Positions 1 through 64,000 of a stretch of 64,000 nt of DNA are shown here, one piece after another. The stretch's first letter is position 1. Each line of letters opens with the position of its first letter. Origin of the DNA: Siphonodentalium dalli (taxonomy: Eukaryota; Mollusca; Scaphopoda; Gadilida; Siphonodentaliidae); the NCBI GenBank assembly GCA_032622095.1, contig CP136063.1, positions 86,095,980-86,159,979 on the forward strand, given 5' to 3'. A model generated the notes under the pieces. It worked only from the letters and a program-made list of their open reading frames with translations, was not told where the DNA came from and did not search any database. Both the position numbers and the translations under genes were made by a program.

Positions 1-939
1 TACTATATATGTTCTTGAATGTTTCATGCAGACACCACATGTGTTTTCCTCAAATCGATCCGATAAGCCAAACACCGCGGGAATGACAACTTTAGAAAAA
101 AATAACGGTACTTTTTCAACAGTATCAGTTTGTCCTACCAGCATCATAGACATTCAGCATGACTCATCAACATCATAGCCGATTAGCAGGATCACTTGAC
201 CAGGGGTGATTACCTTGCCTAATTATGTGCATGGAAATTGCGACTCATTTTAATAAGTTTCAATTGATATTACTAAGAATTACCATAAATCCGAAGCAAC
301 TCGGTCGAGGTATTTATACAGGGGAAGGCTTTGATATTGGTAATTTGGTAGTAAGTGTGATAATCATGTTTATGCACGTGGGGAGGAGATTTTCTCTCAG
401 GTAAAATGAGTAATTCAGACGAAACCCTATATATATGTAAGCCGTAACGCAGGGCCGAATATATAAATTTCCGACGATTTCGCACATGATTCAGGTCACA
501 GTTTTTTTTAACACATACCGAAAGACGATTTTAGGGATAAAATACGGGGTAATTATGCTTGATTTGGTATTAACACGATGATCTATATATGTTGAGCTTA
601 TTAGCCGAATATCCTGACAGTAATGTTTTAATTTGATTTGGTCACGCCGTAGTAAATTGGTGGACACATTTATGTATATCTGTTTTCGAGATTGTTGCCT
701 CTTGTTCATTGTTTTTGCATTCTAGTTTGGTGTATATATTAGTGTGCTAAATTTAGCACGATACTATACATGTATCGTGGTGTCAGGGATGTGGTTAGAG
801 GGTTTTCATTGGGGTGGATGTCCACCTTGGAACCCGGACCAGGTTAAACTCCCAAGTGCATGTAATACCGATTGCACCCCCCCCCCTTGGCTTGAAATTA
901 CCGGTCATCTCACAGCCTTGATTTCAATGAATATTAGTC
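1..939. other. No gene recognised
   Basis: AT-rich sequence with only short chance open frames on both strands and a short C run near 880. No domain, repeat family or RNA gene could be recognised. Confidence 0.5.
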
Positions 940-1465
940 TTTGACTGACTACCAAGGAGGGGAGAGGAAAAACGTTGAAATCTGAACCTAAAACTGCAAA
1001 ATCCTTGCATCTAGACGTCTAACCTCAGCAAATTCAGCCTTCGATATTTCAATTGATTAGCAGTTTTTAACTGGCAACCGGGGAGGGACCAGGACCCCTC
1101 GGCCACAGTGGGAGAAAAATTGAAATCTGCACATGAAAACTGTAAAATCATAGCATCTAGAGGTCTAACTCCAGACAAATTCAGGCGTCAATTAAAAAAA
1201 AAATAGATTATCAGTTTAAAACTGGCAACGGGAGAGGGACTAGGGAAACGTTTGAAATATAAACCTGAAAACTGCAAAATCCTAGCATTTATAGGTTTAC
1301 CTCCAAATAAATTCAGGCCTAGATTTTTAAAAACTTTATTAATAGTTTTTGACTGGCCACCTGGGCCACTGAGGAGAAATCAGGACCCCTCTTAACCATT
1401 AACAAGTGGGAGAAAAATTTGAAATCTGAACCTGAAAACTGCACATTCGTAGCATCTAGACTGGC
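940..1465. repeat. Degenerate tandem repeat, about four units of 130-170 bp
   Basis: The phrase TGAAATCTGAACCT, with variants, recurs near 975, 1121, 1253 and 1420. Each time it is followed by AAAACTGCAAAATC and CATCTAGA-like blocks, and then by an ACTGGCAAC/GGGAGGGAC block. The units are diverged and the unequal spacing reflects indels. No coding potential. Confidence 0.7.
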
Positions 1466-1670
1466 ACCAAGCTCTCCAAAGGTTGGAAATTTCCGAGCTG
1501 AAACCTCCTTAAGGTTGGAAAATTTCCAACTGATGGCCATTTCAGTCTGTCAAGATGTCGACCATAAGCAGGAAAATATATCACTGTTGGTATAAAAACA
1601 ACAAACTCTCGTGGAATTTACAACTAGAAAACCTCAAGAGGGGTTCAGCCCCCCCCCCCCCCGCCATGAT

Positions 1671-1785
1671 GTTCTTGAACTTAAAATGTGGAGATTAGAA
1701 AGGAATTATGAACAAATTCACATTATCATTGAAGCTTTTAGTTCGTGGCGGCCTATCACATGGGCTTGTTCAAAAACGTTAATTT
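1671..1785 (+). repeat. Local direct repeat, copy 1 (~110 bp)
   Basis: The stretch from GTTCTTGAACTTAAAATGTG through GCGGCCTATCACATG recurs at about 2204-2315 with scattered substitutions. Both copies sit just after a C-rich tract. It looks like a small dispersed repeat or a local duplication. It overlaps chance open frames that I do not consider genes. Confidence 0.65.
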
Positions 1786-2203
1786 ATATAAACTACCACA
1801 CAGTCCGGGCTCGGGGCTCCTGTGTTCTTCCAGGGTTCCGACCGACACTATATATCCCGGTTTTGGGATATCTTTCGCCCAGTGTAGTCTTATGTTAAGC
1901 AATTCCGACGCCGAAACAGTACGTGGTCACTCGCAAGAATATTGCAATATTGCGATATGAAGGATCGATCTTAATAAATCAGTCTTAGTTGTTTTGTCCT
2001 ATTGTACTGTATATCTCTCACCCATTTTACAGGTGCAAAGTGGTAATTCGCAAACATGCATCACGCGAAGGGTCAATACGGACCCTCTGTGCTATTCATC
2101 GCTGGATAAAGAGGAGCGCATTATAGTTTCCACAACGCTCCGTTTATGCGTAGGAAACCTCGATAGTTCAGCGTGAAAGTATGAATCAGGCCCCCGCCAG
2201 GAA

Positions 2204-2315
2204 GTTCTTAAACTTCAAATGTGGAGATTAGAAAGGAATTATGACCAAATTCACATTGTCATTGAAGCTTTTAGTTTGCTGCGGCCTATCACGTGTTCTA
2301 GTTCAAACAGGTTAA
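2204..2315 (+). repeat. Local direct repeat, copy 2 (~110 bp)
   Basis: Diverged second copy of the 1671-1785 segment, sharing AATGTGGAGATTAGAAAGG and ATTGAAGCTTTTAGTT. The rest of 1466-2847 shows nothing recognisable. Confidence 0.65.
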
Positions 2316-2847
2316 TTGTACCTCAAGCATCGAAAGGTCGGCGGGGCGCCCAGTGCGTTTCTTGGCAACAACATACTTACGGCGTAAAGAAGAAAATAAT
2401 TGTGAAACATATTCGGCCCTCATCTCGACGGGGTATGAGATAGGTTTTATAACTAGCCCTTGTTGATGGTAATTTAGTTTCACACGAGGACTTCACTCGA
2501 TGTCGAATTCGAGTTCTTTGTTCGCTCAATTAGTTTGTGTTTAGTTGACACTGTATAGAAAAGATTGCATTGCACTAAATTCTGAAGGGAACAAGTGAAA
2601 TGCTTGTGGGTGAATGTTCGGGAAGTAGACGCTATTACGATTTAGTTACCACGCCAAGGCTACGTCCATATACATGCATGTGATTCACAATTGATTGCAT
2701 GTTCTATTCTTGCCGGCGGTATTAGTATCGACGAATAATTTATCCATCTCTATTATGTCAATATTTCAGATTAACAAAAAATCAGGACCTGTCCATCTTA
2801 CCGAAAACAGTATGCGGTCTATAATCATCCCATGATTTCATCATTTA

Positions 2848-3001
2848 TTCAGGTTCAAATAGTCTTATAATTAAAAACAATTCTCCTATAGCTATCCCAA
2901 CCGCAAAACAATTCTCAGCACACATTCAGGTTCAAATAGTCTTATAATTAAAAACAATTCTCCTATAGCTATCCCAACCGCAAAACAATTCTCAGCACGC
3001 A
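2848..3001 (+). repeat. Tandem duplication, 2 x 77 bp
   Basis: A 77-bp unit beginning ATTCAGGTTCAAATAG is repeated back to back with almost no differences. It reads as a recent replication-slippage or unequal-exchange duplication. Confidence 0.85.
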
Positions 3002-3364
3002 TGTCAAACCGACAAAGACAAAGAGAGACTTCCGAAAAACGTCTTTGTCGATACGAACTATGCGATTCTTGCCAGGTATTTGAAAGCTGACGTTGGGGAA
3101 AATGTCAGAATAATGATACTATGTATTGAGCTGTATTAGCCTGTTTAATGCAATTATCAACGAGATGGTACAGCATTAGAGCTCTTTCCATCAAGGTATC
3201 ACATTATTATAATCAATAAATTTGAAAAATGATCAAGGAAATATTGGTTGATACAAAAATCGGACTTGGCACTGAAAGGGTTAAAACTCACTCCCGGATA
3301 GTGGTTGTAAAAGTGAATTGTCGGGCTGACCCGTACCAGGAGTAGAATCTACGCCCACTTCGGT

Positions 3365-3473
3365 CAGCTCTCATCGCGGTGATGGTGTCCACGACATATT
3401 GACATCTAAATTGTTTGGGTTGTTCCATAGCCGTGTGGTCAATGTCGTGGACACCATCGTCGCAATGAGAGCT
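3365..3473. repeat. Inverted repeat, 32-bp arms, 45-bp loop
   Basis: Arms 3365-3396 and 3442-3473 are reverse complements at 29 of 32 positions, sharing GATGGTGTCCACGACAT. The spacer is 45 bp. No coding sense. It may be the core of a small MITE or a local inverted duplication. Outer flanks are not obviously palindromic. Confidence 0.75.
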
Positions 3474-3660
3474 AGCGGAAGTGCACGGAGTTATTGACGC
3501 CACCGGTATATACTGTGGGCCAAATTATAAAAATTCATGGTCCTATGTAGGTTTTATAAATGGGTTGCTATAAAAGCTGTAGTGCTACCCCGAATGCGGT
3601 TATTTTGGGACGCGTTAAAGTTGTACTGCGACCCCGACTCCGGTAAAAGCTGTAGTTGGA

Positions 3661-4152
3661 ATGTCCAAGTTCGTGAAAGTTCTATTGACTATGCCGATGA
3701 TTTGAGAAGTTTTTTTGATTTAGGATATTGTAGAAAGTCTAATCTGGCCGTGTCAAATTAAGCTATAGTGATGGGATATCTCGCAGGACAACACATTTCG
3801 CGTTTTCGTGGGGTGTGTATTCGCTGGATGTCTTATAGTTGCAGTATGTAACCATTATGACCACGTTAATTGCTTTCGATGTTTAGGTATGAACAATGGC
3901 TGGGCCATGCACTCTTGGCGGGAACACAATACCTCCGATTTTTTATCCGCATTTAGAAGCTTTCTGGTTTGATGAATGAGAAACCTGCCGTAATAAGCCG
4001 TAGTTTTTTGTAATAATTTGAAGGATTAGTTGTTTTAACGGAATTCTGAGGCGGTGCATTCATGTAACCAATATATTTTATATTATAATTTATATTTGTG
4101 GCTAATAATATGATCTTGGTGGCGTTACCATTTCTGACTATGGTTTTCTTGT
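3661..4152 (+). repeat. Dispersed ~490-bp repeat, copy 1
   Basis: From TGTCCAAGTTCGTGAAAG to TATGGTTTTCTTGT this matches 13948-14424 almost throughout, with substitutions and small indels such as one near 3960-3985. No terminal inverted repeats and no long ORF were seen. Unclassified dispersed repeat, possibly a non-autonomous transposon or the 3' part of a longer element. Confidence 0.75.
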
Positions 4153-4572
4153 ATAGGATTGACGCCCGGTGCGAGTCAGACCGAGAATTAGCTTCTACAA
4201 CAATTATTCAGGAGTGAGTTATAAGGCTGATTTCATCACGAGGGATAAATTATAGATACGACTTGAGAAAATTTTAAACTTGAGCAATTTCAGAACAAAA
4301 ATAAAACATGTATCTGGAATGCATGTTGGTAAGAGAATGTCCCTTGCGAAGAAAAAAAAATCATTATTCCAATTTCTGTCACTGTCAGTCAGTTTGCGGG
4401 AATATGTTTTCGCACAACATGTAAGGGATACACACTGTGCGTTGAAATAACTGTAGGTTATCTTCACAGGCATGGCTGTCGGTGCCGACAGAAGTGTATG
4501 CCGATACGTGCATCAAACGTGCAATATTAAACCACCAAACTCATCACGTATGGGGGCTGATAAAGCCTCATA

Positions 4573-4842
4573 TTAACCCTTCCATGACTGGAGCTTGCTG
4601 AAATTTTTCGAAAACCCTGTGCCAATTAATGCGTTCTTTAATATATGCGAGTCTCTCATAGAGAGCCTCGCATATATAAAAGAATGCATTGGCCTAACAA
4701 TATTTACCTTGTCCTTGTAAGCCAGTGAATTATCTTATATATGTGAGGCTTCCCAATGGACTCGCATATATAAGAGAATGTACTGGCACAGGTTATTTAA
4801 TGTTGCACAATTGCAACGCAGCTCATGGCAGGAAAGGGTTAA
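4573..4842. mobile_element. Double-hairpin MITE with TTAA ends, copy 1
   Basis: It begins TTAACCCTTCCATGACTGG and ends with CATGGCAGGAAAGGGTTAA, so the ends are inverted and carry TTAA. Inside are two successive hairpins made of imperfect GCCAATGCATTCTC / CTTATATATGCGAG arms and their complements, separated by a short spacer around 4700. Related copies lie at 8709 and 57430. TTAA ends suggest mobilisation by a piggyBac- or Kolobok-type transposase, which is not encoded here. Confidence 0.7.
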
Positions 4843-4850
4843 CTCGGGTG

Positions 4851-5215
4851 TTAACCATTTAGTTACTATATACTCATTGGTGAGTGTAGTTCCCTTGGGA
4901 AATGTTAAAATAATTCCGAATTATTTTATGTCAAATCGCACCTTGGTTAAGAAACTACAAATTCACATCTAAGTACAGACAATGAGAGCAATGCTCTTGA
5001 ACTTCTTACAATTAAAGAGGAAGAATCCACATCAATTAACATAAGATAAGCCGACTTGTCAAGAGGGCCATGAAAGCTCACTTCCTGGTGCAATCATGAT
5101 ATTGAAAACTACTAAACATCCATTGACGAGTTGTTCGATTAGTTCCCTGGTGAAATATTCAGATAATAAGTTCAATCTAGTATCGGCCGTAAGGATTTAT
5201 TATCTGAACATATTG
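4851..5215. mobile_element. Fragments of the TTAA / ACTCATTGACGAG MITE family
   Basis: It starts TTAACCATTTAGTTACTATA and contains the family words ACTCATTGGTGAGT, TTCCCTTGGGAAATG, CATTGACGAGTTG and a hairpin around ATTCAGATAATAAGTTCAA. Fuller copies are at 43818 and 46471. It is broken up by unrelated sequence and no right end was found. Confidence 0.4.
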
Positions 5216-5283
5216 AAGATGATCCAATACCACGGAACGGTGTGTTTTTCATGAACAGGCGTTGTAATTAATATATATTGTAC

Positions 5284-5470
5284 TAGCTGAAACGGTCTCC
5301 CTTCGGGGCCTTTATTCAGCGTTGGATGGGCATGTGGCCCCTGCACAAAGCCTGCAGCGGGCCCTTTGTGCGTTAGGAGCCTGCCGCTCCTTTGTACCCT
5401 TCGCGCATATTTGTTTTATCATAGGAGCCTTTATCTAATGGCGGAGGCTTTTTGGTCTTCGCGAAAATTT
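5284..5470. other. GC-richer island of unknown nature
   Basis: This stretch is distinctly richer in GC than its surroundings and contains short inverted repeats such as GCACAAAG / CTTTGTGC and AGGAGCC / GGCTCCT-like pairs. No ORF and no tRNA A/B boxes were seen. It could be part of an unrecognised short repeat. Confidence 0.3.
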
Positions 5471-5805
5471 TGATCGTTTTGTCATTTTAATTTAAACATT
5501 TTTATTTTTTATCTTAATTTAAAATTATCATTTTTTTCCAAATTTTTTAGTTTGTTTTTAGATTGAACTCCTTGCTCAATTTATTAAATATACGGGCGGC
5601 GTTGGTGGTGGGTATACTGTTAATATATTCATCTCCGTCAAAAACCGCCATAAACAGAAAGCATAGTAAAATATAGACAGACTTTTTTCTTATACCAATC
5701 AGAAATATGGCATAAACAGTATGCTATTGTCAATTTTTTCCCTTTGTTATGTAAACAAAAGCAAAAAACGTTAAATTTCCTGGCTTTTGTTTAGATCAGA
5801 ATATG

Positions 5806-5875
5806 GTAAACATAAAGAGCGTTATCTGTAACTGTTTTCCTGATATGGAAATAATAAAGAGCGTTTATATCATTT
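5806..5875 (+). repeat. Solo terminal repeat of the AATAAAGAGCGTT family
   Basis: Two AATAAAGAGCG-type words about 45 bp apart reproduce the terminal inverted repeat seen at 58751 and, inverted, at 59530 and 60477. No partner end is nearby, so this is a solo end or a truncated copy. The rest of 5471-6284 is AT-rich with nothing recognised. Confidence 0.55.
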
Positions 5876-6284
5876 TTGTGTGATTAACCAATATAATTGC
5901 GTTGTGTTATATTATGAAAATAGAAGCACAACTTCTGTAACACGAGCAGTCTCTTGTTTACGTACACCATCGCACGTCTTGACGACAATATACTATTTAC
6001 GCGCTGATTATGTTTGGCATATGAGCAGAACTGTATATATTTTGGTGTTCCTTCTGTTGATCGCGATTTGAACAAATATAAATATTTCTGCAACGAACAC
6101 CGCCCGTGCCTTTAAAATGTTTTTTTCTTCTAAAATTAGATAATGTTTTCTTCAATCAAAACTGTGAAACAAATAACGCGGTTATAACACCCGCCGGGGT
6201 ATCCAGAGTCACCGCACCAAATTTGGTTGCAATCGGCCCAGGGGTCTGGGAGAAATGCAGCGAACAAATATATAGATGTTGGTA

Positions 6285-6390
6285 AAGGTGCTCTATGTGG
6301 GTGGAAATATATTCGAATTATAACTCTCTCAAAAAGATGGTCATAGGGCAAATGCTTTGCAAGAGACAGTTTGCCCCAAACCTGCAACAT
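6285..6390 (+). repeat. Direct repeat, copy 1 (~105 bp)
   Basis: The block containing CTCTCAAAAAGATGGTCA and GGCAAATGCTTTGCAAGAGA is repeated at 6662-6763. The two copies flank a TTAA-ended MITE. Confidence 0.75.
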
Positions 6391-6425
6391 TAAGCAACCA
6401 AATACATCGCGTATGCGGGCTCATA

Positions 6426-6628
6426 TTAACCATTTCTTTATTAAATAGGAGTAAGGAGTAGTTCATTTCAACATTTCCCACATATGAATATGTAACCTCT
6501 AGCACTTATATTATATGTTTGTCTGTCTGTAGACTACTTTCCAACATTCCTCGAGGTGTACAGTAGAACATTCCAACGTAAGCTTTTAAAGCTGAGTTTG
6601 AGAATCCATTTAGTAAATAAAGGGTTAA
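6426..6628 (+). mobile_element. TTAA-ended MITE, short copy
   Basis: TTAACCATTTCTTTATTAAA at the left and TTTAGTAAATAAAGGGTTAA at the right form inverted ends carrying TTAA. The right part GAGAATCCATTTAGTA matches the same family at 26425, 39751, 43818 and 46471. No transposase. Confidence 0.7.
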
Positions 6629-6661
6629 ATATGTTGTTAAATATGTCACCCTAACGATGGC

Positions 6662-6763
6662 AAAGGTGCTCAATGTGTGTGGAACTATATATTCTAAATT
6701 TAACTCTCTCAAAAAGATGGTCAGAGGGCAAATGCTTTGCAAGAGACAGTTTGACTGAAGCAC
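6662..6763 (+). repeat. Direct repeat, copy 2 (~105 bp)
   Basis: Second copy of the 6285-6390 block, about 90% similar by eye. Confidence 0.75.
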
Positions 6764-7045
6764 CCCATGCAGACCAAATTATAACAACCGACCAGTGGCG
6801 GGGTATGTCACGGCCCGACCTCTTTGATCTCGACAGGCACCAGTAAAAATGCTTGCATTTGCAATAAAGGAAAATTGCATGTTTGCATGGAGGCAATAGG
6901 TGCATTTCCAGTGACGGTCGTGACGTCTATGGACACCAAACATTACAATCAGGTTTTTTGTCAGATGACTGGGATGATTGTAGCGTAATATGCACGAATA
7001 TATACATGTTTATATATGTTTAAAACATTGCTGAAATATATGCGC

Positions 7046-7340
7046 AAACTGCAAGGCAGAGTTCAGTCCCCTGTTATGTTGGTCTGATCGATGCCACCGC
7101 GTATACACAGCATGTGAGGAAATCGCTCTTTTTTTTTATTTAAGACTTTTTTTGTCTCATTCTGTACTATCCAGAGAAATCGAACTGTCCATATTCATTT
7201 GAAAATTGGCTAGATCAAGCCAGAATGAATTATAACTGACAAAACTTATATAAAACGTTAGATTTAATTACGAAAATATACATTTGGCAGCGGTCAGAGT
7301 AGCGTATATAGCGAGGGGACTGAACTCTGCATTGCAGCTT
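7046..7340. mobile_element. MITE with CTGCAAGGCAGAGTTCAG ends, copy 1
   Basis: The left end AACTGCAAGGCAGAGTTCAG is matched, inverted, by the right end CTGAACTCTGCATTGCAGCT. The interior contains ATTCTGCATTAC-like and CCATATTCATTTG words also found at 62932-63230, where the internal part runs in the opposite direction. Non-coding. Class unknown. Confidence 0.7.
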
Positions 7341-7440
7341 AATACGTTAGAATCCCGATTGCATGCACCCAAGAGAACCAGAGAGGCAGAAAAAGAGAAG
7401 GTCTGGTGATGGAGATACAGTGGTAGTATGATCGTATGAG

Positions 7441-7890
<450 letters not shown>

Positions 7891-8316
7891 TCTGGTCGTT
7901 AAAGCCAAAATGCAAAAGAACAAATTGGTAACAGGGCGATGTTTGGTATAAAACATTAGCAAATGTCCACGTAACAACATATCCAAACTCCGCATTGGGG
8001 AACTTTTATATTCAAGATGGCGACCAGCATGGTTCTGGAAACCACATGTTGTTTTACGTATTAACATAACATGAACATATGTGTATGGAAATGGCGCATT
8101 TACGTTCGCGGTGTATGCAACATGAAAAGTTGAAATAATATGCTGGGTGTAAAACCAAACAACAGCTAGCCATCTCCTAAATGGCTGCCAAAATGGCTAT
8201 CAAAATGACCGGAGCTAATAAAATTTTACAATGGTAGAAACATATTCAACCGAGCTGGTAAATAACACCGAAATATATAACGTCATCCACTTAAAGATAG
8301 AAACGTCATGCACACT

Positions 8317-8515
8317 TACAGTAATGCCCAAAGTAATTGACCACTTAACCACAGCAGAATTATGGGTAATTTTTCAGGATTTAGTCGGAAATATGGCTTG
8401 TTGCCGAGAGCTTTCCGATGAATGAATGGCAACAAGCCATTTTCCGACTAAATCCTGAAAAATTACCAATAATACTGCTGTGGTTAAGTGGTCAATTACT
8501 TTGGGCCTAACTGTA
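8317..8515. mobile_element. Fold-back hairpin MITE (TACAGTAATGCCC family), copy A
   Basis: Nearly the whole 200 bp is one palindrome. The left arm starts TACAGTAATGCCCAAAG and contains CAGGATTTAGTCGGAAATA. The right arm is its reverse complement, ending GGGCCTAACTGTA. CAGT ends flanked by TA suggest Tc1/mariner-type insertion. Peptides read from the arms in several copies are by-products and not genes. Confidence 0.85.
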
Positions 8516-8708
8516 TCAATCTCAAGGAGTTGTTTGTATCGGCAACACAAAATGAAACAATTACCCTGTGTGTTTTAAAATGTAAATTCGGCTTTAAATA
8601 CATCTGCGATTTCGTCGAGCATGGTAACCGAATGCATGCATAGAAATCACAAATGCATGCGTCGCTCTACATTCCACATCAATTTCATCCAACATGATCA
8701 GAAAATGT

Positions 8709-8933
8709 TTAAGCCTTTCGTGACTGGAGCTTCCTCAATGTTTGCGAAAACCCTGTGCCAATGCAATCTCTTATATATGCGAGTCTGCCATTGGGCGCCT
8801 CGCATATATAAGATAATACATTGGCCTAACAATATTGACCTTGACCTTGTAAGCCAGTGCATTCTCTTATAGATGCGAGGCTCCCTATGGGAGACTCATA
8901 TATATAATAGAATGCACTGGCACAGGATCTTAA
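8709..8933. mobile_element. Double-hairpin MITE, copy 2
   Basis: The left flank TGACTGGAGCTTCCTC and AAAACCCTGTGCCAATGC match copy 1 at 4573. Two hairpins built on CTTATATATGCGAG arms follow, around a GGCCTAACAATATTGACC spacer. The right end is cut or decayed after GGCACAGGAT. Confidence 0.7.
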
Positions 8934-9174
8934 AAGCTGCACCAACGTAGATACTGCTGCACATATATACATATATATTCATTAGAGTATTGCTGCGTTA
9001 ACACAAGCCATCAAACTCTAAGTATATATAAAACCTTTTGACAACATTACAGTTGGCTTGCAGTAGACAATCAAACCATAGCAGCGGTACGTGTATGCAT
9101 TTATGGGGATGCCATTAGTACGTTTGCAGACGGTGTTGTGTGTACCAAACCGTAAGATATGTCGATCTTTATGA

Positions 9175-9345
9175 CTACATATTAACAAGGCCACAGGAAA
9201 ATATTTCTTCACGCAGTGCCAGAGGGTGGTAAATAGCCGGAACTCTCTACCAGACTTCGATGTTCAGGCCCCAACACTCGATCAATTCAAAATATACATA
9301 GACTCATTCTTCTGTTATATAAAATACGAGTTCAACGACAAGTAA
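9175..9345 (+). pseudogene. Non-LTR retrotransposon reverse transcriptase, C-terminal remnant
   Basis: An open 56-codon segment reads KYFFTQCQRVVNSRNSLPD, then VQAPTLDQFKIYID, and ends at a stop at 9343. This matches the widespread LINE C-terminal pattern of RVVN-W-N-LP followed by V-A-T-F-K-ID, with the usual Trp replaced by Arg. An in-frame TGA lies just upstream, so only the extreme 3' end of a 5'-truncated copy survives. A second copy of the same type of end is at 22164. Its 3' UTR runs to the GAT repeat at 9459. Recognition is by eye, from family pattern. Confidence 0.65.
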
Positions 9346-9458
9346 TATGTTCAAGTGACTCACAAGTAAATATGGAATGACGATACATATATTTGTAAAC
9401 AAGCATTGCAAATAGTGTTATTGGGTCGAAAAGTCGCAAGACTTGTTCCGTATTATGA

Positions 9459-9531
9459 TGATGGTGATGATGATAATGATGATGATGATATGATGATGAT
9501 GATGATGATGATGGTGATTATGATATGATTG
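9459..9531 (+). repeat. GAT/ATG microsatellite, probable LINE 3' tail
   Basis: An imperfect (GAT)n run directly follows the GTCGCAAGACTTGTTCC motif. The same motif, as GTCGAATGACTTGTTCC, precedes an ATTATT run at 22360. Simple-repeat tails are typical of several LINE clades. Confidence 0.75.
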
Positions 9532-10223
9532 ATAGAAAAAACCATTATTATGATGATCGTGTCGTTATTTGTTTAAAATACCTATCAATTGACATATACG
9601 CACCCGTTCCCTCATTAAAATAAACATATTTCGACCATTGCTAGATTTACATCCCCTCCCGACCCTATTTTAATCCCCTCCTCAATTTGTTTTTATTTGG
9701 ATTATCTTTTTACATGTATAGGTAAATTTTATTCTTGCCTTAACCGTCTAATTAGATTTCAATGACCCACCAATCAGTCTATTTTGATAAAATTGGACAA
9801 TCTAAATTACCTTGTATCATGTAAGTTAGGATACTGCTTCGATACCTAGAAGACTTCTAGGTCTAGAAGACTTCTAGGTCTGTTCTACAGTCCATGACTA
9901 TTTATGTTTGGAAGAATAAAATAAAAAAAATAAAAAAATTCGTCCTCCCGCCCACTTTCTCTGAAAAAGTTGGATGTAAATCTAGTAATTGATTTATATT
10001 GGCCATACATGTATATGTGGTATTCGGGATTGAAATATAGCTGATACGTGACTTTTATGGTGACACATTCTTGTATTGTATGGCCAGAATAAACCATTTA
10101 ACCATTTTAGCCATTTGTTTTATCTTTTGTGGCGCTAGTTTGCATTCACAGATCAGCCGCATCGCATCCGATCATCACTGTGTCGGAAAATAAAGTAATA
10201 TGTAGCTATCATGACTTTTTCTA
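9532..10223. other. No gene; nested palindrome at 9844-9877
   Basis: No gene recognised. CCTAGAAGACTTCTAGG occurs twice in tandem at 9844-9877 and is itself nearly self-complementary. An AATAAACCATTTAACCATTT stretch near 10089 resembles a retroelement 3' end but is not diagnostic. Confidence 0.4.
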
Positions 10224-10733
10224 TTAAAGGTCCACTTAATTTTCGAACCCAGATCACATATATAAAATATATGCCACATTATATACCATTTGAAAGAGGA
10301 AGCTCCAGAACATTGTACTAGCAACTTATTCGGTGTAATAAACGGTGACCATGTTGTTTTTATTGAGATACCGACTTGTACATAAAACAAGTCGGTATTT
10401 CAATAAAAACAACATGTTCGCAGTTTATTACACAGTCTATTATTTTCAACATGGAAGGGGAATAACTCTATATCTTAACAGTTATTCCCCTACCATTGAA
10501 ATGCATTTTTAGTTTGAATTCTGTTGCATTCTGGGAGCCATAACGGGGGAAATCTTTCTATGATTTCAGCTGTTTTTTATTTCTCTATGGGCATCTTATC
10601 AGACACAGTTGTTTCAAATGGTGATGAATTATAGTGTTTCAACCATATTTTATGGCATAGATTGTTATTAAAACCATATATCAAGGCATTACAAAAAAAA
10701 AATCGGTGACTCGAAAATTAAGTGCGCCTTTAA
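10224..10733. mobile_element. MITE with TTAAAGGYCCACTTAATTTTCGA ends, copy 1
   Basis: It opens TTAAAGGTCCACTTAATTTT and closes AAAATTAAGTGCGCCTTTAA, an inverted pair with TTAA at each side. Internal palindromes include ACCGACTTGTAC / AAACAAGTCGGT at 10371-10398 and the GGGGAATAACTCTAT / AACAGTTATTCCCC pair around 10455-10490. Related copies: 32259-32700 (complete), 25130-25460 (partial) and a fragment at 29828. Non-coding. Confidence 0.8.
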
Positions 10734-11412
10734 CCAGTACTCAGCATTCACCATCTCTCGTAACTGGCATTTAGTATTCATGCTCTGTGTTAACTGGTAT
10801 TTTGGGGAGGGGGACACCCTCCGTATAGGATGACGTTTGTATGAGGTTTTGATTTAGATTTGTTGTGTGGGTGGCGCTCACATGATATTTTTTCAACTTC
10901 ACAGAGATATCAGTCAATTATTTAGAGCTTAATCTTTGAAAGACTACATCAGATGTCACTGCTTTGCATATATAATAAACTGAGATGCAAAGTAATAATG
11001 CATTACTATTACCGTTAATGTTACTTTAAAAAAAAAGAGAAGTATAGAATGCTTTACCATTACCATTATAATTTCAAAAGTAATGTGATACATTATCATT
11101 ACTATTACTTTCAGTGTGTTATGTTTAACAAATTTGATAATAACAACACAACACTCTCAGTTGAAACGGACATGGAATTTGAGAAAACATTTAGAGTGTT
11201 GTGTTGTGTTGTGTTGCTATTTGTTGGGTCACTTGTAAAGAAATGGTTAACAGTGGCGGCTGGTGGTTGTGCTGATGTTGTTGCTGCGCTCTCGTCGGTG
11301 CTTTAAATGCTTCATATTGCATGTAAAGCATTCGGCTTTGCTAAACGTACTAAACATTATATATGTGTGGTTTTATGTACCTTCAAATCTAGTTGGTGCA
11401 ATTAACACAAAG
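10734..11412. other. No gene recognised
   Basis: AT-rich sequence with repeated CATTACCATTA-type words near 11050-11110 and GTGTTGTGTTGTG at 11195. The short open frames have no recognisable domain. Confidence 0.45.
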
Positions 11413-12150
11413 TTACACGTTATTACGCCCTCTATACACTGGCAAGCGTATTTGCCCGTGGCGTAGGGGAGTGATGGAGTAAATGTGATTAAAACGTACT
11501 CTGTATTTGCGTTCTAGTTTTGTATGTTCTCGGTAATATCGGCCAGCTAACACTATGTGCAATTCGGTGACGCGATTATAGTCTGTTGAATTTAGACCGG
11601 CGAGTATTTCTGAACCGTACAACCCTTTAGGTAAAACTATTGATTCATAAATTTTCTTAGAGCTAATAGGTGTCAAACCACCTGAGTACACGCCACAATT
11701 GGACAACATAAAGTAAACTGATCTGATTTTATCAACAATGGTTTCTACGAAAGAGCTCATCAAGCGGGACTTATTGAGAGGTATCCCCAAATGTGTTACT
11801 TCATCTGTTTCCATTATTTGGCTTTTTCCAAGGTGCCAACATCTTTTCGCTTTAGATGCTTCATTGTCTGTTTCATTAAAGACGATAACGTGTGTTTTCA
11901 TTGGGTTAAAGCGATATCTCCACTTATTACTGTATTGTACACATAAATTACACATCGATTGAAGACCAAGCTTCGTTAAGGAGAATAATGCCATATCATC
12001 AGCATGTGTTACAAAAGAGCAGTTAATGTCGTGCACGCGTAGACCAAATCCGGACTCATCTAGTATGTTTAATAATTCGTCAATGAATAAATTATAGAGA
12101 AAAGGTGATAGTGTGCCTCCATGCCTGGTTCCATGGCAAATATCTATCCA
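11413..12150 (-). pseudogene. Non-LTR retrotransposon reverse transcriptase fragment
   Basis: A continuous 245-codon frame without a proper start (upstream TAA just before 12150). It opens with the RT motif GTRHGGTLSPFLYNLFIDEL, equivalent to the usual G-x-R-QG-x-LSP-L-F-N-I-L block. About 28 residues later comes FVTHADDMALFS, the catalytic Y/F-ADD box with His in place of the aromatic residue. Then come KTHVIVF and THLGIPL, matching the thumb-side KT-V and YLG-like motifs of LINE RTs. The endonuclease, palm N-terminus and C-terminal zinc-finger region are missing, so it is a dead, 5'- and 3'-truncated copy. Assignment is firm at the RT level; the clade is undetermined. Confidence 0.85.
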
Positions 12151-13403
12151 TTAACAATCGGGTGGCGGATGTAACGGAGGATAAGAGGGGCACATCAATC
12201 AAAAGAGCACTGTTCCCTATGTAAATTATTAATTTGTACTGGTGCCAGTCGAGGGCAAGTGTAACGGAGCACCTCTTGACCTATATCCACCGCCCCTATG
12301 AACAATATGGCTTTGAGGCACATATGTCATAAATTCGCGAGTTTTCCAACGCCACACGTGTGTTTATCTGAACATGTCTAATATCCGAAAGTAGTAAAAC
12401 ATTTCGCCCAGCTGCATGAATAGTACACACAGGCAGTGGTATAAAGGTTAACCGTATATCAATGTCGTAGATCTGTGGAGTTCTATGTTTCTTCTATAAC
12501 TCATGCTAATAAACTACGCAGATTTTATATAATTTGTGGAGGTGACAAACATGGGTCATGAGAGTGCGAAATTTGGCACATAGATAGTCCGATAGCGCAC
12601 ACGTGTTCCCAGTTCGAGTTTCAAACCGCTAACTGCACCGGTGTATTTGAATAATCACAATGGGTGCAATGTGTTCACGGAGTCCGACTAATACCTGTCA
12701 GAGAATGTTTAAAGCAACACATAATGTTTGAATAATTTACATCATTACCATTCACACTGTCATGGCGAAGAAAGCAAAAACACACACTTCTGGACTTGAC
12801 CTAGACACATGTTTCCGTCGAAGTAAACCAGCTAGTCAAATATGTTGAGATAATGCTGTTTAGTTCGAAGCCCCGGGTATATATCTTTCTATAACATACT
12901 TTTACGTCCAGATCCAGTGGAGGGATTTTCGTCAATTTGAATCGATTTTACCCTACAAATCAATACATGATGCTACATATAGCAGAAAGAGTACATCTTA
13001 CCGTCATATTGATGTATAATAATCTTACTTGCATGTTCATTTGGGCATATATTATATGCCGCGTAATTAGGAGTAACCTCAGTTTGTTTACATTTAATTC
13101 ACACTGTCACTTCACTAGGACAAATTAGTCCGTGTTCTTGTTATAGGTCATTGTGATCAAAGATATTTATGAACCGATTAGTAATCCGTGTGCAAGGATT
13201 ACAAAATAAATCTGCCATGTCACCTCCCGGGCTCCATATGATTCATCTGAACAAATGAAATAAATTATGAAAGAATAGAGTCAGAACATGGGCGCTCTGA
13301 CACAAGGACGAAATATAAAGTCAGTGCATGGCATTTTACTCTCAACCGAAATGAGCAAGTACACATGTTTTTTTCTTCTTTTCGATATTAACATTAGTAT
13401 TCA
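12151..13403. other. No gene recognised
   Basis: Only short chance open frames. No repeat family matching others in the window was spotted. Confidence 0.4.
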
Positions 13404-13530
13404 ACCCTTCCATGACTGGAGCTTCCTGAAATTTTGCGAAGACCCTGTCGAGGAACCCACTTATCAAAGCTCAGAATTATTAGATATCGATTTTGTAAAT
13501 CTATTATTTTTCAGCATCGTCACTTATTAG
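13404..13530 (+). mobile_element. Chimeric fragment of two MITE families
   Basis: 13404-13449 carries the left flank of the double-hairpin family (CCATGACTGGAGCTTCCTG, then GACCCTGT). From CGAGGAACCCAC on, it matches the interior of the element at 16891-17376 (CAAAGCTCAGA, TTAGATATCGATT, AAATCTATTATTTTTCA). The switch near 13449 looks like a recombination or nested-insertion junction. Confidence 0.6.
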
Positions 13531-13947
13531 TGGCACAGTAAAAAGTAGACGAGCCGACGGTCTCGGACCAAACTGCGGATGAAGATGGATAACTCTAAAC
13601 TCAAGAGGCTTTGTGTTGATAATAAGGCCAAATTTCGTCGAACAACATATTGATAAATAACACGTTTTGTGCAATTTTATAATTAACAATGGGCATCTGT
13701 AGCTTTTTATTATGTCCTCTTGTTCTTCATGATGAATGTCTTTCTGATAGGTCACAGGCGTTGATATTGTATTAGATCTCCTCTAAATATTCGATATTTT
13801 AAAGACATCAGATTGAGTCTTATCATCGGTCTCGGTAGCATAGAGTTTTGATCTGACGAACTAGTTTCGTGATGTGGGCTCCATGCAGAGTTACAGTACT
13901 ATATGATAGGTCTGACCATGTTAATGTAGAGTGATTAGAAAATGTCG

Positions 13948-14424
13948 ATGTCCAAGTTCGTGAAAGTTCTGTTGACTATGCCGATGATTTGAGAAACTTT
14001 ATTGTTTTAGGATATTGTAGGAAGGCTAATCTGGCCGTGTCAAATTGAGCTATAGCGATGGGATTTCTCGCAGGACAACACATTTCGGGTTTTCGTGGGG
14101 TGTGTATTCGTTGGATGTCTTATAGTTGCAGTATGTAACTATTATGACCGCGTTAATTGCTGTCGATGTTTATTTATGAACAATGGCTGGGCCATGCACT
14201 CTTGGCGGGAACACAATGCCTCCGATTTTTGATCCGCATTTAGAAGGTGAATCAGAAATCTGCAGTAATAAGCCGTAGTTTTTTGTAATAATTTGAAGGA
14301 TTAGTTGTTTTAACGGATTTAGGCGGTGCATTCATGTAACCAATATATTTTATATTATAATTTATATTTATGGCTAATAATATGATCTTGAGGGCGTTAC
14401 CATTTCTGATTATGGTTTTCTTGT
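13948..14424 (+). repeat. Dispersed ~480-bp repeat, copy 2
   Basis: Second copy of 3661-4152 in the same orientation. A small deletion relative to copy 1 lies near 14247. No ORF of note. Confidence 0.75.
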
Positions 14425-15499
14425 TATCTTTGGCATAGGCCCCATCATATTTTTTTTATTTTCGACAGAAATGGTAGGTGTAAACAAATGTCTGTACGTT
14501 GCTTGTTCGTACAATTTGTCACTGAGTTATGTCCCTTAGTTTGCACACACAAAACGCCAAAATTTACCAATTTTTGGACTAAAATTGACCATTTTCAACC
14601 CAAAGGCAGACCATGACAGAGCGAATGTCAGTAAATAAGAGTCTTCTACCAGATAGAGCAATATGTTCGAGTTGAGAAATAGTTTAAATAGAAAAAAAGT
14701 TATCGTATCAATTAAAAAATATATATATGTTGCAAGAGCAGATGACAGAATTCAGAGGCGATCAATCGGGCTATTTTCTTATAACCAAACACACGGACTT
14801 GGCCTGCACTGAATACGAAAATAATTTTTCACTTTTTTTGTGAACAGTTTTGTAATTAAACCATCAAACCAGTAAGGTAACATTTAACACAGGCTACTGC
14901 ATGAAATTTATGACCACCCCCATCCAGATATTTATTTCTCTATTTTTAAGACTTCATGCATACTACCCATGACATCGTGTACTGCTACCTCATCAGCAAG
15001 AAAACAAAGCCAGGGAAACGATGCAACGTAAGCCGTAAACAACGTAGCATCGTAAACCTATTAACGAACGGTTATATAAACCGAAAGAAATATTGTGAAA
15101 AAATTCCTGTGCTAGTTTTTATTTTTGTTCATTTTTATGATACCTATTATGACGGTATGTAACTTGATTCAATCTGAGCGTTTACATTATTCGGGCTCGT
15201 AAATTTGATACACTTGGCAGTTTGAAAGCCCTCCACGTGCTAACGATAAGGGATCTTGGTGGTTTATGGTGGTAGGCAAGCACTAGTATCTTGTGTATTT
15301 TATGGCGCTATTAAATAAAATAACGTGCACGCAAGAGGGGAGCTTAAGACGCGTTACTTACCGCGTCCTGGTGTCCGTTTTGCACGGTTGAGCTCTTGAC
15401 AATGGTTATATATTCTCCAGACGAACGGATGTGATTCTAGCTTGATTTACGAAGGTTACGGGACACCTGCGCGTTACAAAAATAAATGTTGTTCTGAAA
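14425..15499. other. No gene recognised
   Basis: AT-rich sequence with short poly-T and poly-A runs and nothing assignable. Confidence 0.4.
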
Positions 15500-15715
15500 T
15501 ACAGTAATGCCCTAAGTAATCGACCTCTTAACCAAAGCAGAATTATGGGTAACTTTTCAGGATTTAGTCGGAAATATGGCTTGTTGCATTCATCGGAAAG
15601 CTCTCGCCGAGAACTTTCCGATGAATGGCAACAAGCCACATTTCCGACTAGATCCTGAAAAGTTACCCATAATTCTGCTTTGGTTAAGAGGTCGATTACT
15701 TAGGGCATTACTCTA
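15500..15715. mobile_element. Fold-back hairpin MITE, copy B
   Basis: TACAGTAATGCCCTAAG at the left and TAGGGCATTACTCTA at the right. The arms are near-perfect complements meeting at CTCTCGCCGAGAACTTTCC around 15600. One of the best-preserved full-length copies. Confidence 0.9.
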
Positions 15716-16355
15716 TGTATACTACACGGCCTTCGAACATTGTGGAATCATCATTGCCGTAAAAGGCACATTTATACTATATATGAAGACCAGTTTGAAT
15801 ACAGAGAAATAAGGTTTCAGCGACGTCCGTCACAATCCAAACTAGCATGCGGCGCCATCAACACCAATGCTTCAATTGGACACGGCTATATATTTTATGC
15901 CTATTCAAGATAGTTATATTTCGGGTAGTTGGAATTGCGGACCACCCACCCAATAATGGCCATCTCTTTTTTGTATTGTTTCGGTGGGGGGGGGGGGTAG
16001 CCAAGTCGTGGATAATTTCCTGATTTCGTGCATGGTTTACATCCTAGATGGCTCAACCTCAGTCAGCACAAGAGAATATCCGTTCCAAGAAGCAAGTTTG
16101 AAAATCAATTCTCTATTTTCAGACACGTGCAAATCAGCTCACGATACAACAGCGTCTTAATTTGTTCGCACAGTATATTTGGACATTGTTCGACGATAAA
16201 ATGGAAATTTCTGGTCAATTTTCGAGCAAATGTGGGTAGCTTATTTCTTAGAAAGATACATATTGATTTATCACCAGTAAATAAAATGTATATCAGAATC
16301 TTCACATGTTATACGTGGCGGTACATGTGTACAGGAGGGTATCATCGCCTATATA

Positions 16356-16634
16356 TAAGCGAGATCACTGAGTCGCGGCCATATTGCATTCATCCAGCCC
16401 CCGTTCCGCGGTTTAAGTCAAAGTTCTGGAGGTGCATTCCATATATGGAACTTTTGAATATTCATGATTCCGTATATGGATTCATGAATATTCAAAAGCT
16501 TCATATATGGTATATATCATGGATATTCAAAAGTGTCATATATGGAACACTTCCTGAACGTTGACATGTAGCACATAAACCGCGGAACGGGGTTGGATGA
16601 ATCCAATATGGCCGCGACTCAGTGATCTCGCTTA
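16356..16634. mobile_element. MITE with long inverted ends (TAAGCGAGATCACTGAGTCG)
   Basis: The left end TAAGCGAGATCACTGAGTCG and the right end CGACTCAGTGATCTCGCTTA are perfect complements. The match continues for about 60 bp through GGCCATATTG, ATTCATCCA and CCGTTCCGCGG. The centre carries three TTCATATATGG / GAATATTCAAAAG hairpins. The 178-codon open frame across it is an artefact of the palindrome. Confidence 0.85.
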
Positions 16635-16890
16635 TTGGTGCACGGGATTCAGGCCATTTCAGGCGGTACGCTGGATTCATACCCCGCTGTTAGCCGGTAC
16701 ATTCAGGAGTCATACACTCGTTTTAAATGAATGACACTCGGGATTTAAATAAAATGCTGGTACATATATAGCCTGGTAGGCGAATTTGATGATGACAAAC
16801 TTTGGTACTTGATGGCTAGAATGGCCTTTGGTTTGTCCTTTTTCGGGTCTCGTTCGTTTAATCAAGCTTTTGATTGGCCGTGACAGGCAT

Positions 16891-17376
16891 TTAAAGGCAC
16901 TCAATCCGATAAAACTCCTCTCAATTACTATTTCAATGGCTTCGGGGGTCAAAAATATTTGATTCGAGTCGAGGAAGTCACCCATCAAAGCTCAGATTTG
17001 TTAGATATCGATTATAGAAATCTATTATTTTTCATTATCGGGAATACTTTCTGGCCCAGAACGCAGTCAAAATTGCGTTATTATTACCACTTGATTTTAG
17101 AGTTGTCCATCCTTGTCTGTTTGAATAGTGTTTTGGTGTACACATCTCGAGCAGGTTTCGAAATTGACGGCAATTATTAGTACTCATCTCGAGAAATTAA
17201 CAAATTTCAAAAATCAATATCTAATAACTCTGAGCTTTGTTTGATGGGTTCCTCGACTCGAATCAAATATTGTTTTACCCCCAAAGCCAAAGAAATAGTA
17301 ACATAGGACCCTCTGATCGGATTGTTGTTGGAATCTGTTGAGATGGGGACCCTCTGTTCGGATTGAGTACCTTTAA
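16891..17376. mobile_element. TTAA-flanked MITE (TTAAAGGYACTCAATCCGA ends)
   Basis: Left TTAAAGGCACTCAATCCGA and right TCGGATTGAGTACCTTTAA are inverted ends. Complementarity resumes inward: TTTGATTCGAGTCGAGGAA with TTCCTCGACTCGAATCAAA, and AAAGCTCAGA with TCTGAGCTTT. Total inverted ends are roughly 150 bp with indels. A fragment of the same family is at 13450. Confidence 0.8.
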
Positions 17377-18163
17377 CAGATCAACCGCATCACCACTGTT
17401 CCCGAAAATAGAGTAATCAATGTAGCTATATCAGTATGTTCGTGTTAGTGGTTGTTACATGTGGACTTTGCCATGAACATAATTGTCCGCATATATACAG
17501 GTGCAATTATTTTCGAAACTAAACGTCGATGTACGCAAACATGATAATATTAGTTTTGTGCTGTACATATCATTGTATATAAACATAAAATATACCGTCG
17601 ACGCAATTACATGAATCTGTATTTTGGGCACGTGTGCATTTTAGGTTATTTTTGACTCAATCTCATTGTTGTTTCCAGAAGATCAGTAACTCTATTACTG
17701 TAGTCGCGAATACTTCAAAGTGATAGATACCCCTGGTATGCAAATGAGCAGCACGCTTCTACCGATTAGGAAATTAATTACGTGGGGTTCATAAGCAGTA
17801 TGCAGATGTGTGTTATTGTGGGCTGATGTGAGAAACGAACTATTTCTCTGTTAGATGTTCCCGTGGGAGCTCGTTGTACAAAATTGTGAGACATGACCAT
17901 TCTAGATTACGAATGTCGACTTGTGGTATAAAGCATGGTACAAAGTGCCCATTAGGAGAAATAGAAGGTCGCGGAAGATCAAAGGAGTTGCGTTTTAAAT
18001 TTTAAAAATGAGTGATTGCCTCGCATCCTGTGTACGCGGTTGCAGTGGTCAGGCCAGCGTAACAGGGGGGCTGACCTCTACCTTGGGTGTTCTGAGTCAC
18101 TGTTCTCGCATCCCTGTTTCGGACTCATCTGTACGTACGAGTCATTGTAACTTCTTCACACGA

Positions 18164-18253
18164 ATGCGAATTGTTGTATACATCTGTTTACTATTATCTT
18201 GGTGTCAATTTGCCATAGCCTATTTAGCCCCGACGAAACCGATGGAGAAATAA
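18164..18253 (+). CDS. Possible small secreted peptide ORF (doubtful)
   Basis: A 29-codon ORF starting at an internal ATG encodes MRIVVYICLLLSWCQFAIA followed by YLAPTKPMEK and a stop. The first 19 residues look like a textbook signal peptide: a basic start, a Leu/Val/Ile core and an Ala-x-Ala-like end. After a stretch with three stops, the same frame reopens at 18305-18442 with an ORF containing a KR pair and the segment DWNYARIFSLNQEYPL. I saw no convincing splice sites joining the two, so this may be a chance frame or a decayed secreted-peptide gene. Function not assigned. Confidence 0.15.
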   Translation: MRIVVYICLLLSWCQFAIAYLAPTKPMEK

Positions 18254-18452
18254 GCTAGTCGGGATATCCCGTGAAGAAATTAGTTATCCCCGCTGACATG
18301 GGGTATGAGTAAATTCCGGAATGGCTGTCAGAAACGAAACGATGCACGTATTGGCATCGGAACCGACTGGAACTACGCCCGTATTTTTTCATTGAACCAA
18401 GAATACCCTCTGAACGCGAGGAGTGCATTCAACAGACTTTAGTTCCTTCTCG

Positions 18453-18682
18453 AAAACAAGAAAGAGAAATAGTAAGGCCAAGGACAAAATCACTGATAAC
18501 GCTTCTAATCCAGACCAACCGATCCTGCTATATATGCTGGTGCGATGTTTGTGGAGAGTGCGTTAAACAGACAGAAAACAAGAAAGAGATTCGGTATTTA
18601 ACAAGATCAATGATATGACATTATTACCGATAACGCTTCCAGCGCAGCCCAACTGATCCTGCTATGACGTTGGTGCGACAAA
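18453..18682 (+). repeat. Two-unit diverged tandem repeat (~125 bp)
   Basis: AAAACAAGAAAGAGA...CTGATAACGCTTC...CTGATCCTGCTAT-type order occurs at 18453-18560 and again at 18575-18682 with substitutions and indels. Confidence 0.6.
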
Positions 18683-21600
18683 GCGACGCCGCAACGTGGT
18701 ATTAGTTCTTTAAAATTGTAGTTTCGGTGTGTTTGGTTAATATTTTTGATATATTTTCAGATAATTTAATGCTGTTTAATTATTCTAATGTTGTGAACTA
18801 TTTGATCTTTTGAGGTTTTTTAATGTATATATTGGTGTAAAGTACAATAACTTGATTGTTTAGTAAAGATGCAATCAATCTCAGTCGCGTGATAATTGAG
18901 GGGGGTGTAGCAGGCCGGGCGACTCCATAATTTCTAACGTCAGTTATTTCAGAATCTATCCGACGATAGTCTAAAGCTAGAACTTTGCTGGAAAGATCCC
19001 TTTTCATTGACAGTATCTGGTTTCAAGTCAATAATAAGTATGGATATTTTCTTCCGAAGTGCTTCAATTGAGGACTGCGATTTGGAATTTTACTAACCGA
19101 ATGGGCTATTTAATTGTATTTTATAAGAAAGGATATTTGGAGTTACAATTTGAAACTTTCCTCTCAATGATGTCAATGGGTGCAATGGATTTTTACAATG
19201 TTGGAAAATTTGCCTGGTACTCAGAGAAGGGGCGCAGTTGAAAACATGCAGGCTCCCAACACAGAATCCTCACTACGCCTCTGCATGCATTGCGTTGGTA
19301 TAGTCATTACTCTTTGTATAATGCTAGCGGCCAGCCTGCTGTTAATCACGCTAAGCTGTAACGAACAAGATAACAGCTTCAGACATTTACTGCCTGTAAA
19401 AGAGTAAAGCACATCTCATAAACCTCAGATCTAATTCCGAGGATGGCTGAATCAAAACGCAGTGGTCGCATGCACCTGGTAATGAAGGCGTTGGAGCGTG
19501 TAAACTTCAAGGTCTAAATCGAGTAAAACTATGTCTAAAATAACATGTGAATAAATAGATTGGCACCCAAACAAAACCTTCGATGGCCATTCAGTGGCCG
19601 AGCACATGATTGGATTGATTGTGCACCAAGTTAGCAACCAGCTATATATGTGTGACTGCTGTCCCATCGCATATGACCTATAGTACTCCCCTGGCCCCCA
19701 TCATGCCCACTTGGACTATAAATGGGGTAGCGCTGGGATTGCCATTATAAAGGCTTTAAGCATCTCTTAGTACAGAAAGACCAATGACTGCAAACAATTC
19801 CAACCAATCTTTTTCGCAGGATCACATGTTCCCGTTGTGGTTATCTGTGCCAAGTTTCAGAAACAGTTGACGGATGGACTGGCTGATTCCAGTATAAATA
19901 TGCCAAGTATAATGACAAACTCTGGACGACCACATCCGTAGAAGCACATGTGAATTATTCGATGATGTAGGCTGTAATATTATTGGCAATTTTTGCATGA
20001 TATGAAAATCAAATGGTATGCTGTCCCTGCCAACATCAGTTCACTCTTGCCGAGCTATAACATGTTCTTGTATTTTACTTTACAAGTCATTACTTTCACA
20101 GACGCTTCTGAGATTCGGGTGCTTTTATTTTTGCTGTATGCAGATACTGAAATTCGCTTATATTAATTCGCATTGGATAATCAGTCCATTTGTTTGTTGG
20201 AACATCGCGGCGAATCGAACCCTCCTACTCATTATGATGAAAAGAGCGTGCCAAAAGTCCCCTCGGGCGCATTGTGCTGCCACTAATTTATTGCAATCGG
20301 CTGGTTACGAATGTGACCTGTGTACTAAAGACCGCAAACAATGACGTAAATTGGTCCGTGATATATAGCCTTTGATTAGTGTTGTAGATAGTGGACAAAT
20401 GGCATTTGGATTTTCGAGCAGATAAATTGCAACTTTCCATTGTAAGTCGATAAATCAAAGACATACGACCGTACGACGAGGTGATATGGTACGCTCAGTT
20501 ACATAATAATGAACCTGATTTATTCACATGCGCTTACAATGATTAGCATCCCGTTGTCCCGTGGCGAAGAACATTCGGTGACGCTCTGAGATTGGAATCC
20601 TAAATGAGATATGCACTTCATGGTGTACTAATTGCCGTCAAATGGAGAGAACGCGATAATTCCTTGCGAGAATGACGATGCAATGGTGTATCGAATTTTG
20701 GAACAAATTACTGAACTAACTGGTACCACATTTTGTTTTAATCTAATATATGTCCATTATCTTCTATAATCTGTAGATTTATCGTGGCCGTCGTCGGGAA
20801 CAAGGGGGTATCCTTAGTCCCATTGGGATAGTCACACCTATAGTTTCCAGAAGGATTCGGCCAGAGATCGATTTAATTTAGTTTATAGCAATAAATATAA
20901 TATATATATCTTTATTATCCTCCATGTATGGAGATTCATATATAAATGTTAATATTATGAGAACAAACACAATTTAGTTAGAAATCCCCAGATACTGTTC
21001 TCTGTGGTTCGGCGTTTCCTCCGCGTCTTTTTGGATTGTGAAAGTGACATAACAGTTAGTGTTGAAACATTGAGAATAGTTAGATGCTCATTTCAGAATT
21101 GGTGAAAAAGTTAAGCACTTCCCGACGAGTAGATTTTCTATTACGGTCATTTGGAAAAGTGTGTCCAATCAGATAAAAGTTAGGCTTTGTTGTGTGTTAT
21201 CTGCACTGATACTTTGAGAGCTTGAAAGTGTGATGTAGTTGTCATTTAGCAGTAAGTTGGAAATGTTAGTCAGCATACTTTGTCGAGGATTCTCATTAAA
21301 AAATTAAATTGTTTGTATAGCACTATAAATTGGTAACCTCCGCTCTACCTTAATGATTCGTCGCGTGTCATTTGCACTGTATTTACTCTTTTAGCATTAC
21401 CGTAATAGCCATCACGCGCTCGTTTTTCTTCGTGACATCGACCCGAACACACACACTTTCGGTAAGTTATGATCATTGCACATCGTAACGGTTATCGATA
21501 ATATCAGTTTGTACAATCTCAGCCACCGCGTGCGACCAGGTACCCAAGTATCGGTGAAACATGTCGAAATGCGCCGCCATGTTTACCATTGGATGTTTAG

Positions 21601-22163
21601 GTAATGCAGCATTTTACCGATAGCGTGCTGTTGCCCGGTGTTCAACGTGTTGTTTATGTGCCAAGCAGATAGGACTATATACACTAGGATGGTCAGGCCC
21701 GTTCTTGGGTATTGCATTACAGCATGGGCACCTCACCTATCACATCAGTAAGTGAGACTCGATGTGGGGCAAAGGAAAGCCACAACACCAATTCCTCAGT
21801 TGGGAAAGTTGGATTATTAAAACCGACTTATAAAACTTAACTTTATGTCAATGTCAGCCCTGGCAAATTCTTCGAGAGAGGTCTATAGGCAAATACCCTT
21901 GGACAGAGGCTGAAATTACAAATGCCGAGGTAGGAAAAAGACGTACGAAAATACTTCTTTGCATAAAGAGTGATTACATTTATCCTATATAGCAAAAAAA
22001 GCCCCAAACAAAAATAAAACACAAATCCTGATGGCGCACCAAATTTAAATCAATGTGACTCATTAACATATCTAACATCTGTGATTAACACCGAAAGAGT
22101 CATCTGTTTAGACCACTCATGTCCTCCGTACGGCTTATTATAGTCATGCAGACATTGACTGCA
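18683..22163. other. No gene recognised
   Basis: About 3.5 kb of low-complexity-free, AT-rich DNA with only short chance open frames. The longest (20018-20344) shows no domain or family resemblance. No tRNA or repeat family detected. Confidence 0.4.
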
Positions 22164-22286
22164 AGCCGCAGTCTGAAGAAGAACAACAGATTACCGGGCT
22201 TCATCGTCGAAGTCGAGACCCTTGGCGAATTCAAAACATTAATAGATGCATACCACTATGGTTTGAAGTATCATTTCTACTCATAA
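22164..22286 (+). pseudogene. LINE reverse transcriptase C-terminal remnant, second copy
   Basis: The frame reads NNRLPGFIVEVETLGEFKTL then IDAYHYGLKYHFYS and stops at 22284. It parallels the 9175-9345 remnant: N-x-LP, V-x-A/E-TL-x-FK-x-ID-x-YGLKY. The following 3' UTR ends with GTCGAATGACTTGTTCC and an ATTATTATAATTATT run at about 22362-22385, homologous to the 9440-9531 tail. Only the 3' end of a truncated insertion remains. Confidence 0.6.
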
Positions 22287-22385
22287 ATTGTGACGGACAT
22301 GTAATGAAAACATTCTATAATTATGTATGTTCAATTTGCATATAAAAGTCGAATGACTTGTTCCGGATTATTATAATTATTACTT

Positions 22386-23537
22386 CGTTTTTTCGGTGCG
22401 TATAACTTTGATGCGTTAGTACACCCATAAGTATGTTGCATGTGTATCTATAACCAGTTTGTTAAAATGCAGCTTGCCATTTTAAGACACCGTGTGCATA
22501 CAGGACCACCAAACAATCAAGAAAGAAGTGAATTGTTGGATCGCCTATAGCGTGGACGCTGAAGAAAATGGTTCTAAACGGCTACTAGTACAAACACACG
22601 ATAGATGCACCCCCATGATACACAGAGTAACATACTCAGTAGCATATAGGTTTATGTAAGAACAGCCGTCTTGAGGGCATACAGCTTAAGGCTCAGACGC
22701 ACGTTTTGCCCAAATTTCCTGGTATTTCAAAATGGATTTTCTCAAAATCTGTCAATCATTTCTTTGTGAAATTCAGTTACGGGCGGCCTATCACGAAAAA
22801 ATCTTTTCGGCAACGTGCTCAGTTGTTTAGCGGGCATCGATACCGACTGTGGTAAGACGTGGTAATGTGAGGTGATTATAGTTGAATATACATTTGGTTG
22901 CTATATTGTTGAACATATAATAAATGAGTTGTAATTCCTGAATACATGGCTGAGACGACGTTATGGTGAAGTATCCACATTGTGATAATGATTATATACT
23001 GTATTACTCTCGCCATAGCGCGACCTTTACACAATACGTTCGATACGAGTGTGACTGGCATGTTTGGATGCCCCAGTTTTTGGCTTCATTCGTTTTGGTA
23101 ACAACAAATTAACACAGCTTCTGTGCGCCCCTTGGTCCGCACAATATTTACACACGTATACATTCCACTGTGAATCTTGTTCTATGGCGGTGTTTGCTTT
23201 GTTGACCTAACTCCACTCCAACACCATTCTGTATTCACACGAATGTTTACTCTGCCGATATGTATATTTGGTGCAAGACACGCCTGCATGGTTATGTTCT
23301 TATAACGACGAAAGGGTACGCTATTTGATGGAAATATATATGCATATAAATCGGTCACAGATTTTACAACATACGGCAATCTTTTTGGTTGATTGTTTAT
23401 TAGCAAAAGCCAACAGTTAAGTTGGAACATGCAATAACATATATACATACTATACACAAGGCACACATAACATATAAGTCATATCAATAAAAATACATAC
23501 ACACACAATTATATTGTAATCCATGATGCCATTTACA
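22386..23537. other. No gene recognised
   Basis: No coding or repeat signal identified beyond short chance frames. The lower-coordinate end may include the 3' UTR of the LINE fragment at 23538. Confidence 0.4.
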
Positions 23538-23861
23538 TTAAAGTGGTATCCTTTTTAAAGATAGTTTTATGAATATGCTTACTTTTTTAAGAAGGCTCAA
23601 ATATTCAATTGAGAGCAAACGATGAAACTTATTCCTGTTAGGGTTCTCCCAGTAATATTTGGGAATGTGGATTTCGCGTAAATCTTGTAACTTTTGGCAT
23701 AGGATTATAAAGTGATATTCGTCGCAAGGACTGTTCTCACATAAAACACACTTTAAATTGTCTGCGGAATTTGTGGTTTCTTTTGACCATCTATTTTTTT
23801 CTACTGGTAATTTATGATTAGATGTTCTGATTTTCAATAGGTAATTAATTGGCGATGGCAA
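23538..23861 (-). pseudogene. LINE C-terminal zinc-knuckle domain fragment
   Basis: A 107-codon frame reads IRTSNHKLPVEKNRW, then CVLCENSPCDEYHFIILC. This is the R-T-N-H-LP-E-R-W / C-x2-C-x8-H-x4-C pattern at the C-terminus of many non-LTR retrotransposon ORF2 proteins. LREIHIPKYY follows and the frame ends in a Lys-rich tail. The frame is limited upstream by a stop near 23870, and no RT domain is found on that side. It is a 5'-truncated remnant on the minus strand, from a lineage related to the fragment at 36647. Confidence 0.75.
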
Positions 23862-25129
23862 GGGTTACGTTATTAGTGATAACTAACATCATCTCTTCGT
23901 GATTCATGTATTTATTTCTATATAAATTTGTCGTTACAAAGACATTTCAATTTCTGCTAATTTGTTTATCTTCAAAAACGGACACACTATTTAAATTCAT
24001 TATTAGATAGCCACGGTCGGACACTTGTAATATCATTAAAATTAATCAATAAGTCACATGCTATACCGATATTACAACAAGTAAGTACAGTGTATAGTTT
24101 AAGATTGGCCATGTCTTCAGGCTAAGTTATGCGCGAAATGAGTCTTTTGCTATAAATAGAAAATGAATAGTAGGTGAGTAGCATGCAGTTCTGCTAGGGT
24201 ATTATCGGGAAAAAAGGATAGCAGTGTGCAGCCAATCAGAACGCGAGAAAGTCAAGTTCCAGAACAGCTACTGTCAATCAAATAATTATGACTGAGCCGT
24301 TCGCTTTCAGCATTGAATTGATATGTTCATTCTAATATTGATATATCACATGAAATCCCCATTATATCATTAAAAAAAGCCATTAAATATATTTCCTTAT
24401 CTCTCACTAGTTAAGGATAGGCACGTGCTTCCTGGATTCACTTGGCATCGCGTCAGCAAAATGGCCGCGCGTCTTTCACTGATTCCGTCGTATTAATTAT
24501 ATTTCGAATAGCCGCCCAAGACACCAACACCAGACAATGCAAAATGATTGCTTTGTTCAGTAAAGTTAAATAGACACACATAAAAAAAATAACAAAGAGG
24601 CAAACTGGGGGACTATATTTTTCGTCGCCAGCCAGAGTATGCAAATATACTGTCGTATACGGGTGCGAAGCGTCTCCTCCAACGCTGTACATGTATGTAA
24701 TTTGCAAGCTTCTGTTAAGGATTTTGATTTTGTTAAAAAGGCAAAAATCTCTAGTTTTTTTTCATGTGATATACAATATCTTCAACTCGTGGTGAATAAA
24801 ATTTATCAAACTCGTTTCATAAAATCTTATATCCCAACATAACTCGTTGGAGATCCTCTTTAACCGCGCATACTTCCAGTGTTAAATTGCCTATTTTCAA
24901 AACGACTTTCGAATCACAATACACTGTCATTTAGATGTGTGCAATGATGTTGGAAATTCATTCATGACCATGACACTGTTTTTCAGAACAATCTTCATAT
25001 TTTTCAAAATTAAATACGAAAAGAATTAATGTATGTTCTCGTGTATTATAGAATGTATGCAAGATCTAATTAAACCATTTCTGCAGACGCATTGTCTCCT
25101 AGCAACCGTAAGCTCCTCACACTATACTT
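23862..25129. other. No gene recognised
   Basis: Non-coding as far as can be seen. No inverted-end element identified. Confidence 0.4.
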
Positions 25130-25460
25130 AATAAATGTTGAGTTACCAACGTGTTTCTGTGCTTAAGTTTCATCTGGTTTTGTTGTGCCAAGTGTATAAT
25201 TTTCAATGGCGGGGGAATAACAATACAATTTTGATTTGAATTCTGTTGCATTCTGGGAGCCATAACGATGGAATTTGTATATGCTTTCAGCTGTTTTCTA
25301 TTTCTATATGGGCATCTTCTGAGACACAGAAGTTTCAAATGGTTATGAATTATAGTATTTTAATCTTATTTTATAGCATAGACTGTTATTAAAACCGTAT
25401 ATCAAGGCACCATAAAAAAAATAATTGGTGACTAAATTAAATTAAATGGGCCTTTTACTG
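25130..25460. mobile_element. Partial copy of the AAGGYCCACTTAATTTTCGA MITE
   Basis: GAATTCTGTTGCATTCTGGG, AGCCATAAC, TTTCAGCTGTTTTCTATTTC and AAACCGTATATCAAGGCA are shared with 10510-10690. The left third is diverged, and the right end reads AAATTAAATGGGCCTTTTAC. Confidence 0.7.
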
Positions 25461-25682
25461 CATCTTGATATAGATGTGTCAACATTTCCTAACCTTATAA
25501 AACCCCACTAATTGTAAGGCTTTCCTGAAATGTTTGGTATTGAGTGACCAATATATTCAAATGTCTTGAGGAATCTAAAAGTAAATTTTGCCAAATGAAA
25601 ATATTGTTTGCCAAATGTGAATTATTTTTGGATTTGGCAAACTGCAGAGCGAACCAAGTCTGAGTTAATTGTGCCTGTCATT

Positions 25683-25777
25683 TGCAGAATGAGGTCCCCA
25701 GACGGTGAATTAAGTCACGCTATCCCGCATAGCGGGATAGCGTCACTAAAATCACCCTCTAGGAACGTCATTCTGCA
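25683..25777. repeat. Near-perfect 95-bp hairpin
   Basis: TGCAGAATGAGGT at the left pairs with ACGTCATTCTGCA at the right. GGTGAATTAAGTCACGCTA pairs with TAGCGTCACTAAAATCACC. The centre is CCCGCATAGCGGG. The same core is found in the double hairpin at 30714-30920, so this is a small fold-back repeat family. The overlapping 99-codon frame is not considered a gene. Confidence 0.8.
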
Positions 25778-26155
25778 TGGCATCATCTGCCATGGGAGAC
25801 ATAGACTCAGATTGAAGTTCCCAAATGATGAATATTGTGATGTACACCCATTGGGAACATCGATTATGCAATGTGTTGTCTGCCAATTTAGGGAATCGAG
25901 AAACTAAACTAAAAAAAAATAGAATCTATGTGAAGAAGTTTCTATAGAAATTTGATAATAAAGAAACTTTTCGGAGCGAACCCAGCCTATGATTTCTCGC
26001 ATGATGCCTCGTGTAGCCTGTACGTATATATACAGTATACAGATCGTCAACTATATATACTGCATGCACCAGTTCCATTTACAATCCGAAAGAAATAAAT
26101 ATAGAACACAGAGCAGGTTGGGCATATTTTAGTGGTAGAAGCCTCACATGTTTGG

Positions 26156-26255
26156 TGTGTATGAAGACACATTTTTATTAAATTGTCGGTTTGTGGCTCG
26201 TGACATGGATACAGCAATGAAAAATGCATTTATTGCTCTTTAATTCTTAATACAA
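26156..26255 (+). repeat. ~100-bp segment duplicated at 26665
   Basis: GTATGAAGACACATTTTT through GAAAAATGCAT and TATTGCTCTTTA recurs at 26665-26760 with a few changes. The second copy lies between two pieces of the fold-back MITE. Confidence 0.85.
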
Positions 26256-26557
26256 AGGGTGTGATATCGTAAGGTGCCGTCGTTGTCATAGACACAATGA
26301 GTGTCGGTAAATGCGGCGCCAATTTCAAGTAACATATAACATCATTAACTTAGCACAGACATTGCATAGTAGTACACCCGTACCTTGTTATTTTCTTATT
26401 GTTGTTTATCTGGCACTCGAATGGTTAACTATTACTATGCTAAATGCTCATTGAAGAGTAGACCCCTTAGGAAATGTTCAGATAATAAATTTAACGAAAG
26501 ATTGTTTAACTTACCATCTGACCATGTCCCTCCAATGAAAATGAACGTTCTGTACTT

Positions 26558-26664
26558 ACAGTAATGCTCTCAGTGAGAGCTTTCCGATGAATGGCAACAA
26601 GCCATATTTCCGACCAAATCCTGAAAAGTTACCCATAATTCTGCTTTGGTTAAGGAGTCGATTA
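26558..26664. mobile_element. Fold-back hairpin MITE, copy C (deleted)
   Basis: TACAGTAATGCTCT is fused directly to the loop CAGTGAGAGCTTTCCGATG, so most of the left arm is lost. The right arm runs to GGAGTCGATTAT and is then cut off. Confidence 0.75.
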
Positions 26665-26760
26665 TGTATGAAGACACATTTTTGTTAATTGTCGGTTTGT
26701 CGCTCGTGACATGGATACCGCAATGAAAAATGCATGTATTGCTCTTTATTTCTTATAGTA
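26665..26760 (+). repeat. Copy 2 of the 26156-26255 segment
   Basis: Inserted precisely between hairpin copy C and hairpin fragment D. Shares ATGAAGACACATTTTTGTTA and CGTGACATGGATAC. Confidence 0.85.
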
Positions 26761-26866
26761 AGAGCTGTCCGATGAATGGCAACAAGCCATATTTCCGACT
26801 AAATCCTGAAAAGTTACCCATAATTCTGCTTTGATTAAGGGGTTGATTATTTCGGGCAATACTGTA
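26761..26866. mobile_element. Fold-back hairpin MITE, right arm only (copy D)
   Basis: GAGCTGTCCGATGAATGGCA to TTTCGGGCAATACTGTA. Right arm with an intact terminus and no left arm. Confidence 0.8.
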
Positions 26867-26996
26867 TATTATAATTTTTCCTGCCTGTCGTCTGTCCATT
26901 TTTCCCGAACACCCTCCAATTGAATAATAAACGATTCCAATATATACTTTTATAACTGATTGGGAGAATCCATTTAGTATATATAGGATGGGTTAA

Positions 26997-28394
26997 TATG
27001 AATAGTTGACAAAAGAGTGCAAATAAGCCTGTTTACTTAGAACATTGATTCGCACCTGGGGCCAGTGGCTGGCATATTTGATGTTACTCACATGCTACAT
27101 CCTTGCATGGGTGTTACTTCGCCATTTGCGTTGAACACATAGCTCTATACCTGTTGCACACCATTGGCAAACAAAAACCGCACTGCAGAAGAATACACCA
27201 TGCACTGCTTTCAACTATAACAAGGCTGCCAGAGGTCTGGGGTGTTACGATTTTACAAGTCCTTCACACGTGCAAAAATTCACGACCATCTAGAATGATG
27301 GAGGGTTGTACTGCAATCCACTCAAGGCGGCTATGTACAGGGCTGTATGTATTTGGGCTGTGGGAAGCATGTGCCCCTTAAACGATATCTCCCCCAACCA
27401 AATCTCCTAAAAATAGGTCTCACACATAGGGTTAAATTGTTATTAATTGTATAGGGCTGTATTGGGGGAGCACCAGAAGAAAGATGGCTTATTTCATTTT
27501 TGTTAAATATTTGTCTGCATATCATTCATAGAAAATTACCAAAACATGACATAAGAGCAAGGCCCAAGATTCACCCCCGCAGCAGAAATATGCAAAATGA
27601 TGCCCTAGAATTGTTACCCCGTCCCAAACCCATACAACCCATTAAACTCGGACGTTTTGTCCTCATGATATGAAATATGCAGGACCCCCACCATATACAC
27701 ACGAAGTCCGTCCTACGGTGAGATCATGGCTAATGTGGCCTCCGTAATAACACATATTGGACACAAAATATATTACATTTTTATATAAATGCGATTGTTC
27801 TATTCAGGCCAATATCATCGATTGGAATTGTCAAGTAGAAACTAACTTTAGAAGAATGAACTGATATTTTGTAAAACTAAAAAGTAGGTTTCAGTTACCG
27901 ACGACCCTAGCAGGGCGTTATAATAAAACACAGTTTATAATCAGTCCATCGGTGATCAAGACGTAGAGCTTAAAACATGTATACCAATCTAAATTGAGAG
28001 ACATCTTCTCCAAGAATGTGTCAGTTCTCCCTATTTTTTTGTTGTAGGGAAGCTGACTTATGTCTGCTACTCCAGTATCGTTACCAGGCTATACTGCTCC
28101 TCAGAATAATGTTAACATGTTTTTTCCTAGTATAGAGTGAAAATCTTTTGCTTTTTGTCATTCTGAAAAGAGTTTCATGAAAACGATTGCTGTTGTTGTT
28201 ATTGGAAGTATTTCCGTGCAGATATAGAGAATTGTGTCTGTTCCTTAATTGGAAATTTCTTGTTTTAAACGTGTTCAAATGCAATATATGTGGCACCATT
28301 ATTTCTCACGTGTTTTTCATGGTTAATTAGGTGTGTTTCATCAACAATGTTGTTGTTGTTGTTGTTGTTGTAAATGTTCCCGAGACGAGATAGA
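26997..28394. other. No gene recognised; GTT repeat at 28346-28371
   Basis: Non-coding except for chance frames. A (GTT)n run of about nine units at 28346-28371 produces poly-Asn/poly-Gln artefact peptides on the minus strand. Confidence 0.45.
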
Positions 28395-28940
28395 GCATCT
28401 TTAAGTGACTCACGGTGTTGTTGTTGTTGTTGTTGTTGTTGTCGGGAAGAGAGAGAGAGATAGATCATCTTCAAATGACGTCACGGTGTTGAGGTTGAGC
28501 TGCATGTCGATTATACACATCGTGATTTTTATGACTGACAGAATGTCTGATGCTGGCGTGCTCCGATCTATAGCTCTTGTGCTCATCTTATATATGAAGC
28601 ACCAAATGTTCTCACACGTTTGTTGTATAAACCTGCTGATTGTAGGATTTACATGAAAAGAAAATATTTTGGTTGTGGTTGTTGTTGTTGGTGGTGGTGG
28701 TGGCGATGATGATGGTATTGTTGTTGTTGTTTTTTCCTGGAAGATCAGTATTGGGCGTTTTTAAATGACTCATGCATGGTGTTGAAAATGTTGCTTGGGA
28801 AGAAATATGGCATCTTTCAATGACGTCACTGTGTTGAGCTGCTCGTTGATTGTGTATATATTGTGAGTTTTATGGCGACTCTCGAGTGACTGACAGATGC
28901 TGGCGTGCTCCGATCTATAGTTATTATGCTCATCTTGCGT
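28395..28940 (+). repeat. Two-copy tandem duplication (~355-bp period) with GTT repeats
   Basis: 28395-28593 and 28753-28940 share, in order, AAATGACTCA/GTGACTCA, GGGAAGA, ATCTTCAAATGACGTCAC, GTGTTGAG and GATGCTGGCGTGCTCCGATC. The (GTT)n tract at 28413-28442 is in copy 1 only. Another GTT/GGT tract lies between the copies at 28676-28732. Each copy carries a TGACGTCA palindrome, the classic CRE core, but no gene is adjacent. Confidence 0.75.
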
Positions 28941-29334
28941 GTTGTTGCTCCTGTTCGGGTTAGTGCATCGCATGTAGACCTACACATGTTCGCAAACAGA
29001 AGCGTCATGTTTATGGTCTCTATCTCATCAGCCGCACCTGCCAGAGAAGTACCCAAGCCGTAAATAAACCGACCTCCTCAGAGGAAGACGGGCAACCATA
29101 TAACATGCAGGAAGTTAAAACGCATATACGCCAGAGAAATTAGAGAATATTCTCTTGGACGAATTTATTTTGCGTTATTATATAGCACGTTAACTGGATA
29201 TTGGGTTTCGGGCTTGCTGTGATAATGGCATCGTATATATGTGGCGAGATTTATACACAGATGTGGTTCTTATACCCGAGCCTCGAGGGCGCAGCGGCTG
29301 CCGATCGTGTGAAAATTATACGCAGTTTCGCGGG

Positions 29335-29415
29335 CACCCGGTGGTTCAGTCGGTAGGGTGTATAATGCATTAATTAGTCAAGGTCTGCAAAGGTCGAAGC
29401 TGGTTTTATTCCTGT
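29335..29415 (+). repeat. tRNA-derived SINE-like segment
   Basis: GGTGGTTCAGTCGGTAGGG resembles a pol III A box of tRNA type (TGGYNNAGTNGG). A weak B-box-like AGGTCGAAGCTGG follows about 50 bp later. An AATACAATACAATATC tail-like run is at 29450. No cloverleaf can be folded with confidence, so a decayed SINE fits better than a functional tRNA. Confidence 0.4.
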
Positions 29416-29524
29416 TATAGAATGATTGACTATGCCACCCCCTCGAATATACAATACAATATCTGTAAAATATTATGTATTAATATGTGTATATTGAAAT
29501 AAAATATCCTATCCAATCATATCC

Positions 29525-29745
29525 ATGATAATCATCACCGTCATCAGCATCGTCATCATCAATCGTCATCATCATCATCGACATCACCATCATCATCACA
29601 ATCATCATCATCTTCACCATCATCATCAATCGTCATCATCGCCATCATCCTCATCATCATCATCAATCGTCATCATCACCATCATCATCATCTTCATCAT
29701 CATCATCATCATCATTCATCGTCACTTTCATCATCATTATCATCA
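29525..29745. repeat. CAT/ATC trinucleotide repeat
   Basis: About 220 bp of imperfect (CAT)n broken by CGT, CAC and CTT units. It yields His- and Ser-rich artefact peptides. Confidence 0.95.
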
Positions 29746-29827
29746 GCTTCGTCGGCGTTGTTATCGTGTGATAGAGATTCTCAGATTCTTTCCAAGACTT
29801 CCCCTGTTGTCAACCCATAATGTATCA

Positions 29828-29935
29828 GAATTCAAACTGATAGAGTTATTCCCCTTTCCGTTGAGAATAATAGTCTTTACAGTACAATCCAGATGAACAT
29901 TAAGCACAGAAAACATGTCCATACCGCAACAAAAG
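29828..29935. mobile_element. Fragment of the AAGGYCCACTTAATTTTCGA MITE
   Basis: AGAATTCAAACTGATAGAGT, TATTCCCCTTT, CAGATGAACATTAAGCAC and AAAACATGTC match 32408-32540 with a deletion. Confidence 0.6.
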
Positions 29936-30713
29936 CCACGTCACGTGATTCCCCACCGTGGTTATAGTCCGTCTCCAGTGTAATACTAATACAGGGCAGT
30001 CATTGCTGCTTGAAATTGGGCGTAATTCAGGGGGGGGTCGGAAAAAAGTGACATGACATTAGGCTGAAAAAACTTTTTTCCGGCTCTTGGGTACACACCA
30101 CCCCCCTATTTGAAGGAAAAAATATTTTTTCCAATTTCATGCGGGGTACCCACCCCCTTTTTACCTCCAAATATGTAATATCACACCATTTAAGCTTGAT
30201 GGTCAGTATTACAGTTACCCTATTTCCATTTCTGGTTCTTCTAAGTCATTCCAACTTTTGTAACAACACGAAACAGGTTCTAAAAAAATACCTGGAAAAA
30301 CCAAAAATAACACACAGAATATATGTGCTGATCAGTAAATTATTGATTGATTCTTCCCCAAATATTGTCTAAGGTAGCTCATAGTGCTCATTATACATGT
30401 AAACAAATATAAAACCATTAGTGTACCTTCTTTTCATCACAGAAAGTGTAACTTTAGATGTGTCCCATAGTATCACATGAATTTATGTCAATTATGATTT
30501 TTGAAAAAATTATTAGGGCAACACCACCTGGCAATCAACTCTCCAACAATACAGGGATTCAGCTGAAATCCACTATGTATCACAAAACTAATTTTCATTT
30601 CCATGAGCTGAGTTCTTGGGCTAGGTACTGTGCTAAGGCCAGACCCAGGTCAAGCATTCATACAAATACATGTACTGCGTGTAAATAGAAACTTGAAAAT
30701 AAGACGGTCATAT
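29936..30713. other. No gene; G/C homopolymer runs and short frames
   Basis: Contains a GGGGGGG run at 30031 and CCCCCC runs near 30100-30160, patterns also seen at 38410-38600. The 77- and 76-codon frames here show no recognisable motif. Confidence 0.4.
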
Positions 30714-30920
30714 GCAGTCTGCAGAATAAGCTCCAAGGAGGGTGAGTTTTGTGATGCTACCCAGCAGAGTGGGCTATAGCATTACCAAATTCACCATATG
30801 TGACCCTCATATGTAGCTAGTTCTCCATGGTTGGTCGAGACCAAAATAGAATGAGGTCGTTAGAGGTTGAATTTGTTGATGCTATGCCGGGTAGTATCGC
30901 CAAATTCGCCCTCTGCAGAC
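30714..30920. mobile_element. Double-hairpin fold-back element (GTCTGCAGA ends)
   Basis: The outer ends GTCTGCAGAATAAG and CCCTCTGCAGAC are inverted. Inside are two hairpins: GGTGAGTTTTGTGATGCTA pairs with TAGCATTACCAAATTCACC, and GTTGAATTTGTTGATGCTA pairs, less perfectly, with AGTATCGCCAAATTCGCC. The core matches the single hairpin at 25683. Confidence 0.7.
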
Positions 30921-31274
30921 TTCGATCATTTTGCTGATGACCAGCACATTATTTTTAGACTTGCATATTATATTAAGTTATATTATATTTTCTTTCCCGT
31001 CTTTTCACTCATCTGTTCTGATTTTGTTTATTCCACTTAGCAGCCTTCTCCATATCTACACATTCAAGGTCTATGTATGCTCGCCCAATCTTTTATCTGG
31101 GTCCCACCATCTCAAGATTATTATATCAGTGATATGCGTTGTTGCAGTCTACAGTCCCATGCCAAGTTCCGATACAATTTTGACTGAGTCATCTGGTCTG
31201 ATCAGGTATAATGAGTAAATATTAATGAGATAAATGAATAGCTTTTTTCATTTTATTTATATTAAAGTTTATTC

Positions 31275-31529
31275 ATGTGCTACATAACTGTCCATTTTCA
31301 TCTGGAACCAGTAGCATTGGTACGTGGCAATGTGATCGGATGTAAAAGGCGAATTCCTGAGAGTTGGCACCCCCCTAAGCACTGCCCTAAGTGTCATACA
31401 CACCTTAACAATGATGCTGAGCACTTTGAGGCATTTATATTGAAGAAATGTTGTAAGAGGAAAAAATTGCGACCACTCAGGAAAAAAGTTACTTTTTCGC
31501 AGCTGAACCACCCACCCACCACGGCCTAG
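31275..31529 (+). CDS. Unrecognised 84-codon Cys-containing ORF (doubtful)
   Basis: The frame reads GCKRRIPESW, then HCPKCHTHLNNDAEHFEAF, then KKCCKRKKLRPLRKK. The CPKC pair followed by His and a CC resembles a zinc-binding motif, but I cannot match it to a family. Start and end show no splice or regulatory support, and the downstream run of C bases at about 31549 is repeat-like. It could be an exon remnant, transposon debris or chance. Confidence 0.15.
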   Translation: MCYITVHFHLEPVALVRGNVIGCKRRIPESWHPPKHCPKCHTHLNNDAEHFEAFILKKCCKRKKLRPLRKKVTFSQLNHPPTTA

Positions 31530-31799
31530 TGTATGGAAAACAGTGGATGACCCCGCCCCCCCCCCCCCCTGCGTAATTTGGAATTTTTGACGAAATATAA
31601 ACATCAATAGGTTATTAAATTTTGCTAGATAATGACGTGAATCTCAATCTAGCTATTCCCGTAGAGATCATATTCCACCCGTTTAAAACCTGTGAACTGA
31701 AAAAACTTCGAAAAATTTGTTCATGGATGATATATTTCTTATGTCGACACTACACATAATATATTCGTTTAACAATGTTTTTCACATTAAGTGAAGGTA

Positions 31800-31927
31800 C
31801 AGCTCGAGATTACACGATTAAGCGCTTTTTGTGAGCCGATTTCGCTTTGCATTACCCTGGGTAATCAGTTTATGTTTACCACAAAATTGGATTACAAAAG
31901 TCGTCTAAATCATGCAATCTCGAGCTG
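31800..31927. mobile_element. Small MITE, 128 bp
   Basis: The left end CAGCTCGAGATTACACGATT and the right end AATCATGCAATCTCGAGCTG are inverted with three mismatches. The interior TTTGCATTACCCTGGGTAAT is locally palindromic. Confidence 0.65.
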
Positions 31928-32258
31928 AGACCCTCACCGGCTGTGAATTGCATTATCAACGAAAGGGAATATTGGAAGTAATATATTACTTCTGCTATTT
32001 TTTCGATGTTATAAAGTTCCCCGTGAGATTTTCAAAAATTTCCCAGGTTTTAAACTGAGGATATATAGCCATGATATAAATTTATTGCATGATTTTACTT
32101 TTTGCAATACAATTATGATGGGAAGTATATCAACAGATTTGCTGACTATGTCGAATTGCATTGAGAGTCTTGTTTATTGCAATGAGAGGTCACCATTTGC
32201 GGGATCAAGGCCACAAAATATGTTGGTCAGTGTGGATTATTTTTTGTGCCAAACAATT

Positions 32259-32700
32259 TTAAAGGCCCACTTAATTTTCGAGTCACCGATTATGTTTTAT
32301 TATTTATTAACGTCTGTGTCTCAGAAGATGCCCATAGGGAAATAGAAAACAGCTGAAATAATAAAAAGATACCCCCCCCCCCGTTATGGCTCCCAGAATG
32401 CAACAGAATTCAAACTAAAAATGTATTTTCAATGGAAGGGGAATAACTCTATCTTTAAAGTATAGAGTTATTCCCCTCCATTGAAAATAATACACGTTCC
32501 ACAACAAAACCAGATGAAACTTAAGCACAAAAACACGTCGGTAACTCAACAAAAACAACATTTTCACAGTTTATTACACCGGATAAGTTGATAATACAAT
32601 GTTTTGGAGCTTCCTCTTTCAAATGGTATATAATATGGAATATATGTTAATAATGTTATATATGTGATCTGGGGTTCGAAAAATTAACTGGGCCTTTTAA
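32259..32700. mobile_element. TTAA-ended MITE (AAGGCCCACTTAATTTTCGA), complete copy
   Basis: Ends TTAAAGGCCCACTTAATTTT and AAAATTAACTGGGCCTTTTA are inverted with TTAA at each side. The centre contains a strong hairpin, GGGGAATAACTCTATCTTT with AGTATAGAGTTATTCCCC. Related to 10224-10733, with the internal order reversed. Confidence 0.8.
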
Positions 32701-33589
32701 TATTATAGTCTCTATAGTTCTAAACGTCAACAGAACTTAGGCGGGAATGAACATTAACCTTGTTGATGTTCAGATGATCCATTATAGAACGGCGAATGTG
32801 CGTATACGTGATACAACGGAGAATGCAACGTTTGTAGCAACGTTGTTTTTTGGTTCGAACTGTGGAGCGCTGTGGAGAATTAATTAGTTTCGCATGGTAA
32901 AACCTGATAACAAAATTTAGTTAGCGCGAACTTCTCTGGTGCATGACTTGAATACCTCTTCCCGGCACTCAGCGCCGAACGCGATACACGTGCGCTTTCG
33001 CTTACCGGGATTCGATAGTCGGTGTGGATGGTTTTATCATTTTGCTGCCGTCTTCTCTGATAAATTCGTATATAAGATCTGGGAAGCTCGCCGCTGGATG
33101 TGAAGGAGCAAATGCACAGAGGCGAGATTGTATAGAAGAATCACCATCGTGTGCATCTCCCGCCTGATTTCGCAGATTTTGTGGGGCCGTTTGATGGGAA
33201 ATAATCCGTTATACGTCAGATATCATACGATTATATATGTAAGGGCGGCCATAAACCACAAGGAAATCTGGGGCAAAGAAGATGTGATGAACGGTATCAA
33301 AAACAGCAAAAGAAACCCCGATAAACTCGTGGTCGGGGAGGGAAGCCATAAAAATATGATCCGCAGAGGAGACGAAACGAAACGAGATGATTCTAAGACA
33401 TTATGTCTGGTGTGATTGGTGATGTGGAAGAGTATGATACGCAAAAGAAATTTAAAAATAAAAAAAAACTCTTTATGAAGATTTACATGTCTGTTATAGG
33501 TAAGAATCAAGGAAAGATATACATATATCACGTGTCTTCTGCCATGAATTGGGAGGCACAGGGCAGAAATGGACCTAATGTATAGTCGA
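32701..33589. other. No gene recognised
   Basis: Short overlapping frames on both strands at 33128-33609 show no recognisable domain. Confidence 0.35.
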
Positions 33590-33690
33590 ATGTTAGCAAT
33601 ATAGAGCAATATATATAATTTACTATTTCATTCTGTACATTTGACCATCCATTGGTGGAACCGTACAATAAACTTTGATTGATTGATTCT
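33590..33690 (+). mobile_element. Probable LINE 3' UTR end
   Basis: CGTACAATAAACTTTGATTG followed by ATTGATTC is the polyadenylation-like word plus (TTGA)n tail typical of CR1/L2-like LINE ends. No coding part was identified upstream. Confidence 0.4.
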
Positions 33691-34532
33691 TGCATGTGCT
33701 TGATGCTGTTTGTGCAGCCCAATTTTGTCTCTCCCATTTATGATCCACCAGCCCATCCCTCACTAACAGAAATTGCGCAGGCCTTTTTTCTGGAAGCGCT
33801 TTGCCTATTGGCCATGACATTTTTTTGTTCACCCAAAGGTGATAATAGCGTAGAGAACTTTAGCTGTTAGTGTGCCAGCCAAATTCGCATGGGTCTCGGT
33901 TTACCATTATGGGTAAACGTTAGCCCAAATAATTGTCAAAGTACAATTGGTATTGCAAACTCCACACAGGAATCGGATACCGAATCGTATCAAACGAGCC
34001 CAAATATATTGAAAGGTGTCAATTGGGACACTTTAAAGTGTATAAGATCAGGCCGGCTCCAAATTAAAAGTGTAAGCGGGTGTTATATCGCCATTGTTTC
34101 TAAATGGTTATGAACTATATTCTGAATGTATGTCCGAGTTTGGATATTGCAATCATAAACTTTTTGAATTTAAAAAAAATTGCTGTCATTTGTAAATTTC
34201 CAACCTTATTGGGGGGGGGGGGGGAGTGTGCCAGGATGGATATTTACAAAAGATGGATAGATTCAAGGCAAGGGGACGGTGCAAATGGATATTTGTAAAC
34301 CTTGGACTTATATCTGGTTCAAGGGGTGTGTTGGATATGTCAAGGTGGCCATCCCAACCCCCACAACAGGCACGTCCCTGATCTCTCAGTTCATTTTGCA
34401 TTCCAGAAGCGATAGCTTACATACAACAATTTAAGGAACGTAATACACGAATATGGGGATGGATGTAGCATATCTTTTTGAAACTGAAATCACATATGTA
34501 TATATATGGTGAAAAGGACCGGTTTGTGTTAA
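33691..34532. other. No gene recognised; G14 run at 34211
   Basis: A run of about 14 G at 34211-34224 and chance frames only. Confidence 0.4.
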
Positions 34533-35103
34533 TTAAAGGGAGAAGGTACGCCAATTTCAATAAATTCGCGGTAATAGCAACGATCTAATATTGATAATAT
34601 AAAGACAATTAATTAATTTGAGTCGCAGATGTCGTCTGTAAACGTTCAGGTGAACATGTTATCTTAAAATCAAATTTAATAATTGAAAATAATTTTACTT
34701 TATGCATGGCTCCAGCCATAAACTTAGTTACACATTTCCATGTTCAAGACGTAATAAAATTAATTGACGGGATAGTGGATTGTGCAACGCGTGGCTCACA
34801 TCGTTTTAAACATTACGTTGAAAGGGCGTGAACTCAAGCCACTCACCGACTATATAATCAAATTAATGAGTATATATATGTGACTATTATGCATATGATA
34901 TTACATATATTTGATACATTTTCTTGATAACTGTGCAAAAAATATCTCGATCTTGTTTTTGCATTCCGGCTTATCTGTCATCTGTGACATTACTTCGTAC
35001 TCAGGAGAGAGTCAAATAATGGAAATCTTGTTTCATGTACCTTATTCTACGAAGCAGAGAATATAGAAACTAACAACATCATTTGAGTACATTACCAATT
35101 TAA
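34533..35103. mobile_element. TTAA-ended ~570-bp element, copy 1
   Basis: Matches 62196-62780 along its length: AATTTCAATAAATT, AACGATCTA, GGCTCCAGCCATAAA, CAAGCCACTCA, TTTTGCATTCCGG and ACTTCGTACTCA. The ends are more decayed (TTAAAGGGAGAAGGTACGCC and GAGTACATTACC) than in copy 2. No coding capacity. Confidence 0.8.
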
Positions 35104-35200
35104 TAAGTTTATGAAGAGTTTCCAAAAATAAATATCCTGTATTGGCCCATGTGGAATAGAACGAGAAAGAAAAAAAAGATCATCCAATAACAAATGATTG

Positions 35201-35388
35201 TACAGTAATGCCCAAAGTAATTGACCCCTTAACCACAGCAGAATTATGGGTAATTTTTCAGGATTTAGTCGGAAATATGGCTTGTTGCCATTCATCGGAA
35301 AGCTATCGCCGAGAGCTTTCCGATGAATGGCAACAAGCCATATTTCCGACTAAATCCTGATCAATTACCCATAATTCTGCTGTGGTTA
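35201..35388. mobile_element. Fold-back hairpin MITE, copy E, right end replaced
   Basis: TACAGTAATGCCCAAAG, a full left arm, the loop CTATCGCCGAGAGCTTTCC and most of the right arm up to GCTGTGGTTAAGA. The expected right terminus is missing; double-hairpin family sequence follows instead. Confidence 0.85.
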
Positions 35389-35420
35389 AGAGAATGCATT
35401 GGCCTAACAAATTTTCATCA
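35389..35420 (+). mobile_element. Fragment of the double-hairpin family fused to hairpin copy E
   Basis: AGAGAATGCATTGGCCTAAC is the end of hairpin 1 plus the spacer of the 4573/8709 family. It starts exactly where hairpin copy E stops. Confidence 0.7.
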
Positions 35421-35695
35421 TTTGTTATTATTTTTTACAATTTTTTACAATTTTAATAATTTTTTCTTATATTCTTTAACAGACTTATTTAGTAGGTTTA
35501 GTGCCAGGGAATCTTACGCTATTCATGGGCATCAAAATTATTACTATGAATACTTGGTGATAGTTTTGAGTTATAACATGCCCCTAAGGTTTTATCCAGT
35601 TTGTTTTTAAATTCGCTATAGCATACTCAAAAAAAAAGTTGTTTTTTTTTAGGGCCGATTTTACCGACCGTAAATTAGGGCCGATGAGATCGGCC

Positions 35696-35717
35696 CCTGG
35701 CACTGAAAGGGTTAAGC
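35696..35717 (-). repeat. TTAACCCTTTCAGTGCC terminus
   Basis: GGCACTGAAAGGGTTAA here and at 3267-3283 is a shared TTAA-bearing end with no obvious partner end. It looks like another member of the TTAACCCTTT-ended group. Confidence 0.4.
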
Positions 35718-35845
35718 GCATGCGAAGCAATGAACACTCATACTGAGTCCGTACCTCCATAACTCTGACATATATCATATCTATCCTTAGGCCCAGTTGC
35801 CCCAAGTTTTATTTTTGATAGTTTTGCTATAGAATCTGCACAGAT

Positions 35846-36618
35846 CGTACCAGTTCTGATTAAAACCATACTCAGACTCTAAAAAGTACTGAGTCTGATG
35901 AAACCCGCTATATGTCGCATTACTGTCGTTATAAATAACTTCCACAGACAACCCCCTGCAGTATGACGTCACCGCCCACATTTGTCTTTAAAATAGCTTT
36001 GATTGACATAATGTAGTTTCGGTTTCGTTTCGTTTCCGCAGACTCTTTATGCCAGTTCCTGGGAGAATTGATGCTACGCATTCTCTCAGAATATCTTCTG
36101 CGCCTTGTGACATAATTTTAACTGAGATTAATCTCGTTTAACAAACTTTAAATGCGTTTATGACTCGAAACAAAATAATATTTTCTGTATTTAATTTTGA
36201 AGTTAACATCATATGCCGGAAATTAAATAAATGTTGAATTTCTTAATAACATTCAATTATATTACATAATAAGTAAAATTGGTAAATTCTGTACTCTTTA
36301 AATACGCTTTTCAATGTTAAATTTGCTGTCGTAAAACTCTGAATTTGTAAACATTAGCCATGTGGCGGAAAGTTGTTGTTTTATTTATAACTATTGGGTG
36401 CGGTTTACTGTAATCGGCACCGGCTGAAGGAATTCCCCTTGTCTTTGGGGATTCCATGCGACTATCGCCTGATTGGTCACATCGCGTTCATGAGGATATT
36501 GTGATTGGCTGGCAAATACGTAATTCCTGCTGGGAGTAATGGAATCTCTACCCATTGTCTTCAGACTCAGTACTTTCAGAGTCTGGGTATGATTTTAATC
36601 AGAACTGAGATCGTACAT
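35846..36618. mobile_element. Inverted-repeat element or local inverted duplication
   Basis: GATCGTACCAGTTCTGATTA...CATACTCAGACTCT at 35846-35887 is matched in reverse by AGAGTCTGGGTATG...TAATCAGAACTGAGATCGTA at 36578-36617. AGTACTGAGTCTGA also pairs with TCAGACTCAGTACT. The ~680 bp in between are AT-rich without an ORF. No target duplication identified. Confidence 0.6.
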
Positions 36619-36646
36619 GATGTATTTTTATTTAATATGTTGATAA

Positions 36647-36901
36647 TCGGGATCCTGGGTAGGTTCAGATTACTCAGTCAGAAAGTGTACTTTATGTAAC
36701 TTAGAACTCGGTGACGAATTCCATGTAATTTTAAAATGCCCTGCACTACAGACTCCACGAGAGAGATATATAAAGCCCTACTTCTACCGAAAACCGAATA
36801 TTATTAAACTGAATAAACTATTCAATTCGGGAAAGGAGAAGAGAACACAAAATCTTTCAATGTTCATTAAAAGGGTTATGCCATTCTGTAGGCTCTGCTG
36901 A
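36647..36901 (+). pseudogene. LINE C-terminal zinc-knuckle domain fragment
   Basis: A start-less 84-codon frame reads RKCTLCNLELGDEFHVILKC, then PALQTPRERYIKPYFYRKP, and runs on to a stop at 36899. This is the C-x2-C-GDEFH-x4-C block plus the RYIKPYFYRKPN segment that closes the ORF2 protein of many non-LTR retrotransposons. In-frame stops at 36644 and above show that it is 5'-truncated. Only this remnant of the protein is present. Confidence 0.8.
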
Positions 36902-37137
36902 GGCATTCTATAACCGCACACGTTAGGACACTACCATGAGTTGTTGAATTAAATAATTTCACCATATACATATATTGTCTATTATCCTGCACAGGATAAT
37001 CACTCAAAAAACCTCATGCATATAGCACACACACTATATACTATATAGGCTATGTATTATTATATTGTAATTATCCACATACTCTGTAATATTCAACATG
37101 ATGAAGAGTAATTAAATTGAATTGAATTGAAATGATA
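36902..37137 (+). mobile_element. LINE 3' UTR with TGAAT-type tail
   Basis: Follows the ORF2 stop directly and ends with AATTAAATTGAATTGAATTG, a short tandem tail as expected for reverse transcription of this LINE group. Gives the 3' boundary near 37137. Confidence 0.65.
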
Positions 37138-37862
37138 CCGATGGTGGGGTTTGCCTTGAAAGCTCATATATAAACTTGATTCCAATTTAGTATAATTAAT
37201 GTTCTAGATTTCATGTCGATTATGCCGCATATATATACCCGGAGGTTTGAACGCGTCGGTGGCCGTCATCACACATGCAGAGCCTAATAAATTATGACAC
37301 AAATGTAGTAAATCTTGTTTACCAACCAAAGCCTTTATATGAACAATGGCATCGAAACGGTCAATATCATTTTAGTCTCGGGGGCATATCGACATCGGCT
37401 TTTTGAATATATATATCATGTAGTACATTAATGCATTTGTAATTCAGTAATCCGTTGGATAGCGATCTGACCCCAGAGGGCGGTCTCAAGTTCCCAACAA
37501 GCGAACCATGACGTCACACAGGTGTGCGTTTTCACATTCCGTCGTTATTGTCCATAAATTTCCTTCTCGTCTAATCTCTACCTCCAGCTAGTATCCTTGA
37601 CCACCAATTTGCGTTTTATCCCTGAATAATGATATGGGCGAAGGACTTTGATGAATTCGAAATGGTGGCTATAAATCAACCTGGAGCCAGGAGCCGGTTT
37701 CTCTTAACGAAACGTTTATTATTTAAATTCATGTTTACCTAATTGCACTAATATAGTGGTAGAAATTTGCCAATGTGTATTGTTGCTTATGGGCAAATGA
37801 ATTGGAGTGAATGAGTTACGTATAACAGTGTAACAGTAGGGATGCATGGACACGGTGGAATC
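37138..37862. other. No gene recognised
   Basis: Non-coding as far as seen. Confidence 0.4.
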
Positions 37863-38018
37863 TACAGTATGCCCATAATAATCGACTCCTTAACCACAGC
37901 AGAATAATGGGTATAAACTTTTCAGGATTTAGTCGAAAATATTTCCGACTAAATCCTGAAAAGTTACCCATAATTCTTCTATTGTTAAGGAGTCGATTAT
38001 TTAGGGCATTACTCTATA
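37863..38018. mobile_element. Fold-back hairpin MITE, copy F (compact)
   Basis: TACAGTATGCCCATAATAAT to TTAGGGCATTACTCTATA, with the arms meeting at TCGAAAATATTTCCGAC. The loop-proximal segment found in other copies is missing, so the hairpin is almost loopless. Confidence 0.85.
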
Positions 38019-39224
38019 AAGTTAACTAGAGACCCACATATAAATAGTGGGTCTGATTACTTGTCGTTGACTTTCAATTTCCCGAACATCTGGATTCCGC
38101 CTCAGTAGCGCCAATCAGAACTCACTATTAGTAGCACCAGGATAAAAGTGTCCAATCGAAACGATTAACGTAGCGCGATGTGACGTAATTTGGGGAAAGA
38201 CTTTTTTTTTACATTCAAACATGTATGTACAGGACGTTGATTGGTTGAACTGACGTCATGTGACGTCGCGCGCGAGTCACACTTGTTTCCATATTAAGTT
38301 TGGAAGCAACATGCTACCATATCGTATCATTGGAAATGGACGTCAAATGCTGTTTTAATCTGCTAGCTGGGTGTAAATATAAATAGTCATAAGAATGTTT
38401 ATTTCAAATAGGTCGGGGGGGGGGGGGGGGTCGGAACATTTTCAGGCACATATGCTGATTTTTTCCTTTCGACCATTGTTGGGACCCACCCATCCCCGCG
38501 TCCAAAATGTTTTCCGTTATCGGCAGTTTTTTCCCCGACCATTTTTGGACACCCCCCCCCCCTTTTTAACACTAAAACAGAGATTTGCGGGGGGAAATTC
38601 ACTGTAAACAGCTGTATATGAATTTCTGTGCATACTATTTTTCATGGATGTTGACATTGACATGTAAATAGGAACGAGTCATTTTGGGGTAATTCGGCCT
38701 ACATGCTATACTGTTTGTCTGATCATCATTAGATTTTTCATGTATGTTAATATTGACATTGTAGGGTGTTTTAAGCCAAACTCATTGCAAAAACAGTCCA
38801 AATGACTTGCAGGAAGAAAAAAATTGAGTTACGGAAAAAAATGTTTGTTGGTCCCATCGACCACCCACCCAACCCGGCATACGTGCCCGGAATTTTTTTT
38901 TGCGAAAAATTGAAAACAGCTGGACCTTTGCCATTGTCTGGTAAGTTTCAGAGTTCAGGAAGCTTTGGTATGTAGTGTATATGAAAAGTTTAGGTTCAAA
39001 TGGTCTGTTTTAGCTGTGATAAGATGGGTGAACATCGGAACCGATGTCCAATCTTGGTCTGAGTTGAGGGGCGTCTCAGAGTGTCATTGCGACGGAAAAA
39101 ATAACATGGCCATCTCTATAAAGTATGTCAATTTGATCACGCACAATACGAAGCAATGAACACCTCAATATATATTACAGGGAGAGTGAAATATATATTC
39201 TCCAACGGGTTCCCGACCATATAT
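38019..39224. other. No gene; G and C homopolymer runs
   Basis: A run of about 17 G at 38414, a C run at 38551 and CCACCCACCCAACC at 38861. Similar G/C-rich blocks at 30031 and 31549 suggest an unclassified repeat. No coding evidence. Confidence 0.4.
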
Positions 39225-39272
39225 AGAGTAGTACCCAAAGTATATGACCCTTTAACCATAGCAGAATTATGG
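39225..39272 (+). mobile_element. Left-arm fragment of the fold-back MITE (copy G)
   Basis: AGTACCCAAAGTATATGACC and ACCATAGCAGAATTATGG match the outer left arm only. Confidence 0.6.
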
Positions 39273-39406
39273 TTGTGTGGTCGGGTTGTATGACCTCATG
39301 GCGCATGGTTGTGTCGCGAAGTACAACTCTAACCTTTGATCAAGACAAGCCCATGAAAAAACATCAACTCGGAAATTTGTTCGAAGCAATGAACACTCAC
39401 ACAGAG

Positions 39407-39623
39407 TACAGTAATGCCCTAAGTAATCGACTCTTTAACCACAGCAGAATTATGGGTAACTTTTCAGGATTTAGTCTGAAATATGGCTTGCTGTCATTCA
39501 TCGGAAGCTCTCGATGAGAGCTTTCCGATGAATGGCAACAAGCCATATTTCAGACTAAATCCTGAAAAATTTCCCATAATTCTGCTGTGGTTAAAGGGTC
39601 ATATATACTTCGGACATTACTGT
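39407..39623. mobile_element. Fold-back hairpin MITE, copy H
   Basis: TACAGTAATGCCCTAAG to CGGACATTACTGT, full length. The loop is CTCTCGATGAGAGCTTTCC. Confidence 0.9.
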
Positions 39624-39750
39624 GTTGTGAATCTTCACGATGGAGATGGAGTGACTATAAACAGTACCGCAAGTATTCAAATAAGAATAAGGTACCATAC
39701 ATGTATACCTACACAGTTAGGTAAATATAATCTTCATTAAAGGAAGATAT

Positions 39751-39966
39751 TTAACCCTTGCTATACTAAATACTCATTGACGAGTAGTTCCCTTAGGAAA
39801 TGTTCAGAGCCCACCTATGCATATGAATCATTCTGTTGTTGTATTATGTTTTGCTGTCTGTCATCTGCCTTTATTTCCCGAACACCCCTCCAATTGAATA
39901 ATAGACCATTCCATGTATACTTTTTAACTGAATTGGAGAATCCATTTAAAATAGAACGGGTATATA
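39751..39966 (+). mobile_element. TTAA-ended MITE copy
   Basis: TTAACCCTTGCTATACTAAA, CTCATTGACGAGTAG, CCGAACACCCCTCCAATTG and GAGAATCCATTTAAAATAGA follow family order. The right TTAA is mutated to GGGTATA. The central hairpin is deleted. Confidence 0.7.
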
Positions 39967-40418
39967 ATCAGCCATATATACGCTCACTATTTATACCTCG
40001 ATATTGGTTCATATATAAAATACACGTGTATATATCATTCGAGGTACGTTTAATAGTCATTGGTATTCGAGAACATTAACAAACAAATATAAATTGTCAC
40101 AAACAAAACAAAAAACAATGGTTGTGTCGTGTGTAGGGCATATATGGATGACGATATTGTTGGACAGTTCTGACTCATCACAGTGGACGAACTGGTTCAT
40201 CCTCGGTCGGAAAGCGGTTGGCTATACAATCTTATAGAATTAATACTATTTTCTTTCTCAACCTCGGATGGATTAGAACATAATGAATGTGTTGGTGACG
40301 CTTTCTCATTTGGGCTCAGAAAGGAGCAAATTTCATAGATTTATGTTTACGTGAGTAGACCCCCACCACCCATATGCATCGCATGAACAATGGTCGCGGT
40401 TGTGTTAGTTGAAGGTTA

Positions 40419-40635
40419 TACAGTAATGCCCTAACTAATCGACTCCTTAACCACAACATAATTATGGGTAATTTTTCAGGATTTAGTCGGAAATATGGGC
40501 TGTTGCCATTCATCGGAAAGCTCTCAGTGAGAGCTTTCCGATGAATGACAACAAGCCATATTTCCGACTAAATCCTGAAAAGTTACCCATTATTCTGCTA
40601 TGGTTAAGGAGTCGATTATTATGGGCATTACTGTA
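40419..40635. mobile_element. Fold-back hairpin MITE, copy I
   Basis: TACAGTAATGCCCTAAC to ATGGGCATTACTGTA, full length. An extra loop fragment, GAACTTTCCGATGAATGGC, follows at 40644-40671. Confidence 0.9.
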
Positions 40636-40756
40636 GACTCCACCGTGAGAACTTTCCGATGAATGGCAACAACTGTGACGTTTATGTTTCTTCAAGATTA
40701 TCCCCTTTCTAAGAATCGTCAGAAAGGATGCGTAGCTAGCTGACCAACAATATACA

Positions 40757-40762
40757 TTTATT
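40757..40762 (-). promoter_or_regulatory. Candidate RGM poly(A) signal
   Basis: TTTATT on the plus strand reads AATAAA on the minus strand, about 1.03 kb past the RGM stop codon. It is simply the nearest canonical hexamer I found; a variant signal closer to the stop is possible. Confidence 0.25.
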
Positions 40763-40797
40763 CCCAAACATCAGTTGTTCCTCATGCATTCAGGACA

Positions 40798-40961
40798 TAC
40801 AGTAATGCTCTAAGTAATCGACTTCTTAATCACAGCAGAATTATGGGTAACTTTTCAGCTTTCCGATGAATGGCAACAAGCCATATTTCAGAATAAATCC
40901 TGAAAAGTTACCCATAATTCTGCTGTGGTTAAGAAGTCGATTACTTAAGAGCATTAATGTA
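40798..40961. mobile_element. Fold-back hairpin MITE, copy J (internally deleted)
   Basis: TACAGTAATGCTCTAAG to AGAGCATTAATGTA. The left arm is joined to the loop at ACTTTTCAGCTTTCC. Its terminal mutations are matched on both sides (GCTC with GAGC), so the ends remain complementary. Confidence 0.85.
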
Positions 40962-41792
40962 TTCACTAATCAGTCATTCGATGAAATGATTTTCGTCTGG
41001 ATTCCAATACACGTTAGTGGTTGTCCCTAAAGTACTATACAATGTCAGCTTTGTAACATTTTAGTGATTTATGTTGTCACTTATTTTGGCAAATTTACAC
41101 GAGAACGTTTTGTTATAGTAACCTCTCTTCACCCATTGTTCAATTACCATTCAGAAAAGTTGTGTTCAGATCACCAGAAGGTTGTGAATAATTCTGGCAA
41201 GTGAGTTTTTAAGGATGATACAAGCTTGACTTAATTTATACAGATCTGTCAAAAATTGTTGTTGCAATCAGCATGGGAGCACGTTATAATAACCAGAATT
41301 GCGACCAGAAAATTCTGAATTGAATAGTCAATAAATATTTATGTTTTCTTTCATTTTAAATGTAAGGGGGCTCGAATAGACCTCGATGCATGCATGGGAG
41401 ATCGTAGCAAAGATACTTATTCACGATGTGCAGGTGCGAGACATATTAACAATGCCAAGTGTCGGTATACTATCCGCTTGTATCCAAAAAGAAAATGTAT
41501 GTCATCCCTGTGCGATTATCTATACAAAAGGATAATTTAGTTTCTATTGTGATGCAATTTTGTAAAATTGCACAGCACCGGAGCGTGACTACATTACGTT
41601 CGTATATCATTAACTTTAAATGCCATATTTAAGGGATAACGAACTCGTGTAATATTGGAAGCCAGAGTAACACCTCTCATAACACATAATAACAAACATG
41701 CCACGAAGGATCGAGCAAAAAGGCGCGTAAGAACAAAACCATGAATTCCGTTCCTACACACGTTTTGGCGCCATCCCCCGTTTTCATTGACG
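40962..41792 (-). other. Probable RGM 3' UTR / downstream region
   Basis: Immediately 3' of the RGM stop on the minus strand. No other gene or repeat family recognised. Confidence 0.35.
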
Positions 41793-42503
41793 CTATAAAA
41801 CGTGTAACTGACGACGAAGTAGCACTGTCAGTAAAGAGATTAACCACACTACGTAAAGATGATCACATGGTGTCCTTGCAGAATTATAATCCGTCTCCTG
41901 TTGAGAATCATGTACACCAGTGGTGTGGTACGACGGAACATTGTCTAAAATATCACCAGAATTAGGTGTGAGTCGAAGAACATCCTGGAGAGCTTTATTT
42001 GCAGCTAACGTAAAGTTTTTATCTCCAGTCGTCATGAGATCAAACACACACGAATCGAAGTAGAACTTCACAACTTTCGCTTCGCGGCAGATTTTCTCAG
42101 CTTTCAACTTGCTCATGGAAATCTTACTCTTGTCTAAATTCATGTACTTAGTCCTCTGAGTGGAAAGGAATTCTTGGTGGTCTATTCGCTCCGTTGCCGG
42201 GCAACCGTAGGTACACAGCTCGAGTGGATCTGATTCTTTTGTGCTATTCAGAACATCTTCCGGCATGTTTATGGCGAATGTAAAATAACGTCCAATTTGG
42301 CGCACAGAAATCGTCGTGTCGATGTATTTGATGTAGATTTCCACATGCTTTCCTGGATCCCGCTCCACAAGTTCGACACTTTTGTGTTCACCGTACCAAG
42401 TCTGGCCGTCGTAGAAGTAACCCGGTAGGTAGTCTGTCTGTGCTTGGTACATACGGAAAGTGTTCTTGACACAGTCCTCGTTCTGTTTTATCACAACTGT
42501 CAA
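41793..42503 (-). CDS. RGM: RGM coding exon 3 (C-RGM domain and GPI signal)
   Basis: The acceptor is TTCTTATCTATTTTCAG at 42504-42520. The exon starts LTVVIKQNEDCVKNTF in phase 0. It carries HVEIYIKYIDTTISVRQIGR, FTFAINMPEDVL, LCTYGCP and VKFYFDSCVFDLMTTGD, diagnostic C-RGM blocks. It ends CDHLYVVWLISLLTVLLRR and a few more residues before TAG at 41795-41793. Most of the C-terminal half sits in this one large exon. Confidence 0.94.
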   Translation of the reverse strand: MTVVIKQNEDCVKNTFRMYQAQTDYLPGYFYDGQTWYGEHKSVELVERDPGKHVEIYIKYIDTTISVRQIGRYFTFAINMPEDVLNSTKESDPLELCTYGCPATERIDHQEFLSTQRTKYMNLDKSKISMSKLKAEKICREAKVVKFYFDSCVFDLMTTGDKNFTLAANKALQDVLRLTPNSGDILDNVPSYHTTGVHDSQQETDYNSARTPCDHLYVVWLISLLTVLLRRQLHVL

Positions 42504-45500
42504 CTGAAAATAGATAAGAATGTAGGGATAAGTAAAGGAAAAATCCTAAACGGAGAATACTGTTAGGAATCGTGCAGTGCATGCAGGCAACCTTTTAATT
42601 CAGAAAATTATACTTTAACAAGCGAAAACGATTGGACAGAAAAAGCACAAACCATCAAGTATATAACAACATGCTACCCAGAATCAGAAGTATACTATCT
42701 TTCTACAGGCTGGGCATTAAATGTGAGAGCAAAAACCGCCCAGTAAAGATCATATTAAAATCTAAAGCTGCAACTGACACGATGATCAAAGAAGCCACGA
42801 CCCTTAAAACAAGCAGAAATAATATGCTGACGTGTGGTATTTTTCTCATACATTCATTTTGACAAGCGCTGAATTTCTTCACAACATGATTATACGAGAA
42901 TCATTTCAATACTTCGAAAACATGGACATTATTTCATCGTCGAGATTTGTTTAAACTTAAAATAACGAAATTCTAGATGAAAAACGAAATGGGGTCATAA
43001 ACGGGTCATTCTAGAGTCCTAGTGGATCGTGCTTTATTTACACGAAGCTAACAAGAATGCGAAATAAATAGCCGGGGTTTGATCGCCGCCGCTTCTTTGT
43101 TCGAGCTAGTTTGTATTCAATTTCCCAAATAACAGCTCCTCTTCACACGGCACTGGGCTTTATGTTACTAAAAGCAGTACATCTGTGGCCGAAATATATT
43201 TCCGCTCTCCATGCAGCGAGCAAATTGCCTTCCTCAGCGGGATATACGCTGTTGCCAATTTCAATTTAGGTTTCAAATAATATTTATCCACCATTACTGG
43301 CCTCGCACTATCTTCAATGGTTCCCACACCTTTGCCGCAACCCAGTGTAGCTCGCTATCCGTGAGTCTCGGTCGTTAAGGGCTCGTGAAATTTAATGGTT
43401 GAAACAAGACGGTGCTTAAATTTGAGCGTCTGATATTATCCCGAAATAGCTATAGGTTCGGCCTCGTGTGCATGGTCTCGCGTCGTCCAGTGTTGTAACA
43501 TTAAAAGCATTGAATGCCAGTTGAAAATGTCATTACATCTAATGGTTTAATTAAAACATATTATTAATATTAGTACCAATTTACAATGCTAAGGGCTCGG
43601 GGCACAAATCTAAAGACGACTTTGCAACGCCCCTCTCTATTGATGTTTGCTTGGTCTGAATAAACAGCATGAGTATAGCGCGTTTCTGAATTTCCGAAAT
43701 AGGAACGACAATATTCAGTTCAAGGTAACCCTGACCCTTTTAATTAGAAAAGCTACCGAAAGGCGGGACAACAAACGAAACCACAAACACAAATACAGAG
43801 ATCCAAATACAATCCCTTTAACCATTTCTATACTAAATACACATTGACGAGTACTTCCCTTAGGGAATGATAAGATGATAAGTTCAACAAACGATTGTTG
43901 AACTTATTATCCAAACATTCCCCACCAATGGGTATGAATCATTCCGCTCTTGTATTATTTTGTTTTTGTCTGCCGTATGATTTTATTTCCTGAACACACC
44001 TCCATATGAATAATAGACTGTTCCAGTGTATACTTTTATAACTGAATCCATTTAGCATAGAAAGGGTTAAACAACAAATTCGTGCTGTATACATCAAGGC
44101 TCCATTTAGCCGTTTCTAACATGTAAATACAGTAATGCCCAAAGTAATTGACCACTTAACCAGAGCAGCTTTCCGATGAATGGCAACAAGCCATATTTCC
44201 GACTAAATCCTGAAAAATTACCCATAATTCTGCTGTGGTTAAGTGGTCAATTACTTTGGGCATTACTGTATGCGTGAAACAGCGGATATATAGGTCTGTG
44301 CAGTATACATGCGCATATTTGCCGTCATTCTTCACATCAGATACCACTATTGCCCCCAGGCTACGATGTAGATCGCTATGTCGTAACATTCTCCCCAAAA
44401 CTAGGCCGGACACGTGTGAGCTTATAACACATTACATCGAATATTAAGATCGAGTATATAAAGTGGATGAACCCGCATTCTTCGTTTTTTCTTAATTAAA
44501 CCATTTAAGCAGGATTTTCTGCGTGACTGAATTCGAGGTCATTTATTAAGGGTATATGATAATGAACACTGCATATAATGCAGGAGTACAAAGCTGAACA
44601 CAACAATACATTTGTCAAATGGTTGCAGCATGGAAAAAAATCCAGAATGGTCTGTTCGAATATAAAGATGAACTTGGGGGGATGCATGGTGGGTCTTCTT
44701 TGCTATTTGTCAAATTAAAAACGAGGTTTTCTTTTGGTATTCAGATGTATGGAGGCATGGAATCGGTATGAGTGTTCGTTGCTTCAAATGTGCTTGCTTC
44801 AGTGAGCGTGACAAATTCGTATTTTTCTTATCTAAATGGCACATTTAGATGTCAATAAAATACAAAAATACATGTAGGTAATATATATCTTATAATTTTG
44901 AACTCATGAAGCAACAGATATAGCCGATCAGTTGTGAAATGGATTTAGGGGACATTTCACAGCACCGTCAGAGTTATGGGGCATGTATATCCTTGATTTA
45001 CAAAAGTCAAAAGATAAAAACGATAGTAAAGATATTGTTCAACGCGGGACAGAGACCTCGAACTGCTACCATAAGATTTGTAGTTTCAACCATTAACTGG
45101 CCATTCTAAAGAGCTTAATATATTTGGACAAACATCGTACCATATTGGCGATGAAGTTTCCTGGCATACCTCCTACCCTCAGTAAATCAAATTATGACGG
45201 CTTGAGCAAGCTAAGCTGTGTATGTAGTAAACTGCTCCCAGGTGCGCGGAGGAATGTTGGCTGTGTTCGATTGAGAGCCGGGACTGGGAGAGCAGAGTAG
45301 GGCCGATTTTCATTCAGAATAAATTTGTTCCACACCTGCACTTCTTGACACCAGTTATGTGGGCGGAAGCAGCCTCCTGTTAAAACGTGTCCGAACTGCC
45401 AGAATCTCCATGTGAAATCTTGTTTACGGAAAGACCATAGCTACTTTTGTTTATATTTAATCTACATGCAATTGGCACTTGATGTGTGGCATGAAGCATA

Positions 45501-48500
45501 TGTGTGCTGATACAAATATAAATTAACCCTTTATATATTGAATGGTAGATTTATTATTCATTGGGAGGGGTGTTAAGGGGATAAAAGCAGACGACAGAAA
45601 AATAGTGCAGAAGGAGTCCTATTTATTGAGGGAAATGTTCAGATAATAAGTTCAACAAACGCTCTATTTGTTGAACTTATTTTCTGAACATTTCCTATGC
45701 ATGATGCTTTAGTACAGAAAGGGTTAACCCTTGTTAAATTTGTAGTTTTGGTAACAAGATTTAAGACCTTAAGACCTATGAAATGCATCTTCGGTTCGTC
45801 TTTTTCCAGCAAGTAAGGTAATGCCCTAAGTAATCGACTCCATAACCACAGCAGAATTATGGGTAACTTTTCAGGATTTAGTCGGAAATATCGCTTGTTG
45901 CTATTCATCTGAAAGCTCTCCATTTACATGACATTTCCCATTCCATGCACAGTGGAACAGAGTGGTTCTTTTAACTAACTTTCATAGATTCTACACATAT
46001 TATGAGCCTTGAAGCACGTCAAAGCTCGCCCCAGAAAACGACATTGAACGACAAAACTGTGCAGATCAAATGCTACAAGAAAAATTCCAATATTTAGGTC
46101 TGATATAGTGTTAAATCTACCTGAAATTCGACCTTGGTATATATGTGTTACACTATTCTAAAATTAGTAAGAGTGTTTAAGATATATTACATGTTATTTT
46201 GATAAAAATGATACCAGATTATGTTAACATGAATTACTACAATGTAACCTGGGCATGTAGCTGTCACCTCAATAAACTGACATTTTGTCTTTTCCCTTCA
46301 CACTTTGAAACAGAGTTGTTTGGGCCAAAGTTAGGATGAATGTGACGAAAAGAGGAATAGCCAAACTCAGTTCAATTCTTAAATGGATTCATGTTCAATG
46401 TCACATGATTCCTCAGTTCAATGATTCAATCCCTATAATGGATTCATGTTCAATATCACATGATTTTTGTTTAACTCTGTCTTTACTAAATACTCATTGA
46501 CGAGTAATTCCCATAAGAAATGTTCAGATAATAAGTTACACAAACGGCTGGATGTATTAACTAAACATTCCCCATATATGAACAAGAATCATCCTGTACT
46601 TGTATTATATGTCGTCTGCTTATATTTCATGAACATCTCTCCAGATGAATAATAGACTATTCCAATGTATACTTTGATAACTGATGGGAGATTCCATTTA
46701 ATAAATAATGGGTTAAATACTCACTTTGCTTGTAGCGGTGGCACCTCCAGTGGACGTCACCATATCGTTTGTCACTTGGACTGTTAAGTGTTCATTGTTG
46801 ATCAGAGGCCAAGCCCCTTTGACTCTGCAAGTTTGGAACTCATTGTTGAAAGTCCGCAAATGAGGGTCTCCAAACAGACCACAATGTCGGTAAACCTTCC
46901 TACCGTGGTAGGCACAGAGAGAACTTGGTGGAGGTTTCATTGGAATGCCTTTTGGAACAACATGAACACTACCAGTGTGATTACAGCTAAATTGTTTCAT
47001 CTGGTTTCTAATCCCGATTTTAACACTGTTGTAACGAATATCGCCATGGCAACCACGTTGTTTGCTCTTGACGCACTTCATGTATGTCCTCAACGTAACG
47101 CACTGTGGTTGGTTTGCAGAAATATCCTTTGGTAGTTCTGAATTGAGCATCTGTTGTCCCATTCTATCACGGATGTTGTTGTATTCCACCCAACACTGGT
47201 CGATGCCACAGGGCGATGCTGAAATAAGATAGGAAACATGTAAAACCCACTGTTGAATAGCATACCTTACCGTGTCGCTGCTTAAAACTAAAGAGTGAAC
47301 CTGTATATATATAACGACACCCCATGCCCACAAGGTATGGTAAATGTATAACCCACACCCCATTCTCACAAGATACTGATATATAGGGCGCATGTATAAA
47401 CCCTCATTCTCACATGTGGTAAATGTATAACCCACACCACATTATCTCAAGATACTGATATATAGGGCACATGTATAACCCCCATGCTCACAAGGTATGG
47501 TAAATGTATCCACACCCCATTCTCACAAGATACTGATATGTAGGGCACATGTATAACCCCCCATTCTCACAAGCTGTGGTAAATATATAATACACACCTC
47601 ATTCTCACAAGATACTGAGATATAGGGTACATGTATAAATATACTGAGATATAGGGTGTGTATATATATAACCCCCACCCATGCTCACAAGATAATGATA
47701 TATAGGGTGCATGTATAACCCCACCCATTACCACAATATACTGATATATAGGGTACATGTGTATTATATATATAAACCCCAACCCCATTCCAACAAGATA
47801 CTGATATATAGGGTAAATGTATAACCCCCACCCATTCTCACCTAGTAAAGTAACACTGGCTATATATATCATAATGATGATGACACCAAAGGTAATGTGG
47901 GTCATTAGCTATTTATTTGTAGATTGGTGATTTAATATATATTCCTTCAAAATATTACTGGTGGGTATTACAAAAATGTGTCGTTTGGTTGTGGTTTACT
48001 GTAGAACTGGACACATACCTCACTAGAAATCTATTGTTTACAAATTTGGATATATTTTGCTTCAGAGTATTAAGACATTGAACATAGAAATAGTGAAGAT
48101 TGGTTTAAAAAAAATCAGGAATTTTGACTATTTTGCCGCGACTTTAGCACTGCATTGAGAACTCTGTTTTCTGTTGTTGAAGTTAATAACAAGTGTATTT
48201 TGGTCACTCTCGAATGAGGCATTGGTTTATATATTGATGCAATGCTAAAATTGTTTTGGAAAGTTTGGTAGAACATGGTACTTTATGTTTATAAGTAAAT
48301 ACAGTGAGTACTTTCGCACGGTATCACACCGATAATTGTCGATGATCTGTGCGATTTAGTGACGTGTTCAAGAGATAGTTGTATGGTTATTTGGGTGACA
48401 CGATGAATGGTCAAGCCTTAAGTTTATAAAGGGCAGCAGCAATGAATTTGGAGAGTCAAACAACCTGCCAAGTGAAAGCAAAAGCGAAGAAAATAACCCG

Positions 48501-48707
48501 CCGCGAGCCTCTCATCGTCAATAAATAACTTCACGAAGAGGAATAATGGCTACCCGGTGTTTAGCTTCATCCATAATTGCTCGAAAAAAGAGCTATAAAT
48601 GATAATATAAGTGACTTACCGTAATGCAGGATAAAGCAAAGGAGAAATATGACGATCAGTGTAAAATTGGGAATCCAGGATAGGCTATTGGAACTCCCTT
48701 TCCCCAT
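41793..48707 (-). CDS. RGM: Repulsive guidance molecule (RGM/hemojuvelin family), whole gene model
   Basis: The three coding exons 48707-48620, 47218-46725 and 42503-41793 join in frame into a predicted 430-residue protein. RGMs are GPI-anchored surface proteins that bind neogenin and act as BMP co-receptors. Order: hydrophobic signal peptide (about residues 15-29); N-RGM domain with Cys at 33, 38, 69, 78, 86, 108 and 131; the FGDPH site at 145-149, where family members self-cleave between Asp and Pro; C-RGM domain including VEIYIKYIDTT at 248-258; and a hydrophobic tail at 410-423 expected to direct GPI attachment. Possible N-glycosylation sites are N109, N280 and N357. The length fits the usual 430-450 residues. 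No RGD motif is seen. All splice sites are GT-AG and phases agree (1, then 0). The family call is firm; the paralogue is not assignable, as expected for a single-copy invertebrate gene. Confidence 0.93.
43818..44070 (+). mobile_element. TTAA-ended MITE, complete copy, in RGM intron 2
   Basis: TTAACCATTTCTATACTAAA and TTTAGCATAGAAAGGGTTAA are inverted ends with TTAA. It contains CATTGACGAGTACTTCCC and a hairpin, GATAAGTTCAACAAACGATT / GTTGAACTTATTATC. It is the reference copy of the family here. Confidence 0.8.
44128..44270. mobile_element. Fold-back hairpin MITE, copy K, in RGM intron 2
   Basis: TACAGTAATGCCCAAAG to TTTGGGCATTACTGTA. The left arm is mostly deleted (joined to GCTTTCCGATG after ACCAGAGCA); the right arm is intact. 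Confidence 0.85.
45523..45727 (-). mobile_element. TTAA-ended MITE, inverted copy, in RGM intron 2
   Basis: TTAACCCTTTATATATTGAA at the left and AGTACAGAAAGGGTTAA at the right. The hairpin GATAATAAGTTCAACAAACG / GTTGAACTTATTTTCTG is present. Orientation is opposite to 43818. Confidence 0.75.
45814..45920. mobile_element. Fold-back hairpin MITE, left arm only (copy L)
   Basis: GGTAATGCCCTAAGTAATCG to CATCTGAAAGCTCTC. The right arm is absent. Confidence 0.75.
46471..46716 (+). mobile_element. TTAA-ended MITE abutting the RGM exon 2 donor
   Basis: TTAACTCTGTCTTTACTAAA on the left and TTAATAAATAATGGGTTAA on the right, with the family interior (CATTGACGAGTAATTCCC, GTTCAGATAATAAG, GAACATCTCTCCAG). 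The right TTAA (46713-46716) lies at intron positions +9 to +12 of RGM intron 2, just outside GTGAGT. Confidence 0.75.
46725..47218 (-). CDS. RGM: RGM coding exon 2 (N-RGM domain and GDPH cleavage site)
   Basis: The acceptor is TTTCCTATCTTATTTCAG at 47219-47236. The exon encodes SPCGIDQCWVEY, the Cys-rich N-RGM domain, then CGLFGDPHLRTF and CRVKGAWPLINNEHLTVQV, all hallmarks of the family. It ends ATSK in phase 0 at a GTGAGT donor (46724-46719). The frame open upstream of 47218 and downstream of 46725 is intronic. Confidence 0.93.
47270..47850. repeat. Minisatellite in RGM intron 1
   Basis: About nine to ten units of ~50-60 bp combine CACCCCATTCTCACAAGATA, CTGATATATAGGG and CATGTATAACCCCC, with variable insertions. 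Open frames through it give Tyr/Ile-rich artefact peptides. Copy-number variation is likely. Confidence 0.9.
48620..48707 (-). CDS. RGM: RGM coding exon 1 (signal peptide)
   Basis: The ATG at 48707 opens MGKGSSNSLSWIPNFTLIV, followed by IFLLCFILHY, a strong signal peptide. The exon ends with one extra base (G) before GTAAGT, that is, phase 1. It joins to CA at the start of exon 2 to form an Ala codon and restore the RGM frame. This start is preferred because the next upstream ATG (48717) is in another frame and stops after ten codons. Confidence 0.85.
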
Positions 48708-48717
48708 AACCTTCCAT
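48685..48717 (-). promoter_or_regulatory. uORF overlapping the RGM start
   Basis: An ATG 10 nt upstream of the RGM ATG, in the +1 alternative frame, encodes ten codons (MEGYGEREFQ) and stops inside the RGM signal-peptide region. If present in the mature transcript, it could lower RGM translation by forcing leaky scanning. Confidence 0.4.
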
Positions 48718-48768
48718 GCAGCTAGGCCTTGTGAGGTCCGGTACGGTAACCTCCTATCACCTCCAAAT

Positions 48769-48775
48769 CTGTAAA
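48769..48775 (-). promoter_or_regulatory. Candidate 5' UTR splice acceptor
   Basis: TGTTTACAG on the minus strand ends at 48769, about 60 nt before the RGM ATG. It would allow a non-coding first exon further upstream. The polypyrimidine tract is weak. Confidence 0.25.
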
Positions 48776-50960
48776 CAATAGAATAAAATCCTCTATAAGC
48801 AACATGGAAATTACACAGTTAACTATCCGCAGTCACGTACGAACATTTTTGTAATGTTCGTTTCGGAATAAGTCTGTGTTTTAATGCTTATCCTGTGTTG
48901 GTCAGTTAATTTTCGAGACAAAAAAGTTTTCGACGCGGCTTCTAAACTATCATTCTCGCTTTACTGAGATCTCGCAAAATGCCGAGAGCGTTTTCAAACT
49001 CGGTCGATGGGCGGAGAGACGATGTCAATAACACGCAGAGGTGTATGCTCCGCCTTAAAACAAGACACCTTATCTGGCGTGTTATCAAGTGAACATACGC
49101 AGATGTCTAAGTGCATAAGCTATAGATATAAACTGCGGGTATGCGATTGGTTACGAAACATTCTAGCCTAACGTTAAGCGGGGTTAAATTTCAATTCTTA
49201 TCTGCTCAAAATAGATATATTCTCAGCTGTATCGTCTCTCTGCAGATGTCAATCACGCATTTTCGCAAAATGGTAACAGTGAAGAAATTAGATGGTTTTG
49301 ATGATTGACACGCTAAAGCTTAAAATAATGTAATGGGTGCCAACGTATGAAACTGACTTCACTGTTTGAATGAAACGTCTGGTATTATGAGCACCCTCAT
49401 CGTGCGGGAAACATTGAATAGTATAAATATAGGCGCCGGTGTTGATTTCAGTTGTTTGATATAGATGTAATCCTATGAAGACGTACATTTGACCCCTCGA
49501 ATATTGTCCATATAACGTCTGGTTAAAGAAAGAGTCTATATTCAGCTAGAACTGTCATTGGAGAAAGCAACTTAAATTAACTCCCAATTTTCGACCTATA
49601 TATTTTGCCAAATTTACAAAACTTAAATGGTCACAATACAATCACATGCCGAGTTTGGTTAAAGTAGCATTAACATCAACTCTATACTCTGAAGAGGGGG
49701 AAACTAATTTGAACGAATATATCTATGCACAGTTTTTTGTTATATGTAGCAACTTTAGTTCTATTGAATTTTAATTGAAATCGTTTTAATTATGAAAACT
49801 TGTTTATCTACATAAATTATTTACATCCTCGAAAACGGTTACAAGAAACTTTCAGCAGCTAAGTTGCTACTTTCTCATAGATTAAATTTATCAATCTTTT
49901 CGTTGGATGTGAATAGGTCAACATGGCACGGATACATGATCACCCCAAGCGTTAGTCCGTAAGATTTCCCGTTCGATTTCACAAGACATCCCTAAGCAAA
50001 TAGAGCTCGACTCGCTGTATTGAAGAACATAGTCTTCAAGTAAACAACGACAAAAAGACCATATTCTTCCACACATTCTGTAAATATCGTGCACCAAACG
50101 AGTCCAATTACCATTGTTAAAGCGAAATTAAACAATAAATGTACCCTGCGTGAACCCGTGTTAAATCTAGCCCTTATTCAGGTGTCCACCCGTATGCATG
50201 GTTGGTTATGTATTGGAAGTACGATGTTTTTTGTGTATATGGACTCATTGTAGTTCGTCGGTCTCGAGTTACGCGGTGTTCTTTCAGTTCTAGTCGATCT
50301 AAGTGAGTCAATGTACACTGTTGATATGACATACCTGTTATGCATGATAAATATGAGTCGAAAACAACGGGAATTTGATTCAAAAAGATAACTCGATATA
50401 CAGCAAGGCTCACGAAGTTCCAACTAAAGTGAATGATGAGGATTGAGTCGTGCATTGAGATTATATGTGATATGAACGTCCTGACATTTGAGAAAGGAAT
50501 CAAGAAATTTTCAATTAAGGCATAATTACCCGAAGACTGTTTTTGAAGAAGCTGTATAAGTATGCGAAGACCGTATGCGACTGGGGGACACCAGGAACCT
50601 GTTTATGGTTACCAAAACATGTTTTCTTAATCGGTTCCCTTTAGTCTTCTTAATTAGGGGCGTGGCTTAATTGGGTTAGTGCTGTTCCTATGGGTTCACC
50701 AATCAAGTGAGCCCATTCGGTTGCCACTAGACAAACACGATACCGTGTTAATTAGGAAAGTCATTATAATGAAAGGCAAAATCATGGAACAAAACGGAGA
50801 CTAATTAATGGTGGGACAATTTTGAATAGAGGGTGCAACGTGCAATATGATCCTGTATAATCCGATTGGCTTTCCGACTTTTCTTCTTTTCAAAGGCTCA
50901 GCGGAATTTGCGGTTTTCGTCACAGAAACAAAATGGTGCGATAATCTGCCATTACTGATA
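48776..50960. other. Upstream region of RGM; no second gene recognised
   Basis: 48900-49080 is richer in CpG than its surroundings (GACGCGGC, GGTCGATGGGCGG, ATGCTCCGCC) and could include the RGM promoter. No TATA box is convincing. Beyond 49200 the sequence is AT-rich, with chance frames only. Confidence 0.35.
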
Positions 50961-50968
50961 TTATAGTG
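50961..50968 (+). repeat. 8-bp target-site duplication, left
   Basis: TTATAGTG lies directly outside the left end of the 6.3-kb palindromic element and is repeated exactly at 57283-57290. Flanking bases differ (A before and G after here, G before and C after on the right), so the match is 8 bp and no longer. Confidence 0.8.
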
Positions 50969-50978
50969 GGGTGTGACT

Positions 50979-51053
50979 AATTACCGCCCGGGGACCGCCC
51001 GGGACCGCCCGGGGACCGCCCGGGACCGCCCGGGGCCGCCCGGGCGGCCCAAC
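50979..51053 (+). repeat. ACCGCCCGGG decamer cluster at the left end
   Basis: Six to seven 10-11-bp units of ACCGCCCGGG(G), mirrored at about 57198-57268. The same decamer starts every 180-bp monomer in one to four copies. Confidence 0.9.
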
Positions 51054-51329
51054 GAGCCCGTGGACACAATATCTCGACGGTATAACGTAGCGACATGCCA
51101 CCTGAGGGCAACATAGAAAAATTTACTCGCTCGCTCGTCTCCGGCCGGTCATATTAACCCCACAAATGCCGATATTGGCTAAAAGAGCCTGGGTGATTAC
51201 TGGTGTCTTCGTGTGTGTTCAGACAGATTATTTTGGTGATTCTCGGTAGTGCAATAAGTGCAATACACCTGAGTGTTAATTCCATGTATTGACTCGTTGA
51301 CGCGTCCACGGCCGATGTTATTAACCCCT

Positions 51330-54300
51330 CAAATTCCGGTAAAATAGTGTATAAACAAAAGAACCTTGGAACCGCCCGGGACCGCCCGGGCGGCCCCATG
51401 GGCCCGTGGACACTATATCTCGACGTTATAACATAGCGACATACCCCACGAGGTCAACATACAAAATGTTACTCCCTCGCTCGACCCCGGCCGGCGTTAT
51501 TAACCCCTCAAAATCCGATAAAATGGTAAATAGACAAAAAGAACATTAGGACCGCCCGGGACCGCCCGGGTGGCCCCACGTGCCCGTGGACACAATACTC
51601 CATGAGGTCAACCTAGAAAATGTTACTCGCTCGCTCGACCCCGGCCTGTGTTATTAACCCCCCAAAATCCAACAAAATGGTTTATAAACAAAAATAACAT
51701 TGGGACCGCCCGGGAGGCCCCATGGGCCCGTGGACACTAAATCTCGACGTTATAACGTAGCGACATACCCCACGAGGTCAACCTACAAAATGGTACTCGC
51801 TCGCTCGACCCCGGCCGGTGTTATTAACCCCTCAAAATCCGATAAAATGGTAAATAGACAAAAAGAACATTAGGACCGCCCGGGACCGCCCGGGTGGCCC
51901 AACGTGCCCGTGGACACAATATATCGACGTTATAACGTAGCTATATACCCCACGAGGAAAACCTATAAAATGTTACTCGCTCGCTCGACCCCGGCCGGTG
52001 TTATTAACCCCTCAAAATCCGATAAAATGGTATATAAACAATAAGACCATTGGGACCGCCCGGGAACGCCCGGGAGGCCCCATGGGCCCATGGACACTAT
52101 ATCTCGACGTTATAACGTAGCGACATACCCCACGAGGTCAACCTACAAAATGGTACTCGCTCGCTCGACTCCGGCCGGTGTTATTAACCCCTCAACATCC
52201 GATAAAATGGTATATAAACAAAAAGAACATTGAGACCGCCCGGGACCGCCCGGGAGGCCCCATGGGCCCGTGGACACTATATATCGACGTTATAACGTAG
52301 CGACATACCCCATGAGGTCAACCTAGAAAATGTTACTCGCTCGCTCGACCCCGGCCGGTGTTATTAACCCCTCAAAATCCGATAAAATGGTATATAAACA
52401 ATAAGAACATTGGGACCGCCCGGGACCGCCCGGGAGGCCCCATGGGCCCGCGGACACTATATATCGACGTTATAACGTAGCGACATACCCCACGAGGTCA
52501 ACCTACAAAATGGTACTCGCTCGCTCGACTCCGGCCGGTGTTATTAACCCCTCAACATCCGATAAAATGGTATATAAACAAAAAGCACATTGGGACCGCC
52601 CGGGACCGCCCGGGAGGCCCCATGGGCCCGTGGACACTATATCTCGACGTTATAACGTAGCGACATACCCCATGAGGTCAAAATAGAAAATGTTACTCGC
52701 TCGCTCGACCCCGGCCGGTGTTATTAACCCCTCAAAATCCGATAAAATGGTATATAAACAATAAGAACATTGGGACCCGCCCGGGAGGCCCCATGGGCCC
52801 GTGGACACTATATCTCGACGTTATAACGTAGCGACATACCCCACGAGGTCAACCTACAAAATGGTACTCGCTCGCTCGACTCCGGCCGGTGTTATTAACC
52901 CCTCAACATCCGATAAAATGGTATATAAACAAAAAGAACATTGGGACCGCCCGGGACCGCCCGGGACCGCCCGGAGGCCCCATGGGCCCGTGGACACTAT
53001 ATCTCGACGTTATAACGTAGCGACATACCCCACGAGGTCAACCTACAAAATGGTACTCGCTCGCTCGACTCCGGCCGGTGTTATTAACCCCTCAAAATCC
53101 GATAAAATGGTATATAAACAAAAAGTACATTGGGACCGCCCGGGACCGCCCGGGAGGCCCCATGGGCCCGTGGACACTATATCTCGACGTTATAACGTGG
53201 CGACATACCCCACGAGGTCAACCTAGAAAATGGTACTCGCTCGCTCGACCCCGGCCGGTGTTATTAACCCCTCAACATCCGATAAAATGGTATATAAACA
53301 AAAATAACATTGGGACCGCCCGGGACCGCCCGGGACCGCCCGGGAGGCCCCATGGGCTCGTGGACACTATATCTCGACGTTATAACGTAGCGACATACCC
53401 CATGAGGTCAACCTAGAAAATGGTACTCGCTCGCTCGACCCCGGCCGGTGTTATTAACCCCTCAAAATCCGATAAAATGGTAAATAGACAAAAAGAACAT
53501 TGGGACCGCCCGGGTGGCCCCACGTGCCCGTGGACACAATATCTCGACGTTATAACGTAGCGACATACCCCACGAGGACAACCTATAAAATGTTACTCGC
53601 TCGCTCGACTCCGGTCGGTGTTATTAACCCCTCAAAATCCGATAAAATGGTATATAAACAAAAAGAACATTGGGACCGCCCGAAACCGCCCGGGAGGCCC
53701 CATGGGCCCGTGGACACTATATCTCGACGTTATAACGTAGCGACATACTCCACGAGGTCAACCTACAAAATGGTACTCGCTCGCTCGACTCCGGCCGGTG
53801 TTATTAACCCCTCAACATCCGATAAAATGGTATATAAACAAAAAGAACATTGAGACCGCCCGGGACCGCCCGGGAGGCCCCATGGGCCCGTGGACACTAT
53901 ATATCGACGTTATAACGTAGCGACATACCCCATGAGGTCAACCTAGAAAATGTTACTCGCTCGCTCGACCCCGGCCGGTGTTATTAACCCCTCAAAATCC
54001 GATAAAATGGTATATAAACAATAAGAACATTGGGACCGCCCGGGACCGCCCGGGAGGCCCCATGGGCCCGTGGACACTATATCTCGACGTTATAACGTAG
54101 CGACATACCCCACGAGGTCAACCTACAAAATGTTACTCGCTCGCTCGAATCCGGCCGGTGTTATTAACCCCTCAACATCCGATAAAATGGTATATAAACA
54201 AAAAGAACATTGGGACCGCCCGGGACCGCCCGGGACCGCCCGGGACCTCCCGGGAGGCCCCATGGGCCCGTGGACACTATATCTCGACGTTATAACGTAG

Positions 54301-54356
54301 CGACATACCCCATGAGGTCAACCTAGAAAATGTTACTCGCTCGCTCGACCCCGGCT
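51330..54356 (+). repeat. ~180-bp satellite array, direct arm (about 17 monomers)
   Basis: Each monomer contains, in order: ACCGCCCGGG decamers; GGCCCCATGGGCCCGTGGAC; a CTCGACGTTATAACGTAGCG block whose ACGTTATAACGT core is a perfect palindrome; CATACCCCACGAGGTCAACC; CTCGCTCGCTCGAC; CCGGCCGGTGTTATTAACCC; and GATAAAATGGTATATAAAC. The period is exactly 180 bp through most of 51840-54240, with changes of about 10 bp from decamer gain or loss. Confidence 0.95.
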
Positions 54357-56136
54357 GGTCCCAATGTTCTTTTTGTCTATATACCATTTTGTCGGATTTT
54401 GAGGGGTTAATAACACCGGCCGGGGTCGAGCGAGCGAGTATCATTTTCTAGTTGGGGTATGTCGCTATGTTATAACGTCGAGATATTGTGTCCACGGGCA
54501 CGTGGGGCCACCCGGGCGGTCCCGGGCGGTCCCAATGTTCTTTTTGTCTATATACCATTTTGTCGGATTTTGAGGGGTTAATAACACCGGCCGGGGTCGA
54601 GCGAGCGAGTAACATTTTCTAGGTTGACCTCATGGGGTATGTCGCTACGTTATAACGTCGAGATATTGTTTCCACGGGCACGTGGGGCCACCCGGGCGGT
54701 CCCGGGCGTCCTAATGTTCTTTTTGTCTATTTACCATTTTATCGGATTTTGAGGGGTTAATAACGCCGGCCGGGGTCGAGCGAGGGAGTAACATTTTGTA
54801 GGTTGACCTCGTGGGGTATGTCGCTATGTTATAACGTCGAGATATAGTGTCCACGGGCCCATGGTGCCTCCCGGGCGGTTTCGGGCGGTCCCAATGTTCT
54901 TTTTGTTTATATACCATTTTATCGGATTTTGAGTGGTTAATAACACCGGCCGGAGTCGAGCGAGCGAGTAACATTTTGTAGGTTGACCTCGTGGGGTATG
55001 TCGCTACGTTATAACGTCGAGATATTGTGTCCACGGGCACGTGGGGCCACCCGGGCGGTCCCGGGCGGTCCCAATGTTATTTTTGTTTATAAACCATTTT
55101 GTTGGATTTTGAGGGGTTAATAACAACGGCCGGGGTCGAGCGAGCGAGTAAAATTTTCTAGGTTGACCTCATGGGGTATCTCGCTACGATATAACGTCGA
55201 GATATTGTGTCCACGGACACGTGGGGCCACCCGGGCGGTCCCGGGCGGTCCCAATGTTCTTTTTGTCTATATACCATTTTGTCGGATTTTGAGGGGTTAA
55301 TAACACCGGCCGGGGTCGAGCGAGCGAGTATCATTTTCTAGTTGGGGTATGTCGCTATGTTATAACGTCGAGATATTGTGTCCACGGGCACGTGGGGCCA
55401 CCCGGGCGGTCCCGGGCGGTCCCAATGTTCTTTTTGTCTATATACCATTTTGTCGGATTTTGAGGGGTTAATAACACCGGCCGGGGTCGAGCGAGCGAGT
55501 AACATTTTCTAGGTTGACCTCATGGGGTATGTCGCTACGTTATAACGTCGAGATATTGTTTCCACGGGCACGTGGGGCCACCCGGGCGGTCCCGGGCGTC
55601 CTAATGTTCTTTTTGTCTATTTACCATTTTATCGGATTTTGAGGGGTTAATAACGCCGGCCGGGGTCGAGCGAGGGAGTAACATTTTGTAGGTTGACCTC
55701 GTGGGGTATGTCGCTATGTTATAACGTCGAGATATAGTGTCCACGGGCCCATGGTGCCTCCCGGGCGGTTTCGGGCGGTCCCAATGTTCTTTTTGTTTAT
55801 ATACCATTTTATCGGATTTTGAGTGGTTAATAACACCGGCCGGAGTCGAGCGAGCGAGTAACATTTTGTAGGTTGACCTCGTGGGGTATGTCGCTACGTT
55901 ATAACGTCGAGATATTGTGTCCACGGGCACGTGGGGCCACCCGGGCGGTCCCGGGCGGTCCCAATGTTATTTTTGTTTATAAACCATTTTGTTGGATTTT
56001 GAGGGGTTAATAACAACGGCCGGGGTCGAGCGAGCGAGTAAAATTTTCTAGGTTGACCTCATGGGGTATCTCGCTACGATATAACGTCGAGATATTGTGT
56101 CCACGGACACGTGGGGCCACCCGGGCGGTCCCGGGC
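54357..56136. repeat. 890-bp higher-order duplication inside the inverted arm
   Basis: 54357-55246 and 55247-56136 appear identical by eye, including unit-specific variants such as the short TCATTTTCTAGTTGGGG unit, a CGAGGGAGTAAC change and a CCATGGTGCC change. Identity extends about 60 bp into the next unit before GGGGTC becomes GGAGTC. This is a five-monomer block duplicated recently, or an assembly duplication. Confidence 0.85.
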
Positions 56137-56945
56137 GGTCCCAATGTTCTTTTTGTCTATATACCATTTTGTCGGATTTTGAGGGGTTAATAACACCGGC
56201 CGGAGTCGAGCGAGCGAGCAACATTTTGTAGGTTGACCTCGTGGGGTATGTCGCTATGTTATAACGTCGAGATATAGTGTCCACGGGCCCATGGTGCCTC
56301 CCGGGCGGTTTCGGGCGGTCCCAATGTTCTTTTTGTTTATATACCATTTTATCGGATTTTGAGGGGTTAATAACACCGGCCGGAGTCGAGCGAGCGAGTA
56401 ACATTTTGTAGGTTGACCTCGTGGGGTATGTCGCTACGTTATAACGTCGAGATATTGTGTCCACGGGCACGTGGGGCCACCCGGGCGGTCCCGGGCGGTC
56501 CCAGGCGGTCCCAATGTTATTTTTGTTTATAAACCATTTTGTTGGATTTTGAGGGGTTAATAACACCGGCCGGGGTCGAGCGAGCGAGTAACATTTTCTA
56601 GGTTGACATCATGGGGTATGTCGCTACGTTATAACTTTGAGATATTGTGTCCACGTGCACGTGGGGCCACCCGGGCGGTCCCGGGCGGTCCCGGGCGGTC
56701 CCAATGTACTTTTTGTCTATATACCATTTTGTCGGATTTTGAGGGGTTAATAACGGCGGCCGGGGTCGAGCGAGGGAGTAACATTTTGTAGGTTGACCTC
56801 GTGGGGTATGTCGCTATGTTATAACGTCGAGATATAGTGTCCACGGGCCTATGGGGCCGCCCGGGCGGTCCCGGGCGGTTCCAAGGTTCTTTTGTTTATA
56901 CACTATTTTACCGGAATTTGAGGGGTTAATAACATCGGCCGTGGA
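54357..56945 (-). repeat. ~178-bp satellite array, inverted arm (about 14 monomers)
   Basis: Reverse complement of the left-arm monomer. The switch occurs within CCCCGGCTGGTCCCAATG near 54357: a left-arm CCGGCCGG block is cut and joined to the decamer side of an inverted unit. Some monomers carry a deletion (TCATTTTCTAGTTGGGGTAT at 54440 and 55330). Confidence 0.95.
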
Positions 56946-57282
56946 CGCGTCAACGAGTCAATACATGGAATTAACACTCAGGTGTATTGCACTTATTGCA
57001 CAACCGAGAATCACCAAAATAATCTGTCTGAACACACACGAAGACACCAGTAATCACCCAGGCTCTTTTAGCCAATATCGGCATTTGTGGGGTTAATATG
57101 ACCGGCCGGAGACGAGCGAGCGAGTAAATTTTTCTATGTTGCCCTCAGGTGGCATGTCGCGACGTTATACCGTCGAGATATTGTGTCCACGGGCTCGTTG
57201 GGCCGCCCGGGCGGTCCCGGGCGGTCCCCGGGCGGTCCCCGGGCGGTCCCGGGCGGTCCCCGGGCGGTAATTAGTCACACCG

Positions 57283-57290
57283 TTATAGTG
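57283..57290 (+). repeat. 8-bp target-site duplication, right
   Basis: TTATAGTG, identical to 50961-50968. Confidence 0.8.
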
Positions 57291-57429
57291 CATTGTTTTC
57301 AACATTGATTACTTCCACTAAATACTTATAATATATATCGGATTTATGGTTTAACATTAATTACCTTTATCCCGGGCCGCTTGAAACATTAAATACCACA
57401 CTATAACTCCCTATTACAGATTTAATAAC

Positions 57430-57637
57430 TTAACCCTTTACCCAACAGAACGGCCCTGTGCCAATGCATTCTCTTATATATGCGAGTCGACCATAGGTCG
57501 CCTCGCATATATAAGAGAATGCATTGGCTTAACACATTAAAAATTATTAAAAAAATTTAGGCCAATGCATTCTCTTATATATGCGAGGCGACCTATGGTC
57601 GACTCGCATATATAAGAGAATGCATTGGCACAGGGCA
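57430..57637. mobile_element. Double-hairpin MITE, best-preserved copy
   Basis: Starts TTAACCCTTTACCC. From GCCAATGCATTCTCTTATAT the first ~69-bp hairpin ends GAATGCATTGGC near 57528. A ~40-bp AT-rich spacer follows, then a second ~69-bp hairpin that is the exact reverse complement of the first. The unit can fold as two hairpins or as one long stem. The right TTAA end is decayed (GGCACAGGGCATAACTG). Confidence 0.85.
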
Positions 57638-58750
57638 TAACTGTAACCATCACAATGTGGTCAATGAGCCGGTTCCAATGATATCCATATTTGTATGGTT
57701 TTATTGAGACAGACCCAAGATAATTTAGGCTGTTGCAGCTTTATTTGGCCGTTTTTGGCCGGTTTGTTGGGTTAATATTGTAAACGAGTGATTATAGTAC
57801 CTCTGTTGTTTGTTCGTATATGTAATAAGTTCAACCCATCGAGTAAGCGAACGACCAAATAGATGTAAACACAAATTTACAAAAGTTAAGAACCGAATAT
57901 TCAACGACTGAATAATAAATATAATAGAAAATGTGAATCCACCAGGTGTGTGATGTCACTGATGTGAAGGATTAGATAGACACGTAGAACATTCTCATTG
58001 TCAGACATGTTAGTTAGATGCATGGGGAATTTTAATGCCATTGCCCAATAAAGTTGACATGCATCGTAGACTATAGAGCTATGATTTTAAATTTAAAAAA
58101 AAAGAAGTAATTTATTCTTCCTATTATCGGGGAATCGGGAGTCACTCACCTATCATGAAGTCTTTCCATTCTACATGAGCCGTTTTCAGTGTGTATGGAT
58201 TTGATAAATTGAACAGGTATTCTCATATTTACAACTGATTACCCTCTGCTATTAGCTTACTCCAACAAAATAATAATAAATTATTTAGCCGAAGAACGAC
58301 ATTTATAAGTTATCCACATTAACCATAATTTGATTGCTATGTGTAGTCAATCAGTCAAATCATCAGCGATTTTGGCACTCTGGGCATATTAACTGCGTTG
58401 GTATAATCGACACACCCAGAATGGTCGACCAAGGTCAAGACACGCGGAGCCAAACGGAGTGGGCACGCCTCGTAATTAAACCCAAGCATTCTGAAAATCA
58501 AATCTCATTCTGATTGTTTCTCTCGTCTGTCCATTCTCATACTTCCCACTTCCAAAATTCCAATAGTCATCGCATTTGGTGAATAACTCAATTCGTAAAT
58601 TTTTGTCATGTTCGCTTATTATTTCCTAAATCGTTTTATCTTCAACTCAGACTCTGGCGACTCGCCTATTTTTCGTGTTATCTTATATATATATATATAC
58701 CAGTATATACGGGCATCTGGCTGCTACAACCTCCTTATCGTTTTCTCGAC
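57638..58750. other. No gene recognised
   Basis: AT-rich and non-coding as far as seen. Confidence 0.4.
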
Positions 58751-59530
58751 GTAACAATAAAGAGCGTTTATGTTAGTTTATTCCTTATATGGTCAAAATA
58801 AAGAGCGTTCGTATCACTTATTTAAAGAACAGTTTATAAATTTATATATTATAACTATTATTTTAGTGTAAATATATTTATTCCCAAACAAACAAATAAA
58901 AAAGTTTAGCAAAATGCTAGTGATTGATGATGGGATGATATCAGAAGGATTTTTGTGCAAGTCCTCTCCCAAATCGCTCAAATGTCCCGAACAGAAGGCG
59001 AATCAGGCGGGAATTATTAAAAATTTAGACACTACATATATTAAACGGACATGGCTCTTTCGAGCTTCCAAATTATGTGTTATATGTTGTATTTTGTATG
59101 ACTCGCAGAAACGTAATTTAAGTATTTATCTACCTATTTCGATATACCTGGAAAAAAATTCAAAAGCGAATATTGCTATGTGTATTTGAAGGGGAGGACA
59201 CTATATCGCACACAGCAACAGATAACAAGTTATACGAAGTGGAGTCGGTAAGATTTGGGGATTAAGGATAACCAGGACAGTATATAGATACAAGAAATTG
59301 TACCCCCCCCCCCGGAACACGACAAAGGCTAGGTTTAATTTGATGATTCAAAGTTATATTTTACATTAAAATGAATAGCTATACATTCATGCTCATGTCT
59401 TTTACATGTCTTATTTACGAAGTGATAGGAATATTTACACAGCTTCCAACGTTATGCCCAGAACTGAGATGAACGCTCTTTATTATTGCCATACCGGGAA
59501 TAATTAACATATATTACTCTTTATTGTTAC
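58751..59530. mobile_element. AATAAAGAGCGTT-ended element
   Basis: Left GTAACAATAAAGAGCG, then AATAAAGAGCGTTC, spanning about 70 bp. The right side is the inverted version, GAACGCTCTTTATTATTGCC to CTCTTTATTGTTAC. Terminal inverted repeats are about 60-70 bp, each holding the AATAAAGAG word twice. An internal 91-codon frame (58914-59189) shows no recognisable motif. Confidence 0.65.
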
Positions 59531-60996
59531 TACATGTATGTTTACCTACTGGAAAACGGTGACTGAATGGACACTTTATGTACCCAAATGTTTCTTAAAT
59601 GTATAATATTTTTCTATATTTCATTATTTAACAATGCATGTCATATAGGTGTTCTATTAGTTGTTTGGAATAAAATTGTCCTTGTGTTCTCTCCTTCTGG
59701 TGTGGAATGGACAAAGTCCCCATTCGTGAATTAATTGAAGAAATATTAAAACCGGACTTAGGCTGTGTAAAGTTGCTGATAGCGATGTGTCACCGTGATC
59801 AGAAAAAAATCAGTGACGTGTCAGTGCAGCGGTGACATTGTTCATATCCAATGATTGACCCACGCTGACACCCAATCAAGTGCTGTTACAGCTCCCCGTG
59901 AAGCACGTGCCAACCACAGAATGACGTACGCAACTGGACTTGATTAATTAGCGACAGGTAATGATTGGATGTTACTTCAAGAACACAAGGTTTGAGTCTC
60001 ATAGTCATATAATCAAATTCTGTGTTCAATGTTGAATTTTTTATGACTTCATGTCTATGACCTACAATGCTCGTAGAAAGGTAATTCAAGTATTTATGGA
60101 CCTATTTCGATATATTTGGATCAAAAACCGCCATGTGGCTTTAAATTAGTATAACGCACCCATCAACAAATAACAAGTTATACGAAGTGGAGTCGAGTGA
60201 GATTTGGAGATTAAGGATAACCAAGGACAGTAGTTAGATTCAAAAAAGTTTAACCCCCGGTACACGAAAAAGGTTAGGTTTAATTGATGCTTCAAAGTTA
60301 TATTTTACTTTAAAATGAATAGCTACCTTCAAGCTCATGTCTTTTTACATGTCTTATTTATGAAGTCATAGGAATGTTTGCACATGCTTCCAACATTCTG
60401 CACAGAAGTGGGATTAACGCTCTTTATTATTGCGATATCGGGAAGAATTAACATATATTACTCTTTATTGTTAGCCGACTATCTTTACACACTGGGAAAT
60501 GGTGACCGAGTGGACACTTTATATACCCTATGTTTCTCATTTGTTTCTTAAATGTATAATATTTTTCTATATTTCATTGTTTGACAATGTATGTCATACG
60601 TTTTCTATTAGTTGTTTGGAATACAATTGTCCTTGCGTTTTCTCCTTCTGATATGGAATCGACAAAGTTCCTGTTCGTGACTTAATTGAAGAAATATTAA
60701 AAGCGGACTTAGGCTGTGTAAAGTTGCTGATAACGATGTGTCACCGTGATCAGAAATAAATCAGTGACGTGTCAGTATAGCGGTGACATTGTTCACATCC
60801 AATGATTGACCCACGCTGACACCCAATCAAGGTGCCGTTACAGCAGAGCTCCCCGCGAAACACGTGCCAACCACAGAATGACGTGGGCCACTGAACATGA
60901 TTAATTAGCGACAGGTAATAATTGGATGTGACTTCAAGAAAACAAGGTTTGAGTCTCATAGTCCTATCACCAATGACCCACAATGATTTTTAGAAA
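59097..60996 (+). repeat. ~960-bp diverged tandem duplication
   Basis: 59097-60076 and 60077-60996 share, in order, GTATTTAT..CCTATTTCGATAT, ACAAGTTATACGAAGTGGAG, AACGCTCTTTATTATTGC, TGACGTGTCAGT, CCAATGATTGACCCACGCTG and GGTTTGAGTCTCATAGTC. The second copy carries an extra right end of the AATAAAGAGCGTT element at about 60418-60477. Substitutions throughout show that the event is old. Confidence 0.8.
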
Positions 60997-62195
60997 ACAA
61001 ACTTTAGAGCCGAACTTATATATGCGTTCCAGGAGCGGTAACTCTATTTTCAGCGTCACGCATAATGTTGATAGAGAACAAAACATTGTCGACTTTTGGC
61101 CTATACAATATTTAACGCGCACAGGCTAATGCTTAAATTATGCAACTGAAGCATAAACGCTCTTTATAATATGGGGTCTTGGACTTATTAGAAAGCCTTA
61201 ATAAAAACGACCAAACCATGTCAAATTGCTACTTCTGAACGTTGATAGCTGGACATAAATTCATGACTCCCACGAGAAATCAATTTATAGGTTCGACCTT
61301 ACTATTTTCGGGAAAAAAAGGAATTTACAATTAGTCGCTTATGATGTCAACTCGAATATACATCTTTAAGTTGTGATTTGAACCCCACATAATGACGAAG
61401 AAACTTGTCAACCGTGAAACTATCTTGACTTCGTGAGTGAGGTATACATTTGCCAGATTGACTTACGGCGCACTTTCAAATCAAGACCTCTGGTTTTTAA
61501 TAAACTTTGTAGAGTTTGATGCGTGCTCGTGGTAGTAAAGAGCGATCTGTAGATTTATGACTGCTCGTTAAACAATTTACCTATAACTTTTAAGCAATTA
61601 TAGTCCACACCAACACTTTGTCGCCATCCTGCAGACGCGCCTGTGTGAACTAGATTCCCTGACACTGCCTTTCCTGAATGGGCACTCCTTCGTGTCGTAC
61701 CTGGTGCATTATATTATGTCGTAAAGCGACGTATACGGCTCAGGTATCAAAGTTAACCACACCAATTGTTTGATTATGGGAAAATAGGATATATCAAAAC
61801 AAGGTGATGCATGTACCAGTAAATGACCGTACACATTATAGAACTAATATTTTATACATGTCTGATGTCTTGTATATATTATATTTTGTTGTATACATAT
61901 TTATATACATCTCCATACCTATGCATGCATATGTTTATCAGAATAAACTGATTGGTAGGCATATAGGCTAACAAATACGCTAGATACCTATTGTATAATT
62001 CGGAAGAAGACATATTGGCGTGATAGAAATGTAATAGTTGCCACGAACTTTCCACAGAAACTATCTTTATTTTTACCATATATATATATATCAGGAAACA
62101 TCTAAAAAAAAAAAGCTCTTCATAAAATGGCACACATGCACTCTCTACCATCACTTCTATAAGATTTATTTATATTGGAACCTGCGCTATATCAA
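60997..62195. other. No gene recognised
   Basis: Non-coding as far as seen. Single AACGCTCTTTAT and AGTAAAGAGCG words at 61157 and 61533 may be stray ends of the 58751 family. Confidence 0.4.
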
Positions 62196-62780
62196 TTAAA
62201 GGGGTACTGTACGCCATTTTCAATAAATTTCCGGTGATAACAACGATCTATTATCGATAATATATAGAAACATAAGTAATTTGAGTCGAAGATGTATTCT
62301 GTAAACGCTCAGGTTAATAGGCTTTCTTAAAATTTAATAATTTAATATAAATTGAATTTATGGCTGGAGCCATAAAATGGCGTCAATTAAAATACGAATT
62401 TCCGTGTTACAAAACGTAATCAAATTATAATTGAGGGATACTGGATTAGTAAAACCATTGCACACACGATCGTTTGAAACATTATGCTTATACGGGGAAA
62501 AACACAAGCCACTCATTGACTAGTGACGATACAATAACTTAAATGAGTATATGGGACTACTATGCATATAATATAATTTTTATTTGATTCATTTGGTTGA
62601 AAACTGTACAAAAATTACTCGACAACGACAATTTGTATTTTTGCATTCCGGTAAATTTGCCATCCGTAACACTACTTCGTACTCAACAGACTTTCAAAGA
62701 ATGGAAAAGTTGTTACTTTATTCTCCGACTCGGGGATTATAGAAACCAACAACAACATCTTGGGTACAGTACCCCTTTAA
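62196..62780. mobile_element. TTAA-ended ~585-bp element, copy 2 (intact ends)
   Basis: TTAAAGGGGTACTGTACGCC at the left and GGGTACAGTACCCCTTTAA at the right are inverted ends with TTAA. The interior aligns with 34533-35103. Non-coding. Confidence 0.85.
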
Positions 62781-62931
62781 GATCAGGGTAATATATTAGA
62801 AATAGTTGATGCTTTTTACGATAACAAATTGGTTAGATATAGACGAAGAAGGCCCAATTAAATAGAAAACTGTTTCCACCCCCCCCCCCCGCACACACGG
62901 CACTTCAGAGTATAGTTCCATCGAGTATACC

Positions 62932-63230
62932 AAGCTGCAAAACAGAGTTCAGCCCCATCGCTACACTATGTCTGACCACTGCAGGCATGTGTATTTTCTC
63001 AATTAAATATAACATTTTTAATTGAATTGTTTTGTCAGTTACAATTCATTCTGGCTTGATCTGGACAATTTTTTTTTTCCAAATGAATATGGACAGTTTA
63101 GTAATGCAGAATGAATTGTAACATACAACAGTCTCAAATAAATAAATGTGTGATTTCTTCACATTATGTGTAGGTGCTTGGCAGCGGTAAGTGCCTCGTA
63201 TAGCAGGGCACTGAACTCTGCATGGAGCTT
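62932..63230. mobile_element. MITE with CTGCAAARCAGAGTTCAG ends, copy 2
   Basis: AAGCTGCAAAACAGAGTTCA and TGAACTCTGCATGGAGCTT are inverted. The interior AATTCATTCTGGCTTGATCT and AAATGAATATGGACAGTT are complementary to sequence at 7185-7235, so the element is inverted relative to 7046-7340. Confidence 0.75.
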
Positions 63231-63555
63231 GCAAATATACATGTATATACATGTACCGAATTCCCGTACCGCCCAAACATGCGCACCGGTGATGCGCGCC
63301 AGTGATGCGTCCGGTCTTAACCAGGATTTCGACCGAGGCTATATTATGGAGGTGTAAAAATTATGTTTGTTTATTGTATTTGGTCGTTAGACTTGAGCTA
63401 ATATTGACACTTCCCGTTTTCAAATTCCCAACAGTCTTGCTCGCAGTGTGTCGTTTAACGACGAAGCTGCCGATGTTGTTCACTAAACGTTATAGACCTT
63501 TTTTTATATAGAGCTGCACGATGAAGGGGTCACTCTCACCAAAAGAAAAAAAAAT

Positions 63556-63815
63556 GTGCTGAAGGGTACACATGTTTTGATAATGCGCTGAAGGGTACAC
63601 ATGTTTTGATAATGCGCTGAAAGGTACACATGTTTTGATAATGCGCTGAAGGGTACACATGTTTTGATAATGCGCTGAAGGGTACACATGTTTTGATAAT
63701 GCGCTGAAGGGTACACAGGTTTTGATAATGTGCTGAAGGGTACACAGGTTTTGAAAATGTGCTGAAGGGTACACAGGTTTTGAAAATGTGCTGAAGGGTA
63801 CACATGTTTTGAAAT
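63556..63815. repeat. 29-bp minisatellite, about nine units
   Basis: The unit TGCTGAAGGGTACACATG plus TTTTGATAATG, nine times with few variants (CACATG/CACAGG, GATAAT/GAAAAT). As 29 is not a multiple of three, all three minus-strand frames read the same peptide in rotation. No spacers, so not a CRISPR. Confidence 0.95.
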
Positions 63816-64000
63816 ATCGTTCTAAATAACGTTAAGTTTTCGTGTCTGCCATGATTTCTGTTAGAGAATAATTGTTTGCGTTCCAATGAAAATTAAAATG
63901 AACTGAAAATAAACTGCTGATGTGCACCAGACTTTCAGGAACACAGTTGAGGTAACTGCGTTAGTGCCGATCACCAACCCTGTGTATATATACCCCTCAG

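Follow-up and report, generated by a model that had tools for sequence, protein, structure and literature searches.

The palindrome at 50969-57282 of the window, a 64-kb stretch (C3:86095980-86159979) of a 2.227-Gb genome assembled in nine contigs, is very probably a non-autonomous foldback MULE that is moved in trans by the transposase of a long copy, its arms-only relatives having been born separately. Because a MULE transposase lies between the tips of the long copy, this element is best read as a foldback MULE and not as a hAT, P or Galileo element. The initial annotation had called it a Foldback-type non-autonomous DNA transposon, and its tandem-repeat ends, true 8-bp duplication and the enzyme in a longer copy agree with that call. 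The accompanying hint of hAT or P (Galileo), drawn from the length of the duplication, gives way to the Mutator (MULE) type of the long-copy transposase.

Structure of the element and its genomic family

Exons of a gene for a repulsive guidance molecule (RGM), found on the minus strand of the window, mark the host as an animal, and the element sits upstream of this gene; the closest open frame with an RGM domain (46716-47441) stops about 3.5 kb short of it. The element spans 6314 bp, lies in canonical orientation (C-end first) on the minus strand, and is flanked by perfect copies of TTATAGTG at 50961-50968 and 57283-57290, the same 8-bp duplication that the initial annotation had placed at the outer borders. 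Elsewhere in the 64 kb, TTATAGTG occurs once on the plus strand (10629) and twice on the minus strand (21321 and 57399). The element ends form an ungapped inverted repeat of 599 bp with 94% identity, and they also align with gaps. The outermost base is a G at both 50969 (the G-end) and 57282 (the C-end, which reads C on the minus strand) and is therefore not inverted, so that the inverted tip is the 16-bp GGTGTGACTAATTACC, found at 50970-50985 on the plus strand and at 57266-57281 on the minus strand.

From the outside in, each end begins with this 16-bp tip, continues through a short GC-rich array of 10/21-bp repeats and an end domain, and then passes into an array of 180-bp units. The tip repeats occupy 50983-51044 on the left (plus strand; ACCGCCCGGGG) and 57206-57268 on the right (minus strand). 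The end domains, with approximate inner borders, lie at 51045-51372 (plus strand), where diverged satellite-like units are joined by extra unique sequence, and at 56891-57205 (minus strand). The satellite arms of ~180-bp units (51373-54355, plus strand; 54356-56890, minus strand) meet head-on without a unique spacer, the orientation switching near 54356, and no shared base was measured at the junction (54355-54356). Both underlying arrays have a period of 180, with 14.7 copies on the left (51595-54235) and 14.4 copies on the right (54350-56941). The inverted ends, opposed ~180-bp arms and borders of the initial annotation are thereby borne out to the base. Within the right arm, a 957-bp block (54357-55313) recurs identically at 55247-56203, offset by 890 bp. 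It could have been duplicated recently or been expanded by the assembly, and the unit number of the palindrome may be off. No second copy of the tip or of the unit was found elsewhere in the 64-kb window.

The two ends are distinguished by a single base. When we compared about 420 bp of 17 C-ends with 17 G-ends, the sole fixed difference was at the outermost position, where C stands opposed to G in all 17 copies. At alignment position 229 the majority base also differs (G 13, T 4 versus T 11, G 6), but the difference is not fixed. End identity is 98.5% between C-ends, 98.9% between G-ends and 98.4% between C- and G-ends. Across 77 tips of the fetched loci, with some places counted twice, the base outside GGTGTGAC is G in 47 and C in 30 and never any other; because it is invariably G or C, it is part of the element, which leaves 8 bp for the duplication. 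A 9-bp duplication was rejected since its ninth base would be the element's own fixed C/G. This terminal asymmetry offers a neat way to study how nearly identical ends might be distinguished by a transposase. From the 98-99% identity of its ends, the undated family appears to be fairly recent.

The family is real, numerous and several hundred copies strong, inserting with 8-bp duplications in the copies checked. Its exact 16-bp tip occurs at 848 genome places (420 plus, 428 minus), compared with 2 for the reversed control, which indicates several hundred family copies. Among the first 100 listed tips (contig 1), 68 form 34 facing pairs less than 20 kb apart, spanning 209-18,197 bp with a median of 3,936 bp, and only 2 back-to-back and 4 same-facing neighbour pairs occur. 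We checked both flanks in 26 copies. The 8-bp duplication is perfect in 18 of these (that of L025 being taken from its outer tip pair, with the inner tip left aside) and carries one mismatch in two others (L009 and L013/14). The strict 8-bp register fails in the remaining six (L019, L020, L021, L027, L032/33 and L039/40), and in three of these (L020, L021 and L027) 7-8 bp still match once the register is moved by one base. The 18 perfect duplications represent 17 different sequences, reverse complements being counted as one, so that other copies with different flanks exist as the initial annotation had anticipated. Common flanks are shared by L029/30 and L054/55, which may be one insertion inside a duplicated repeat.

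A search with the 26 joined flanks returned one clear empty paralogous site (L018) and a weak one at 71% (L052/53). L018 is inserted in an interspersed repeat whose uninterrupted form, GGTTCCAA, is present in the window itself (within 57666-57686), and its empty site is also found at five other loci. For the window copy, no empty paralogous site was found in the assembly, its flank matching only itself. No relatives were found in IMG/VR.

The satellite units are about as variable within a copy as between copies. Across 411 units from 17 copies the mean identity is 86%, with similar values for comparisons inside one copy or arm and across copies or arms (0.870, 0.864, 0.862 and 0.861), and the best-matching unit lies in another copy for 313 of the 411. 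The unit variants therefore probably predate the copies and are common to both arms. Open frames traverse the units, as a period of 180 permits. Exact matches to the unit pattern number 2449 genome-wide, of which 100 are listed (contig 1, up to 104.7 Mb). An outward tip lies on the proper strand within 3.9 kb of 92 of these 100, and the other eight belong to one locus facing the array that ends at tip C1:35080423, apparently one damaged element. Free satellite is absent from these 100 places of the 2449, which lends no support to the earlier suggestion that the element may seed a satellite.

Origin of the arms-only copies

We examined the arm-arm junctions of 13 arms-only copies, L052/53 included, and found 13 different junctions; the copies compared were chosen mostly as the best tip matches and do not form a random sample. 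This count omits L028, whose right tip lies outside the fetched stretch, and the copies that have a middle (L032/33, L039/40, L019, L021, L023, L024, L025 and J). The junctions share 0-5 bp in 11 of the 12 measured, the twelfth (L026) being complex. That all 13 differ indicates that each arms-only copy probably collapsed separately. Arm lengths vary widely among copies, and five longer copies (L019, L021, L023, L024 and L025) retain different pieces of a common middle; together, these observations fit repeated loss from a long parent. The coding middle would have been lost between the inverted arms, copy by copy, through interrupted gap repair or low-homology strand slippage, and the arms-only copies would then not descend from one small founder.

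The main rival to repeated, separate loss of the middle is later change at the palindrome centre, which could also generate different junctions. The arms-only copies would then represent one or a few small lineages with a spacer, their centres having been trimmed later because long palindromes are unstable. We consider this unlikely, yet of appreciable weight. Palindrome centres do get trimmed after formation, all 13 junctions fall between the arms, and junctions with so few shared bases are compatible with either timing. One small middle is also held in common by L032/33 and L039/40 at 97%. However, these two copies also share host flanks, which suggests that a single insertion may have been duplicated along with a larger repeat around it, and the trimming of one lineage sits poorly with the widely varying arm lengths and the different middle parts of the longer copies. 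Separate collapse of each arms-only copy is the reading that we retain. The apparently swapped flanks of the C1:18.53M and C1:43.16M copies had raised the idea of an inverted chromosome segment between them, which was dropped because the common flanks stand in inverted orientation, that is, they belong to a duplicated larger repeat.

The long copies and their transposase

The longer, transposase-bearing copy that the initial annotation had called for lies on contig 1, where exact tips at C1:120936969 and C1:120955150 enclose 18.2 kb with pieces coding for a transposase, an OTU protease domain and a PHD finger, all inside the tips. We read 1251 bases of this copy (L059), which yielded a transposase sequence of 385 amino acids at C1:120942144-120943298. 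Its Pfam scores fall below the respective cut-offs for MULE (27.2 bits; cut-off 27.6), Transposase_mut (E 0.001, 18.5 bits; cut-off 21) and IS256 (E 3.5e-6, 26.3 bits; cut-off 150). A relative with 35% identity (L060) narrowly clears the MULE cut-off at 27.9 bits, and the two share the residues expected of such an enzyme (D62, D140, C161/H164 of a C-x2-H motif, W253 and E259), whose roles are assigned by analogy. The enzyme thus qualifies, by homology and not by cut-off, as a predicted MULE/IS256-type DDE transposase; solved structures (PDB) gave no match to it. A genome-wide PF10551 list, for which 150 of 813 candidates were scored, does not include the family among the rows listed, and this absence is uninformative because the family's own score lies below every row listed.

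The transposase is found at four places with 99-100% identity over its length, the query included. Three of these are stop-free (C1:120942144, the query; C4:99487025; and C9:48937931), and the fourth (C3:263130191) has one stop. The OTU frame occurs at seven places with at least 98% identity, one of which has a stop; the place at C1:120947759 falls inside the contig-1 tip pair. The contig-4 and contig-3 copies show one listed tip beside transposase/OTU pieces. In another copy, J (L013 plus L014, C2:38.31-38.33M), the arms lie about 9 kb apart. Its single frames match OTU (2.4e-6, 28.5 bits) and PHD (1.5e-6, 28.6 bits) in Pfam; in whole-frame scans OTU stays just over its cut-off (23.5 bits; cut-off 23.3) and PHD falls under its own (20.5 and 23.2 bits; cut-off 24). 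Copy J thus has tips, OTU and PHD, with no transposase match in 11 of the 12 frames scanned. Its first conserved frame (11925-12407) may not encode protein: four TAA are present in many of its near relatives, though absent from some diverged ones. A composite four-frame query showed that the frame ending in L023 runs to ~402-407 amino acids at other places, and the L023 frames have no Pfam match though they contain the transposase end.

In distant relatives, OTU and transposase homologues stand in one open frame at C8:69.47M (1051 amino acids) and C6:179.22M (1277 amino acids), an assignment based on the equal length of their frames and their agreement in phase. The gene therefore seems to be ordered PHD, OTU, MULE, and we infer that splicing joins these exons. 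The long copy probably carries the enzyme gene that moves the family and is likely its autonomous source. Its transposase would work in trans on every copy's tips and mobilise the copies by cut-and-paste.

The gene could instead be cargo or a nested insertion within a foldback element of another class, which we regard as improbable. Pack-MULEs capture genes, the gene here is nearly intact at only a few genome places (at least ~4-7), and copy J has OTU with no transposase match. Against this, the contig-1 copy agrees with a layout of tip, transposase, OTU and tip, and so do those on contigs 3 and 4 as far as their one listed tip; in addition, the 8-bp duplication fits a MULE, and OTU and transposase stay linked in diverged relatives.

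Membership in hAT or P/Galileo is more doubtful still. Duplications of 8 bp are typical of hAT and P and match the length found here, and the hAT element Ac has non-matching terminal bases. However, the enzyme between the tips matches MULE, Mutator and IS256 models and no hAT or P model, on which ground both classes were rejected; neither a hAT nor a P-type (THAP) transposase was found in the scanned frames of the partly read long copies. The family has long terminal inverted repeats, and its 8-bp duplication also falls within the range of 8-11 bp on record for MULEs (PMC6446971), with 8 or 9 bp described for Muta1 (PMC5225508). Its long tandem-repeat inverted ends with little or no middle place it in the Foldback structural class. 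Ginger1, suggested by OTU plus PHD, was rejected for its wrong duplication length. KDZ/Zisupton has 20 genome places, and neither of the two on contig 1 lies within a listed tip pair (the listed tips being chiefly those of contig 1, with other contigs hardly covered), so that this class seems a less likely source. Least probable of all is that the palindrome is an assembly artefact, whether chimeric or produced by collapse or expansion of a repeat, as the identical 957-bp block of the right arm might suggest, since the long ungapped arm-arm matches are 90-95% complementary and not identical, which argues against a copied strand, and the 18 perfect duplications of 26 and the empty site of L018 speak for true insertions.

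Comparison with known foldback transposons

The element is a richer relative of known foldback transposons. The newness claimed by the initial annotation holds for this family and for its combination of features and not for the kind, which is already known from the foldback MULE Tm1 and the satellite-armed foldback Tetris, both close precedents. What this family seems to add is an OTU-MULE source, an asymmetry of one base between the ends and separate collapse on repeated occasions. Hundreds of tips, intermediates with partial middles and copies with open transposase frames are present in one chromosome-scale genome, which brings three questions within direct experimental reach: the growth of foldback arms, the birth of non-autonomous copies, and the reason why OTU and similar proteases accompany transposases. 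More tentatively, and with odds that we place somewhat short of even, the family may be a new MULE lineage with satellite-sized repeats as foldback ends and a transposase protein that bears a PHD finger together with a deubiquitinase-like OTU domain, in which small copies are born separately by collapse at transposition and C/G marks left and right. If so, the satellite arms would be the machinery of repeated non-autonomous birth, and the enzyme would tell the ends apart by C/G while exchange keeps the inner sequence alike.

The FB/NOF elements of Drosophila also have inverted ends of nested short tandem repeats, but with 9-bp duplications and 10/20/31-bp repeats. In architecture, the closest likeness is to Tetris, a Drosophila virilis foldback with long inverted ends, an outer flanking domain and a tandem-repeat array, described with ~220-bp repeats and 8-10 bp duplications (PMC4079207). 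Its units are 87% identical inside complete elements, compared with the mean of 86% here. In contrast to the present family, that account gives Tetris three structurally complete copies instead of hundreds of tips, reports large free satellite arrays where our sample has no free array, and presents no transposase where we find a transposase-bearing relative (PMC4079207).

Tm1, a Mutator/Foldback element of Meloidogyne, is similar in its tandem-repeat foldback ends, its MULE transposase in a rare long copy, its non-inverted asymmetric outermost motifs and its 8-10 bp duplications (PMC3169594). As described there, it differs in a repeat unit of ~14 bp instead of 180 bp, an outer motif of 7 bp instead of one base, duplications mostly of 9 bp instead of 8 bp, and a Phantom-type protein with a FLYWCH finger instead of PHD and OTU (PMC3169594). 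No FLYWCH match was found in the scanned frames of L013, L014, L023 and L059, which cover part of the gene.

Galileo, of the P superfamily, shares long, internally repetitive ends with the present family but encodes a P-type transposase with a THAP domain and not a MULE (PMC3688188). Its end repeats have been shown to hold secondary transposase-binding sites, and by analogy the 180-bp units would be arrays of such sites; that 2013 paper describes tandem-repeat binding in Foldback and Phantom elements as still untested at the time (PMC3688188).

OTU is reported for Ginger1 and Helitrons, and Ulp1 for Mutator (PMC2836005). Ginger1 resembles the long copies in having transposon proteins with OTU, and with PHD in one family, whereas its transposase is of the integrase type and its duplications are the 4-bp CCGG/CCGT, compared with a MULE and 8 bp here (PMC2836005). 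The word OTU is absent from the text of a MULE survey (PMC6446971), and a search of titles and abstracts in literature other than Repbase and most subscription journals returned no paper on an OTU-bearing MULE. The Rehavkus elements described in that survey are MULE-related, have a PHD finger and a minisatellite near an end, and occur in invertebrate hosts; by their description, they are set apart from the present family by duplications of 9 bp instead of 8 bp (PMC6446971).

Sequence neighborhood of the element

The foldback element (window positions 50969-57282) lies on the upstream side of a repulsive guidance molecule (RGM) gene, whose exons occupy 41796-47441 on the minus strand and encode RGM_N and RGM_C domains. 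The nearest RGM frame that we found is approximately 3.5 kb from the element, and its upstream end overlaps a 79/160-bp tandem array at 47319-47722. An interspersed repeat is located at 57454-57765 and begins with two near-perfect short palindromes in an inverted arrangement. The best-ranked matches to this repeat include relatives at six or more further loci in the genome, and a weaker one is present within the window at 8751-8926. A member of the same repeat family also hosts the insertion of L018, another foldback copy. The window further contains a minus-strand reverse transcriptase fragment at 11413-12147 (RVT_1, 2.8e-12) and a 29-bp minisatellite at 63553-63812 (nine copies, 96% matches).

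Atypical family copies

Two family members, L032/L033 (C1:18.53M) and L039/L040 (C1:43.16M), are smaller and more diverged and lack a target-site duplication. These two members share host flanks in inverted orientation and are probably part of a larger repeat. Locus L015 carries two same-facing tips (1320-1338 and 3543-3561) separated by 2.2 kb, with 14 identical displayed outer bases, perhaps reflecting a local duplication of one end. In L025, a tip at 8228-8246 lies within an element and is followed by satellite, consistent with a nested or rearranged copy.

Other transposase families

Three MULE-domain frames spaced approximately 5.08 kb apart (C1:214712637, 214717712, and 214722793) represent a tandem of a MULE distinct from the foldback family, with foldback-family tips approximately 4 kb away. 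Fragments of a KDZ/Zisupton-type transposase were found at 20 places in the genome, apparently as exons separated by several kilobases.
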